Of a DNA stretch of 40,866 nucleotides, positions 1 through 40,866 are shown piece by piece (position 1 is the first letter of the stretch; every line of letters starts with the position of its first letter). The notes beneath the pieces are model-generated. The model made no database searches, was not told the origin of the DNA, and saw nothing but the letters and a program-made list of their open reading frames with translations. This DNA comes from Chlorobiota bacterium (lineage in GTDB: Bacteria; Bacteroidota; Bacteroidia; Bacteroidales; F082), in the NCBI GenBank assembly GCA_030618545.1, contig JAUXDH010000005.1, positions 1 to 40,866 on the forward strand, in the 5' to 3' direction. Made by a program: the position numbers and the translations under genes.

Positions 1-128
1 ATAAGCCGGGAAATTTATACTCAGAGACTGTTTGGAATTAATCCTTCAGCTTTCTTATGTGTCTTTTTAGCCACCTCATCGTTATCCGTACGGATGTCTC
101 GATCTGACAAAAAATACATTATAATAAT

Positions 129-141
129 CCCGAAAGCTTTC
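129..141. repeat. Partial palindrome copy 1 (CCCGAAAGCTTTC)
   Basis: It has the same core as the full palindrome at 357-374, but the right-hand GGG is replaced by AGC. It is one of three copies within about 250 bases. Confidence 0.6.
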
Positions 142-222
142 AGCGATTTTTTACCCAGACAACATTATAGTGAATGAGTTGTATTTGTGGCAATTTGAGA
201 ATGTTAGCCACCAAGGCACTAT

Positions 223-235
223 CCCGAAAGCTTTC
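223..235. repeat. Partial palindrome copy 2 (CCCGAAAGCTTTC)
   Basis: It has the same 13-base core as copy 1, also preceded by AT. The right arm continues as CAGG instead of GGG. Confidence 0.6.
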
Positions 236-333
236 CAGGCTTTTATTCCAAATGATAATTTCAGTTGTACTTGTTGTTATTTCGACTGATATGATTAGTT
301 TTGCAGCCGATGATAAATTCAGCAATTCAAACC

Positions 334-400
334 GGTCCTATAGCTCAGTTGGTTAGCCCCGAAAGCTTTCGGGGGACTCATAATCAGGTGGTTCTGGTTT
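334..400 (+). pseudogene. Degenerate tRNA(CAT) copy interrupted by an 18-bp palindrome
   Basis: Bases 334-356 match the 5' end of the intact tRNA at 431 (acceptor strand and D arm, about one mismatch). Bases 375-392 match its anticodon-loop and 3' anticodon-stem sequence, including the CAT anticodon. Between them, the eight bases that form the 5' anticodon stem are replaced by CCCCGAAAGCTTTCGGGG (357-374), a perfect palindrome. The T arm and 3' acceptor strand are not recognisable. It cannot fold as a tRNA. It looks like a tandem duplicate (offset 97 bases) that later decayed. Whether the palindrome inserted into it or arose by replacement is inference. Confidence 0.8.
357..374. repeat. Perfect 18-bp palindrome CCCCGAAAGCTTTCGGGG
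   Basis: The sequence is its own reverse complement over 18 bases. Shortened versions of the same core occur at 129-141 and 223-235. Near-copies sit inside coding sequence at 1638-1651 (CCGAAAGTTTTCGG) and 21678-21689 (GAAAGCTTTCGG). This suggests a family of short dispersed palindromes, though only five examples are visible here. Confidence 0.7.
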
Positions 401-430
401 TATGTAAGGCAAAAAGTGAAAAGTAAAATA

Positions 431-504
431 GGGCCTATAGCTCAGTTGGTTAGAGCACCTGACTCATAATCAGGTGGTCCCAGGTTCAAGTCCTGGTGGG
501 CCCA
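431..504 (+). tRNA. tRNA with CAT anticodon, probably tRNA-Ile2 (lysidine type)
   Basis: This is a full 74-base cloverleaf. The acceptor stem pairs 431-437 with 497-503, with one G-U pair, and A504 is the discriminator. The D arm carries AGCTCAGTTGGTTAGAGC. The anticodon arm has loop CTCATAA and therefore anticodon CAT. The T arm is CAGGTTCAAGTCCTG. CCA is not encoded. A CAT anticodon fits initiator Met, elongator Met or Ile2. The G-C pair at the first acceptor position argues against initiator tRNA. The C4-G69 and C5-G68 pairs are the known TilS (tRNA-Ile lysidine synthetase) determinants in E. coli tRNA-Ile2, so I favour Ile2. Elongator Met remains possible. Confidence 0.92.
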
Positions 505-507
505 CGA

Positions 508-537
508 AAGCCACTCCTTAACGGGGTGGTTTTCTGC
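508..537 (+). terminator. Rho-independent terminator of the tRNA gene
   Basis: A 10-bp stem pairs 508-517 with 523-532 (three G-T pairs included) around a five-base loop. The 3' arm ends in TTTT and begins four bases after the tRNA. The T tract is short, which lowers confidence slightly. Confidence 0.6.
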
Positions 538-766
538 ATTTTGTAATCTTGTAGTTACTTGTTTGGCAAGTAAATTCACTACTACATTCAACACATCAAC
601 CCATCTCATCCCGACAAGAAAAATCTGAATCTCGAAATGGATTATAGCTGATTTCAATTTGCAGAATGCTAACTGAAGATCCCTTGTTTTTTATGGTCCA
701 GTGAAATGGCATACTCGATAAATATTACTACCCAATCATATTTATCACCAACCAAAGCATTTTTAG

Positions 767-774
767 TATATTTG
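767..774 (+). promoter_or_regulatory. Bacteroidota-type -7 box TATATTTG
   Basis: It is an exact match to TAnnTTTG, 26 bases before the ATG at 801, predicting a very short leader. No clear -33 TTTG lies at the usual spacing. Confidence 0.55.
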
Positions 775-800
775 GCCTAAAGAAACCAGCAACTATCTTT

Positions 801-2591
801 ATGAAGCTACACAGGCCATTGATCGGGCTACTCATCATCTTCGTTTTTATTGCAATCCAGCCGAAAGCTGAGGTTTTGCCAGATAGTTTGAAAGAAGCAT
901 TGCCTGTTGTTGAAGATGGATTTCATCGCATCGATCTTTATCTTCACATCAGCAAGTCATTCAAAACGACAAATATTGATTCTGCTATCTTCTATGCGGA
1001 AGCCGCGAAAAGAACCGCGTTGGAAGAAGGAGATGATAAAGGCATTGCGGAGTCACTATTTATTCTCGGAAAGATGAAACTTCGAGGCGACAGTTCACAT
1101 GCGGCCCGCGATGATTTTTATCTAGCGTTAAAATACACGGACAAATGTGATTGTGACAGCCTGAAAGCAGCTATTTATATGTTTCTGGGTAAGTTATATA
1201 TTTTTCATGATAATTATAAAGAGGCCGTTATTAACTTTTTGAAAAGCCTGGAAATAGCTGAAGAAATTGAAAATAATTTGATTTTAGGTGATTTGCTGGA
1301 TGATATCGGTATGGTTATGGCTTTTCTCCAGGATTATGATGAGGCGATGGAATATTTTGAATGGGCCATGGAAATAGATAAAGTAACAGATGATAAACGG
1401 AATCATGCCACAACGTTGAGAAATATAGGCACAATTTATCAGGAAAAAAAACAATTCCTCCAGGCAAAACAGCATTTTAAGGAGGCCTTGAATATTTATA
1501 CAGCGCTTAATTATTTTCCGGGTATGTCAACTTCTAATATCGGAATTGGTAATACCGAATTCGGCATGGGAAATTATAGTACAGCCCTTGAATATTATAA
1601 GAAAGCTTTACAAATTGCCAGGCAGATAGATATCAGTCCGAAAGTTTTCGGTCCCTTTGTTATAGCCCTGTGTTATAACAGGCTGGGTGAGACATACCTT
1701 AATTTGGGTAAGTATAATGAAGCTATTGATGCTCTGCGTATTTCATCTGATCTAAGTGAGGAGTACGATATGCCCGGAAGAAAAGCAGATGCTTCCTATT
1801 TCTTCAGCAATGTTTACGAACGAATGGGAAATATTATCTTGTCTTTCGAATATTATAAAATCTACAACCAGTTGTCCGATAGCATAATAAATGCTCGTAA
1901 TGTTGGTATCATTACTAAACTACAGATGGAATACCAGTATCTGAAAAGACACAAGGAAAAAGAAATATTGCAAATGCGTAAAGATGCACTGCAGAAAAGA
2001 AGAGAGTTAACGTATAAATACCTGATAAGTATTGCAGTAGTATTACTTTTCCTGGTCATGATCATATTTATACTTTACCGGAAGAACCAGGCCAATAAGG
2101 CAAAGCAACAGGAATTAAGACAGGAAAACCTTGAACTGGAAAAGAAAACTCTGGAAAAAGAGCTGGCTTTCAAAAACAAGGAACTAACCACCAGTGTGAT
2201 GTACCAGCTCAAGAAGAACAATTTTATCTGGAAAGTTTCTGAAAAACTGAAAAGCATTGCCCTCAACCTGACACCTGAAAACAGGAAGAGCATAAAGTCT
2301 ATTGTTAAAGAGATGGAAGCCAACATGAGTAAAGAATCATGGGAGGAGTTTGAATTCCGATTCAATGAGGTACACAATGATTTTTATGACAACCTGCTCA
2401 AAGACTTTCCTGACCTTACGCCAAATGAGCTTAAACTCAGTGCATTCCTGAAGCTCAACATGACAACAAAAGATATTGCCACAATCACTTACCAGTCCAC
2501 CCATAGTATCACTGTTGCACGCTATCGCTTACGCAATAAGCTCAAACTGGAACGGGATGATAACCTGGTAAGCTTCCTCTCAAAGTTTTAA
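801..2591 (+). CDS. Membrane-anchored TPR protein with LuxR-like C-terminal HTH
   Basis: This is a 596-residue protein. It begins with a signal-type hydrophobic segment (residues 7-24). Tetratricopeptide repeats follow (about 95-375), recognisable from spaced A-x-x-Y/F-x-x-A-L patterns such as YDEAMEYFEWAMEI and YSTALEYYKKALQIA. A single membrane helix lies at about 408-429, then a charged coiled coil (430-475). The final 60 residues contain LTPNELKLSAFLKLNMTTKDIA and a following helix typical of LuxR/GerE-type HTH in Bacteroidota TPR regulators. The layout implies a periplasmic TPR sensor joined through the membrane to a cytoplasmic DNA-binding tail. The target is unknown. It has its own promoter and no operon partner. 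A near-palindrome CCGAAAGTTTTCGG (1638-1651) lies inside the coding sequence. The architecture is clear, and the role as transcription factor is inferred from the family. Confidence 0.85.
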   Translation: MKLHRPLIGLLIIFVFIAIQPKAEVLPDSLKEALPVVEDGFHRIDLYLHISKSFKTTNIDSAIFYAEAAKRTALEEGDDKGIAESLFILGKMKLRGDSSHAARDDFYLALKYTDKCDCDSLKAAIYMFLGKLYIFHDNYKEAVINFLKSLEIAEEIENNLILGDLLDDIGMVMAFLQDYDEAMEYFEWAMEIDKVTDDKRNHATTLRNIGTIYQEKKQFLQAKQHFKEALNIYTALNYFPGMSTSNIGIGNTEFGMGNYSTALEYYKKALQIARQIDISPKVFGPFVIALCYNRLGETYLNLGKYNEAIDALRISSDLSEEYDMPGRKADASYFFSNVYERMGNIILSFEYYKIYNQLSDSIINARNVGIITKLQMEYQYLKRHKEKEILQMRKDALQKRRELTYKYLISIAVVLLFLVMIIFILYRKNQANKAKQQELRQENLELEKKTLEKELAFKNKELTTSVMYQLKKNNFIWKVSEKLKSIALNLTPENRKSIKSIVKEMEANMSKESWEEFEFRFNEVHNDFYDNLLKDFPDLTPNELKLSAFLKLNMTTKDIATITYQSTHSITVARYRLRNKLKLERDDNLVSFLSKF

Positions 2592-2840
2592 TTGCCTCAA
2601 AAACATACACCTCATCTGACATTCTAAAGTAGAATTGGTATAAGATTATCTTTTTCTACCCGTATTTATTAAAACGGTTACTAAAGAGACACGTTTTCTA
2701 AATAACTGGTAAATAGAACGAAACAGCTCGTTGTATAGTTTTTGTATATATACTTTTCGCTCCTGTATATATTTTGTGATCTGTATTTTCCCTTCTATGT
2801 ATTCATCCCTTTATTTCTTTGCCACCTCAAGATTTTGATA

Positions 2841-3005
2841 ATGAAAAATAAGAACAGCTACAAAGAGCATTTCGATCAGAGTAAAAAATCTGATAAGGAA
2901 ATTACCGAAGCATTGGACAGGATCATCTCAAGAGCCAGAAGGGAGAACAATGCCCTGAGTAAGGTATTGAGAAAGATCAACAAACAGGATGCTACACGGA
3001 ATTAA
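2841..3005 (+). CDS. Small charged hypothetical protein (54 aa)
   Basis: I do not recognise a family. Translation from the ATG at 2841 gives 54 residues rich in Lys, Arg, Glu and Asp (start MKNKNSYKEHFDQ, then DRIISRARRENNALSKVLRKINKQ), with a predicted amphipathic helix over residues 20-50. An upstream in-frame ATG at 2742 would add 33 hydrophobic residues encoded by very AT-rich DNA that looks non-coding, so I prefer the shorter start. It lies 35 bases before the next small gene on the same strand, so the two may be cotranscribed. No cysteines or catalytic motifs are present. Confidence 0.5.
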   Translation: MKNKNSYKEHFDQSKKSDKEITEALDRIISRARRENNALSKVLRKINKQDATRN

Positions 3006-3040
3006 TGAAAGAAGAATAACTTTTAACGAAATATAAACTG

Positions 3041-3400
3041 ATGAAAAGACCTGCCATTAAAGAAAGAAAGCAGATAAAAAAGCGAGATATGAAAGGAAAA
3101 GAGGTGTTAATTAACAACAACGATTTTTGGGTGAATATTGTTGATTTTCTGCAACAGTACTGGGCACTGATAGATTCGGATGAAGATACCGGTGATGTAA
3201 CAGTTTACTTTCTAAATGAAGGATCAGGCATTTTCGCCAATATGGATTTTGATTCAATTGAAATCGCCGAGAAAGCTTTGAGCCAGAATGGATTTAAAAA
3301 ATATAATGATCCATTCGAAAAATACAGGGAGTACCTTGCTCCGCCTATGAAGCCATATTTCATAGTCAGGCGTGGTGAAGGTCAAACAATAGACTCCTGA
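3041..3400 (+). CDS. Hypothetical protein (119 aa)
   Basis: The family is not recognised. The first 20 residues are very basic (KRPAIKERKQIKKRDMK). The rest is a compact, acidic and aromatic alpha/beta-looking domain (NNDFWVNIVDFLQQYWALID, then DVTVYFLNEGSGIFANMDF). An internal ATG at 3089 would remove the basic tail. There is no signal peptide or membrane segment, so it is probably cytoplasmic. It follows the 54-residue gene by 35 bases, and a strong terminator sits about 105 bases after its stop, consistent with a two-gene unit. Confidence 0.6.
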   Translation: MKRPAIKERKQIKKRDMKGKEVLINNNDFWVNIVDFLQQYWALIDSDEDTGDVTVYFLNEGSGIFANMDFDSIEIAEKALSQNGFKKYNDPFEKYREYLAPPMKPYFIVRRGEGQTIDS

Positions 3401-3503
3401 CACCATATATTATACTAATTGTGGTTTATAATGCTGCAGAAGATTATAAACCTTACAATGGTTAATGCCAATTATTTTACGGAAATGACCAAGTTAATTT
3501 CTG

Positions 3504-3538
3504 AAGCCTGGTAGCATATTTTGCTGCCAGGTTTTTTT
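3504..3538 (+). terminator. Rho-independent terminator upstream of dus
   Basis: A 10-bp stem (3507-3516 with 3522-3531, one G-T pair) has a five-base loop and is followed by seven T residues (3532-3538). The flanking AA/TT can extend the stem. It ends the small two-gene unit before the next gene starts at 3552. Confidence 0.85.
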
Positions 3539-3551
3539 ATTTTTACAGGAC

Positions 3552-4547
3552 ATGAAGTCCACCCCCATAATTTATCTTGCCCCTTTTCAGGGAATTACAG
3601 GCTACGTTTACAGAGAGGTTTTTGCAAATCACTTTCCGACAGTAAATAAATTCTTTACTCCCTTCTTTACCAATGTTTACAAGCACAAAAGCTTTGAAAA
3701 AAAAGGTAAAGAAATTGAAAAAACCCATCATAGTTCTTGTCCTGTTACACCACAAATCCTGAGTAACGATGCTGAAGAGATCATCAGGTTTGGTAACTTT
3801 TGTGCTGGAAGGGGTTTTGATGAGATCAACTGGAACCTTGGATGTCCATTCCCCAGAGTGGCCTCTAAGAAAAGGGGATCAGGACTGCTTCCTTACCCTG
3901 ACCTGGTGGATACAATCCTCAGTTTAGCAATACCTAAAATTCCGATCAAACTTTCAATTAAATGCCGGCTGGGCTACCATTCTCCTGCTGAAATATTTAA
4001 TCTGCTTGACACCTTCGAAGCACACCAAATTTCTGAACTGATTATCCACACAAGAATTGGTAAACAGGTTTATAAAGGAGAGGTAGATCATTCTTCTTTC
4101 GAGAGAGTTATCGAAAGAACTAAATTGCCCCTTGTTTACAATGGAGATATATTCAGTGTGGAGGATTACCTGATACTATCAGAAAAGTTCAGTTCGATTA
4201 ATAAATGGATGATTGGAAGAGGACTGCTGGTCGATCCGTTTTTGGCAGGTGATATCAGGAATAAGAATACTTCACAGATAGAGAGTCGCGGACAGATTAT
4301 ACGACGCTTTGTCGAGGACCTGTATTATGCCTACCGAAAAAGCAGCAATGACCGATTGCACTCTATAAATATTATGAAAGAACTGTGGGAGTACCTTTCT
4401 TTCTCGTTTAACTTTTCCGGCCGTGTTTTTTCGCTGATAAAAAAGACGAAGAGTTTTGACGATTACGAGGATGCAGTTGCAAGGGTTTTCGATGAATATG
4501 AATGGTTGGGCTCACAATCAAAACAGTTTAATTCAAGTTCAATGTAA
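3552..4547 (+). CDS. dus: tRNA-dihydrouridine synthase family protein
   Basis: This is an FMN-dependent enzyme that reduces uridine to dihydrouridine in the D loop of tRNA. The 331 residues show the Dus TIM barrel. The N-terminal strand LAPFQGITGYVYREVF is the FMN-binding start. EINWNLGCPFPRV carries the catalytic Cys98 in the family's N-x-G-C-P context. IIHTRIGKQVYKGEVDH supplies the phosphate and RNA-facing His/Arg cluster, and LVYNGDIFSVEDY and MIGRGLLVDPFL form the C-terminal FMN phosphate site. The length is usual for the family. It is a single gene starting 14 bases after a terminator T tract. The TATTTTTA at 3538-3545 is one base from a -7 box. Which D-loop position it modifies cannot be told. 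Confidence 0.93.
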   Translation: MKSTPIIYLAPFQGITGYVYREVFANHFPTVNKFFTPFFTNVYKHKSFEKKGKEIEKTHHSSCPVTPQILSNDAEEIIRFGNFCAGRGFDEINWNLGCPFPRVASKKRGSGLLPYPDLVDTILSLAIPKIPIKLSIKCRLGYHSPAEIFNLLDTFEAHQISELIIHTRIGKQVYKGEVDHSSFERVIERTKLPLVYNGDIFSVEDYLILSEKFSSINKWMIGRGLLVDPFLAGDIRNKNTSQIESRGQIIRRFVEDLYYAYRKSSNDRLHSINIMKELWEYLSFSFNFSGRVFSLIKKTKSFDDYEDAVARVFDEYEWLGSQSKQFNSSSM

Positions 4548-4612
4548 AACTAATTATATCTGCTGTTTTAATTAAACGGATTGAATTGTAATGCTTTTTT
4601 TATTTCAATTGG

Positions 4613-4641
4613 AAAACCACCTTCTTAGAGTGTGGGTTTTT
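4613..4641 (+). terminator. Weak candidate terminator after dus
   Basis: An imperfect stem pairs AAAACC with GGTTTT and continues as AC-GT across a bulged G, then a run of T. It lies about 65 bases after the dus stop. The pairing is short and bulged, so this is tentative. Confidence 0.3.
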
Positions 4642-4713
4642 ACTTCACTCTCCACTCGCCGACCAAAAACCGCCTTTCACCGATTTTTTGTTTACATTCG
4701 TTAGCTTATGCCA

Positions 4714-4721
4714 TAGATTTG
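4714..4721 (+). promoter_or_regulatory. -7 box TAGATTTG of the LiaF-LytTR operon
   Basis: It matches TAnnTTTG exactly. A TTTG at 4687-4690 lies 23 bases upstream and can serve as the -33 element. The first ATG of the operon is 28 bases downstream. Confidence 0.65.
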
Positions 4722-4749
4722 CACCGTAAACACTTATGAATTTTTTGAA

Positions 4750-5472
4750 ATGGAAGACAAAAAATCAGTTGACAGAAGAAACATCGCGGCGATACTCCTG
4801 ATACTTGCAGGGGGATTGCTTTTTCTTGAGACTTTTGATGTAGTTGACATTAATTTGAAATACTACATTTTTTCGTGGAAGACATTAATGATTGCCATCG
4901 GTGTCATCATTGTAGTTTCAAGTGAACAACGTTTGACAGGTTACATTTTAATGGGAGCTGGGTTGTTGTTCTGGCTGCCCAGCTTTGCCAGTTACAATGT
5001 TTCATTACACCAGGTATTCTGGCCCTTGGTGCTCATTGCCATCGGATTGATTATTATTACCAGGAGGCATAAGCATGATTCTTCGGGCAGAGGACGCAGG
5101 CAGGTTGCAGGTGAGGATGGCTCTTTCCCGACAGACTACATCGACGATGTGTCCATTTTCGGAGGCGGCATTAAAAGGTATAGTTCACAAAACCTTAAAG
5201 GCGGCAATGTGACTGCGATTTTTGGAGGATCTGAAATTGATCTTACAACAGCTCAGTTGTCATCGGAGGGAACAGTGGTTGATTTATTCACTATGTTCGG
5301 AGGTACGAAATTTATTATTCCCGGTTCATGGCAGGTAAAATCTGAAGCTACATCTTTGTTTGGGGGATTCTCCGACAAACGTCACATTAAACCCGACCAG
5401 GCTGTTACTGATAAAGTATTTCTTATAAAAGGAGTGGTCTTTTTTGGCGGTGTTGAAATTAAAAGTTATTGA
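4750..5472 (+). CDS. LiaF-like / LiaI-LiaF transmembrane-region protein
   Basis: This 240-residue membrane protein has an N-terminal half with four hydrophobic segments (about 10-25, 38-55, 62-78 and 88-105), as in the LiaI/LiaF transmembrane region. A hydrophilic half follows that repeats short beta-rich units, each with an FGG motif (SIFGGGIK, AIFGGSEID, TMFGGTKF, SLFGGFSD, VFFGGVEI). This matches the LiaF cell-wall-active domain. In Bacillus, LiaF is known to restrain the LiaS kinase during envelope stress. Here it precedes a LytS-type kinase by 44 bases, and a similar restraining or sensing role is inferred. The TAGATTTG box at 4714 probably drives it together with the next two genes. Confidence 0.85.
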   Translation: MEDKKSVDRRNIAAILLILAGGLLFLETFDVVDINLKYYIFSWKTLMIAIGVIIVVSSEQRLTGYILMGAGLLFWLPSFASYNVSLHQVFWPLVLIAIGLIIITRRHKHDSSGRGRRQVAGEDGSFPTDYIDDVSIFGGGIKRYSSQNLKGGNVTAIFGGSEIDLTTAQLSSEGTVVDLFTMFGGTKFIIPGSWQVKSEATSLFGGFSDKRHIKPDQAVTDKVFLIKGVVFFGGVEIKSY

Positions 5473-5516
5473 AAAGTATATTAAACTGAATCCATCGTTA
5501 GCGTTTAACCAACAGT

Positions 5517-6578
5517 ATGCTAAATCCTATATCTAATAACAGGAACTACCTGATTTCCTACCTGGCAGTCTGGATATTTATTTTCGCTGTCCATGCTTTT
5601 ATTATCAGCTTTTTCTATGAGATTTCGATACGTGTCAGCGTTATTGATTCGGCAGTATTCAATGCGCTGTTTGCAGTCATCGGCTTTAACCTCTGGTATG
5701 TTATCAGGTTTAATCTTCGGGAAACACCATCTGTATTTGACCTTGTCGTCAATCACCTGATCGTTGCAGTAGTTATCATTGCCATCTGGATGTCATTAAG
5801 CTATTTCAGCCTTATCTATATCCAAAGTGAAGATAAACCCTATCTGCAATTCCTGAATGAAAGTTTGCCCTGGAGGGCTGTAATGGGTATTTTCTATTAC
5901 CTGCTGTTTATTCTGTTTTATTATGTAATCCTTTATTATGAGGACATTCAGGACAAATTGAAAATAGAGAGTGAATTGCAAACACTGGTTAAGGAAGCAG
6001 AACTTAACGCGTTGAAATCCCAGATCAATCCTCACTTTTTATTCAATAGTCTGAATTCCATTAGTTCACTTACCATCACCAACCCTGAAAAGGCACAGGA
6101 TATGGTGATCAAGCTATCAGACTTCCTGCGTTATTCATTGAGCCATGATAAAAACGAAACAGCCAGCCTGAAAGAAGAATTTGAAAACCTTAAGAGATAC
6201 CTCGATATTGAAAAAGTCAGATTTGGCCACCGGCTTAATTTTGTAGCCACAGTACCGGAAAAGTGCTTTAACTTTGAAATACCAAATATGATCTTGCAAC
6301 CTCTTATTGAGAATTCGATAAAACATGGTGTTTACAACAGTACTGAAGAAGTCATGGTTGAGTTAATATGCACCGATGAAAACGGATTCTTTGTAATCGA
6401 GATACTAAATGATTACGATCCTGATGCTGTGAAGAAAGTTGGTCAGGGAATAGGACTGTCAAACATCAGAAAGCGACTGCAGTTGATCTATAAGAGGCAG
6501 GACCTCCTGGAAACAGTTGCTGATAAAATGGTATTTCGCGCGATACTGAGGTTGCCTAAAAACGAAAATCATGAATAA
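5517..6578 (+). CDS. LytS/YehU-type sensor histidine kinase
   Basis: This 353-residue kinase has four predicted membrane helices (about 13-32, 45-63, 80-100 and 120-140). The His_kinase domain contains KSQINPHFLFNSLNSI, with the likely phospho-accepting His173. The ATPase part shows MILQPLIENSIKHGV (N box) and GQGIGLSNIRKRL (G box). There is no extracellular sensor domain, so the membrane helices or the neighbouring LiaF-like protein probably sense the signal (inference). The last eight bases overlap the response-regulator gene, showing translational coupling. The partner is therefore almost certainly the LytTR protein at 6571. Confidence 0.93.
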   Translation: MLNPISNNRNYLISYLAVWIFIFAVHAFIISFFYEISIRVSVIDSAVFNALFAVIGFNLWYVIRFNLRETPSVFDLVVNHLIVAVVIIAIWMSLSYFSLIYIQSEDKPYLQFLNESLPWRAVMGIFYYLLFILFYYVILYYEDIQDKLKIESELQTLVKEAELNALKSQINPHFLFNSLNSISSLTITNPEKAQDMVIKLSDFLRYSLSHDKNETASLKEEFENLKRYLDIEKVRFGHRLNFVATVPEKCFNFEIPNMILQPLIENSIKHGVYNSTEEVMVELICTDENGFFVIEILNDYDPDAVKKVGQGIGLSNIRKRLQLIYKRQDLLETVADKMVFRAILRLPKNENHE

Positions 6579-7323
6579 TCTTCGAGCCATTATTGTTGAG
6601 GATGAAGCGCCGGCACGCGACTTGCTGAAAGCTTTCCTGAAAAGTCATGAAAACATCGATCTGATCGCTGAGTGCAGTGATGGATTCAGCGGCGCAAAAA
6701 CCATAAATGAGAACAAACCCGATCTGGTATTTCTCGATATCCAGATGCCAAAGCTAACCGGGTTTGAACTTGTGGAGTTGCTGGACGAGCTTCCGGAAAT
6801 CATTTTTACCACTGCTTACGACCAGTATGCCATCAAAGCCTTCGAACTCAGCGCGGTGGATTATCTCATGAAGCCTTTCTCAAAACAGAGATTCGATGAA
6901 GCCATTGCTAAAGTGTACAGTCGTATTCAGCAGAAGGAGGCAGGATCAGGAAGTATCCGGCAGCTTGCTGAAAAGGTGAGGGAAGACGGGAAAGTAATTG
7001 AACGTATTTTCGTCAAAACCGGCACCAGAATAGATGTGGTTCCCATAACTGACATCGTACATATTCAGGCTGAAGATGATTATGTTGAGATCGTTACAAA
7101 AGAAAAGAAATACCTGAAGAAGGAGACCATGAACTACCTTGAGAAGGCCCTGCCCACACAGATGTTTATCCGGGTACATCGCTCCAGCATCGTCAATGTT
7201 AATTATATCCTGAAGCTCGAACGTTATGGTAAAGAAAGCTACATCGTCATTTTGAAAGATGGCTCCAAAGTAAACGTCAGCAAATCAAGGGTAAAAGAAT
7301 TAAAGGAACAACTCGGGTTCTGA
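6571..7323 (+). CDS. LytTR-family response regulator
   Basis: A 250-residue protein with two domains. The receiver (1-120) has the acidic pair E10/D11, phosphorylation site Asp56 in LVFLDIQMP, a switch Thr in IIFTTAY and Lys in YLMKPF. The LytTR DNA-binding domain (about 145-250) contains DIVHIQAEDDYVEI and MFIRVHRSSIVNVNYI, the family signature. It overlaps the kinase gene by eight bases. Its stop is four bases from the stop of the convergent permease gene, so the operon ends without room for a separate terminator. Probable targets are its own operon and the neighbouring exporter (inference). Confidence 0.94.
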   Translation: MNNLRAIIVEDEAPARDLLKAFLKSHENIDLIAECSDGFSGAKTINENKPDLVFLDIQMPKLTGFELVELLDELPEIIFTTAYDQYAIKAFELSAVDYLMKPFSKQRFDEAIAKVYSRIQQKEAGSGSIRQLAEKVREDGKVIERIFVKTGTRIDVVPITDIVHIQAEDDYVEIVTKEKKYLKKETMNYLEKALPTQMFIRVHRSSIVNVNYILKLERYGKESYIVILKDGSKVNVSKSRVKELKEQLGF

Positions 7324-7327
7324 TTTC

Positions 7328-9802
7328 TCATTCATATTTCAATGCTATCGAGGGACTTCTCCTAACTGCTCTGTACGATCTTATCAGAACTGTTAGAAAA
7401 GCAAACAACATCGTCAGGAGTATACCTGCAACGAAATACCATCCATTGATCACGATATGAAACGCGAATGTGTCGAGCCAGGCTGTCATCAGGAAATAAA
7501 CAAGAGGTGATGCTATCAATCCGGCAATCAAAACGAGCCCTATATAATCTTTCGCCAGCAACAGGGTGATCTGATTCTCTGACCCTCCTAATACTTTCCT
7601 GATACCTATTTCTTTGATTCTTTGTTCGATAAGGAAAGATGACAACCCGTACAGCCCAAGACTTGAAATGAATATGACGAAAATAGAAAAGTAGATAAAC
7701 AGAGACAGCATCTTATTGTCTGCCGCATAAAGACTATCTAATTTGTCGGTCAAAAAAGTGTGATGCATGTAATGCCCCTGGTTATGCTCATCCCAGGTAT
7801 TACCAATATGTGTAAGCACAGCATCCTGCTGATCAGGATCTATTTCTACAAGGATATACCTTGATTTCTTTGGCCAGTACATAAAGACCAATGGCTCCAC
7901 ATTCGAATGAAGAGAGAAAAAGTGAAAATCTTTCACCACACCAATGATTTCACCACTTGCTTTTTCATAGATAGCAGCGTCAAGAATGGAGCCAACCGGT
8001 TCCTCCAAACCGAGATGCCTTGCGGCAGACTCATTGATGATATATTTGTGGACACTGTCTTTTTCCATTCCTTCCTGGAAATATTGACCTTTAGCCAGGG
8101 GAATATCAAGCACCTTAAAAAAGTTATGGTCGATGGCATAGTAAGCCATTGTCTGCAGCATTTTATTGGCAGTATCACCTACCGAATAAAGCATTTTTCC
8201 GTAAGTGTAGCCGGGCACATTGTGTGTGTTGGAAACTCCCAAAACACCCGGATGGTCAGCCAATGCCAGCTTTAAGTCATCTGACCTGTGCCTGTACGTT
8301 GTGTCATCAGGCGAATTAATTACCAGGATATTGTCATTGTCATAGCCCAGTTGGTGCTCCGATAAAAAGTTCATCTGGTTATAGATGATCGCTGTTGCAA
8401 TAAGCATACCTACCGAAACAACATATTGAATGGTCACAAGGATTTTCCTTATACCCCCGGCCGATAATCGTTGTTTCCCTCTCAAACTGAAAAAGAAATT
8501 GTTTCCTTTAAGGACATTAACGGGGTTGAAAGTGCTTAAAATAAATGCCGGAAATATGCCACTCACAACGGCAAGGATAATAATCATAAAAATAAGGATA
8601 AGCCCGAAAAAGAGACCATCCAGAGTAAACAATGTCCCAACCAGTGTCAAATCCCTTCCGATCAATGCATTGAACTTGGGCATTAAAAACTCTACCAGTG
8701 AAAGGGCAAGAACAAAGGCAATGATTGTTACGATAAACGATTCGCTGATGTGCTGCAGGGCGAGTTGTTTGCGATCAGCGCCAAGTACCTTTCTCATACC
8801 TACCTCTTTGGCTCTCTTCAATGATCTGGCCATCGCGAGGTTTATGTAATTGATGGAAGCAGTAAGCAATATGAAACCGGCGATAATTGCAAAGATCACC
8901 AGGGATGAATCATCAATGTTGGAAGGGCTGTCATAAGAAAGCGCTGTATTAAAATGAACTTTTGAGAGTGGTTCGAAATGATAGATGGTATAGCCTTCCA
9001 CATCCACACCTGCACTATCCACAAACTCATCAATCTGTTTTGTAACGTAGGAATTGAATCTTTCTTCGAGAGCCACTACATCAACAGTGTCGTTTACCTT
9101 AATATAGGTGTAGCCGGTTAACCAAAACCAGTCCCTTTTCATCATTTGAATATCCTTTTTAGGGATAGAACTGGCTGAAACAACTGCATCAAAGTTAAGG
9201 TGCGATGGCCGGCACTGCTTGCTGATTACTCCTGTGATGGTGTACTCCCGGATGATGGTTCTGAGTTGTTTACCCAGTGCCAGCTCTTCTCCGAAAATCT
9301 GTTTGGCCACCTCATCGGTGATCACCATTGTATTGGGTTCAGAAAGTGCTGTTTCCGGATCCCCTTCGAGGAATTCATAATCGAAGATTGTGAACAGGTT
9401 TTCATCACTCAGGGTGATGTCAGGGACTTCAAAAACTTCTTCACCATAGGTAAGTGAAGACATATCATTTACATCAGATGGGTCGGTGAAGAAAAGCATT
9501 GTTGCCTCCTCAACACCTTTATAATGAGTCTCCAGTTCCTCAGCTAAACGATAAGGTGTAACAGCAACTGCTTCCACTTTACCATCAAGGGCATATTCAT
9601 TCCATACCCTGTAAACACGATCTGAATCAGCCCAATGCCGGTCGTATCTGATCTCACTTTGAACATAGAGATAGATAAACACAAACACAGCAATACCAAT
9701 GGCCAGTCCAACGATATTGAGCAGGGTGTAGCTTCGCTGCCTGTTCAAAATCCTCAGTCCTATTTTAAAATAATTGGCTATCACTGTGACAGGGTTAAAC
9801 AA
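7328..9802 (-). CDS. MacB/FtsX-type ABC transporter permease
   Basis: This 824-residue inner-membrane permease is a duplicated FtsX layout. Each half has one leading helix, a large periplasmic MacB-type domain (about 45-285 and 465-680) and a three-helix FtsX bundle. It starts with NYFKIGLRILNRQRSYTLLNIVGLAIG. The first bundle begins near residue 300 and contains MARSLKRAKEVGMRKVLGADRKQL. The C-terminal bundle contains LIEQRIKEIGIRKVLGGSENQI. These two REVGIRKVLG-like segments are the coupling motifs to the ATPase. The start overlaps the end of the ATPase gene by eight bases. Related Bacteroidota pairs are thought to export or extract substrates across the envelope. The substrate is unknown, and no membrane-fusion or TolC-type gene lies nearby. 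Confidence 0.93.
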   Translation of the reverse strand: MFNPVTVIANYFKIGLRILNRQRSYTLLNIVGLAIGIAVFVFIYLYVQSEIRYDRHWADSDRVYRVWNEYALDGKVEAVAVTPYRLAEELETHYKGVEEATMLFFTDPSDVNDMSSLTYGEEVFEVPDITLSDENLFTIFDYEFLEGDPETALSEPNTMVITDEVAKQIFGEELALGKQLRTIIREYTITGVISKQCRPSHLNFDAVVSASSIPKKDIQMMKRDWFWLTGYTYIKVNDTVDVVALEERFNSYVTKQIDEFVDSAGVDVEGYTIYHFEPLSKVHFNTALSYDSPSNIDDSSLVIFAIIAGFILLTASINYINLAMARSLKRAKEVGMRKVLGADRKQLALQHISESFIVTIIAFVLALSLVEFLMPKFNALIGRDLTLVGTLFTLDGLFFGLILIFMIIILAVVSGIFPAFILSTFNPVNVLKGNNFFFSLRGKQRLSAGGIRKILVTIQYVVSVGMLIATAIIYNQMNFLSEHQLGYDNDNILVINSPDDTTYRHRSDDLKLALADHPGVLGVSNTHNVPGYTYGKMLYSVGDTANKMLQTMAYYAIDHNFFKVLDIPLAKGQYFQEGMEKDSVHKYIINESAARHLGLEEPVGSILDAAIYEKASGEIIGVVKDFHFFSLHSNVEPLVFMYWPKKSRYILVEIDPDQQDAVLTHIGNTWDEHNQGHYMHHTFLTDKLDSLYAADNKMLSLFIYFSIFVIFISSLGLYGLSSFLIEQRIKEIGIRKVLGGSENQITLLLAKDYIGLVLIAGLIASPLVYFLMTAWLDTFAFHIVINGWYFVAGILLTMLFAFLTVLIRSYRAVRRSPSIALKYE

Positions 9803-10481
9803 GTTTATTTAAGTTTTCATTAATAATTTGCCCATCGAATAGATGCACGATCCGGCGGCTGTATGAAGAATCCCTTTGTGAGTGTGTAACCATTACAATA
9901 GTAGTGCCCTGTTTATTCAGGTCGTTAAGAATATTCATCACTTCCTCACCATGCATTGAATCAAGATTGCCGGTTGGTTCGTCAGCCAGGAGAATAGTAG
10001 GATTAGCCACTATAGCGCGGGCAACGGCAACTCGCTGTTGCTGACCTCCCGAAATCTGAACCGGGAATAGTTTTTTTCTGTGACTTATACTCATTTGTTC
10101 TATTACTTCTTCAACGCGTGCTCTGCGGGCTTTCTTTTTCCAACCAAGATAGATAAGGGGAAGCTCAATGTTTTCTTCTACAGTGAGTTCGTCGATGAGG
10201 TTGAAGTTCTGGAAAATAAAACCGATATTTTTTTTCCTCATATCGGTTTTCTTTTTGTCGCTGAGCTTCGTTACCTCCTGACCAAAGAACTGGTATTTGC
10301 CGGCGTTGGGATTGTCGATCATTCCCAGAATGTTCAGGAGTGTGGTTTTACCACATCCTGAAGGACCCATAACAGCAACAAAGTCACCTTGTTCAACTTC
10401 GAAGCTGACATTTTTTAAAGCGACGGTTTCGACGCCTTGGGCCTGAAATACCTTTATTAAGCCTTCTGTAACTATCATCAT
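9795..10481 (-). CDS. ABC transporter ATP-binding protein (MacB/LolD type)
   Basis: The 228-residue ATPase has Walker A GPSGCGKTTL near residue 40, Q loop NFNLIDEL, the ABC signature ISGGQQQRVAVARA, Walker B ILLADEPTGNLD and the switch His in MVTHSQRD. It belongs to the MacB/LolD/FtsE group, which pairs with FtsX-type permeases. It is the first gene of the two-gene leftward operon. Two consecutive ATG codons (10481 and 10478) are possible starts. The 336-base divergent region in front holds a candidate sigma-54 site and an inverted repeat. Confidence 0.95.
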   Translation of the reverse strand: MMIVTEGLIKVFQAQGVETVALKNVSFEVEQGDFVAVMGPSGCGKTTLLNILGMIDNPNAGKYQFFGQEVTKLSDKKKTDMRKKNIGFIFQNFNLIDELTVEENIELPLIYLGWKKKARRARVEEVIEQMSISHRKKLFPVQISGGQQQRVAVARAIVANPTILLADEPTGNLDSMHGEEVMNILNDLNKQGTTIVMVTHSQRDSSYSRRIVHLFDGQIINENLNKLV

Positions 10482-10512
10482 TGTACCTGAGTAATGTACG
10501 ATTACTACTTAA

Positions 10513-10549
10513 TGTCATTTGCTAAAGCGCTAACTCTCTCAAAATGACA
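10513..10549. promoter_or_regulatory. Inverted repeat TGTCATTT-N21-AAATGACA, candidate operator
   Basis: Two perfect 8-base arms are separated by 21 bases whose centre includes the palindrome AGCGCT. It sits 32 bases upstream of the exporter ATPase start. The arm-to-arm spacing would put the arms on about the same face of the helix. It could bind the NtrC-type or the LytTR regulator. Which one is not determined. Confidence 0.45.
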
Positions 10550-10645
10550 AATAAACGTTTTTTAACTAATGTTCCGGTTGTTAATTACTCAAGTGCAAAA
10601 CGTAAAATATGCCCATATATTCATTAATGTTTCTTAACAATCTTT

Positions 10646-10662
10646 AACTAATTCTGTGCCAA
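10646..10662 (-). promoter_or_regulatory. Candidate sigma-54 promoter for the exporter operon
   Basis: The minus strand reads TTGGCACAGAATTAGTT. The -24 half is a perfect TTGGCAC and the spacing is right. The -12 half is TTAGT rather than TTGCA, so the invariant GC is GT. It points at the ATPase gene and would give a leader of about 150 bases. An NtrC-type activator is encoded next door, which supports it. The poor -12 half weakens it. Confidence 0.4.
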
Positions 10663-10740
10663 GACCCGTAAACAGCGCATTAACAAGCATATAATTTTTT
10701 TTTCTAAGGAAGTGTAACTTTTTCTGTTCGAAATCGTCCA

Positions 10741-10748
10741 TAATTTTG
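10741..10748 (+). promoter_or_regulatory. -7 box TAATTTTG of the NtrC/NtrY operon
   Basis: It is an exact TAnnTTTG match 70 bases before the ATG at 10818. No clear -33 element is seen. A housekeeping promoter here would supply the activator protein. Confidence 0.55.
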
Positions 10749-10817
10749 TACACACTTGGACATTTATTATATACTTTTAACCTTGCTAATCTACTTACAA
10801 TTCGCAATACCAAAAAC

Positions 10818-12197
10818 ATGAGCAAAATTAAGGCAAGGCTGCTTGTCGTTGACGATGACATCGATATTTTATTGGCGGCCAAGATGTTTCTTCGGCAACA
10901 TTTTGATATCGTACATACGGAGAAAAATCCCCATAACATACCTGACCTGTTAAAGAGTGAAAACTATGATGTCATTCTTCTGGATATGAATTTCTCACGG
11001 GATGCCACAAGTGGCAAAGAAGGATTCCACTGGCTGAATGTCATCCTGGAAAATGACCCGGCAGCGACTGTGATTTTTATAACCGGTTATGGAGATATTG
11101 AGCTGGCTGTCCAGGGAATCAAGGAAGGAGCCACCAATTTCATTCTCAAACCCTGGGACAATAAAAAATTGCAGGCCACCATAGAAGCATCGCTTCGGGT
11201 CAGGGAATCACGGGTAGAACTGGAGAGTCTTCGTTCCACGCAGAAAGTATTGATTGCAGACCAGGACCACGGTTACAGCAACATGGTAGGAAATTCCGCT
11301 GCCATGAAGAAAGTAATGACCATTGCCATGAAAGTTGCCAAGACTGATGCCAATATTTTGATCCTGGGTGAGAATGGTACAGGAAAGGAAGTGGTGGCCA
11401 GGGCAATACACAGGGCATCTCCGCGAGCTGAAAATGTCTTTATCAATGTGGATCTGGGGGCAATTACAGAAAGTCTTTTCGAGAGTGAATTGTTTGGCTA
11501 CAAGAAGGGGGCCTTTACCGATGCTAAAGAAGATAGGGCAGGCCGGTTTGAAGCGGCCAATAAGGGAACAATATTTCTGGATGAGATTGGAAACTTGTCT
11601 CAAAACCTGCAATCGAAACTACTTAGTGTGCTTCAAAGCCGCAAGGTGGTCAGGCTTGGAACCAACAAAGAAACACCCATTGATGTCAGGCTGATTTGTG
11701 CTACCAACATGCCCCTTTATCAAATGGTGAGTGAAAGTAAATTCAGGCAGGATCTTCTTTACAGGATAAACACGGTTGAAATCGCTCTTCCCCCATTAAG
11801 GGAAAGAGGCGAAGATATTGAACCATTGGTTGATTATTTCCTTGATGTCTATTGTAAGAAATATAAGATCTCTAAGAAACGGGTAATTGCCGGCACGCTA
11901 AAAAGACTTCAAAAGCACGATTGGCCAGGCAATATCAGGGAATTACAACACGCCGTTGAAAGGGCTGTAATATTGAGTGAATCGAATATCCTTGAACCTC
12001 ATGATTTCTTTATGACCGATTCATCAGATAAAAAAGATGCGGATTTTTCGCCTGATAATATGAACCTGGATGAAGTGGAAAAAATGCTTGTCCGAAAGGT
12101 TATTGATAAACATGGAGGCAACATCAGCCGTGCTGCAAAAGAGCTTGGACTTACGCGTGCATCATTGTATCGCAGGATAGAAAAACATGGTTTATAA
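10818..12197 (+). CDS. Sigma-54-dependent response regulator (NtrC family)
   Basis: The 459-residue activator has a receiver with acidic cluster D12-D14, phospho-site Asp56 (VILLDMNF) and Lys in FILKPWD. The AAA+ domain shows Walker A GENGTGKE, the sigma-54 contact loop and Walker B GTIFLDEIGNL, with the arginine-finger region near LRERGEDIEPL. A Fis-type HTH ends the protein (GNISRAAKELGLTRASLYRRIEKHG). The contact loop reads GAFTDA instead of the canonical GAFTGA. I start at 10818 because the receiver begins within eight residues of that Met, whereas the upstream extension has no domain. It overlaps the kinase gene by 11 bases. It is expected to activate the divergent exporter operon (inference). 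Confidence 0.95.
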   Translation: MSKIKARLLVVDDDIDILLAAKMFLRQHFDIVHTEKNPHNIPDLLKSENYDVILLDMNFSRDATSGKEGFHWLNVILENDPAATVIFITGYGDIELAVQGIKEGATNFILKPWDNKKLQATIEASLRVRESRVELESLRSTQKVLIADQDHGYSNMVGNSAAMKKVMTIAMKVAKTDANILILGENGTGKEVVARAIHRASPRAENVFINVDLGAITESLFESELFGYKKGAFTDAKEDRAGRFEAANKGTIFLDEIGNLSQNLQSKLLSVLQSRKVVRLGTNKETPIDVRLICATNMPLYQMVSESKFRQDLLYRINTVEIALPPLRERGEDIEPLVDYFLDVYCKKYKISKKRVIAGTLKRLQKHDWPGNIRELQHAVERAVILSESNILEPHDFFMTDSSDKKDADFSPDNMNLDEVEKMLVRKVIDKHGGNISRAAKELGLTRASLYRRIEKHGL

Positions 12198-13542
12198 ACG
12201 ATTCAGGTTACAGGTAGTATTTCGTGTGATCCTCATGGTGGTCACCGTACTGCTTATTTTTTTCCTGCATCAGGAAACTGCTTATGCCGTAAGTACGATC
12301 ATTCTTTCTTTGCTCCTTGTGGTGCAAACAATTTCACTAATCAGGTATACGGAACAAACAAACAAAAAACTTAAACTATTCTTTGAGTCTATCCGCCACG
12401 CTGATTTTACCAGCGCCTTTTCCGACAATGAACTGGGTAAAAGCTTTGAAGGGCTGAATGATGAGTTCAACCAGGTGATTGAAGCATTTAACAAGAACAA
12501 AACAGAAAAAGAAGAGCATTTTAACTATCTCCTTACAGTTATCCAGCATGTAAGCATTGGAATAATTGTATTTACTCAAAATGGTGAGGTTGACGTTTAC
12601 AACAATGCTGTAAAGAGACTTTTGCAAGTCAAGCACCTCAGAAAAATAAAGCACCTCAGAGAGGTTTCTGAAGATCTGCCGGATATCCTTGTCAGTTTGA
12701 AGGCAGGTGATAAATCACTTGTGAAGTTATTTGTTAGTGATGAGCTTGTCCAGTTATCTATTAATGCCACTTCTTTCCGGATGCGTGGTGAAGAATACAT
12801 GCTGGTTTCATTCCAGGATATCCATCCCGAACTGGAACAAAAGGAAATTGAATCCTGGCAAAAACTGATCAGGGTACTTACACACGAAATCATGAATTCC
12901 ATTACGCCGATCTCATCCCTGGCATCAACCGTAAATGGCCTTCTGCATGATTACCAAAGCACCAACCCCAGGCTTACTGAAGATGAGCACGAAGGTTTGG
13001 AGAATATGCTTCAAGCCATTGACACAATTGAAAACCGAAGCAAAGGATTGCTGAATTTCGTGGAAATATACAGAAACCTCACAAGAATACCAAAGCCAAA
13101 CTTCAGGTATTTCAAAGTTGAAGACCTTATTAAAAGGTCGGTTGAACTATTGAATCCCAAATTTGAGAACCTGAACATCCGGTTCAAGAGCAAAATCTAT
13201 CCGAAGGATTTAAAGTTGCTTGCTGATCCGGATCTGATCGATCAGGTACTGATTAACTTATTGCTTAATGCTATTGATGCCGTTAGCAATTCCGATGATC
13301 CGCACATCACTATTGTGGCTTCTGTAAACCTCAATAACCGGGCAATGATTGAAGTTGCTGATAGTGGCAAAGGTATCCAGCAGGACATACTCGATAAGAT
13401 TTTTATGCCCTTTTTTACTTCCAAAAAGCACGGTTCTGGTATTGGTCTGAGCCTCTCAAGACAGATCATGCAGATGCACAAAGGAAGCGTCAGCGTGAGG
13501 TCAAAGCAGGGAGAAGGTGCGATATTTACGATGATCTTTTAA
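12187..13542 (+). CDS. NtrY-like sensor histidine kinase
   Basis: The 451-residue kinase has two N-terminal membrane helices (about 7-25 and 28-48) with almost no loop between them, then a HAMP-like linker and a PAS-like domain (about 110-210). The phosphotransfer helix has the H box LTHEIMNSITPI. The catalytic domain has the N box LLLNAIDAV, the G1 box VADSGKGI, an FFTSK F box and the G2 box GSGIGLSLSRQI. The lack of a periplasmic domain suggests it senses the membrane or cytoplasm. Its start overlaps the regulator gene, so the two are a cognate pair. Confidence 0.94.
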   Translation: MVYKRFRLQVVFRVILMVVTVLLIFFLHQETAYAVSTIILSLLLVVQTISLIRYTEQTNKKLKLFFESIRHADFTSAFSDNELGKSFEGLNDEFNQVIEAFNKNKTEKEEHFNYLLTVIQHVSIGIIVFTQNGEVDVYNNAVKRLLQVKHLRKIKHLREVSEDLPDILVSLKAGDKSLVKLFVSDELVQLSINATSFRMRGEEYMLVSFQDIHPELEQKEIESWQKLIRVLTHEIMNSITPISSLASTVNGLLHDYQSTNPRLTEDEHEGLENMLQAIDTIENRSKGLLNFVEIYRNLTRIPKPNFRYFKVEDLIKRSVELLNPKFENLNIRFKSKIYPKDLKLLADPDLIDQVLINLLLNAIDAVSNSDDPHITIVASVNLNNRAMIEVADSGKGIQQDILDKIFMPFFTSKKHGSGIGLSLSRQIMQMHKGSVSVRSKQGEGAIFTMIF

Positions 13543-13548
13543 AAGTTG

Positions 13549-13615
13549 ATAATTGGTCATTAGTCAATTGGTCAATTAGTTATTGGTCATTGGTCATTGG
13601 TTATTGGTTATTTGT
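13549..13615. repeat. Degenerate tandem array of ATTGGTC-like heptamers
   Basis: About nine imperfect units of seven to eight bases (TTGGTCA, TAGTCAA, TTGGTTA and variants) begin seven bases after the kinase stop. This is simple-sequence DNA with no coding potential. It fills the start of the intergenic gap before the nitroreductase gene. Confidence 0.7.
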
Positions 13616-13726
13616 CTCTAGATATTCTTTCACTCCGTAAATAGTAAACCGTAATATCTCCAGGTCGTTTGTCATCAGCATTATTGTCGCTTGTTCCTCT
13701 TCCTTACCTTCTCCCTATCTTTTTTC

Positions 13727-13734
13727 TAATTTTG
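13727..13734 (+). promoter_or_regulatory. -7 box TAATTTTG of the nitroreductase gene
   Basis: It is an exact TAnnTTTG match followed by CC, 20 bases before the ATG at 13754. Confidence 0.55.
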
Positions 13735-13753
13735 CCTTCCAAACAATCTGGTC

Positions 13754-14353
13754 ATGGAGAAACCTGCCGACAATCAATTCCCAATCCTTGGAACATTCCG
13801 ACAACGTTGGAGTCCGAGAGCTTTCAGTGAGAAAGCTATTGAAAAAGAAAAACTGCAAAGCATGCTGGAAGCTGCCCGCTGGGCGCCCTCTGCGCGAAAT
13901 GAGCAACCCTGGCGGTTTATAGTTGGAGTTAAAGGAGATGGCACCTGGGAAAAGATCTATAAAATACTGGTAGAGTGGAACCGGCAGTGGGCCGGAAGGG
14001 CACCGGTCCTGGTGATCAACATCGGGAAAAAGTTTTACGATTTCAAACATTTAGAAAACGATACGTATCAATACGACACCGGTCAGGCTGTAGCGATGAT
14101 GGTTACCGAAGCAGTAAACCAGGAGTTGATTGGCCACCAGATGGGCGGTTTTAGCGCCTCGAAAGCGAGGGAATTGTTTGAAATACCTGATGATTACCAG
14201 CCCATTTCTATTTCCGCATTTGGTTATTACGGCGATCCTGACCAGTTACCTGAGGACATGCGCAAATCTGAGTTTGAAGAACGCAAACGAAGGCCATTGA
14301 ATGACACCGTGTTTTCGTCGAAGTTTGGGGAGTCTTCGAATTTGTTTTTATAA
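13754..14353 (+). CDS. Nitroreductase family protein (FMN-dependent oxidoreductase)
   Basis: The 199-residue protein has the nitroreductase fold. RWSPRAFSEKAIEKEKL is the N-terminal FMN phosphate and dimer segment. AARWAPSARNEQPWRFIV is the classic S-x-x-N-x-Q-P-W/x-F motif that binds FMN. YDTGQAVAMMVTEAVNQEL and GHQMGGFSASKAREL form the helix over the isoalloxazine ring. The C terminus shows AFGYYGDPDQLPEDM and the ERKRRPL tail common in these enzymes. It would use NAD(P)H to reduce nitro compounds or related substrates. The natural substrate is unknown. A promoter box overlaps its stop codon. Confidence 0.92.
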   Translation: MEKPADNQFPILGTFRQRWSPRAFSEKAIEKEKLQSMLEAARWAPSARNEQPWRFIVGVKGDGTWEKIYKILVEWNRQWAGRAPVLVINIGKKFYDFKHLENDTYQYDTGQAVAMMVTEAVNQELIGHQMGGFSASKARELFEIPDDYQPISISAFGYYGDPDQLPEDMRKSEFEERKRRPLNDTVFSSKFGESSNLFL

Positions 14354-14358
14354 TTTTG
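14351..14358 (+). promoter_or_regulatory. -7 box TAATTTTG overlapping the nitroreductase stop codon
   Basis: The TAA stop of the preceding gene forms the first three bases of an exact TAnnTTTG box. The next ATG is 17 bases downstream, so the lipoprotein gene probably has its own start of transcription. Confidence 0.5.
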
Positions 14359-14375
14359 ATCTTTAATACAATTCT

Positions 14376-15374
14376 ATGAATATGCGAAATTCGCTCATCT
14401 TATTAGGCCTTTTTGTTTTGCTTGCAACTGCATGCGAACAAACAACAAAGAGGAGCTATGACAGATCCGAAAGGATTAAGAAAAAGCATGTTGTCGTACC
14501 TTCATTCAATGCAGACTCGGCCTTCTATTTTGTAGAAAAACAGGTTTCTTTCGGTCCACGTGTGCCTGGATCCAAGGCCCATGGAGAATGTGCGGAATGG
14601 TTAATCTTAACTCTGAATCGCTTTGCGGATACGACATTCAAACAGCCTTTCAAAGCCCGTACTTATGACAATGTTACCAGGAATGGAATAAACATCATTG
14701 CCAGTTTTAATCCTGAGGAAAGAAAGCGTGTACTGCTGATGGCACATTGGGATTCACGGCCTTTTGCCGATCATGACCCTGATCCTGCATTACATAAAAC
14801 ACCAATCGATGGAGCGAATGATGGCGCAAGCGGAGTAGGTGTGTTACTTGAAATGGCACGACAATTCCAGAATCAATCCCCTGATGTAGGAGTGGATATT
14901 GTTTTCTTTGATCTTGAAGATTGGGGGCCTCCAACTCAACTGGAAAAATATAAGGACGAATACTGGGGCCTTGGCTCTCAGCACTGGTCGAAAAGCCCCC
15001 ATATTTATGGATATACGGCCTCTTATGGAATATTGCTCGATATGGTCGGGGCCGAGAATCCAACATTTACCAGGGAATACTTTTCAAATAAACATGCCGG
15101 CTATATTCTTGATATGGTGTGGAGCATAGCTGCTGACCTTGGTTATGCTGACTTTTTTCTTGATGAAGATGGTGGCGCCATTAACGATGACCATGTTTTT
15201 GTTAACAGGCTGGCAAAAATCCCCAGCATCGATATCATTCACCTGACAACCGAAAGCTCCGGAAAAACTTTCTTTGAACACTGGCATACCTCGAATGATA
15301 ATATTGAAACCATTAATAAAAACAGTCTCAGGGTTGTTGGAGAAGTAGTGATGCATGTGGTTTACCACGAATAG
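14376..15374 (+). CDS. Glutaminyl-peptide cyclotransferase-like M28 lipoprotein
   Basis: This 332-residue predicted lipoprotein has signal LILLGLFVLLATAC with lipidated Cys20. The rest is an M28 zinc-hydrolase fold of the type II glutaminyl cyclase group. Likely zinc ligands are Asp149 (DGANDGASG), Glu181 (FFDLEDWG) and His304 (EHWHTSNDN). The MAHWDSRPF strand and the AINDDHVFV segment match the family. Known Bacteroidota members such as those of Porphyromonas and Tannerella convert N-terminal Gln of exported proteins to pyroglutamate in the periplasm. The single zinc ligand set points to cyclase rather than aminopeptidase, but an M28 peptidase cannot be excluded. The alternative Met at residue 3 changes little. 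Confidence 0.88.
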   Translation: MNMRNSLILLGLFVLLATACEQTTKRSYDRSERIKKKHVVVPSFNADSAFYFVEKQVSFGPRVPGSKAHGECAEWLILTLNRFADTTFKQPFKARTYDNVTRNGINIIASFNPEERKRVLLMAHWDSRPFADHDPDPALHKTPIDGANDGASGVGVLLEMARQFQNQSPDVGVDIVFFDLEDWGPPTQLEKYKDEYWGLGSQHWSKSPHIYGYTASYGILLDMVGAENPTFTREYFSNKHAGYILDMVWSIAADLGYADFFLDEDGGAINDDHVFVNRLAKIPSIDIIHLTTESSGKTFFEHWHTSNDNIETINKNSLRVVGEVVMHVVYHE

Positions 15375-15395
15375 ATAAGGGAAAAATATCAGATT

Positions 15396-16088
15396 CTAGA
15401 AAGGTGTAATGGTAATACCTACGGAAACAGGATACATCTCCGGTCCTCTACCCTGTCTGAATATTTTGGTGAACTGATAAGAAGCAAAGGCCGATACCCA
15501 TTTATATCCAATTCTAAATGTGGCGCCAAAAACAAACTTCTCCATCTGGTAAATATCCTTGGTCTTGGTTTTCACATTTTGATTATCCCCCGGACGGTTG
15601 CCTTTGTATTTCTCTTTGCTGTCGATCAGGTAACCCGCTTTGAGTCCAATACCCACTTTGAACCCTTTCTCTGTTCTGAACTTAAATTCGATGGGAAGAT
15701 CAATGTATACCGGATTGATCTTGGACTTCCTGTAGTCGATATTATCAGGGATGCGTTCATACTTAATGGTGTCGGCTTTAATATCAGTAATTACCGAATT
15801 GGAGTAAAGATTATGCGACCTGATCGCGAGTCCGATAGAAAAGGAATTTAATGATTCCCCCAGCGCTAAATTATACATCACAAAAACAGTAGCCCCCTGG
15901 TTGATTGTTCGAATCCTGAAGCCCTCCGGAATATAGGGCTCTTCATTTTTGTATATCCAAATATCTGCAAAAACATCAACACCAACGGTGACCTTTCGTT
16001 TTGCACTTTCACTGAGCACCTGGGCGTTGAGGTCAATAGAGCTAACAATGATTATCAGAGTGGCTATAATTAAGAGAAACTTTTTCAT
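15396..16088 (-). CDS. Outer-membrane beta-barrel protein (PorT-like)
   Basis: Start chosen at 16088 (MKKFLLIIATLIIIVSSIDLNAQ). This gives a proper signal peptide cut after LNAQ and places a perfect -7 box 22 bases upstream. The mature part of about 207 residues has alternating hydrophobic beta strands (VTVGVDVFADIWIY, SFSIGLAIRSHNLY, KGFKVGIGLKAGYLI, FVFGATFRIGYKWVSAF) and ends in a short strand finishing with Phe (VGITITPF), typical of small barrels. It is the last gene of the leftward block. No ligand or function can be assigned. Confidence 0.8.
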   Translation of the reverse strand: MKKFLLIIATLIIIVSSIDLNAQVLSESAKRKVTVGVDVFADIWIYKNEEPYIPEGFRIRTINQGATVFVMYNLALGESLNSFSIGLAIRSHNLYSNSVITDIKADTIKYERIPDNIDYRKSKINPVYIDLPIEFKFRTEKGFKVGIGLKAGYLIDSKEKYKGNRPGDNQNVKTKTKDIYQMEKFVFGATFRIGYKWVSAFASYQFTKIFRQGRGPEMYPVSVGITITPF

Positions 16089-16109
16089 TGTTTTTTTCTG
16101 TTCTGGTGG

Positions 16110-16117
16110 CAAAGATA
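16110..16117 (-). promoter_or_regulatory. -7 box TATCTTTG of the barrel-protein gene
   Basis: On the minus strand it reads TATCTTTGCC, an exact match, 22 bases before the ATG at 16088. It supports the shorter start. Confidence 0.6.
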
Positions 16118-16140
16118 ACATTAGAATAATTACAGCACTA

Positions 16141-16746
16141 TCATTTAATCAATTCGTCAAGCAGCTTTTTTGTTTTATCGGAATTCCATCGGGCTGCACC
16201 CTTCTTATTCAGCATAACCCGGCCTTCCTTACTAAGGACAAATGTTGCAGGTATGCTTTGTGTACTGAAATCCGATGGTGAATAATTTGAATAATAAAAA
16301 GGGAGTGATTCATATCCATGTTTTGCTGCAAAAGATACCACAGTTTCAGGATCCTCATTACTGACAAGTATAAAACTGACATTATCACCGAATTGGTCAT
16401 GCAGCTCTTCAATACCTGGCAATTCGGCAATGCAAGGCGGACACCATGTAGCCCATAGATTGAGGAATACCGGTTTTTCATTCAATTCCTGAAAACTGAT
16501 CCTGTCGCCATTTAACCGGTAAAGTTGCCACTGCAACGTTTGTTCACTCACAAAATATTGTTCATCTTCATCCAGCGATGATGCGGAAAACGAAGTCCAG
16601 CGAATAAAAAAAGCGGCAGTTTCCTTCCTGGTTCCGGGAATAAGCAAAAGCAAGATGATAACTACAAACACCGCATCAAAAAAGATGCTCAGCGGTTTTT
16701 TCTTTTTAAAATAGTTGGAAAAATAGCTCTTGGGATTAAACGCCAT
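16141..16746 (-). CDS. TlpA-like membrane-anchored thiol-disulfide oxidoreductase
   Basis: The 201-residue protein has one N-terminal membrane anchor (about 20-38, SIFFDAVFVVIILLLLIPG), then a periplasmic thioredoxin fold. The active site is NLWATWCPPCIAELP with Cys102 and Cys105. The cis-Pro loop is QSIPATFVLSKEG. A 60-residue linker lies between anchor and domain. Proteins of this group reduce or shuttle disulfides in the periplasm, for example in cytochrome c maturation, but no ccm genes are nearby. The upstream gene ends 30 bases away, so the two are probably cotranscribed. Confidence 0.92.
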   Translation of the reverse strand: MAFNPKSYFSNYFKKKKPLSIFFDAVFVVIILLLLIPGTRKETAAFFIRWTSFSASSLDEDEQYFVSEQTLQWQLYRLNGDRISFQELNEKPVFLNLWATWCPPCIAELPGIEELHDQFGDNVSFILVSNEDPETVVSFAAKHGYESLPFYYSNYSPSDFSTQSIPATFVLSKEGRVMLNKKGAARWNSDKTKKLLDELIK

Positions 16747-16776
16747 CAGGGCTAATTATTTAAGGATTTCAAAATA

Positions 16777-17187
16777 CTATGGCTTCAGCAAATTCGCTCT
16801 TCGGTCAAGTAACTCGTTAATTTGTTCTTCAGTGAGATCCGGGTTTTTTAAAAGCTCATCAATTTTTGCCATGTCATTGCCCGCTTCGTCAATTACCAGC
16901 ACAGGAGTTTCTTCTTCTTCAAAAATAAGCATATCATCTTCGCCCAATTCTTCTTTCAGTTGCTGAACAAGTGTTTTTACCATATCCTTTACCGAGTCTC
17001 CAAACTGTCCCTGAAGCTGATCTGCAATTTGTTCTTTCATGTTTTCGTAATTGCTGAAGAAAAACTGAAATTGTTGCAGCATCATTTTATTGACTCCCGG
17101 AACATCATCCAACGACTTGTTCTCCACCATCTTTTTGAACAACCTGAAGAGCTCGTCTAAATCTTTCTTGAATTGTTCGTCTTCCAT
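16777..17187 (-). CDS. Acidic helical hypothetical protein (136 aa)
   Basis: The family is not recognised with certainty. The protein is strongly acidic, rich in Glu, Asp, Gln and Leu, and predicted to be mostly helical (FKKDLDELFRLFKKMVEN, then DSVKDMVKTLVQQLKEEL). The last 40 residues, KIDELLKNPDLTEEQINELLDRRANLL, look like a helical hairpin. There is no signal peptide and no cysteine, so it is probably cytoplasmic. A TAACTTTG box eight bases before the ATG suggests a nearly leaderless transcript that continues into the TlpA-like gene. Confidence 0.7.
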   Translation of the reverse strand: MEDEQFKKDLDELFRLFKKMVENKSLDDVPGVNKMMLQQFQFFFSNYENMKEQIADQLQGQFGDSVKDMVKTLVQQLKEELGEDDMLIFEEEETPVLVIDEAGNDMAKIDELLKNPDLTEEQINELLDRRANLLKP

Positions 17188-17194
17188 GTCCTTT

Positions 17195-17202
17195 CAAAGT
17201 TA
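17195..17202 (-). promoter_or_regulatory. -7 box TAACTTTG, nearly leaderless
   Basis: It is an exact TAnnTTTG match on the minus strand, only seven bases upstream of the ATG at 17187. Transcription would start at or next to the start codon. Confidence 0.5.
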
Positions 17203-17311
17203 ATATTTTTCAATTCGCAATAATTGTGCCTTCACTTGTGTTAACTGTCATATTTACTGTTTTATTGCAAAGAGAGCTGTCTAATAAACAGATAATACGA
17301 AAATTTGTTCG

Positions 17312-17332
17312 CCGGGACATTTGTATGTCCGG
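17312..17332 (-). other. GC-rich hairpin just after lnt
   Basis: CCGG-ACAT pairs with ATGT-CCGG with one bulged base and a four-base loop, about ten bases past the lnt stop. No T tract follows on either strand, so it is more likely an mRNA 3'-end stabiliser or weak terminator than a standard intrinsic terminator. Confidence 0.4.
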
Positions 17333-17340
17333 TTAGATAA

Positions 17341-18954
17341 TTAGCGTGCCGGCTTTTTCTTTTTCCGCAGGTATCCCTGGGTAAAACTGATCAACAAAAT
17401 CAAAGCGCTGACAAATGCAGCAGCTCTTGCAATGTAGTCGCCATTTTTGACATAATATGTTAATGTATCGTTTTTGTTGAGCTTCGAACGAATAACAGCA
17501 GGTTCCCAATATTCTGTTTTCTGAGATATGTCTCCGCGTTGATTGATAAAAGCGGATATTCCGGTATTTGCCGAACGTGCGATACTTCTGCGCGTTTCTA
17601 TTGCCCTCAATACAGCATACTGATTATGCTGGCGGTGTCCGGGGGTATTACCCCACCACCCGTCATTCGTAATAATGAAAATGAACTGGGCCCCTTCAAG
17701 CACAGTTTTAGCGACAAACTCACCATAAATTGATTCGTAGCAAATTACAGGAGAGACTTTGGTATTGGTCAGGTTATTGAAAACAACCGGATATTCATCT
17801 GTAGCAAGCGTGCCGGTCATCCCACCCAGATTGATGGCGAAACTTTCAATTGGTTTAAGAATACCCCATGAAGGCATGATCTCCACTCCGGGTGTGAGCT
17901 TTGACTTGTGATGGATCTGGATGTAATCGGAAGTATCTATCAGAAATGCTGTGTTGTATGAATAATAATAGCCTTCGCTGTTGGTGAATTTACGGGCAGC
18001 ATGGTTTCTTTTCTCATTTGACCCGATCAATCGATGAGTAGAAGCTCCAATAACAATTGATACATGGGGGAACTCATTTGCAAAATCCTGCACCCGTGTA
18101 ATTAATGGTGACCTATCAAGGGCATCCTCCCAAATGCTTCGAACACCGTCATAAAGTGTCGATTCAGGAAATACCAGGAATACGGTGCTATCGGTAATTT
18201 TTTCCCTGGCCATTTGGATATTCTTTTCCAATAATTCCCTGGCCGGAGATTCATATTGTTCTGTGTATGGATCGGTGTTGGGTTGTACAACAACTATTTC
18301 AATGGGATCTTCAGTCTCAATATAGTTGGTATAAACAGCATATGAATAAATCATTGGGACGATTAAACACAACAAAAGTGCAGCACCATTGATGGCCAGT
18401 TTTAAACCGTAACTTTTTGCCAGGAGGAGCTTTATAAAATGAAATGCCAGGATGTTTACCAGGATTACCCATGCAGTACCACCCATGGTCCCTGTAATAT
18501 CATACCATTGAATCCATTTTGGATTGGAGGCAAAAACATTACCCAGGTTTAACCACGACCAGGTGAGGTCCCAGTTCATATGAAAAAACTCCCAGGCAAT
18601 CCAGTAGAAAAGTAATATGATAAATCCTCTCTTGTTGCTATAGAGTTTCTTTTTCGATAAATGGAATACATAAAACACAACTGCGACAAAGAGAGAGTTT
18701 AACATCATTGCCAGTATGGAGCCAACGTCTGTTGAATACCAGATCCACCAGGTTGTCAATACATTCCAGATCAAAAAAGCAAGCCATGCATACAAGAACA
18801 CTCCCTTTTTGTTAGTATCACCAAGTTGCTGCTGTATGAAAAAGAGTGGCACAAAGGCAACAAAAATCAGCAGGCTAACACCCCTTTCAGGCCAGGCCAG
18901 AGCAAATAAAAGACCCGACAGAATTGACATTAAAAGCAACTGGATACGATTCAT
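17341..18954 (-). CDS. lnt: Apolipoprotein N-acyltransferase
   Basis: Lnt adds the third acyl chain to the N-terminal cysteine of lipoproteins in the inner membrane. The 537 residues show about six N-terminal membrane helices (first at 5-20, last near 186-206), a periplasmic nitrilase-fold domain (about 215-500) and a final C-terminal helix (near 510-528). The catalytic triad is visible: Glu264 in LVFPESTLYDG, Lys350 in HHKSKLTPGVE and Cys405 in SPVICYESIYG. Glu358 matches the extra conserved glutamate. The start is the Met directly before the first helix. It lies 75 bases downstream of the hydrolase gene in the leftward block. Together with lspA at the window's right edge it shows that lipoprotein maturation here includes N-acylation. 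Confidence 0.95.
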   Translation of the reverse strand: MNRIQLLLMSILSGLLFALAWPERGVSLLIFVAFVPLFFIQQQLGDTNKKGVFLYAWLAFLIWNVLTTWWIWYSTDVGSILAMMLNSLFVAVVFYVFHLSKKKLYSNKRGFIILLFYWIAWEFFHMNWDLTWSWLNLGNVFASNPKWIQWYDITGTMGGTAWVILVNILAFHFIKLLLAKSYGLKLAINGAALLLCLIVPMIYSYAVYTNYIETEDPIEIVVVQPNTDPYTEQYESPARELLEKNIQMAREKITDSTVFLVFPESTLYDGVRSIWEDALDRSPLITRVQDFANEFPHVSIVIGASTHRLIGSNEKRNHAARKFTNSEGYYYSYNTAFLIDTSDYIQIHHKSKLTPGVEIMPSWGILKPIESFAINLGGMTGTLATDEYPVVFNNLTNTKVSPVICYESIYGEFVAKTVLEGAQFIFIITNDGWWGNTPGHRQHNQYAVLRAIETRRSIARSANTGISAFINQRGDISQKTEYWEPAVIRSKLNKNDTLTYYVKNGDYIARAAAFVSALILLISFTQGYLRKKKKPAR

Positions 18955-19029
18955 TTACAGTAGATATACGTGTGCTGCGAAAATAATAAATTCAATCTTC
19001 TATAGCGAAAGGAAAAGCGGGTACAGGGA

Positions 19030-19899
19030 TTATTTAAGTGTTTTCTGAAAGTGTTCGCTAATTCTCAGCCAGAAATCTTCTTCTAAATGACAATCGGAAT
19101 GGTTTCTGTTTTCAATCAACCACATTGAAGCATTTCCATCTTTTGAAGCATCATAAAGCCTGCGTAAATGTGCTGGAGGAATGGTTTCATCCTTGTCTCC
19201 ATGAATCAGTAAAAAATCAGCATCGGAGTGGCTAATATGTTTTTCAGGGGCAACATCAGCAAACTTAAAACCTACCCGGCTTTGTAATAATGTTATCACT
19301 CCCCATCCTACAGGAATGTAAGGCATATGGTGCTGTTTGAGTTGTTGTTTCATCACGTCCAATGGATTGGCAAATGCGCCAACAGTAACAACGCTGCTTA
19401 TCCTTGGGTCGTTGGAGGCTGCAAAAATACTGGCTGCTCCGCCTATCGATAATCCTACAAGCCCGATAGATTTGTTTGCGAAATACTTGTCCCGATGAAT
19501 AAAATCCAAAGTGGCGCTGATGTCTTCAGCAAATTTCACCATCGTTGAGAAGTCATCCCTGTCGCTGCTCCCATGATGTCTTGAATCAAAGGTCAGCAGG
19601 TTGAAATCTTTGTCAGAAAGATGCCTGATATAAGGTAAAGTTCGTTCAACATTTCTTCCCCATCCATGTACGAGAATGAGCGTGGGAAAACCGGAATCTC
19701 GTTTCATCAGCCAGCCATAAAGTGTACAATTATTTTTAGCAGGGATAGAAACTTCTTCAAATGCAATGCCGAATCTTGCCGGGTTATTCTGATGTTTTGT
19801 CTGTTTATTTTGGAAAGACTTCAGTATGAGTCTTAGAACTAAAAAAAGAAACAATAAAATAATGATGAGCAACGCGCTAAGATAAAATGACCCGGACAT
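19030..19899 (-). CDS. Membrane-anchored alpha/beta hydrolase
   Basis: Start taken at 19899 (MSGSFYLSALLIIILLFLFLVLRLIL), ten bases after the hflX stop. Starting earlier would translate back into hflX with no domain. The 289-residue protein has one N-terminal membrane helix (5-25) and an alpha/beta hydrolase domain. The oxyanion region is LILVHGWGRN, the nucleophile is Ser151 in VGLSIGGAAS, the acid is Asp235 or Asp237 in LLIHGDKDETIP, and the base is His267 in IENRNHSDCH. It resembles serine aminopeptidase/FrsA-like lipases. The substrate is unknown, and it is probably an esterase or acylhydrolase at the membrane. Confidence 0.88.
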   Translation of the reverse strand: MSGSFYLSALLIIILLFLFLVLRLILKSFQNKQTKHQNNPARFGIAFEEVSIPAKNNCTLYGWLMKRDSGFPTLILVHGWGRNVERTLPYIRHLSDKDFNLLTFDSRHHGSSDRDDFSTMVKFAEDISATLDFIHRDKYFANKSIGLVGLSIGGAASIFAASNDPRISSVVTVGAFANPLDVMKQQLKQHHMPYIPVGWGVITLLQSRVGFKFADVAPEKHISHSDADFLLIHGDKDETIPPAHLRRLYDASKDGNASMWLIENRNHSDCHLEEDFWLRISEHFQKTLK

Positions 19900-19909
19900 T
19901 TGGCTGGGA

Positions 19910-21127
19910 TTAATATAAAAAATCGTTGTAGGGATATCGGATAGCGTGTATATCTCTGATTTGTCCGTAAAGGAGTTCCTTAAAAGGTTGAAAGTTTTCT
20001 TTTGTTTTGGCTGATATAAAAATGCAAGGATGATTGTCTTTTGCCATCCAACTGGATTTAAGATCATTAAGGCTAAGGTTTTCAGCAGTGACAGGGGTGA
20101 GGTCATCTTCATCTTTTTCAACAAAAGTGTAGGCATCTATCTTATTAAACACCATCATCACCGGTTTATCGCTAACACCAATTTCTGCCAGGGTTTCATT
20201 TACGGTCTTAATCTGGTCTTCGAAATCGGAATGGGAAATATCAACAACATGCACCAGAATATCTGATTCCCTGACTTCATCCAGTGTTGATTTAAAAGAT
20301 TCTACCAGGTCGTGAGGAAGTTTTCTGATGAAACCGACGGTGTCTGACAGCAGGAAGGGCAGGTTGTCGATCACCACTTTTCTTACAGTCGTATCCAGGG
20401 TAGCAAACAGTTTATTCTCAGCAAAAATATCCGACTTGCTGATCAGGTTCATTAAAGTGGATTTTCCCACATTGGTATAACCAACCAGTGCAACGCGTAC
20501 CATTTTCCCCCTGTTCTTTCGTTGTGTTGCCTTCTGTTTGTCTATTTGAATAAGCTTTTTTTTCAGCAGGCTGATTTTCTCCCGGATGATTCTTCTGTCG
20601 GTTTCAATCTCCGTTTCTCCAGGTCCACGCAAACCGATTCCACCGCGCTGCCGTTCCAGGTGGGTCCACATCCTTGTCAGACGGGGTAAAAGGTACTGGT
20701 ATTGCGCCAGTTCAACCTGGACTTTGGCATGAGCTGTTTTTGCCCGTTTGGCAAATATGTCGAGGATAAGATTGGTGCGGTCAAGGATCCTGCATTCCAA
20801 TACCTTTTCCAGGTTTCGAATTTGCGATGGACCCAACTCATCATCAAATACAACAATATCTACTTCTGCAGCTTTTACGAATTGACGGATTTCATCAAGT
20901 TTACCCGAACCGACGTAAGTTTTGGGGTTTGGATATTCCAGGGATTGAATAAATCTTTTCATGGGAATACCTCCGGCAGTTTCTACCAGAAATGCCAGTT
21001 CGTTAAGATATTCATCTACCCTGAACTTATCCTGTTTCCGGGTAATCAAACCAACCAGGACAGCTTTTTCCGGCTCATTCTTCGTATTTACCTGTTGTTC
21101 TATCATACCACTCTGTCTTTCGGGCAT
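19910..21127 (-). CDS. hflX: Ribosome-associated GTPase HflX
   Basis: HflX splits stalled or stressed ribosomes using GTP. The 405 residues contain the N-terminal HflX domain (about 20-180) with YVGSGKLDEI and the glycine-rich GGIGLRGPGETEIETDRR. The GTPase domain has G1 GYTNVGKST, G3 DTVGFIRKLP, G4 NKID and G5 ISAK. The stop is followed by the hydrolase start after ten bases. Two starts are possible, at 21127 (MPERQSG) and 21106 (MIEQQ). The longer is given, but the conserved part begins only at about residue 22. A near-consensus box TAATTTTA lies at 21160-21167. Confidence 0.96.
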   Translation of the reverse strand: MPERQSGMIEQQVNTKNEPEKAVLVGLITRKQDKFRVDEYLNELAFLVETAGGIPMKRFIQSLEYPNPKTYVGSGKLDEIRQFVKAAEVDIVVFDDELGPSQIRNLEKVLECRILDRTNLILDIFAKRAKTAHAKVQVELAQYQYLLPRLTRMWTHLERQRGGIGLRGPGETEIETDRRIIREKISLLKKKLIQIDKQKATQRKNRGKMVRVALVGYTNVGKSTLMNLISKSDIFAENKLFATLDTTVRKVVIDNLPFLLSDTVGFIRKLPHDLVESFKSTLDEVRESDILVHVVDISHSDFEDQIKTVNETLAEIGVSDKPVMMVFNKIDAYTFVEKDEDDLTPVTAENLSLNDLKSSWMAKDNHPCIFISAKTKENFQPFKELLYGQIRDIHAIRYPYNDFLY

Positions 21128-21209
21128 TTCCCCAATGAGGAGAAAATGTTGTGTTTTATTAAAATTATCACAAGCTGATGATGCTGATATTTAAGATAGG
21201 GAAAAACTA

Positions 21210-22217
21210 TTAGTAGATTTTTCTAAAGCCAATAATTTCCCTTACATCCCTCACTGTTTTCATTGCATTGGCGCGGGCTTTTTCCGCACCCTGATTAATC
21301 ACCCTGCTAATGTATTCATCGTTTGCCGATAACTCCTGAATGCGTTCATAGAATGGCCGGGTAAATGAAACAATATCCTCAGCAAGTTGTTTTTTCAGAT
21401 CACCATATCTGATAGTGCAGTTGTTGTAATGGTCATCAAAAAACTGAATTGTTTCAGAACTTGATACCACCTCCATTAATGAGAAGAGGTTTTGGATAGC
21501 TTCCGGTTTCTCCTGGTTCATTTGTTCTGGTCCGCTATCCGTTACCGCCCTCATCACTTTTTTTCTGATTGATTTGGGATCCTCACAGAGAAAAATGGCA
21601 TTGCCTTCTCCTTCAGATTTGCCCATTTTACCAGAACCATCCAATCCGGGTATTTTAACGAGCTCATCATCAAAGTTGAAAGCTTTCGGAATAGGGAAAT
21701 AATCCACTTTATACATCCGGTTGAACCTCCTTGCAAATGTTCTCGTCATTTCCAGGTTTTGTTCCTGGTCTTTCCCAACAGGAACCAGATGCGCCCGTTG
21801 AATGATGATGTCGGATGCCATTAATGTTGGGTAGGTCAGCAGGCCGGCATTGATGTTATCAGGTTGCTTGCGTGCTTTTTCTTTAAAAGTTGTTACCCTT
21901 TCCAGTTCACCAAGGTAGGCATTCATGTTGAGGAAAAGGTATAATTCGGCTGTTTCCGGAATATCACTCTGAAGATACAGCGTAGCCTTATCCGGGTCGA
22001 GTCCTGCTGCCAGATACTCAATAATCACCTGCCGCACATTTCCCTGTAAATCCTTTGGATTCGGATGGGTAGTCAGCATATGGTAGTCAGCAATGAAAAA
22101 GTAACATTCATTGGTTTCCTGCATTTTCACAAAATTCCTTACAGCACCGAAATAATTACCCAGGTGCAGGTTCCCGGTAGGGCGAATTCCACTCAGTACA
22201 GTCGGCTTTTTTTCCAT
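21210..22217 (-). CDS. trpS: Tryptophanyl-tRNA synthetase
   Basis: A class I aminoacyl-tRNA synthetase charging tRNA-Trp. Start set at 22217 (MEKKPTVLSGIRPTGNLHLGNY). The HIGH-like motif is GNLHLGNY, right after the family's SGxxPTG start, and the KMSKS-like motif is GKMGKSEG, about residue 196. The length of 335 residues is normal. An upstream in-frame Met (22307) would add 30 residues with no similarity, upstream of the likely promoter. The -7 box lies five bases before the ATG, implying a nearly leaderless message. It heads the leftward block. Confidence 0.96.
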   Translation of the reverse strand: MEKKPTVLSGIRPTGNLHLGNYFGAVRNFVKMQETNECYFFIADYHMLTTHPNPKDLQGNVRQVIIEYLAAGLDPDKATLYLQSDIPETAELYLFLNMNAYLGELERVTTFKEKARKQPDNINAGLLTYPTLMASDIIIQRAHLVPVGKDQEQNLEMTRTFARRFNRMYKVDYFPIPKAFNFDDELVKIPGLDGSGKMGKSEGEGNAIFLCEDPKSIRKKVMRAVTDSGPEQMNQEKPEAIQNLFSLMEVVSSSETIQFFDDHYNNCTIRYGDLKKQLAEDIVSFTRPFYERIQELSANDEYISRVINQGAEKARANAMKTVRDVREIIGFRKIY

Positions 22218-22222
22218 GCGCG

Positions 22223-22230
22223 CAAAAGTA
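22223..22230 (-). promoter_or_regulatory. -7 box TACTTTTG of trpS, nearly leaderless
   Basis: It is an exact match on the minus strand ending five bases before the trpS ATG. If used, transcription would start on or beside the start codon. Confidence 0.55.
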
Positions 22231-22368
22231 GTAAAAAAGGATGCTTGGTAGTGACATGGTTTGAAGGAGAATAAAGTGAAGGAGTAGGAGGTAAAACAAG
22301 GTTCCAAAAAACAGTTTCACTTTTCGATTTACTGAAGCTTACCGTCTGGGTTGATAAAATCATACTTT

Positions 22369-22396
22369 ATGTTGCATAAAACATGTTGCATAAAAT
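22369..22396 (+). repeat. Tandem 14-mer ATGTTGCATAAAAC/T upstream of the AAA ATPase
   Basis: Two adjacent copies differ only in the last base. The TTG of the second copy (22386-22388) is 20 bases before the TATATTTG box, the expected place for a -33 element. The repeat therefore overlaps the promoter and could be an operator. Confidence 0.7.
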
Positions 22397-22408
22397 ATGA
22401 TATCATCG

Positions 22409-22416
22409 TATATTTG
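22409..22416 (+). promoter_or_regulatory. -7 box TATATTTG of the AAA ATPase gene
   Basis: It is an exact TAnnTTTG match, 17 bases before the ATG at 22434, with a TTG in the correct -33 position. Confidence 0.65.
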
Positions 22417-22433
22417 CCATTAAATACTCAGTT

Positions 22434-23534
22434 ATGAATCCTTTTACTTTAAATTATCATCCGAATTATTTCTGTGACAGGGAAAGTGAACTAAATCAAT
22501 TAAAGGAAAACATAGTAAATGGTCGCAATACATTGTTGCACAGTCCCCGTCGATTGGGGAAGAGCGCATTAATCAGGCATTTTTTTCATAGCCTTGAAAA
22601 AGAAAAAACCTTTGAAACACTTTTTATAGACCTGTTTGCCACACAGAGTATGGGTGACCTGATCAAAATATTTGCAGAAAAATTATTGGAAAAATACCAC
22701 AGCAAAAACATCATTACCGGTATAAAAAAAATCCTGAAAGGGATAAATCCCACTGTATCGTTTTCTCAGGATGGAATTGCAAGCTTAAGATTAAATCTTG
22801 ATGAAAGTCAGCATGAATCTACCCTGAAAGAACTTTTCTCATATCTGGAAAGCCGCAGGAAAAAAGTTGTTGTAGCCTTCGATGAATTTCAGGTAGTTGC
22901 GGGTTATCATCAGAAAGCAGAGGCAATTCTGAGAACGCACATCCAGGAATTGAAAAATATCCAATTTATCTTTTCAGGAAGTTCAAATCATTTGTTAAAA
23001 GAAATGTTTTACAGTGCGAAACGACCGTTTTATCAAAGTAGTGAGGTGGTTGTTCTTAACAAAATTAACCGACAGAAATACGCAGACTTTATAGCAAGTC
23101 TATTTAATAAGGGAAAAAAGAAAATAGAAGAAACCGCTAGTGATCATCTTTTGGATTTCTCAGAAGTTTACACTTATTACACCCAGGCAATTTGCAATCA
23201 GGCATATTACAAAACGCAAGATTTGTTATCAATAGAAGCAGCCAGACAAATCACGAAAACTTACCTTGAAAACAGGAAGGCTGATTACCAGAGTTTGTTA
23301 AACCTTTTACCTGCAAACCAAAAAAAGGTGGTGATCGCCATTGCAAATAACGGTAGTGTAAAAGCGCCCACCTCAATAGAATTTATAATGAAGCACAAGT
23401 TACCCTCTGTTTCCTCAACCTTACAGGCGGTTAAATCATTGGCTGACAAAGAAATTGTTTACAAAACCAATGAGGGATATACCGTTTATGATGTCTTTTT
23501 TAAACGGTTTTTGCAAATGTATTATCAGAAATAG
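22434..23534 (+). CDS. AAA-type ATPase (archaeal-type ATPase family)
   Basis: The 366-residue protein has the layout of the archaeal-type ATPase family, a STAND-related P-loop group. The opening RESELNQLKENI is the family's typical entry. Walker A is HSPRRLGKSAL (residues 36-46), Walker B is KVVVAFDEFQ (D150, E151), and a sensor strand IQFIFSGSSNHL follows. A winged-helix-like domain occupies about 290-366 (NQKKVVIAIANNGSVKAPT, ending YDVFFKRFLQMYY). No nuclease or effector domain is fused. Genes of this family are scattered and often horizontally acquired, and their role is poorly known. It stands alone, and its last ten bases overlap the convergent radical SAM gene. Confidence 0.85.
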   Translation: MNPFTLNYHPNYFCDRESELNQLKENIVNGRNTLLHSPRRLGKSALIRHFFHSLEKEKTFETLFIDLFATQSMGDLIKIFAEKLLEKYHSKNIITGIKKILKGINPTVSFSQDGIASLRLNLDESQHESTLKELFSYLESRRKKVVVAFDEFQVVAGYHQKAEAILRTHIQELKNIQFIFSGSSNHLLKEMFYSAKRPFYQSSEVVVLNKINRQKYADFIASLFNKGKKKIEETASDHLLDFSEVYTYYTQAICNQAYYKTQDLLSIEAARQITKTYLENRKADYQSLLNLLPANQKKVVIAIANNGSVKAPTSIEFIMKHKLPSVSSTLQAVKSLADKEIVYKTNEGYTVYDVFFKRFLQMYYQK

Positions 23535-24304
23535 ACTTCCGTTTTTATTCCTTTGGTTTTGACCTTTTCTGCAATTTGATTCAACTCCTTTTCTGAAATC
23601 TTTTCCAGTTCCTTTACCGGTGTTCCGCGATCAATTGGATAGATCATCACATATTCAGGGCAGATCTTTTTTACAAGCGGCAACCATGCATTAATCTCTT
23701 CAGGTGTAGTGTTATCAATGTAATGACCATTGTAATTTCCCCGAACAAAAAGAGTTTGAATAATCAGCTTGCCCTCAAAAGAAACCAATTGCTCAAACAG
23801 TTTCTCAATGGTCAGGCTTCCCTGTGATTGGTTAAGCATTTCAAAAGTGGACTGGATGCCTGTATCAAGTTTAAGTATATTCTTTTCCACCTTCTTCAAT
23901 GCTTCTGTTACTTCTTGCTTATGGAGCATGCTTGCATTGGAAAGCACACCAATCACAGTATGGGGAGAATACTTATCGCGAATGGCGATGGTGTCATCAA
24001 TGATTCCTGCAAAATCAGGATGAATGGTGGGCTCTCCATTTCCTGCAAATGTGATCGCATCAGGTTCATTTATGGTACCTCTTAGCTCTTGTAATTTTTC
24101 CGAAAGAATTTTTACCAGATCCGAACGTTTGGGGAGTATCAGTTTATTCTTTTTCCCGTTTTTCGTCCAGCCGCACTCACAGTAAATACAATTAAAATTG
24201 CAATACTTGCTGTCCACCGGCAGCAGATTTATTCCCAGCGAAATGCCGAGTCTCCTGCTGTAAACAGGACCGAAGACAAGCTTATCGAATAAAATGATTG
24301 ACAT
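23525..24304 (-). CDS. Radical SAM protein
   Basis: Start set at 24304 (MSIILFDKLVFGPVYSRRLG). This start fits the -7 box at 24319-24326 and removes an upstream extension that would overlap the divergent promoter region. The 259-residue protein has the CxxxCxxC cluster motif KYCNFNCIYCECG (Cys35, Cys39, Cys42) binding the SAM-cleaving 4Fe-4S cluster, then TFAGNGEPTIHPDF, the glycine-rich SAM contact. The RRLGISLGINLLP start and this motif match the radical SAM group with conserved SRRLGRSLGINL, whose substrate is unknown. It converges on the AAA ATPase gene with a 10-base overlap of the stop regions. Confidence 0.9.
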   Translation of the reverse strand: MSIILFDKLVFGPVYSRRLGISLGINLLPVDSKYCNFNCIYCECGWTKNGKKNKLILPKRSDLVKILSEKLQELRGTINEPDAITFAGNGEPTIHPDFAGIIDDTIAIRDKYSPHTVIGVLSNASMLHKQEVTEALKKVEKNILKLDTGIQSTFEMLNQSQGSLTIEKLFEQLVSFEGKLIIQTLFVRGNYNGHYIDNTTPEEINAWLPLVKKICPEYVMIYPIDRGTPVKELEKISEKELNQIAEKVKTKGIKTEVYF

Positions 24305-24318
24305 ACAAAAGATTTGTG

Positions 24319-24326
24319 CAAAAATA
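24319..24326 (-). promoter_or_regulatory. -7 box TATTTTTG of the radical SAM gene
   Basis: It is an exact minus-strand match, 15 bases before the ATG at 24304. The divergent polyprenyl synthase gene starts at 24352. Confidence 0.5.
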
Positions 24327-24351
24327 AATTTATTTTTACCCCTCAACAGAT

Positions 24352-25326
24352 ATGAACAGCCTGAAAGAAATTAAAAAGCCAGTTGCAGAAGACCTTAAAT
24401 CTTTTCGCAAAGTATTTCGTAGTTCAGTAAAATCAAAGGTGCCCTTGCTTGATGTGATCATGCGTTACATCCTGAAGTCAAAGGGCAAGCAAATAAGGCC
24501 GTTGTTTGTGCTTTACTCTGCAAGCCTGCTGGGAAAAATAAATGATACAACATACAGAGCGGCAACATTGATAGAATTGCTGCATTCAGCCACTCTGGTA
24601 CATGATGATGTGGTGGACAGCTCTTACCAGCGACGCGGAAGGTTTTCCATTAATTACCTGTGGAAAAATAAAATATCCGTTCTGGCAGGTGATTACCTGT
24701 TGTCGAGGGGAATGTTGCTCGCTCTCGAGAACAAAGATTACAACATTCTTGAGATTGTTTCACGGGCCGTTAAAGATATGAGCGAAGGCGAACTTCTTCA
24801 GCTTGAAAAAGCGCGCAGACTGGATATTGATGAGGAAATATATTTTCAGATCATCCGTAAAAAAACGGCATCTCTGATCGCTTCATGCATGGCAACCGGG
24901 GCAGTCTCGGTCATGAACGATTCGGATGTAATTGAAAAAATGTACGAGATAGGAGAAAATACGGGAATGGCGTTTCAAATCAAGGATGACCTCTTTGACC
25001 TGGAGCGCAACAACACTGCCGGCAAACCAAGCGGAATAGATATCAAGGAAAAGAAAATGACCCTGCCCCTGATATATCTTTTAAACAACGCTTCAACAAC
25101 TGAAAAAAGAAAGATCATAAATGTTGTCAAACGATACAACAATGATGCTGATAAAGTCGAATGGTTGATCAAGCGGATCAATGACTCAGGAGGGATTGAA
25201 TATGCGCAGAAAAAGATGGAGGAATACAAAATGGCAGCAGTTAATCTCTTAAATGATTTTCCTGACAACCAATCCAGAGCGGCCTTAATTGGATTGATCG
25301 ATTATGTTACTGACCGAAAAAGATAA
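24352..25326 (+). CDS. Polyprenyl diphosphate synthase
   Basis: The 324-residue trans-prenyl chain-elongating enzyme has the first aspartate-rich motif LVHDDVVDSS (D85, D86, D89), the second QIKDDLFDLE (D212, D213, D216), and the substrate-binding segment KGKQIRPLFVLY. It adds isopentenyl diphosphate to an allylic diphosphate, giving a long all-trans chain for menaquinone. The exact chain length (hepta-, octa- or nona-) is not readable, so I give no gene name. It has no same-strand neighbour close by. Confidence 0.94.
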   Translation: MNSLKEIKKPVAEDLKSFRKVFRSSVKSKVPLLDVIMRYILKSKGKQIRPLFVLYSASLLGKINDTTYRAATLIELLHSATLVHDDVVDSSYQRRGRFSINYLWKNKISVLAGDYLLSRGMLLALENKDYNILEIVSRAVKDMSEGELLQLEKARRLDIDEEIYFQIIRKKTASLIASCMATGAVSVMNDSDVIEKMYEIGENTGMAFQIKDDLFDLERNNTAGKPSGIDIKEKKMTLPLIYLLNNASTTEKRKIINVVKRYNNDADKVEWLIKRINDSGGIEYAQKKMEEYKMAAVNLLNDFPDNQSRAALIGLIDYVTDRKR

Positions 25327-25442
25327 TTAAGCCTTCTGAAGTGAAAAAGAGAATGTGCTTCCTTTCTCCGGATTATTCCTGACAGTTATTTTTTAGTTAA
25401 GAATCAATCGCTGTTTGTCATCTGTTTTTAATAAGGCTTTGT

Positions 25443-25450
25443 TATCTTTG
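25443..25450 (+). promoter_or_regulatory. -7 box TATCTTTG with -33 TTTG
   Basis: It is an exact -7 match 22 bases before the ATG at 25473. TTTG at 25414-25417 lies 25 bases upstream, slightly far for a -33 element. Confidence 0.6.
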
Positions 25451-25472
25451 GCCTGGTTGATGAATAAAATAG

Positions 25473-26093
25473 ATGAAGTTTCTTAAACTCTTATTCTTTT
25501 GTTTGATTTTTACATTCCTCGAAAGTAATGTACAGTCCCAGGAGTTTCACGGAGGAGTACAGGCAGGATTAGTGGGATCACAGGTTGCCGGTGACACTTA
25601 TTCAGGATTTAAAAAAGCCGGCATTTATGCAGGAGGCTATGTAGGCTGGGAGTTTACAACACATTCCGGCCTGCAGATTGAACTTACTTATTTCCAGAAA
25701 GGGAGCAGGGAGAACCCAACAGAAAAAAACAATTACGATTCGTATATTTTCAGGGCTAACTATATTGAATTACCCGTATTATACCAGTACAGGATTAAAA
25801 AATTCATTGTGCAGGGAGGACCCTCACTTGGCTTTTCAGTCGGGCACTATGAAGAAAAAGATGGCCTGACACTCAGTGATCAGCAAGGTTACAATAAACC
25901 GGCTCCGATTACTTTTCAATTAAATATAGGAATGCGTTTATTCTTTAGCAAGAAAGTGGGATTTGATTTCAGATACAATTTCTCCTTATGGGGTATTCGA
26001 ACCGAACCTCGAAATGGCGATATATGGCGATTGTGGACTTACGGACAGTTTCACGATGCCTTGGTTCTGTCGCTATTTTACCAGTTCAGATAA
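25473..26093 (+). CDS. Outer-membrane beta-barrel protein (PorT-like)
   Basis: The 206-residue protein has a signal peptide (MKFLKLLFFCLIFTFLESNVQSQ, cut after SQ) and a barrel of the PorT/OMP_b-brl type. The repeated strands are EFHGGVQAGLVGSQVAGD, YAGGYVGWEF, SGLQIELTYFQKGS, YIELPVLYQYRI and FIVQGGPSLGFSVG. The sequence GxxAGxxxSQ-G-D-Y/F near the N terminus is typical of this family. It ends in LSLFYQFR. Its stop lies two bases from the stop of the convergent peroxiredoxin-like gene. No specific function can be assigned. Confidence 0.85.
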   Translation: MKFLKLLFFCLIFTFLESNVQSQEFHGGVQAGLVGSQVAGDTYSGFKKAGIYAGGYVGWEFTTHSGLQIELTYFQKGSRENPTEKNNYDSYIFRANYIELPVLYQYRIKKFIVQGGPSLGFSVGHYEEKDGLTLSDQQGYNKPAPITFQLNIGMRLFFSKKVGFDFRYNFSLWGIRTEPRNGDIWRLWTYGQFHDALVLSLFYQFR

Positions 26094-26095
26094 AA

Positions 26096-26653
26096 CTATT
26101 GTTTCCACTTGATGTTGCATCCAATGCTTGGCATCTGATCTTCCGGCACATCTTCACCATGAATAACCTGGTTAAGGGCTTTACGAAGGTCTGAACCTGT
26201 TACTTCTACATCATTACCGGGCCGTGCACCATCCAGTTGACCCCGGTAAACACATTTTCCACTCGCATCGAATAAATCGAAATCGGGAGTGCAGACTGCT
26301 TCATAAGCCCTGGCAACATCCTGGCTTTCGTCAAACAAATATGGAAATGGGAACTTTTTTTCTTCGGCAAGTTCCTTCATTTTATCCGGATGATCATCAG
26401 GATAATTCATCACATCATTCGAATTGATTGCAGCAAAGCCAATTCCTTTATCTTTATAGTCGTTGCCTATTTGAACAAGTTCATCGATAATATGTTTTAC
26501 AAAAGGACAGTGATTACAGATGAACATCACCAGTGTTCCTTTTTCTCCTTTTACATCTTCCAGGCTGATTGTTTTACCAGTTAATGGCTCGGGTAATTCA
26601 AAATATGGAGCTTCAAACCCAAGTGGTATTTGTTTTGTTGGTGTTCTTGCCAT
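26096..26653 (-). CDS. Thioredoxin-fold redoxin (AhpC/TSA-like)
   Basis: The 185-residue protein lacks a signal peptide, so it should be cytoplasmic. The redoxin domain has the active site VMFICNHCPFVKHI with Cys46 and Cys49 (CxxC), followed by GIGFAAINSNDVMNYPDDHPDKM and FPYLFDESQDVARAY. The signature CNHCPxV plus the C-terminal CTPDFDLFD is typical of a conserved redoxin subfamily common in Bacteroidota and cyanobacteria. It probably reduces peroxides or disulfides; the substrate is not known. It is transcribed alone from TACATTTG at 26681-26688. Confidence 0.9.
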   Translation of the reverse strand: MARTPTKQIPLGFEAPYFELPEPLTGKTISLEDVKGEKGTLVMFICNHCPFVKHIIDELVQIGNDYKDKGIGFAAINSNDVMNYPDDHPDKMKELAEEKKFPFPYLFDESQDVARAYEAVCTPDFDLFDASGKCVYRGQLDGARPGNDVEVTGSDLRKALNQVIHGEDVPEDQMPSIGCNIKWKQ

Positions 26654-26680
26654 TTGAATAATCTTTAGTTATTGCAATGC

Positions 26681-26688
26681 CAAATGTA
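26681..26688 (-). promoter_or_regulatory. -7 box TACATTTG of the redoxin gene
   Basis: It is an exact minus-strand match 27 bases before the ATG at 26653. It lies only 15 bases from the divergent -7 box at 26704. Confidence 0.5.
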
Positions 26689-26703
26689 GTCATTCACTTT
26701 ATT

Positions 26704-26711
26704 TATTTTTG
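26704..26711 (+). promoter_or_regulatory. -7 box TATTTTTG of the glycosyltransferase gene
   Basis: It is an exact match 17 bases before the TTG start at 26729, and supports that non-ATG start. Confidence 0.55.
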
Positions 26712-26728
26712 CAGAAACTCATACGCCT

Positions 26729-27727
26729 TTGAAAAAAGTCCTTCTTATCCGGTTCAGTTCAATTGGGGATATTGTTTTGACAACTCCAGTCATCAGGGCG
26801 ATAAAGCAACAGTTGAATTGCGAACTGCATGTGCTCACCAAATTGCAATACGCTGACTTAAGCCGTAACAACCCACATGTTGATAAAGTTTATCCATTGG
26901 ATGATAAGCTGCAGGAAGTTCTAAAAGAACTAAAAGCAGAGGAATACGATCACATCGTTGATTTACAAAAAAACTTCCGTTCTCTTAAAGTCAGGAAACA
27001 TCTGGGCAAACCTTCAACATCTTTTCCAAAGATGAATAAAGAAAAGTGGATGCTTGTCAATCTTAAAATAAACAGATTGCCCAGGGTACACATTGTTGAC
27101 AGGTATTTCATGGCGGTGAAGGCTCTTGGAGTTAACAATGACGGCCAGGGTCTTGACTTCTTTATACCGGCAAAGGACGAGATTGAAACAAGTTCACTTG
27201 ATAAATCACTCCTGAAAGGGTATGTTGGATTTGTCATTGGCAGCAGGCATGAAACCAAAATGCTGCCTGTTCCGAAAGTTGTCGAAATCATTGACAAAAT
27301 GGACTTTCCTGTTGTTCTTCTTGGCGGTACTGAGGATGAAAAACACGGAGAAGAAATAAAGACTCTTTCGGCTCACAAAACTGTGATCAATGCATGCGGA
27401 CAATTTTCTATCAACCAGTCTGCCTCGTTGGTACAGCAGGCCGATGTTATCATCACCAACGATACAGGATTGATGCACATTGCAGCGGCTTTTAAAAAAC
27501 CAATCATCAGCATATGGGGAAATACGGTACCTGATTTTGGGATGTATCCCTATCTTCCCTTAAACGATGACATATCGTTTCTTGCGGAAGTGGAAGGTTT
27601 ACGATGCCGGCCCTGCAGTAAACTGGGATTTAAAAAATGCCCTAAAACACACTTTAATTGCATGATGCAGCAGGATGTGGATGCCATTGTTAAAATTGTC
27701 GATGGTCTGATGGATGAAAAAAAGTAA
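26729..27727 (+). CDS. Family 9 glycosyltransferase (heptosyltransferase-like)
   Basis: The 332-residue GT-B enzyme begins MKKVLLIRFSSIGDIVLTTPVIRAIK, the standard start of LPS heptosyltransferases. The start codon is TTG, chosen because no ATG precedes the conserved first strand and a -7 box lies 17 bases upstream. The second domain shows YVGFVIGSRHETKMLP, FPVVLLGGTEDE and the ADVIITNDTGLMHIAAAFKKPIISIWG nucleotide-sugar motif. The C-terminal Cys cluster (CRPCSKLGFKKCPKTHFNC) is common in the family. It probably transfers a heptose or related sugar to the lipid A core. The donor and acceptor are not readable. Confidence 0.93.
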   Translation: MKKVLLIRFSSIGDIVLTTPVIRAIKQQLNCELHVLTKLQYADLSRNNPHVDKVYPLDDKLQEVLKELKAEEYDHIVDLQKNFRSLKVRKHLGKPSTSFPKMNKEKWMLVNLKINRLPRVHIVDRYFMAVKALGVNNDGQGLDFFIPAKDEIETSSLDKSLLKGYVGFVIGSRHETKMLPVPKVVEIIDKMDFPVVLLGGTEDEKHGEEIKTLSAHKTVINACGQFSINQSASLVQQADVIITNDTGLMHIAAAFKKPIISIWGNTVPDFGMYPYLPLNDDISFLAEVEGLRCRPCSKLGFKKCPKTHFNCMMQQDVDAIVKIVDGLMDEKK

Positions 27728-27766
27728 TAGCGGTTAATGAAGAATGCAGGTCACAATTTCACACAA

Positions 27767-28411
27767 TCAACCGATCGCGACGAATGGATTGTTTACCTTC
27801 TCAAATCCTATTGAAGTTTCGGGTCCATGGCCAGGGAACGCGACAGTTTCATCCGGCAGAACAAATAATTTATTCCAGATGCTGTACTGCAGCTTTTCAT
27901 AATCTCCTGTGGGCAAATCTGTACGCCCGATGCTCTGGTTAAACAACACATCCCCCGTAATCACAAAGCCATCTTTCTCAGAATAAAAGCAAAGACTACC
28001 ATTTGCGTGGCCGGGTGTAAGAAAAATCTGCAGGCTGCTATTACCAAACTTCAGATCCGCACCTTCCTCAAGAAAAGTATCAATTTCTTTCACCGCCTTC
28101 AGTTTTATTCCAAATACCATTGCCTGTCCTTTTGCAGATTTGAGGAAATGTTGGCTGTCTTTATGAGCCGCCAGTTTCAAATTATATGTATCAGCTATAA
28201 AACTGTTGCCAAGAATATGATCCACATGGGTGTGGGTGTTCACCAACAAAACCGGTTTAAGATTGTTTTCTTCAATGTAGGCTGTTATTTCGTTTTCTTC
28301 ATCCGTGCTGTCCATTCCGGGATCAACAATTATGCATTCGTTTGATTCGTCACTCAGCACATAGGTGTTTACCTGGAAAGCATTGTAAGCAAAGCGTTTT
28401 ATGGTAATCAT
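27767..28411 (-). CDS. Metallo-beta-lactamase-fold hydrolase (glyoxalase II-like)
   Basis: Start set at 28411 (MITIKRFAYNAFQVNTYVLSD); the -7 box TACTTTTG at 28438 lies inside the alternative 19-residue extension. The 214-residue protein has the metal-binding motif NTHTHVDHILG (His60, His62, Asp64, His65), a third His in TPGHANGSLCFY, the bridging Asp in FVITGDVLF and the last His in FPGHGPETSIG. This is the two-metal set of glyoxalase II-like enzymes, acting on thioesters or similar substrates. The substrate is not certain. There is no signal peptide. Confidence 0.93.
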   Translation of the reverse strand: MITIKRFAYNAFQVNTYVLSDESNECIIVDPGMDSTDEENEITAYIEENNLKPVLLVNTHTHVDHILGNSFIADTYNLKLAAHKDSQHFLKSAKGQAMVFGIKLKAVKEIDTFLEEGADLKFGNSSLQIFLTPGHANGSLCFYSEKDGFVITGDVLFNQSIGRTDLPTGDYEKLQYSIWNKLFVLPDETVAFPGHGPETSIGFEKVNNPFVAIG

Positions 28412-28437
28412 AGGATTAAATCGAATATTATTGCAGT

Positions 28438-28445
28438 CAAAAGTA
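28438..28445 (-). promoter_or_regulatory. -7 box TACTTTTG with -33 TTG
   Basis: It is an exact minus-strand -7 match. TTG (28466-28468) is 20 bases further upstream, the ideal -33 spacing. It is one of the clearest promoters in the window and supports the start at 28411. Confidence 0.65.
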
Positions 28446-28552
28446 GGCTTTTCAATTGTTTCTGTCAACAGCTTACAACCACATCCGCCTTGATGGTGTC
28501 TTAAATTAACAGTTGCTGAATGAAATAAATTGGTGTGAATTTTGTTTTAATT

Positions 28553-28560
28553 TAGCTTTT
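28553..28560 (+). promoter_or_regulatory. Near-consensus -7 box TAGCTTTT
   Basis: It is one base from TAnnTTTG, 15 bases before the TTG start of the large envelope protein. Confidence 0.35.
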
Positions 28561-28575
28561 TACGAGTAAAAACAG

Positions 28576-31500
28576 TTGTTTCTGAGTTTGTTTAAAACGA
28601 GAACATACAGTTTATCCTTTATCAAAGGGTTTGTCATCATAATGGCTTTATTTTCTTTTTTAAGCCTTGATGCCCAGTTTTACAATGGATCGAACATGAC
28701 TTTTGGCAAAAACAGGGTACAGTTTAACGACTTCCGGTGGACCTTTTACAAATTCGATGATTTCGACGCTTACTTTTACCTGAACGGGAAGGAACTGGCA
28801 CAATTTACGTCAAGGTATGCAGTAGAACAGATTCCAAAAATGGAAGGTAAGATGGAAAGCCGGCTCGATAAAAAGATCCGGTTCATCATCTTCAATAACC
28901 TCACCGATCTGAAGCAAAGCAATATCGGATTGATGACCCAGGAAAGTTACAATACCGGTGGGATCACACACATCATCGGGTCAAAGGTGTTTCTTTATTT
29001 TAATGGCAACCACGTTCACTTTGAAGACCAGATAAGGGCAGGTATTGCAGAAGTGCTTTTCAACCAGATGATGTTCGGTGGCAGCCTCGGTCAGCAGGTA
29101 AAGACATCCACATTTTTTTCCATGCCGGATTGGTACAAGGTGGGAATCATTTCATACCTGAGCAACGAATGGGACAGCAAATTCGATAACAGGATTCGGG
29201 ACGGCATACTTTCGGGCAGGTACAAAAAAGTGAACAACCTGAAGGGTGAAGATGCTGTTTATGCCGGTCACTCACTCTGGAGATATATCGCTAACCAATA
29301 TGGAAAAGCTGCCGTTAGCAACATCATTCACATGACCAGCGTAAGCAACAGTATTGACAAAGGATTTCTTTATGTGATAGGTGTTCCTTTTAAGTCATTG
29401 GTTGTAGAATGGAGAAAATATTATGAGAAAGAGTTTGCGACATATGCGGAAAATGAAAATTATCCACTAACCCTGCTCCCTATAAAATACAAAGAGGAAA
29501 TTACATATGGCCAGCCTCATATCAGTCCTTATGGAAAATACCTGGCCTACACCACCAATGAGATGGGGAAGTACAAGATCTACCTTTACGATATGCTCAA
29601 AGGCAAAAAGAAAAAGATTTTCAAAAGGGGTGTGATGATGGAAACCAAAACGGACTACAGCTATCCTTTACTGGCATGGCATCCTACGGGGAAGCTACTT
29701 GCTTATATGGTGGAACATAAAGGTAAGCCCTGGATTTATCTGTACAATCTTGAAACAAAAAAAACTGCAAAGCAGCCCATTTATGAGGTCCAAAAAATCA
29801 CTGATCTTTCCTATGCTGACAATGGGAAATATATGGTAATGTCTGCCGTCAGAAAAGGGCAGAGTGATTTGTATGTGTTCAATATTGCCGCAAGTTCATT
29901 CGAACGGATAACGGATGATATATATAGCGTACTTAATCCCAGGTTTATCAATAATTCGAGTCAAATAGTTTTTAGTTCAAACCGTGAGAACGACACGCTG
30001 GGCATTGAACCTGAGTTTATGGATGATGTTCCCGATAATTTCGACCTTTTTGTATATGACTATGCAAAACGAAGCCTGATACTGAAGAGAATCACAGAAA
30101 CACCTCTGGCAGATGAGTTGCAACCCGAGTATGTTGATTTTAACACTATCTCTTACCTGAGTGATGAAAATGGTATCTTCAATTCATACCTTGCAGCGAT
30201 TGACAGTACCGTCAGCTCTGTTGACACAACAATTCATTATCGATATTTTGTCAATTCAAAGCCTGTAACAGATTACTCAAGAAATATCAGTGACCATCAT
30301 ACCTCCGCCCGTGCCGGAAAGAAAGCATTCATTTTTTACAATGACAATCTTTTCAAGATTTACTATGATGATGTGCCGGATTTTTCCTCCGCACCGGCTT
30401 TAAAACTTGATGATACCCATTACAAAGCAACGCTTCGTAAGGAGTATGAAAAGCAACTTGCCCTGCTGCAGAAAGCACTGGCAAAAGAAAAAGCGGTAGA
30501 AGCCGAAGAGGCAGTAAAAATAGAGACAACGGGACCTGTCAGGCAGATGAAGCAGTTTAAAATGGTTTACCTTGATTCCAGGGGGAATGAAATAATAGGT
30601 AAACCCAAAACAGGCAGGGTTCGAAAAGGCAAGAAGGGTAGAACAGTTTATGAAGTATTTGTGGATGATTACGGAGTGGAAGGCGATGAACTTGAAATCC
30701 CCAAACGTCTTAATTACAGGGTAGAATATTTCCTGAACGATGTAATCTCACAGATAGACTTTAACTACATCAATTACAGTTACCAGCCTTTTACGGGTGG
30801 AGGAGGCCCCATTTATCTCAATCCGGGATTTAATGTATTTTTTCAGTTTGGCGTGAACGACCTTATGGAAGACCATCGTTTTGTTGGAGGTGTCAGGTTA
30901 AATTTCAGCCTTATCAATAACGAATACATTTTCAGTTATGCCAATCTGGCAAAACGACTCGATAAAGAGATAGTTTTCCACCGAAACTCACTGGAAGGAT
31001 ACAATGGATATTCCGTTCGCAGGGTACATACGCATGAGTTGTTTTATATACTGAAGTGGCCATTTAATGAAGCCTTGAGCCTGAGGGGAACTGCCATGTT
31101 CAGAAACGATATGTATGTGACTCTGGCGACAGATCAGATCACCCTTGACAGGCCGACTTACCATGATTTCTGGGCTGGGGTAAAAGGCGAATTGGTATTT
31201 GATAATACCAGAAGCCCTTCAATGAATATTTATTATGGTACCCGCTGGAAGTTCTTTGCCGAATACCTTCAACTTATAAATGCTACGGAAAGAAACCTTA
31301 TTGTTCTGGGATTCGATATAAGAAAATATACCCGCATTCACAGGACTTTCATCTGGGCAAACCGCATAGCGGGAAGTACATCCATTGGAAATGAAAACCT
31401 GATTTATTATATGGGAGGGGTTGATAATTGGTTATTTCCAAAGTTTAATATCAGTACGCCAATAGATTATACACAAAATTATGCATTCCAAACACTGGCA

Positions 31501-31899
31501 ACAAACATGCGCGGCTTCAACCAGAACATTCGGAACGGTAACAGTTTTCTGGTGTTCAATACCGAATTACGATTTCCCATATTTCAATATTTCGCAAAAT
31601 CACCTATCAGCTCCAGTTTCCTGAGAAACTTTCAGTTTGTGGCCTTCGGTGATGTAGGGACGGCATGGACAGGACCCACGCCATATTCGCCTGAGAATTC
31701 TTTATTTACCAGGTATGTAGACAGTGGGCCTTTGCATATTTCTGTTGAGATACAAAAGGAGCCTATTGTTGGAGGATTCGGTGTAGGTGCAAGGATTCAT
31801 CTATTGGGATACTTTATCCGGGGTGATGTAGCCTGGGGTGTTGAAGATTACCGTGTGAGAAAACCGGTTTATTACCTGTCATTAAGTCTTGACTTTTAG
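28576..31899 (+). CDS. Large envelope protein: peptidase-like, TolB-type propeller and C-terminal barrel
   Basis: The 1107-residue exported protein starts at TTG 28576, which gives basic residues then a hydrophobic core (GFVIIMALFSFLSLDAQ) and a cut after AQ. The internal ATG at 28642 would lose the basic part. Residues 35-290 resemble gluzincin (peptidase MA-like) domains, but where the family has HExxH the sequence is RAGIAEVLFNQ (154-164), and the usual W-F-x-E-G is WYKVG (186-190), so catalysis looks lost. Residues 310-600 carry TolB/PD40-type propeller repeats (QPHISPYGKYLAYTTNE, YPLLAWHPTGKLLAYM, LNPRFINNSSQIVFSSNRE). A charged linker (about 630-720) follows. Residues 740-1107 are beta-rich and end in VYYLSLSLDF, like a surface-antigen/Omp85-type barrel. 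It probably sits in the outer membrane with the propeller in the periplasm (inference). Confidence 0.8.
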   Translation: MFLSLFKTRTYSLSFIKGFVIIMALFSFLSLDAQFYNGSNMTFGKNRVQFNDFRWTFYKFDDFDAYFYLNGKELAQFTSRYAVEQIPKMEGKMESRLDKKIRFIIFNNLTDLKQSNIGLMTQESYNTGGITHIIGSKVFLYFNGNHVHFEDQIRAGIAEVLFNQMMFGGSLGQQVKTSTFFSMPDWYKVGIISYLSNEWDSKFDNRIRDGILSGRYKKVNNLKGEDAVYAGHSLWRYIANQYGKAAVSNIIHMTSVSNSIDKGFLYVIGVPFKSLVVEWRKYYEKEFATYAENENYPLTLLPIKYKEEITYGQPHISPYGKYLAYTTNEMGKYKIYLYDMLKGKKKKIFKRGVMMETKTDYSYPLLAWHPTGKLLAYMVEHKGKPWIYLYNLETKKTAKQPIYEVQKITDLSYADNGKYMVMSAVRKGQSDLYVFNIAASSFERITDDIYSVLNPRFINNSSQIVFSSNRENDTLGIEPEFMDDVPDNFDLFVYDYAKRSLILKRITETPLADELQPEYVDFNTISYLSDENGIFNSYLAAIDSTVSSVDTTIHYRYFVNSKPVTDYSRNISDHHTSARAGKKAFIFYNDNLFKIYYDDVPDFSSAPALKLDDTHYKATLRKEYEKQLALLQKALAKEKAVEAEEAVKIETTGPVRQMKQFKMVYLDSRGNEIIGKPKTGRVRKGKKGRTVYEVFVDDYGVEGDELEIPKRLNYRVEYFLNDVISQIDFNYINYSYQPFTGGGGPIYLNPGFNVFFQFGVNDLMEDHRFVGGVRLNFSLINNEYIFSYANLAKRLDKEIVFHRNSLEGYNGYSVRRVHTHELFYILKWPFNEALSLRGTAMFRNDMYVTLATDQITLDRPTYHDFWAGVKGELVFDNTRSPSMNIYYGTRWKFFAEYLQLINATERNLIVLGFDIRKYTRIHRTFIWANRIAGSTSIGNENLIYYMGGVDNWLFPKFNISTPIDYTQNYAFQTLATNMRGFNQNIRNGNSFLVFNTELRFPIFQYFAKSPISSSFLRNFQFVAFGDVGTAWTGPTPYSPENSLFTRYVDSGPLHISVEIQKEPIVGGFGVGARIHLLGYFIRGDVAWGVEDYRVRKPVYYLSLSLDF

Positions 31900-32275
31900 G
31901 CTTAAGATCTGGTAAACGAAATCTTAACTTTTCATTAATTGAAAAGTAGCTTTCCGATCATTTTCAAAATCCAAAGTCAGAGATCAAAAAGGGCTCATAT
32001 TTTTGGAATAGAAACAGTTAGAAATTATACAGACCTTAGCATGGAAAACTGTGCCAAAAATGACCAAAAAAATATTTAGAAACATTTTTCATATCTAAAA
32101 ACTTAGTTCCCCGTCAATTACTATTTATACACCTCTCGCTGTTAATAAAAACTAAGGGCTCCTATTTGTTTTCCGTCGTATATTGCAGCACGTTGGGGAG
32201 GCTCTCTTCGTTGTTTATATCTACTTAGTTTATAGCAAATTAACCCAGTTAATCACACTTACAACGCTAACTTAC
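31900..32275 (+). other. 376-base intergenic leader of nrdJ
   Basis: No gene is visible. A TATTTTTG box lies at 31998-32005 and an imperfect one (TATATTGC) about 100 bases before the gene. From the first promoter the leader would be about 270 bases. It contains CTTAGTT (32102-32108), AACTAAG (32150-32156) and a second CTTAGTT (32224-32230), allowing two exclusive pairings. I see no B12-box typical of a cobalamin riboswitch and no NrdR-box pair. Confidence 0.5.
31998..32005 (+). promoter_or_regulatory. -7 box TATTTTTG upstream of nrdJ
   Basis: It is an exact TAnnTTTG match 271 bases before the chosen ATG. If used, it makes an unusually long leader for this window. Confidence 0.4.
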
Positions 32276-35023
32276 ATGGAGAATAGTTTATTTATGGAAT
32301 TCGAAGAAAAGACGATGGAACGCTTGCAAGCCAAAGACAAATCAAAATCAGATGAAAAGAGTTTCTATGATAAGGTTCTTGAGGAAAGAAAAAAGACAGA
32401 ACCTGATGAAGAAAAAGAAAGCGAATTGACACACACGAAATTAAAAGTCAGTGAGAAAAAACCGACCAAAAAACCGGATATCGAAATAGAGAATCAAGTG
32501 CCACAAAAAGAATATTCACATGATGAAGCCATCGAAGCATCCATTAAATATTTTAAAGGGGATAAACTGGCAGCAAATGTATGGGTAAATAAATACGCGT
32601 TAAAAGATAGTGCCGGCAAGATTTATGAGCTGACTCCTGATGACATGCATCGCAGGATTGCCAGGGAGGTTGCCCGGATCGAAAAGAAGTATCCAAATCC
32701 AATGAGTGAGGAAGAAGTGCTGGGAGTGATCCGCAATTTCAAGTACATTGTTCCGCAGGGTAGTCCGATGGCAGGGATTGGCAACAAGTTCCAGATATCT
32801 TCACTGTCAAATTGCTTTGTGATAGGTAACGAGGGAGTCTCGGATTCTTACGGTGGAATTCTTAAAATAGACCAGGAACAGGTACAATTGATGAAACGCA
32901 GGGGAGGCGTAGGTCACGACCTGACCCACATCAGGCCCGGAGGCAGCCCGGTAAAGAATTCTGCATTGACATCCACAGGCGTTGTACCGTTCATGGAAAG
33001 ATATTCCAATTCTACTCGTGAAGTGGCACAGGACGGCCGCAGGGGAGCGCTCATGCTGACCATTAGCGTAAAACATCCGGATGTTGAACACTTTATCGAC
33101 GCAAAAATGGTGCAGGGAAAAGTAACCGGCGCCAATGTATCTGTCAAGGTGGATGATGAGTTCATGGAAGCGGTTAAGAATGATACTACCTACCGGCAAC
33201 AGTATCCAGTGAAGTCTGACAACCCCACTGTGGTAAAAGAAATCAAAGCCACAGAGTTATGGAAAAAGATCGTTTACAATGCCTGGGCATCCGCTGAGCC
33301 GGGTGTGTTGTTTTGGGATACCGTGTCTCGTGAATCCATTCCCGATCGGTATGCAGAACATGGATTCGAAACCATGGCGACTAATCCATGCGGTGAAATC
33401 CCGTTATGTCCATACGACAGTTGCAGACTGCTCGCGATCAATCTTTACAACTATGTTGAGAACCCATTCCTGAAAGAAGCTTTCTTCAACGGAGATCTGT
33501 TTATCAAACATGCCCACATTGCCCAGCGGATGATGGATGATATTATCGACATGGAGGTGGAGAAGATTGATGGAATCCTGGAGAAGATAGCTGCTGATCC
33601 GGAATCAGAAGAGATCAAGCTTGTGGAAAAAAGGCTTTGGGAAAAGATACGGGAGAAAACAATACAGGGAAGAAGAACCGGGATTGGCATAACTGCTGAA
33701 GGAGATATGCTGGCAGCCCTCGGACTCAGATACGGATCGGAAGATGCCATTAAATTCTCAACAGAAGTGCATAAACTATTGGCAATTGAAGTATACCGTT
33801 CATCAGTTCATCTTGCCAAAGAAAGAGGTCCTTTTCCTATTTACAATGCAGAAAAAGAAATAGGTAATCCCTTTATTGAAAGAATCAAAGAACATGCACC
33901 CCATGTTTATGAAAAAATGGAAAAATATGGCAGGCGCAACATTGCCATGCTAACCATTGCTCCAACAGGTAGTGTCAGTATTTGCACACAAACCAGTTCT
34001 GGAATTGAACCTGTATTCCTTGTCTCTTATAAACGTCGCAAGAAAGTTAACCCGAACGATAAAAATGTTAATGTGAGCTTTGTTGATGACCTCGGTGATG
34101 CATGGGAAGAATACAATGTCTTTCATCCTAAATTCGAAGTTTGGCTCAGGGTGAATGGCTATAATGTGAATGAGGTTAAAATGTTGAATGATGATGAGCT
34201 GAGCAAGATCATCAAGAAATCGCCATACTACAAAGCAACCTCTGCAGATATTGACTGGCTGAATAAGGTGCATATGCAGGGAGTTGTTCAGAAATGGGTA
34301 GATCATTCTATCAGCGTAACTGTAAATGTACCAAAAGATGCAACGGAAGAACTGGTTAGTAAAATTTACCTGACAGCATGGGAAAGTGGCTGCAAAGGGA
34401 TGACCATCTACCGTGATGGTTCCAGGTCGGGTGTTTTGGTAAGCAATGATAATAAAGAGGAATCAAAAAACCTTTTTCAGGAAACCAAAGCGCCAACCAG
34501 GCCAAAGAACGTGGAAGCCGATGTGATCCGTTTCCAGAACAACTACGAAAAGTGGCTGGCAGTTATAGGAAAAATTGATGGCAAACCTTATGAAGTATTT
34601 ACCGGATTGGCTGAGGACTTTTTCCTTCCCCCCTGGGTGGAAGATGGCTGGGTGATCAAAACAAAGGTAAAAGATGAGCCAACCCGCTACGACTTCCAGT
34701 TCAGGGATAAGCAGGGATATAAGATCACGTTTGAAGGCTTGTCAAGATCATTTAATGAAGAATACTGGAATTATGCCAAACTAATATCCGGGGTGTTGCG
34801 ACACGGCATGCCGATACCATATGTTATCGACCTGGTTTCAAACCTGAATGTGATGGAAGACAACATCAACACCTGGAAGAATGGCGTAGTTAGAGCCCTG
34901 AAAAGATATATTGAGGACGGGACAGCCGTTGACAGCAAATGTCCGGAATGTGGAGAGTTAGCCATCGTATATGAGGATGGCTGCCTTACCTGCAAATCGT
35001 GCGGACATTCCAAATGCGGATAA
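32276..35023 (+). CDS. nrdJ: Adenosylcobalamin-dependent (class II) ribonucleotide reductase
   Basis: It makes deoxyribonucleotides using a B12-generated thiyl radical and needs no oxygen. The ATG at 32276 gives 915 residues. An in-frame TTG at 32183 would add a tail without similarity. The core shows QGSPMAGIGN and SLSNCFVIGN (Cys180), LMKRRGGVGHDL, the active-site NPCGEIPLCPYDSCR, TIAPTGSVSICTQTSSGIEPVF, and GCKGMTIYRDGSRSGVL. The C terminus has a four-cysteine zinc ribbon (CPECGE, then CLTCKSCGHSKCG) that also carries the redox cysteines. Residues 1-80 are a highly charged extension before the usual family start (YSHDEAIEASIKYFKGD). Its stop lies two bases from the convergent repeat-protein gene. 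Confidence 0.95.
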   Translation: MENSLFMEFEEKTMERLQAKDKSKSDEKSFYDKVLEERKKTEPDEEKESELTHTKLKVSEKKPTKKPDIEIENQVPQKEYSHDEAIEASIKYFKGDKLAANVWVNKYALKDSAGKIYELTPDDMHRRIAREVARIEKKYPNPMSEEEVLGVIRNFKYIVPQGSPMAGIGNKFQISSLSNCFVIGNEGVSDSYGGILKIDQEQVQLMKRRGGVGHDLTHIRPGGSPVKNSALTSTGVVPFMERYSNSTREVAQDGRRGALMLTISVKHPDVEHFIDAKMVQGKVTGANVSVKVDDEFMEAVKNDTTYRQQYPVKSDNPTVVKEIKATELWKKIVYNAWASAEPGVLFWDTVSRESIPDRYAEHGFETMATNPCGEIPLCPYDSCRLLAINLYNYVENPFLKEAFFNGDLFIKHAHIAQRMMDDIIDMEVEKIDGILEKIAADPESEEIKLVEKRLWEKIREKTIQGRRTGIGITAEGDMLAALGLRYGSEDAIKFSTEVHKLLAIEVYRSSVHLAKERGPFPIYNAEKEIGNPFIERIKEHAPHVYEKMEKYGRRNIAMLTIAPTGSVSICTQTSSGIEPVFLVSYKRRKKVNPNDKNVNVSFVDDLGDAWEEYNVFHPKFEVWLRVNGYNVNEVKMLNDDELSKIIKKSPYYKATSADIDWLNKVHMQGVVQKWVDHSISVTVNVPKDATEELVSKIYLTAWESGCKGMTIYRDGSRSGVLVSNDNKEESKNLFQETKAPTRPKNVEADVIRFQNNYEKWLAVIGKIDGKPYEVFTGLAEDFFLPPWVEDGWVIKTKVKDEPTRYDFQFRDKQGYKITFEGLSRSFNEEYWNYAKLISGVLRHGMPIPYVIDLVSNLNVMEDNINTWKNGVVRALKRYIEDGTAVDSKCPECGELAIVYEDGCLTCKSCGHSKCG

Positions 35024-35025
35024 TT

Positions 35026-35430
35026 CTAAAAATGAATCTTGTGGTAATCGAAGTTCTGCCTTTCGCCAAAACCGCGAATCTTTAAAGCAAGGTGAACGAA
35101 CATTTCCAGGTTGTTTTCTTTCAACCAAAGGATGGCTTCAGGCTTCTTGTGAACCGCGTCTGCTAAAACTGCAAGGATATCAAAGTTGTGTTCTTTTAAC
35201 CATTTATAAGCTTCTTCTTTTCCATCGATGGCTCCGTCCAGCGCGGCAAAATGAGTGAATTTGTTTTTCATAAGCCAATCACGGGCTTCCAGGTTTCCCC
35301 TGATACAACTGCTCAAAGCTGCAAGCTCAGGATATCCGTTTTCCAGTAACCATTTGAAAAATTCCTCACCATTCTCAACATCAAAGGTCTCTCCAAAGGC
35401 AAGCAGTATTTTCGGTTCGTAATTAATCAT
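35026..35430 (-). CDS. Short helical-repeat protein (134 aa), function unknown
   Basis: Start set at 35430 (MINYEPKILLAFGETFDVENG). The longer frame would add a tail encoded across the fba terminator. About four units of 25-26 residues follow a WL-x(3)-N-x(4)-hydrophobic-A-x(3)-A-I-x-G/K-x(2)-E-A pattern: FKWLLENGYPELAALSSCIRG, RDWLMKNKFTHFAALDGAI, YKWLKEHNFDILAVLADAV, ILWLKENNLEMFVHLALKI. This looks like a small alpha-solenoid, somewhat ankyrin-like in periodicity but lacking ankyrin signature residues. It has no signal peptide and lies downstream of fba on the same strand after its terminator. I cannot name a family. Confidence 0.75.
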   Translation of the reverse strand: MINYEPKILLAFGETFDVENGEEFFKWLLENGYPELAALSSCIRGNLEARDWLMKNKFTHFAALDGAIDGKEEAYKWLKEHNFDILAVLADAVHKKPEAILWLKENNLEMFVHLALKIRGFGERQNFDYHKIHF

Positions 35431-35473
35431 GATGTAAAAGTACAAGCAAAGTTTCCAAAAATCAAAACCTGAC

Positions 35474-35501
35474 AAAAAAAAAGGGCGTTTACAGAACACC
35501 C
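35474..35501 (-). terminator. Rho-independent terminator of the fba gene
   Basis: On the minus strand, GGGTGTT pairs with AACGCCC over seven base pairs around a five-base loop, followed by nine T residues. It begins about 25 bases after the aldolase stop. It is a textbook intrinsic terminator. Confidence 0.92.
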
Positions 35502-35525
35502 ATTATTAACTGAACATTTTAAACT

Positions 35526-36602
35526 TTACAGACGATCAATGCAATTGAGATCAGCGAAGGCCTGTTCCATCCGTGTAACCATGGAAACCTCAGATTCACG
35601 TAACCACTTTCTAGGATCGTAATATTTTTTGTTTGGTACATCATCACCTTCAGGGTTTCCAATCTGGCCCTGCAGATAATCATGGTATTTGCTTTCATAA
35701 GCACGAACACCATCCCATGCAGCCCATTGGGTATCGGTATCGATGTTCATTTTAATTACACCATATGAAATAGCTTCTTTGATCTTTTCAGGTTCAGAGC
35801 CAGATCCGCCATGAAAGACGAAATTCACAGGGTTGTCGCCTGTGCCGAATTTTTCCCTTATGAAGCTTTGTGAGTTTTTAAGAATTACAGGTTCCAGCCT
35901 AACATTACCGGGCTTATACACACCATGAACATTACCAAATGCAGCAGCGACTGTAAATCGATGACTTACTTCTGAAAGCACTTCGTAGGCTCTTCCCACT
36001 TCATCAGGTTGCGTGTAGAGTTTGGAACTGTCAACTTCAGTATTGTCAATACCGTCTTCTTCACCGCCGGTGATTCCAAGCTCTATTTCCAGTGTCATAT
36101 CCATTTTGCTCATTCTTTCCAGGTAGTTCCTGCAAATCTCTATGTTCTCTTCCAATGGTTCTTCCGAAAGATCAAGCATATGTGAACTGAATAAGGGTTT
36201 TCCGTGCTGCTCATAAAACTCTTCTCCGGCATCCAGTAGCCCGTCAATCCAGGGGAGTAATTTCTTTGCTGCATGATCAGTATGCAAAATGACAGGAACA
36301 CCGTAAAGTTCAGCCATCTGATGTACGTGCATCGCTCCGGATATACTACCGGCTATAGCAGCTTCCATACCTTCGGCTTTAAGTCCTTTACCGGCGTAAA
36401 ATGCACCGCCACCATTTGAGAACTGAATGATTACCGGGGAATTAACCTTTGCGGCTGCCTCAAGAACTGCATTTATTGAATCTGTTCCTACCACATTTAC
36501 TGCAGGAAGTGCAAACTGACCTTCTTTTGCTTTTTCGAAAATAAACTGGACATCATCACCGGTTGCAACACCCGCGGCAATTTTTTCAGAAATCTTTGTC
36601 AT
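35526..36602 (-). CDS. fbaA: Fructose-bisphosphate aldolase, class II
   Basis: A zinc-dependent glycolytic and gluconeogenic aldolase interconverting fructose 1,6-bisphosphate with dihydroxyacetone phosphate and glyceraldehyde 3-phosphate. The 358 residues match the class IIA E. coli-type length. PVILHTDHAAKKLLPWIDGLLD carries the catalytic Asp and zinc His. MTLEIELGITGGEEDGIDN and AAAFGNVHGVYKPGN hold the further metal-binding residues. FVFHGGSGS and YGVIKMNIDTDTQWA form the phosphate and substrate site. It has its own promoter (36637-36644) and its own strong terminator, so it is a single-gene unit. Confidence 0.96.
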   Translation of the reverse strand: MTKISEKIAAGVATGDDVQFIFEKAKEGQFALPAVNVVGTDSINAVLEAAAKVNSPVIIQFSNGGGAFYAGKGLKAEGMEAAIAGSISGAMHVHQMAELYGVPVILHTDHAAKKLLPWIDGLLDAGEEFYEQHGKPLFSSHMLDLSEEPLEENIEICRNYLERMSKMDMTLEIELGITGGEEDGIDNTEVDSSKLYTQPDEVGRAYEVLSEVSHRFTVAAAFGNVHGVYKPGNVRLEPVILKNSQSFIREKFGTGDNPVNFVFHGGSGSEPEKIKEAISYGVIKMNIDTDTQWAAWDGVRAYESKYHDYLQGQIGNPEGDDVPNKKYYDPRKWLRESEVSMVTRMEQAFADLNCIDRL

Positions 36603-36636
36603 CGTTATGTTATTATAAATGAATTATTATAGTTGC

Positions 36637-36644
36637 CAAAAGTA
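36637..36644 (-). promoter_or_regulatory. -7 box TACTTTTG of the fba gene
   Basis: It is an exact minus-strand match 34 bases before the ATG at 36602. A TTG lies about 22 bases further upstream. Confidence 0.6.
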
Positions 36645-36808
36645 GTGAATAATCACTTTTATCTTTCAATAAGAAATCGTTAAGTTTTCCTTCATTTGAA
36701 GGATTGGAAATGAATGCTTGGAGATTCTTTATTCAAACGTTTGTTGAAAAAATAAATCAATTCATGATATCATGACAGGGTGCTTAAGCTAAATCCGAGC
36801 TTATTTTT

Positions 36809-36816
36809 TATCTTTA
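36809..36816 (+). promoter_or_regulatory. Near-consensus -7 box TATCTTTA of the carboxylase operon
   Basis: It is one base from TAnnTTTG, 66 bases before the ATG at 36883. It is the best match in the gap between fba and the carboxylase genes. Confidence 0.35.
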
Positions 36817-36882
36817 CGCATCCTAAATCTCTTCGTATAACCATTAAATACCTGAAAAATAGATCAATAAAGGATAATCCTT

Positions 36883-38391
36883 ATGATTAAGAAAATACTA
36901 GTTGCCAACCGTGGTGAGATTGCTATCAGGGTAATGCGTACCTGCCGTGAAATGGGAATTGAATCAGCAGCGGTTTTTTCAGAGGCTGATCGCAGTTCTA
37001 TGCATGTCAGGTTTGCCGATGAAGCCTATTTCATAGGAGAAGCTCCATCCAATGAAAGTTATCTTGTCATAGATAAGATCATTGCAGTTGCAAAGAGGTG
37101 CAAAGCCGATGCCATACATCCGGGTTATGGCTTTCTTTCTGAGAATGCGGATTTTGCCGATCGTTGTGAAAAAGAGGGAATCATATTTATCGGCCCCTCC
37201 TCTTTCGCGATAAACACAATGGGTGACAAGATCACTGCCCGCAAAAATATGCTCAAAGCAGGTGTCCCTGTTGTTCCCGGTACTTCGGAACCTATCAAGG
37301 ATATTAAAGAAGCTGTTGGGCTGATCATGGATATCGGATTACCTGTGATGGTTAAGGCAAGTGCAGGAGGGGGCGGTAAAGGTATGCGCCTTATCAAGGA
37401 AGAAAATGAAATTATTGCGGGAGTGAGCGCTGCCAAATCCGAGGCGAAAGCAGCTTTTGGTAATGATGCCGTCTATATCGAAAAATACATTAACTCTCCG
37501 CACCACATTGAATTCCAGGTGCTGGCAGATAAACACGGCAATTGTATTCACCTGTTCGAACGCGAATGCTCAGTGCAAAGAAGGCATCAGAAAGTTGTTG
37601 AAGAAACACCATCACCAATTATGACGCCTGAAGTTCGTGCTGAAATGGGTAAATATGCTGTTGCTGCAGCAAAGGCGGTGAATTATGCCAGCGCTGGAAC
37701 AATCGAGTTCATTGTTGATGATGACCTGAATTATTACTTCCTGGAAATGAATACCAGGCTTCAGGTTGAGCACCCTATTACTGAAAGGGTAGTAGGGGTG
37801 GATCTTGTAAAGGAACAAATTAATATTGCCAACGGCAAAAAACTATCCCTGAAGCAGGACGAACTTACACAAAACGGGCATGCCATTGAGGTCAGGATTT
37901 ATGCCGAAGATCCTGACAATAACTTTATGCCGAGTCCGGGCCTTGTTAAACACATTACGGAACCTTTGGGATTAGGCGTGAGACACGATGGATATATTTA
38001 CGAGGGATACAACATCCCAATGTATTACGATCCTCTGGTATCCAAACTGATTGTGTGGGCGCCCACAAGAAATGAAGCCATCAGCCGGATGAAAAGGGCG
38101 TTGTTTGCTTACAAGATTGTGGGCATAAAAACCACCATCCCATTCCTGAGCAGAATCATGGATGTACCCTCATTCAGAAAAGGAAAATATAACACACACA
38201 TTATCCAGGATAACCAGAAGTACCTGGAACCAAAAAATACAGCCACCCAAAAAATCAAAGATGTCGTTTCAATCACCGCCTTCGTCGATTATATAAACAA
38301 AATCGAGGCGGCAAAAACAAACGGCAAAGCCAATGCTGTAGCCAGTAAATGGAAAATGTGTGGCCGTACTAGAAATATGAATCGCTTATAA
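36883..38391 (+). CDS. accC: Biotin carboxylase subunit of an acyl-CoA carboxylase
   Basis: It carboxylates the biotin on the carrier protein using ATP and bicarbonate. The 502 residues start KKILVANRGEIAIRVMRTCREMG, the family's N-terminal signature. The ATP-grasp domain has the glycine-rich loop KASAGGGGKGMRL, EKYINSPHHIEFQVLAD, FERECSVQRRHQKVVEE and the metal/substrate site FLEMNTRLQVEHPITE. About 50 residues follow the usual end, of low complexity and rich in Lys and Ala. The carrier gene follows after 20 bases. The subunit could serve acetyl- or propionyl-CoA carboxylase; the operon context favours propionyl-CoA. Confidence 0.95.
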   Translation: MIKKILVANRGEIAIRVMRTCREMGIESAAVFSEADRSSMHVRFADEAYFIGEAPSNESYLVIDKIIAVAKRCKADAIHPGYGFLSENADFADRCEKEGIIFIGPSSFAINTMGDKITARKNMLKAGVPVVPGTSEPIKDIKEAVGLIMDIGLPVMVKASAGGGGKGMRLIKEENEIIAGVSAAKSEAKAAFGNDAVYIEKYINSPHHIEFQVLADKHGNCIHLFERECSVQRRHQKVVEETPSPIMTPEVRAEMGKYAVAAAKAVNYASAGTIEFIVDDDLNYYFLEMNTRLQVEHPITERVVGVDLVKEQINIANGKKLSLKQDELTQNGHAIEVRIYAEDPDNNFMPSPGLVKHITEPLGLGVRHDGYIYEGYNIPMYYDPLVSKLIVWAPTRNEAISRMKRALFAYKIVGIKTTIPFLSRIMDVPSFRKGKYNTHIIQDNQKYLEPKNTATQKIKDVVSITAFVDYINKIEAAKTNGKANAVASKWKMCGRTRNMNRL

Positions 38392-38411
38392 ATAATGCAA
38401 ACAGTTTAAAA

Positions 38412-38915
38412 ATGTCATTCGAAATTAGCCTGGACGGAAAAGTTGAATCTATTGAGATTCTAAATCAAAACGGCAATACGATTGAGGTGCTCGTTGGAGG
38501 CCGAAAATATAACCTTGATATATTGGAGGTGGAGGAAGGTATTTATTCCATCCTGCTGGAAGGTAAATCCTACAATGTTGAGCTCACTCCTGTTGATAAT
38601 AAAAAGTATACCGTACATACGCTCTACAACTCTTTTGATGCTGAGATCATCGATGCAGAAAGTCGTTACATGAATAGTCGAAAGGGTGACATTGATGAAG
38701 AGCAATCATTCATTTCTACTCCAATGCCAGGCAAAGTGGTTAAAATACTTGTTAAAGAAGGACAGGAGGTAAAAGCCGGAGAAACCCTGGTCACTGTTTC
38801 CGCGATGAAGATGGAAAGCGAATACAAAGTTTCTTCCGATAAGAAAGTAAAAGATATCCTGGTAAAAGAGGGTGAAAATATCGATGGGAATCAACCATTG
38901 ATCACGCTGGAATAA
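38412..38915 (+). CDS. Biotin carboxyl carrier protein
   Basis: The 167-residue carrier ends in a biotinyl domain (about 97-167, [25 protein letters not shown]) with the modification site VSAMKMESE, biotinylated Lys133. The N-terminal part of about 95 residues is a beta-rich domain ([32 protein letters not shown]) that probably binds the partner subunits. This resembles the C-terminal BT and biotinyl regions of propionyl-CoA carboxylase alpha chains split off as a separate gene. It lies between the carboxylase and transferase genes on one transcript. Confidence 0.94.
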
Positions 38916-38959
38916 TCAATTCGAATTTTAATAAATCAAAACAATCCAAAAAGAAGAAA

Positions 38960-40501
38960 ATGTCGGATCAGCTCAAGAAAAACAAAATACTTGAAGAAAA
39001 ACATTTATCAGCCGAACTTGGTGGAGGCAAACAGCGAATTGAGAGGCAGCATGCTGCCGGTCGGAAAACTGCCAGAGAGAGAATTCAGGATCTCCTGGAT
39101 CCAAACACCTTTGTAGAAATCGACAAATTCGTTACCCATACGGCCACCGATTTCGATATGGACAAAAATAAGATTCTCGGCGATGGGGTTGTTGCCGGTT
39201 ATGGCCGGATTGACGGACGTATTATCTATGTTTTTGCTCAGGATTTTACTGTTTTCGGTGGTTCGCTCTCCAGGGCGAATGCCAACAAGATTACCAAGAT
39301 CATGGATCTTGCCATGAAAATGGGAGCTCCGGTAATCGGTCTCAATGATTCAGGTGGCGCAAGGATACAGGAAGGCGTTGAAAGCCTCGCAGGCTATGCC
39401 GATATCTTTTACCGCAATGTTAGAAGTTCAGGTGTTATTCCACAAATTTCAGCCATCCTCGGACCATGCGCAGGAGGTGCAGTTTACTCCCCGGCGATTA
39501 CAGATTTTATCCTGATGGTAAAGGAAACATCTTATATGTTTGTCACCGGACCGGATGTAATAAAAACCGTAACCAACGAAGAAGTTACCAAGGAAGAATT
39601 AGGTGGCGCCATGACGCACAACAAGAAAAGTGGTGTGGCCCATTTTACCGCGGATGATGATGCCCAGGCCATGATGATGTTGCGTGAACTGATCAGTTTC
39701 CTGCCCTCAAACAATATGGAAGATCCGCCAAGAAAGGTCTGTACGGATGAAGTAAACAGAAAGATACCCAAGCTGGATACTATCGTCCCGGATGACCCGA
39801 ATAAGCCCTACGACATGAAGGAGATCATCCTTGCAGTAATCGATGATGGGCATTTCCTGGAAGTGCAGCCGCATTATGCCCCGAATATCCTTATAGGATT
39901 CGCACGTATTTGTGGCAGGCCTATTGGCATTGTTGCCAATCAACCGGCGGTGCTTGCAGGAGTTCTGGATATCAACAGTTCGACAAAAGCTGCCAGGTTT
40001 GTTCGTTTCTGTGATGCTTTCAATATCCCCCTCATCACTTTTGAAGATGTGCCAGGATTCCTTCCGGGAACGGCCCAGGAGTTTGGAGGAATCATCAAAC
40101 ATGGCGCTAAACTGCTCTATGCCTTTGCTGAAGCAACTGTACCAAAGATTACCCTGATTACAAGAAAAGCTTATGGTGGCGCCTATGACGTGATGTCGAG
40201 TAAGCACATTGGGGCTGACTACAATTTTGCCTATCCTACCGCTGAGATTGCAGTTATGGGACCGGCAGGAGCTGTAAATATTATTTACCGCAACAAGATA
40301 GAAAGTGATGAGCATAGAGACAAGATCGTTCAGGAATACCGTGACAACTTTGCCAGTCCTTACAAAGCGGCTGAATTAGGTTATATTGATGAGATCATTT
40401 ATCCACACAACACACGGATCAAATTGGCGCAGGCGCTGGAAATGACGGAAAACAAATCAGACATCAATCCGCCAAAGAAACATGGGAATATTCCGTTGTA
40501 G
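38960..40501 (+). CDS. Acyl-CoA carboxylase carboxyltransferase subunit (propionyl-CoA type)
   Basis: The 513-residue transferase moves the carboxyl from biotin to an acyl-CoA. Both crotonase-like halves are present. The first has [17 protein letters not shown] and [20 protein letters not shown]. The second has [28 protein letters not shown] and [19 protein letters not shown]. The Asp in GGAYDVM is the position reported to favour propionyl-CoA in actinobacterial PccB, where acetyl-CoA enzymes have Ile. It is therefore probably PccB-like, forming (S)-methylmalonyl-CoA. A methylmalonyl-CoA decarboxylase subunit is also possible, since those share the fold, but no membrane pump subunit is present in the window. 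It is the third gene of the operon. Confidence 0.94.
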
Positions 40502-40620
40502 ATTGATCTGCCGGGAGTAGGGTTTTAAAATTTCACGCAACGACGCAGCGAACGCCAGGGATGCTGGTTTTGTAAATCAGCTATTTATCACTGAGATAAT
40601 TATACCGATAGCCGGGAAAA

Positions 40621-40866
40621 CTATTCTTTGATGTGAAGGTTCTTCCTCTCAAACAATATCAACCAAAAAACCCCAACTGTAATCGATGAATCAGCAATAT
40701 TAAAAATAGGCCGGAAGAATATAAAACGGCCGTCTAATCCAAAAATAATATCGGGCAACCAGGAGGGTAGATCAGTACGCGAAAGTTCGATAATGGGAAA
40801 GTAAAGCATGTCGACTACCCTGCCATGCAGAAATCCGGCATAACCTTCCCCCTGGGCTCCTGCAAA
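40621..40866 (-). CDS. lspA: Lipoprotein signal peptidase (partial, C-terminal part)
   Basis: It runs off the right edge of the window: 81 residues and the stop are visible, and the frame is open to the last base. The visible part has GFLHGRVVDMLYFPI and RPIFNIADSSITVGVFWLILF. The latter contains the catalytic Asp of the conserved F-N-x-A-D-S motif and a C-terminal membrane helix. The other catalytic Asp in N-x-x-D would be upstream of the window. The segment between the two motifs is longer than in E. coli, as is common in Bacteroidota. LspA removes the signal peptide of prolipoproteins before Lnt acts. Confidence 0.9.
   Translation of the reverse strand, partial: FAGAQGEGYAGFLHGRVVDMLYFPIIELSRTDLPSWLPDIIFGLDGRFIFFRPIFNIADSSITVGVFWLILFERKNLHIKE

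What the first reader, a model, noticed from the sequence alone, without database searches (positions are those of the whole stretch)
334..504. tRNA(CAT) duplicate broken by a perfect 18-bp palindrome
A tandem copy of the tRNA at 431 retains its 5' half and anticodon loop. Its 5' anticodon stem (eight bases) is replaced by CCCCGAAAGCTTTCGGGG, and its T arm has decayed. Exact replacement of one strand of a stem suggests either insertion of a short mobile palindrome or template-switch repair at a stem-loop. The anticodon arm was the breakpoint.
Basis: partly seen in the sequence, partly recalled or inferred. Interest (0 to 1): 0.55.

Follow-up and report, generated by a model that had tools for sequence, protein, structure and literature searches.

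The report
Relic of a tRNA-parasitic nuclease cassette
A broken copy of an essential tRNA gene, interrupted by an 18-letter hairpin, looks like the leftover of a small selfish nuclease gene that lodges beside tRNA genes in Bacteroidia and usually leaves a hairpin-stamped tRNA remnant behind.

Summary
Window 334-405 is a degenerate copy of the intact tRNA(CAT) at 431-505, with tRNA bases 24-30 (seven, not eight) replaced by the perfect 18-bp palindrome at 357-374.

It is not a one-off. In relatives, hairpin-broken tRNA copies flank a short GIY-YIG nuclease gene beside an intact tRNA. Of the 80 best-matching nuclease genes in named genomes, 62 have a predicted tRNA within 500 bp on the same strand. 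Of 41 usable loci, 33 carry a hairpin of 7 bp or more in the tRNA remnant right after the gene, against 1 of 36 control stretches. Hairpins differ in sequence and position and occur with several tRNA types. The nuclease tree follows tRNA type (11 changes; minimum 23 in 200 shuffles).

The same 18-mer is dispersed in Bacteroidia, also inside RNase P RNA and tmRNA and in terminator loops.

Best reading: the window holds a nuclease-less relic of a free-standing, homing-type GIY-YIG cassette. Homing itself, the loss of the nuclease and the hairpin's role are inferred, not shown.

The parts
334..356 (+). 5' part of the broken tRNA copy (tRNA bases 1-23)
   Evidence: 22 of 23 identical to 431-453
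357..374 (.). 18-bp perfect palindrome / hairpin replacing tRNA bases 24-30
   Evidence: in G029 and G003 the same place holds CCCCGATAGCTATCGGGG, in G019 and G032 a longer insert that begins the same way
375..405 (+). remaining part of the broken copy (tRNA bases 31-61, decayed T arm)
   Evidence: 25 of 31 identical
431..505 (+). intact tRNA(CAT); ARAGORN calls Met, probably Ile2 (identity recalled, not tested)
271..333 (+). putative promoter and leader before the broken copy; TAGTTTTG at 296-303 is the only TAnnTTTG in window 1-520, so none precedes the intact copy alone
   Evidence: pattern scan; that TAnnTTTG is a Bacteroidetes promoter motif is recalled; similar leaders precede single tRNA genes in G005 and G016 (by eye)
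511..535 (+). terminator of the intact tRNA, resembling the one at the single tRNA loci of G002 and G013 and the one after the downstream remnant in G029
   Evidence: by eye
129..144 (.). half-decayed copy of the same palindrome (2 mismatches)
223..238 (.). half-decayed copy of the same palindrome (2 mismatches)

Best explanation
Shown: in Bacteroidia a small GIY-YIG nuclease gene is repeatedly found beside an intact tRNA gene, usually followed (and sometimes preceded) by a partial copy of that tRNA in which a short hairpin replaces a few bases. The window has the intact tRNA and a hairpin-broken 5' copy like those of nuclease-bearing relatives, but no nuclease gene. Inferred: the nuclease is a free-standing homing-type endonuclease that spreads between tRNA loci of one isotype. 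Its insertion duplicates part of the tRNA so that one working copy always remains, and the hairpin disables the spare copy as a tRNA, as a nuclease target, and as a recombination partner that would delete the cassette. The window locus is a relic: the copy beside the original promoter is the broken one, the downstream copy does the work, and the nuclease gene was lost, perhaps by recombination between tRNA 3' ends.
For: Window and G029 align at 86% over 177 bp, from the broken copy through the intact tRNA; G029 carries the nuclease there. Of 29 tRNA(CAT) loci examined without regard to hairpins, 6 have a 5' copy and all 6 copies hold a hairpin, 5 after tRNA base 23 and 1 (G028) in the anticodon loop. 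The 5 other than the window all have the nuclease at the locus; of 21 same-family loci without a 5' copy, 3 do (G020, G030, G033). The ORF is PF01541, E 5.5e-13; Y5, Y16, G18, R27, H31 and E66 are invariant in 12 proteins. Of 41 loci, 33 have a hairpin >=7 bp in the remnant after the ORF, control 1 of 36, shuffles 2.2%; all 28 with an identifiable tRNA 3' end have >=6 bp. Of 75 insertion events, 67 have stems >=7 bp, shuffles 1.7%. The nuclease tree follows tRNA type: 11 changes over 61 rows, shuffles mean 29.2, minimum 23. Single tRNA loci exist in the same genera: G001, G002, G005 beside G003 and the window; G016 beside G029. Tandem arrays of units occur, ten at one locus.
Against: No nuclease in the window; its loss is inferred, and the contig ends 333 bp upstream of the broken copy. 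No cleavage or transfer was tested. The intact tRNA is identical, 75 of 75, in carriers and non-carriers of one genus (L036 against L030, L033, L039), so a nuclease cutting the tRNA alone would also cut its own locus; the target must include flanks, or donor cutting must be weak. 6 of 41 loci show no hairpin, and the 80 loci are not all independent (for example L104/L105, L130/L131). The hairpin also occurs at many sites without a nuclease in sight, and 8 of 56 genomes with the 16-mer have no detected nuclease of this kind. 18 of 80 nuclease genes have no predicted tRNA within 500 bp on the same strand; I did not sort how many of these are cut by contig ends.
Confidence: 0.67

Rival explanations
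1. The hairpin is an independent mobile repeat (like REP, Rickettsia palindromic elements or mitochondrial GC clusters) that lands in hairpin loops; the broken tRNA is just a neutral landing site and the nuclease link is incidental.
For: The 18-mer is dispersed, up to 40 copies per genome, in 29 of 395 sampled genomes of the phylum, all 29 in the window's class. Flanks of 87 non-tRNA sites pair with each other (mean duplex energy -5.48 against -4.06 for swapped flanks, 0 of 200 shuffles). In 4 of 40 palindrome loci scanned it lies inside an Rfam RNA: RNase P RNA twice, tmRNA, Flavo-1. The RNase P site differs between congeners.
Against: A hairpin is present in most remnants beside the nuclease (33 of 41; 28 of 28 with a recognisable 3' end), and other hairpin sequences fill the same role with other tRNAs; chance landing would leave many empty remnants.
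Confidence: 0.2
2. The hairpin-bearing 5' copy is a functional leader RNA of the tRNA transcript (processing, stability or decoy), kept by selection.
For: Five of six 5' copies in 29 unselected tRNA(CAT) loci have the hairpin after tRNA base 23; the copy lies between the promoter and the intact tRNA.
Against: No such copy in congeners G001, G002, G005 or in G016; spacer not conserved (by eye); the window copy is decaying.
Confidence: 0.07
3. Template-switch or fold-back repair at the anticodon stem-loop made the palindrome in place.
For: It replaces one strand of a stem exactly.
Against: The same 18-mer, or one differing by an A/T swap in each arm, sits in other arms, other tRNAs and other RNAs in many genomes; it is not a copy of local sequence.
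Confidence: 0.02
4. The copies are attachment-site duplications left by an integrase-borne island in the tRNA gene.
For: tRNA genes are common att sites (recalled).
Against: In the loci I read, units between tRNA copies are about 400 bp and hold one short GIY-YIG ORF, too little for an integrase (by eye; no integrase search was run); 5' halves are kept as well as 3' halves.
Confidence: 0.03

Closest known systems
SegB of T-even phages (free-standing GIY-YIG homing endonuclease in the tRNA cluster)
   Same: GIY-YIG gene among tRNA genes; SegB cuts inside tRNA genes and drives segmental amplification by homologous recombination (passages of PMC13096335; T4 gene order); the bacterial cassettes also form tandem arrays.
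   Different: Chromosomal in Bacteroidia; one protein found no match in phage or plasmid records and alignment A2 none in viral contigs; about 80-100 aa instead of 221; hhalign of A1 with T4 SegB aligns 21 columns at 1.9% probability; hairpin-broken tRNA remnants.
UPF0213 proteins and Slx1 (structure-specific GIY-YIG nucleases)
   Same: Best solved relatives of the cassette protein by profile: 1zg2 4.5e-9, 1ywl 1.5e-8, Slx1 7cq2 2.7e-5.
   Different: Not tRNA-linked mobile genes as far as recalled; structure-specific cutting by the cassette protein is untested.
Group I intron endonucleases (TIGR01453)
   Same: 4 of 12 cassette proteins match this NCBIfam model, best E 2.5e-4, in line with a homing-type nuclease.
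   Different: No intron was seen by eye in the cassette units read; Rfam was run on few cassette loci (window; L201).
REP/RAYT palindromes
   Same: Short dispersed palindromes of 16-20 bp.
   Different: 1 of 12 RAYT loci read has a palindrome of this type; several have other palindromes. The GTAG/CGTC tag described for REPs (abstract start of PMC3733652; title) was not seen by eye.
Rickettsia palindromic elements; fungal, algal and sponge mitochondrial GC clusters / double-hairpin elements / RHE
   Same: Small mobile hairpins or palindromes (listing and abstract starts; rest recalled).
   Different: Different sequence and lineage; here found with a nuclease cassette and tRNA remnants.

Membership tests
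Free-standing homing endonuclease (SegB-like) | GIY-YIG nuclease domain with catalytic residues | tested here: met
   PF01541 5.5e-13; Y5, Y16, G18, R27, H31, E66 invariant in 12 (which are catalytic is recalled). Relatives only; no such gene in the window
Free-standing homing endonuclease (SegB-like) | Gene adjacent to its target gene, not in an intron or intein | tested here: met
   Adjacency: 62 of 80 genes with a predicted tRNA within 500 bp on the same strand, 47 of 80 with it <300 bp upstream. Absence of an intron rests on reading loci by eye; that the tRNA is the cleavage target is inferred
Free-standing homing endonuclease (SegB-like) | Presence/absence polymorphism at the same site | tested here: met
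   G016 single tRNA, G029 with cassette (same genus); G005 single, G003 with cassette (same genus), upstream sequence alike by eye. G001 and G002 are also single but their upstream sequence differs
Free-standing homing endonuclease (SegB-like) | Cleaves cassette-free alleles and is copied into them | not testable with these tools
   needs biochemistry and crosses
Free-standing homing endonuclease (SegB-like) | Sequence homology to SegB beyond the GIY-YIG motif | tested here: not met
   hhalign: 21 columns, probability 1.9%
REP/RAYT (REPtron) | Palindromes flank the RAYT (Y1 transposase) gene | tested here: not met
   1 of 12 RAYT loci has a palindrome of this type
Mobile hairpin of RPE/GC-cluster type | Same short palindrome dispersed at unrelated sites with empty sites in relatives | tested here: met
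   RNase P RNA site without hairpin in G003, with the 18-mer in G004 and an extended form in G005
Mobile hairpin of RPE/GC-cluster type | Active transposition | not testable with these tools
   no population data
Integrase att-site duplication | Integrase gene and element bounded by tRNA 3' fragments | tested here: inconclusive
   units read are ~400 bp with one short GIY-YIG ORF (by eye); no search for integrases was run

The most novel reading that the evidence does not exclude
A natural cleave-and-replace element: the cassette's nuclease breaks the resident copy of an essential single-copy tRNA, the break is healed with a hairpin (perhaps made or positioned by the Slx1/UPF0213-like nuclease itself, which would favour loops), and the cassette supplies the only working tRNA. 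The host then cannot lose that copy, which stays even after the nuclease decays, as in this window.
Probability: 0.15. Interest if true: 0.9.

Novelty: new variant of a known kind. Interest (0 to 1): 0.66.

Why it matters
It would give bacteria a chromosomal class of tRNA-directed selfish nuclease cassettes with a recognisable scar, found in many Bacteroidia. It also offers a tractable case of short hairpins that sit in loops of structured RNAs. It would explain a class of tRNA pseudogenes and some local assembly breaks, and make directly testable whether homing nucleases can capture essential tRNA genes.

Tried and rejected
RAYT as mobiliser of the palindrome: 12 RAYT loci read, 1 with a palindrome of this type; not supported. 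Nuclease gene hidden in the window: tblastn of 80 cassette proteins and an HMM over all frames gave only chance-level hits (best E 0.009 whole window, 0.002 in window 1-1000 taken alone; HMM E 0.4). Phage or plasmid carriage: one protein gave no match in phages or plasmids, alignment A2 none in viral contigs. Loop preference within tRNA: lost bases unpaired 0.64 against 0.54 expected, too weak to lean on; flank pairing in the 55 tRNA-flanked sites also not significant (z -1.0). Literature: nine searches of the open-licence PMC library, of which I saw listings and abstract starts, showed no description of tRNA-linked GIY-YIG cassettes with hairpin-broken tRNA remnants; the two 16-mers and the 14-mer searched are in no held paper. 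Only passages of PMC13096335 were read.

Confidence of the best explanation lowered from 0.68 to 0.67; the att-site row changed from 'not met' to 'inconclusive'.

Full report
What is in the window. One tRNA is predicted, at 431-505, anticodon CAT. Just upstream, 334-405 is a degenerate copy: 22 of 23 bases of tRNA 1-23, then an 18-bp perfect palindrome in place of tRNA 24-30, then 25 of 31 bases of tRNA 31-61. In 100 shuffled windows the best matches were 17 of 23 and 22 of 31. The predicted fold of the copy is not a cloverleaf; the palindrome folds into a 7-bp hairpin, -10.5 kcal/mol. Two half-decayed copies of the palindrome lie at 129-144 and 223-238. The only TAnnTTTG (promoter motif, recalled) in window 1-520 is at 296, before the broken copy. 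The intact copy ends in a terminator resembling, by eye, that of single tRNA loci in G002 and G013. No nuclease gene of the kind described below is in the window.

Relatives. A search of 61 genomes with window 300-540 found broken copy plus intact tRNA in G029 (177 bp, 86%) and similar broken copies in G003, G019 and G032. Reading these loci showed a short ORF between or beside the copies. It is a GIY-YIG nuclease (PF01541, 5.5e-13) with Y5, Y16, G18, R27, H31 and E66 invariant among 12 proteins. In G029 the order, read by eye, is: promoter, 5' copy with hairpin, intact tRNA, terminator, nuclease, 3' copy with hairpin in the T arm, second terminator. Of 29 tRNA(CAT) loci held, examined for any 5' copy regardless of hairpins, 6 have one (window, G029, G003, G032, G019, G028). 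All six hold a hairpin, five after tRNA base 23, G028 in the anticodon loop; in G032 and G019 the insert is longer. The five other than the window have the nuclease at that locus. Among 21 loci of the same family without a 5' copy, one search puts a nuclease at the locus in G020, G030 and G033. G001, G002, G005 (window's genus) and G016 (genus of G029) have a single tRNA and no copy. In one search's list, which is cut at weak matches, no second full-length copy of this tRNA appears in G000, G003, G029 or G033.

Generality. 46 of 149 genomes of the family encode a relative of the nuclease. A scan of named genomes gave 135 relatives, of which the best 80 were kept; titles are Bacteroidota apart from one MAG labelled Rickettsiales and one labelled Chlorobiota. 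47 of 80 have a predicted tRNA less than 300 bp upstream on the same strand, and 62 of 80 within 500 bp on either side: Met(cat) 26, Asn 21, Leu 12, Arg, Val and Gly 1 each. From roughly 50 tRNA genes in 3.5 Mb I would expect well under 1% by chance (my estimate). Further reading added initiator-type Met, Thr, Val, Pro and, in the window's own genome, a Ser-like tRNA not called by ARAGORN (hairpins there by eye). In 20 loci chosen by hand from the strong hits, 17 have a predicted tRNA. A profile of the nucleases matches 100 of 149 sampled genomes of the class, but tRNA linkage was not measured for those as a whole.

The hairpin is a near-constant part. Of 47 loci with a tRNA less than 200 bp upstream, 6 were too short downstream. 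Of the 41 others, 33 have a hairpin of at least 7 bp and 35 of at least 6 bp in the tRNA remnant after the ORF; the six misses are L123, L140, L154, L155, L169 and L170. All 28 with a recognisable tRNA 3' end have at least 6 bp. Controls: 1 of 36 stretches 450 bp downstream, 2.2% of shuffled remnants. A few loci are near-duplicates (L104/L105, L130/L131). An extraction of insertions between collinear tRNA pieces gave 75 events (44 distinct inserts); 46 inserts are exactly 18 nt, 67 have stems of at least 7 bp counting G-U (shuffles 1.7%), and 58 replace 2-6 bases. They fall in the D, anticodon, variable or T region. Loop preference inside the tRNA is weak (0.64 against 0.54). Hairpin sequences differ between lineages, for example TCCCGTTCRAACGGGA with Asn in G659, TCCGTCAGCTGACGGA with an initiator-type Met in G619, TCCCGCCTAAAGGCGGGA with Val in G221.

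Tandem arrays. L201 has three nuclease units of 403 bp, each with the palindrome inside the ORF; in the first, which I translated, it shifts the frame. G659 has ten nuclease hits about 457 bp apart by an initiator-type tRNA. By its Asn tRNA it has upstream tandem broken copies of about 127 bp and downstream nuclease units of 379 bp.

Target fidelity. On a tree of 79 nucleases (96 columns, weakly resolved) tRNA type changes 11 times over 61 labelled rows; 200 shuffles gave mean 29.2, minimum 23. Psychroflexus members carry Met, Asn and Leu elements in different branches, so this is not only host kinship.

The hairpin elsewhere. The 18-mer YCCCGATAGCTATCGGGR is in 29 of 395 sampled genomes of the phylum, all 29 within the window's class (by hand count 98 of the 395 are that class), up to 40 copies, with no reversed-control match listed; for the 16-mer in 149 class genomes one genome, G567, has one reversed-control match. 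In 4 of 40 palindrome loci scanned the palindrome lies inside an Rfam RNA: RNase P RNA (L018, L019), tmRNA (L197) and Flavo-1 RNA (L190). Of 17 RNase P RNAs, my pattern read the site in 14 (not in G001, G002, G038): G003 has no hairpin there, G004 the 18-mer, G005 a longer form, and the window's genome a 16-bp palindrome of another sequence. Of 142 non-redundant sites in the loci I held, 55 are tRNA-flanked and 87 not; the sample is biased toward tRNA loci because I fetched those. Flanks of the 87 pair with each other more than swapped flanks (-5.48 against -4.06, 0 of 200); several look like terminators whose loop is now the hairpin. So the hairpin behaves as a mobile-type repeat that tends to sit in hairpin loops. 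A link to RAYT transposases is not supported.

Mechanism. Shown: anatomy, near-constant hairpin, target fidelity, presence/absence in congeners, tandem amplification. Inferred: homing by the nuclease, and disabling of the spare tRNA by the hairpin. The nearest studied case is phage SegB, which cuts in tRNA genes and drives segmental amplification (passages of PMC13096335). The cassette protein shows no significant similarity to SegB beyond the motif; its best solved relatives are UPF0213 and Slx1, and 4 of 12 members match the group I intron endonuclease model. The main difficulty is that the intact tRNA can be identical in carriers and non-carriers, so self-cutting must be avoided by flanks or weak donor cutting.

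The window itself is best read as a relic: original copy broken by the hairpin, intact copy downstream on a resident-type terminator, nuclease gone. The same genome still has nuclease genes beside an initiator-type tRNA (contigs C135 and C79, whose ends overlap) and between Ser-like tRNA copies broken by 22-nt double hairpins (C205).

Noticed in passing
window 129-144 and 223-238: Two more copies of the palindrome, each with the 3' arm decayed, within 250 bp upstream; not in anything recognisable as tRNA.
   Followed up: partly
L059 (own genome, contig C205): Ser-like tRNA copies (by eye; not called by ARAGORN) flank a GIY-YIG ORF and carry 22-nt double hairpins (two 4-bp stems with 3-nt loops) in the anticodon and T loops.
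   Followed up: partly
L058 end / L060 start (contigs C135, C79): The two contig ends overlap within one GIY-YIG gene beside an initiator-type tRNA, as if cassettes break the assembly.
   Followed up: partly
L266-L268, L273 (RNase P RNA): One variable hairpin near the 3' end of RNase P RNA is absent, is the 18-mer, or is another palindrome in members of one genus.
   Followed up: partly
L197, L190, L199, L210: The palindrome sits inside tmRNA, Flavo-1 RNA and the loops of terminator-like hairpins.
   Followed up: partly
L011, L253, L267: A second palindrome, CCGTCAGCTGACGG, also appears at unrelated places and in a broken initiator-type tRNA copy.
   Followed up: no
L076, L080, L082, L089: The C-terminus of these Asn-linked nucleases (AQLVRV, in L089 DQLVRV) seems to be encoded by the tRNA remnant, D-arm region (by eye).
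   Followed up: no
window 3552-4547: A tRNA-dihydrouridine synthase (PF01207) gene lies about 3 kb from the tRNA.
   Followed up: no
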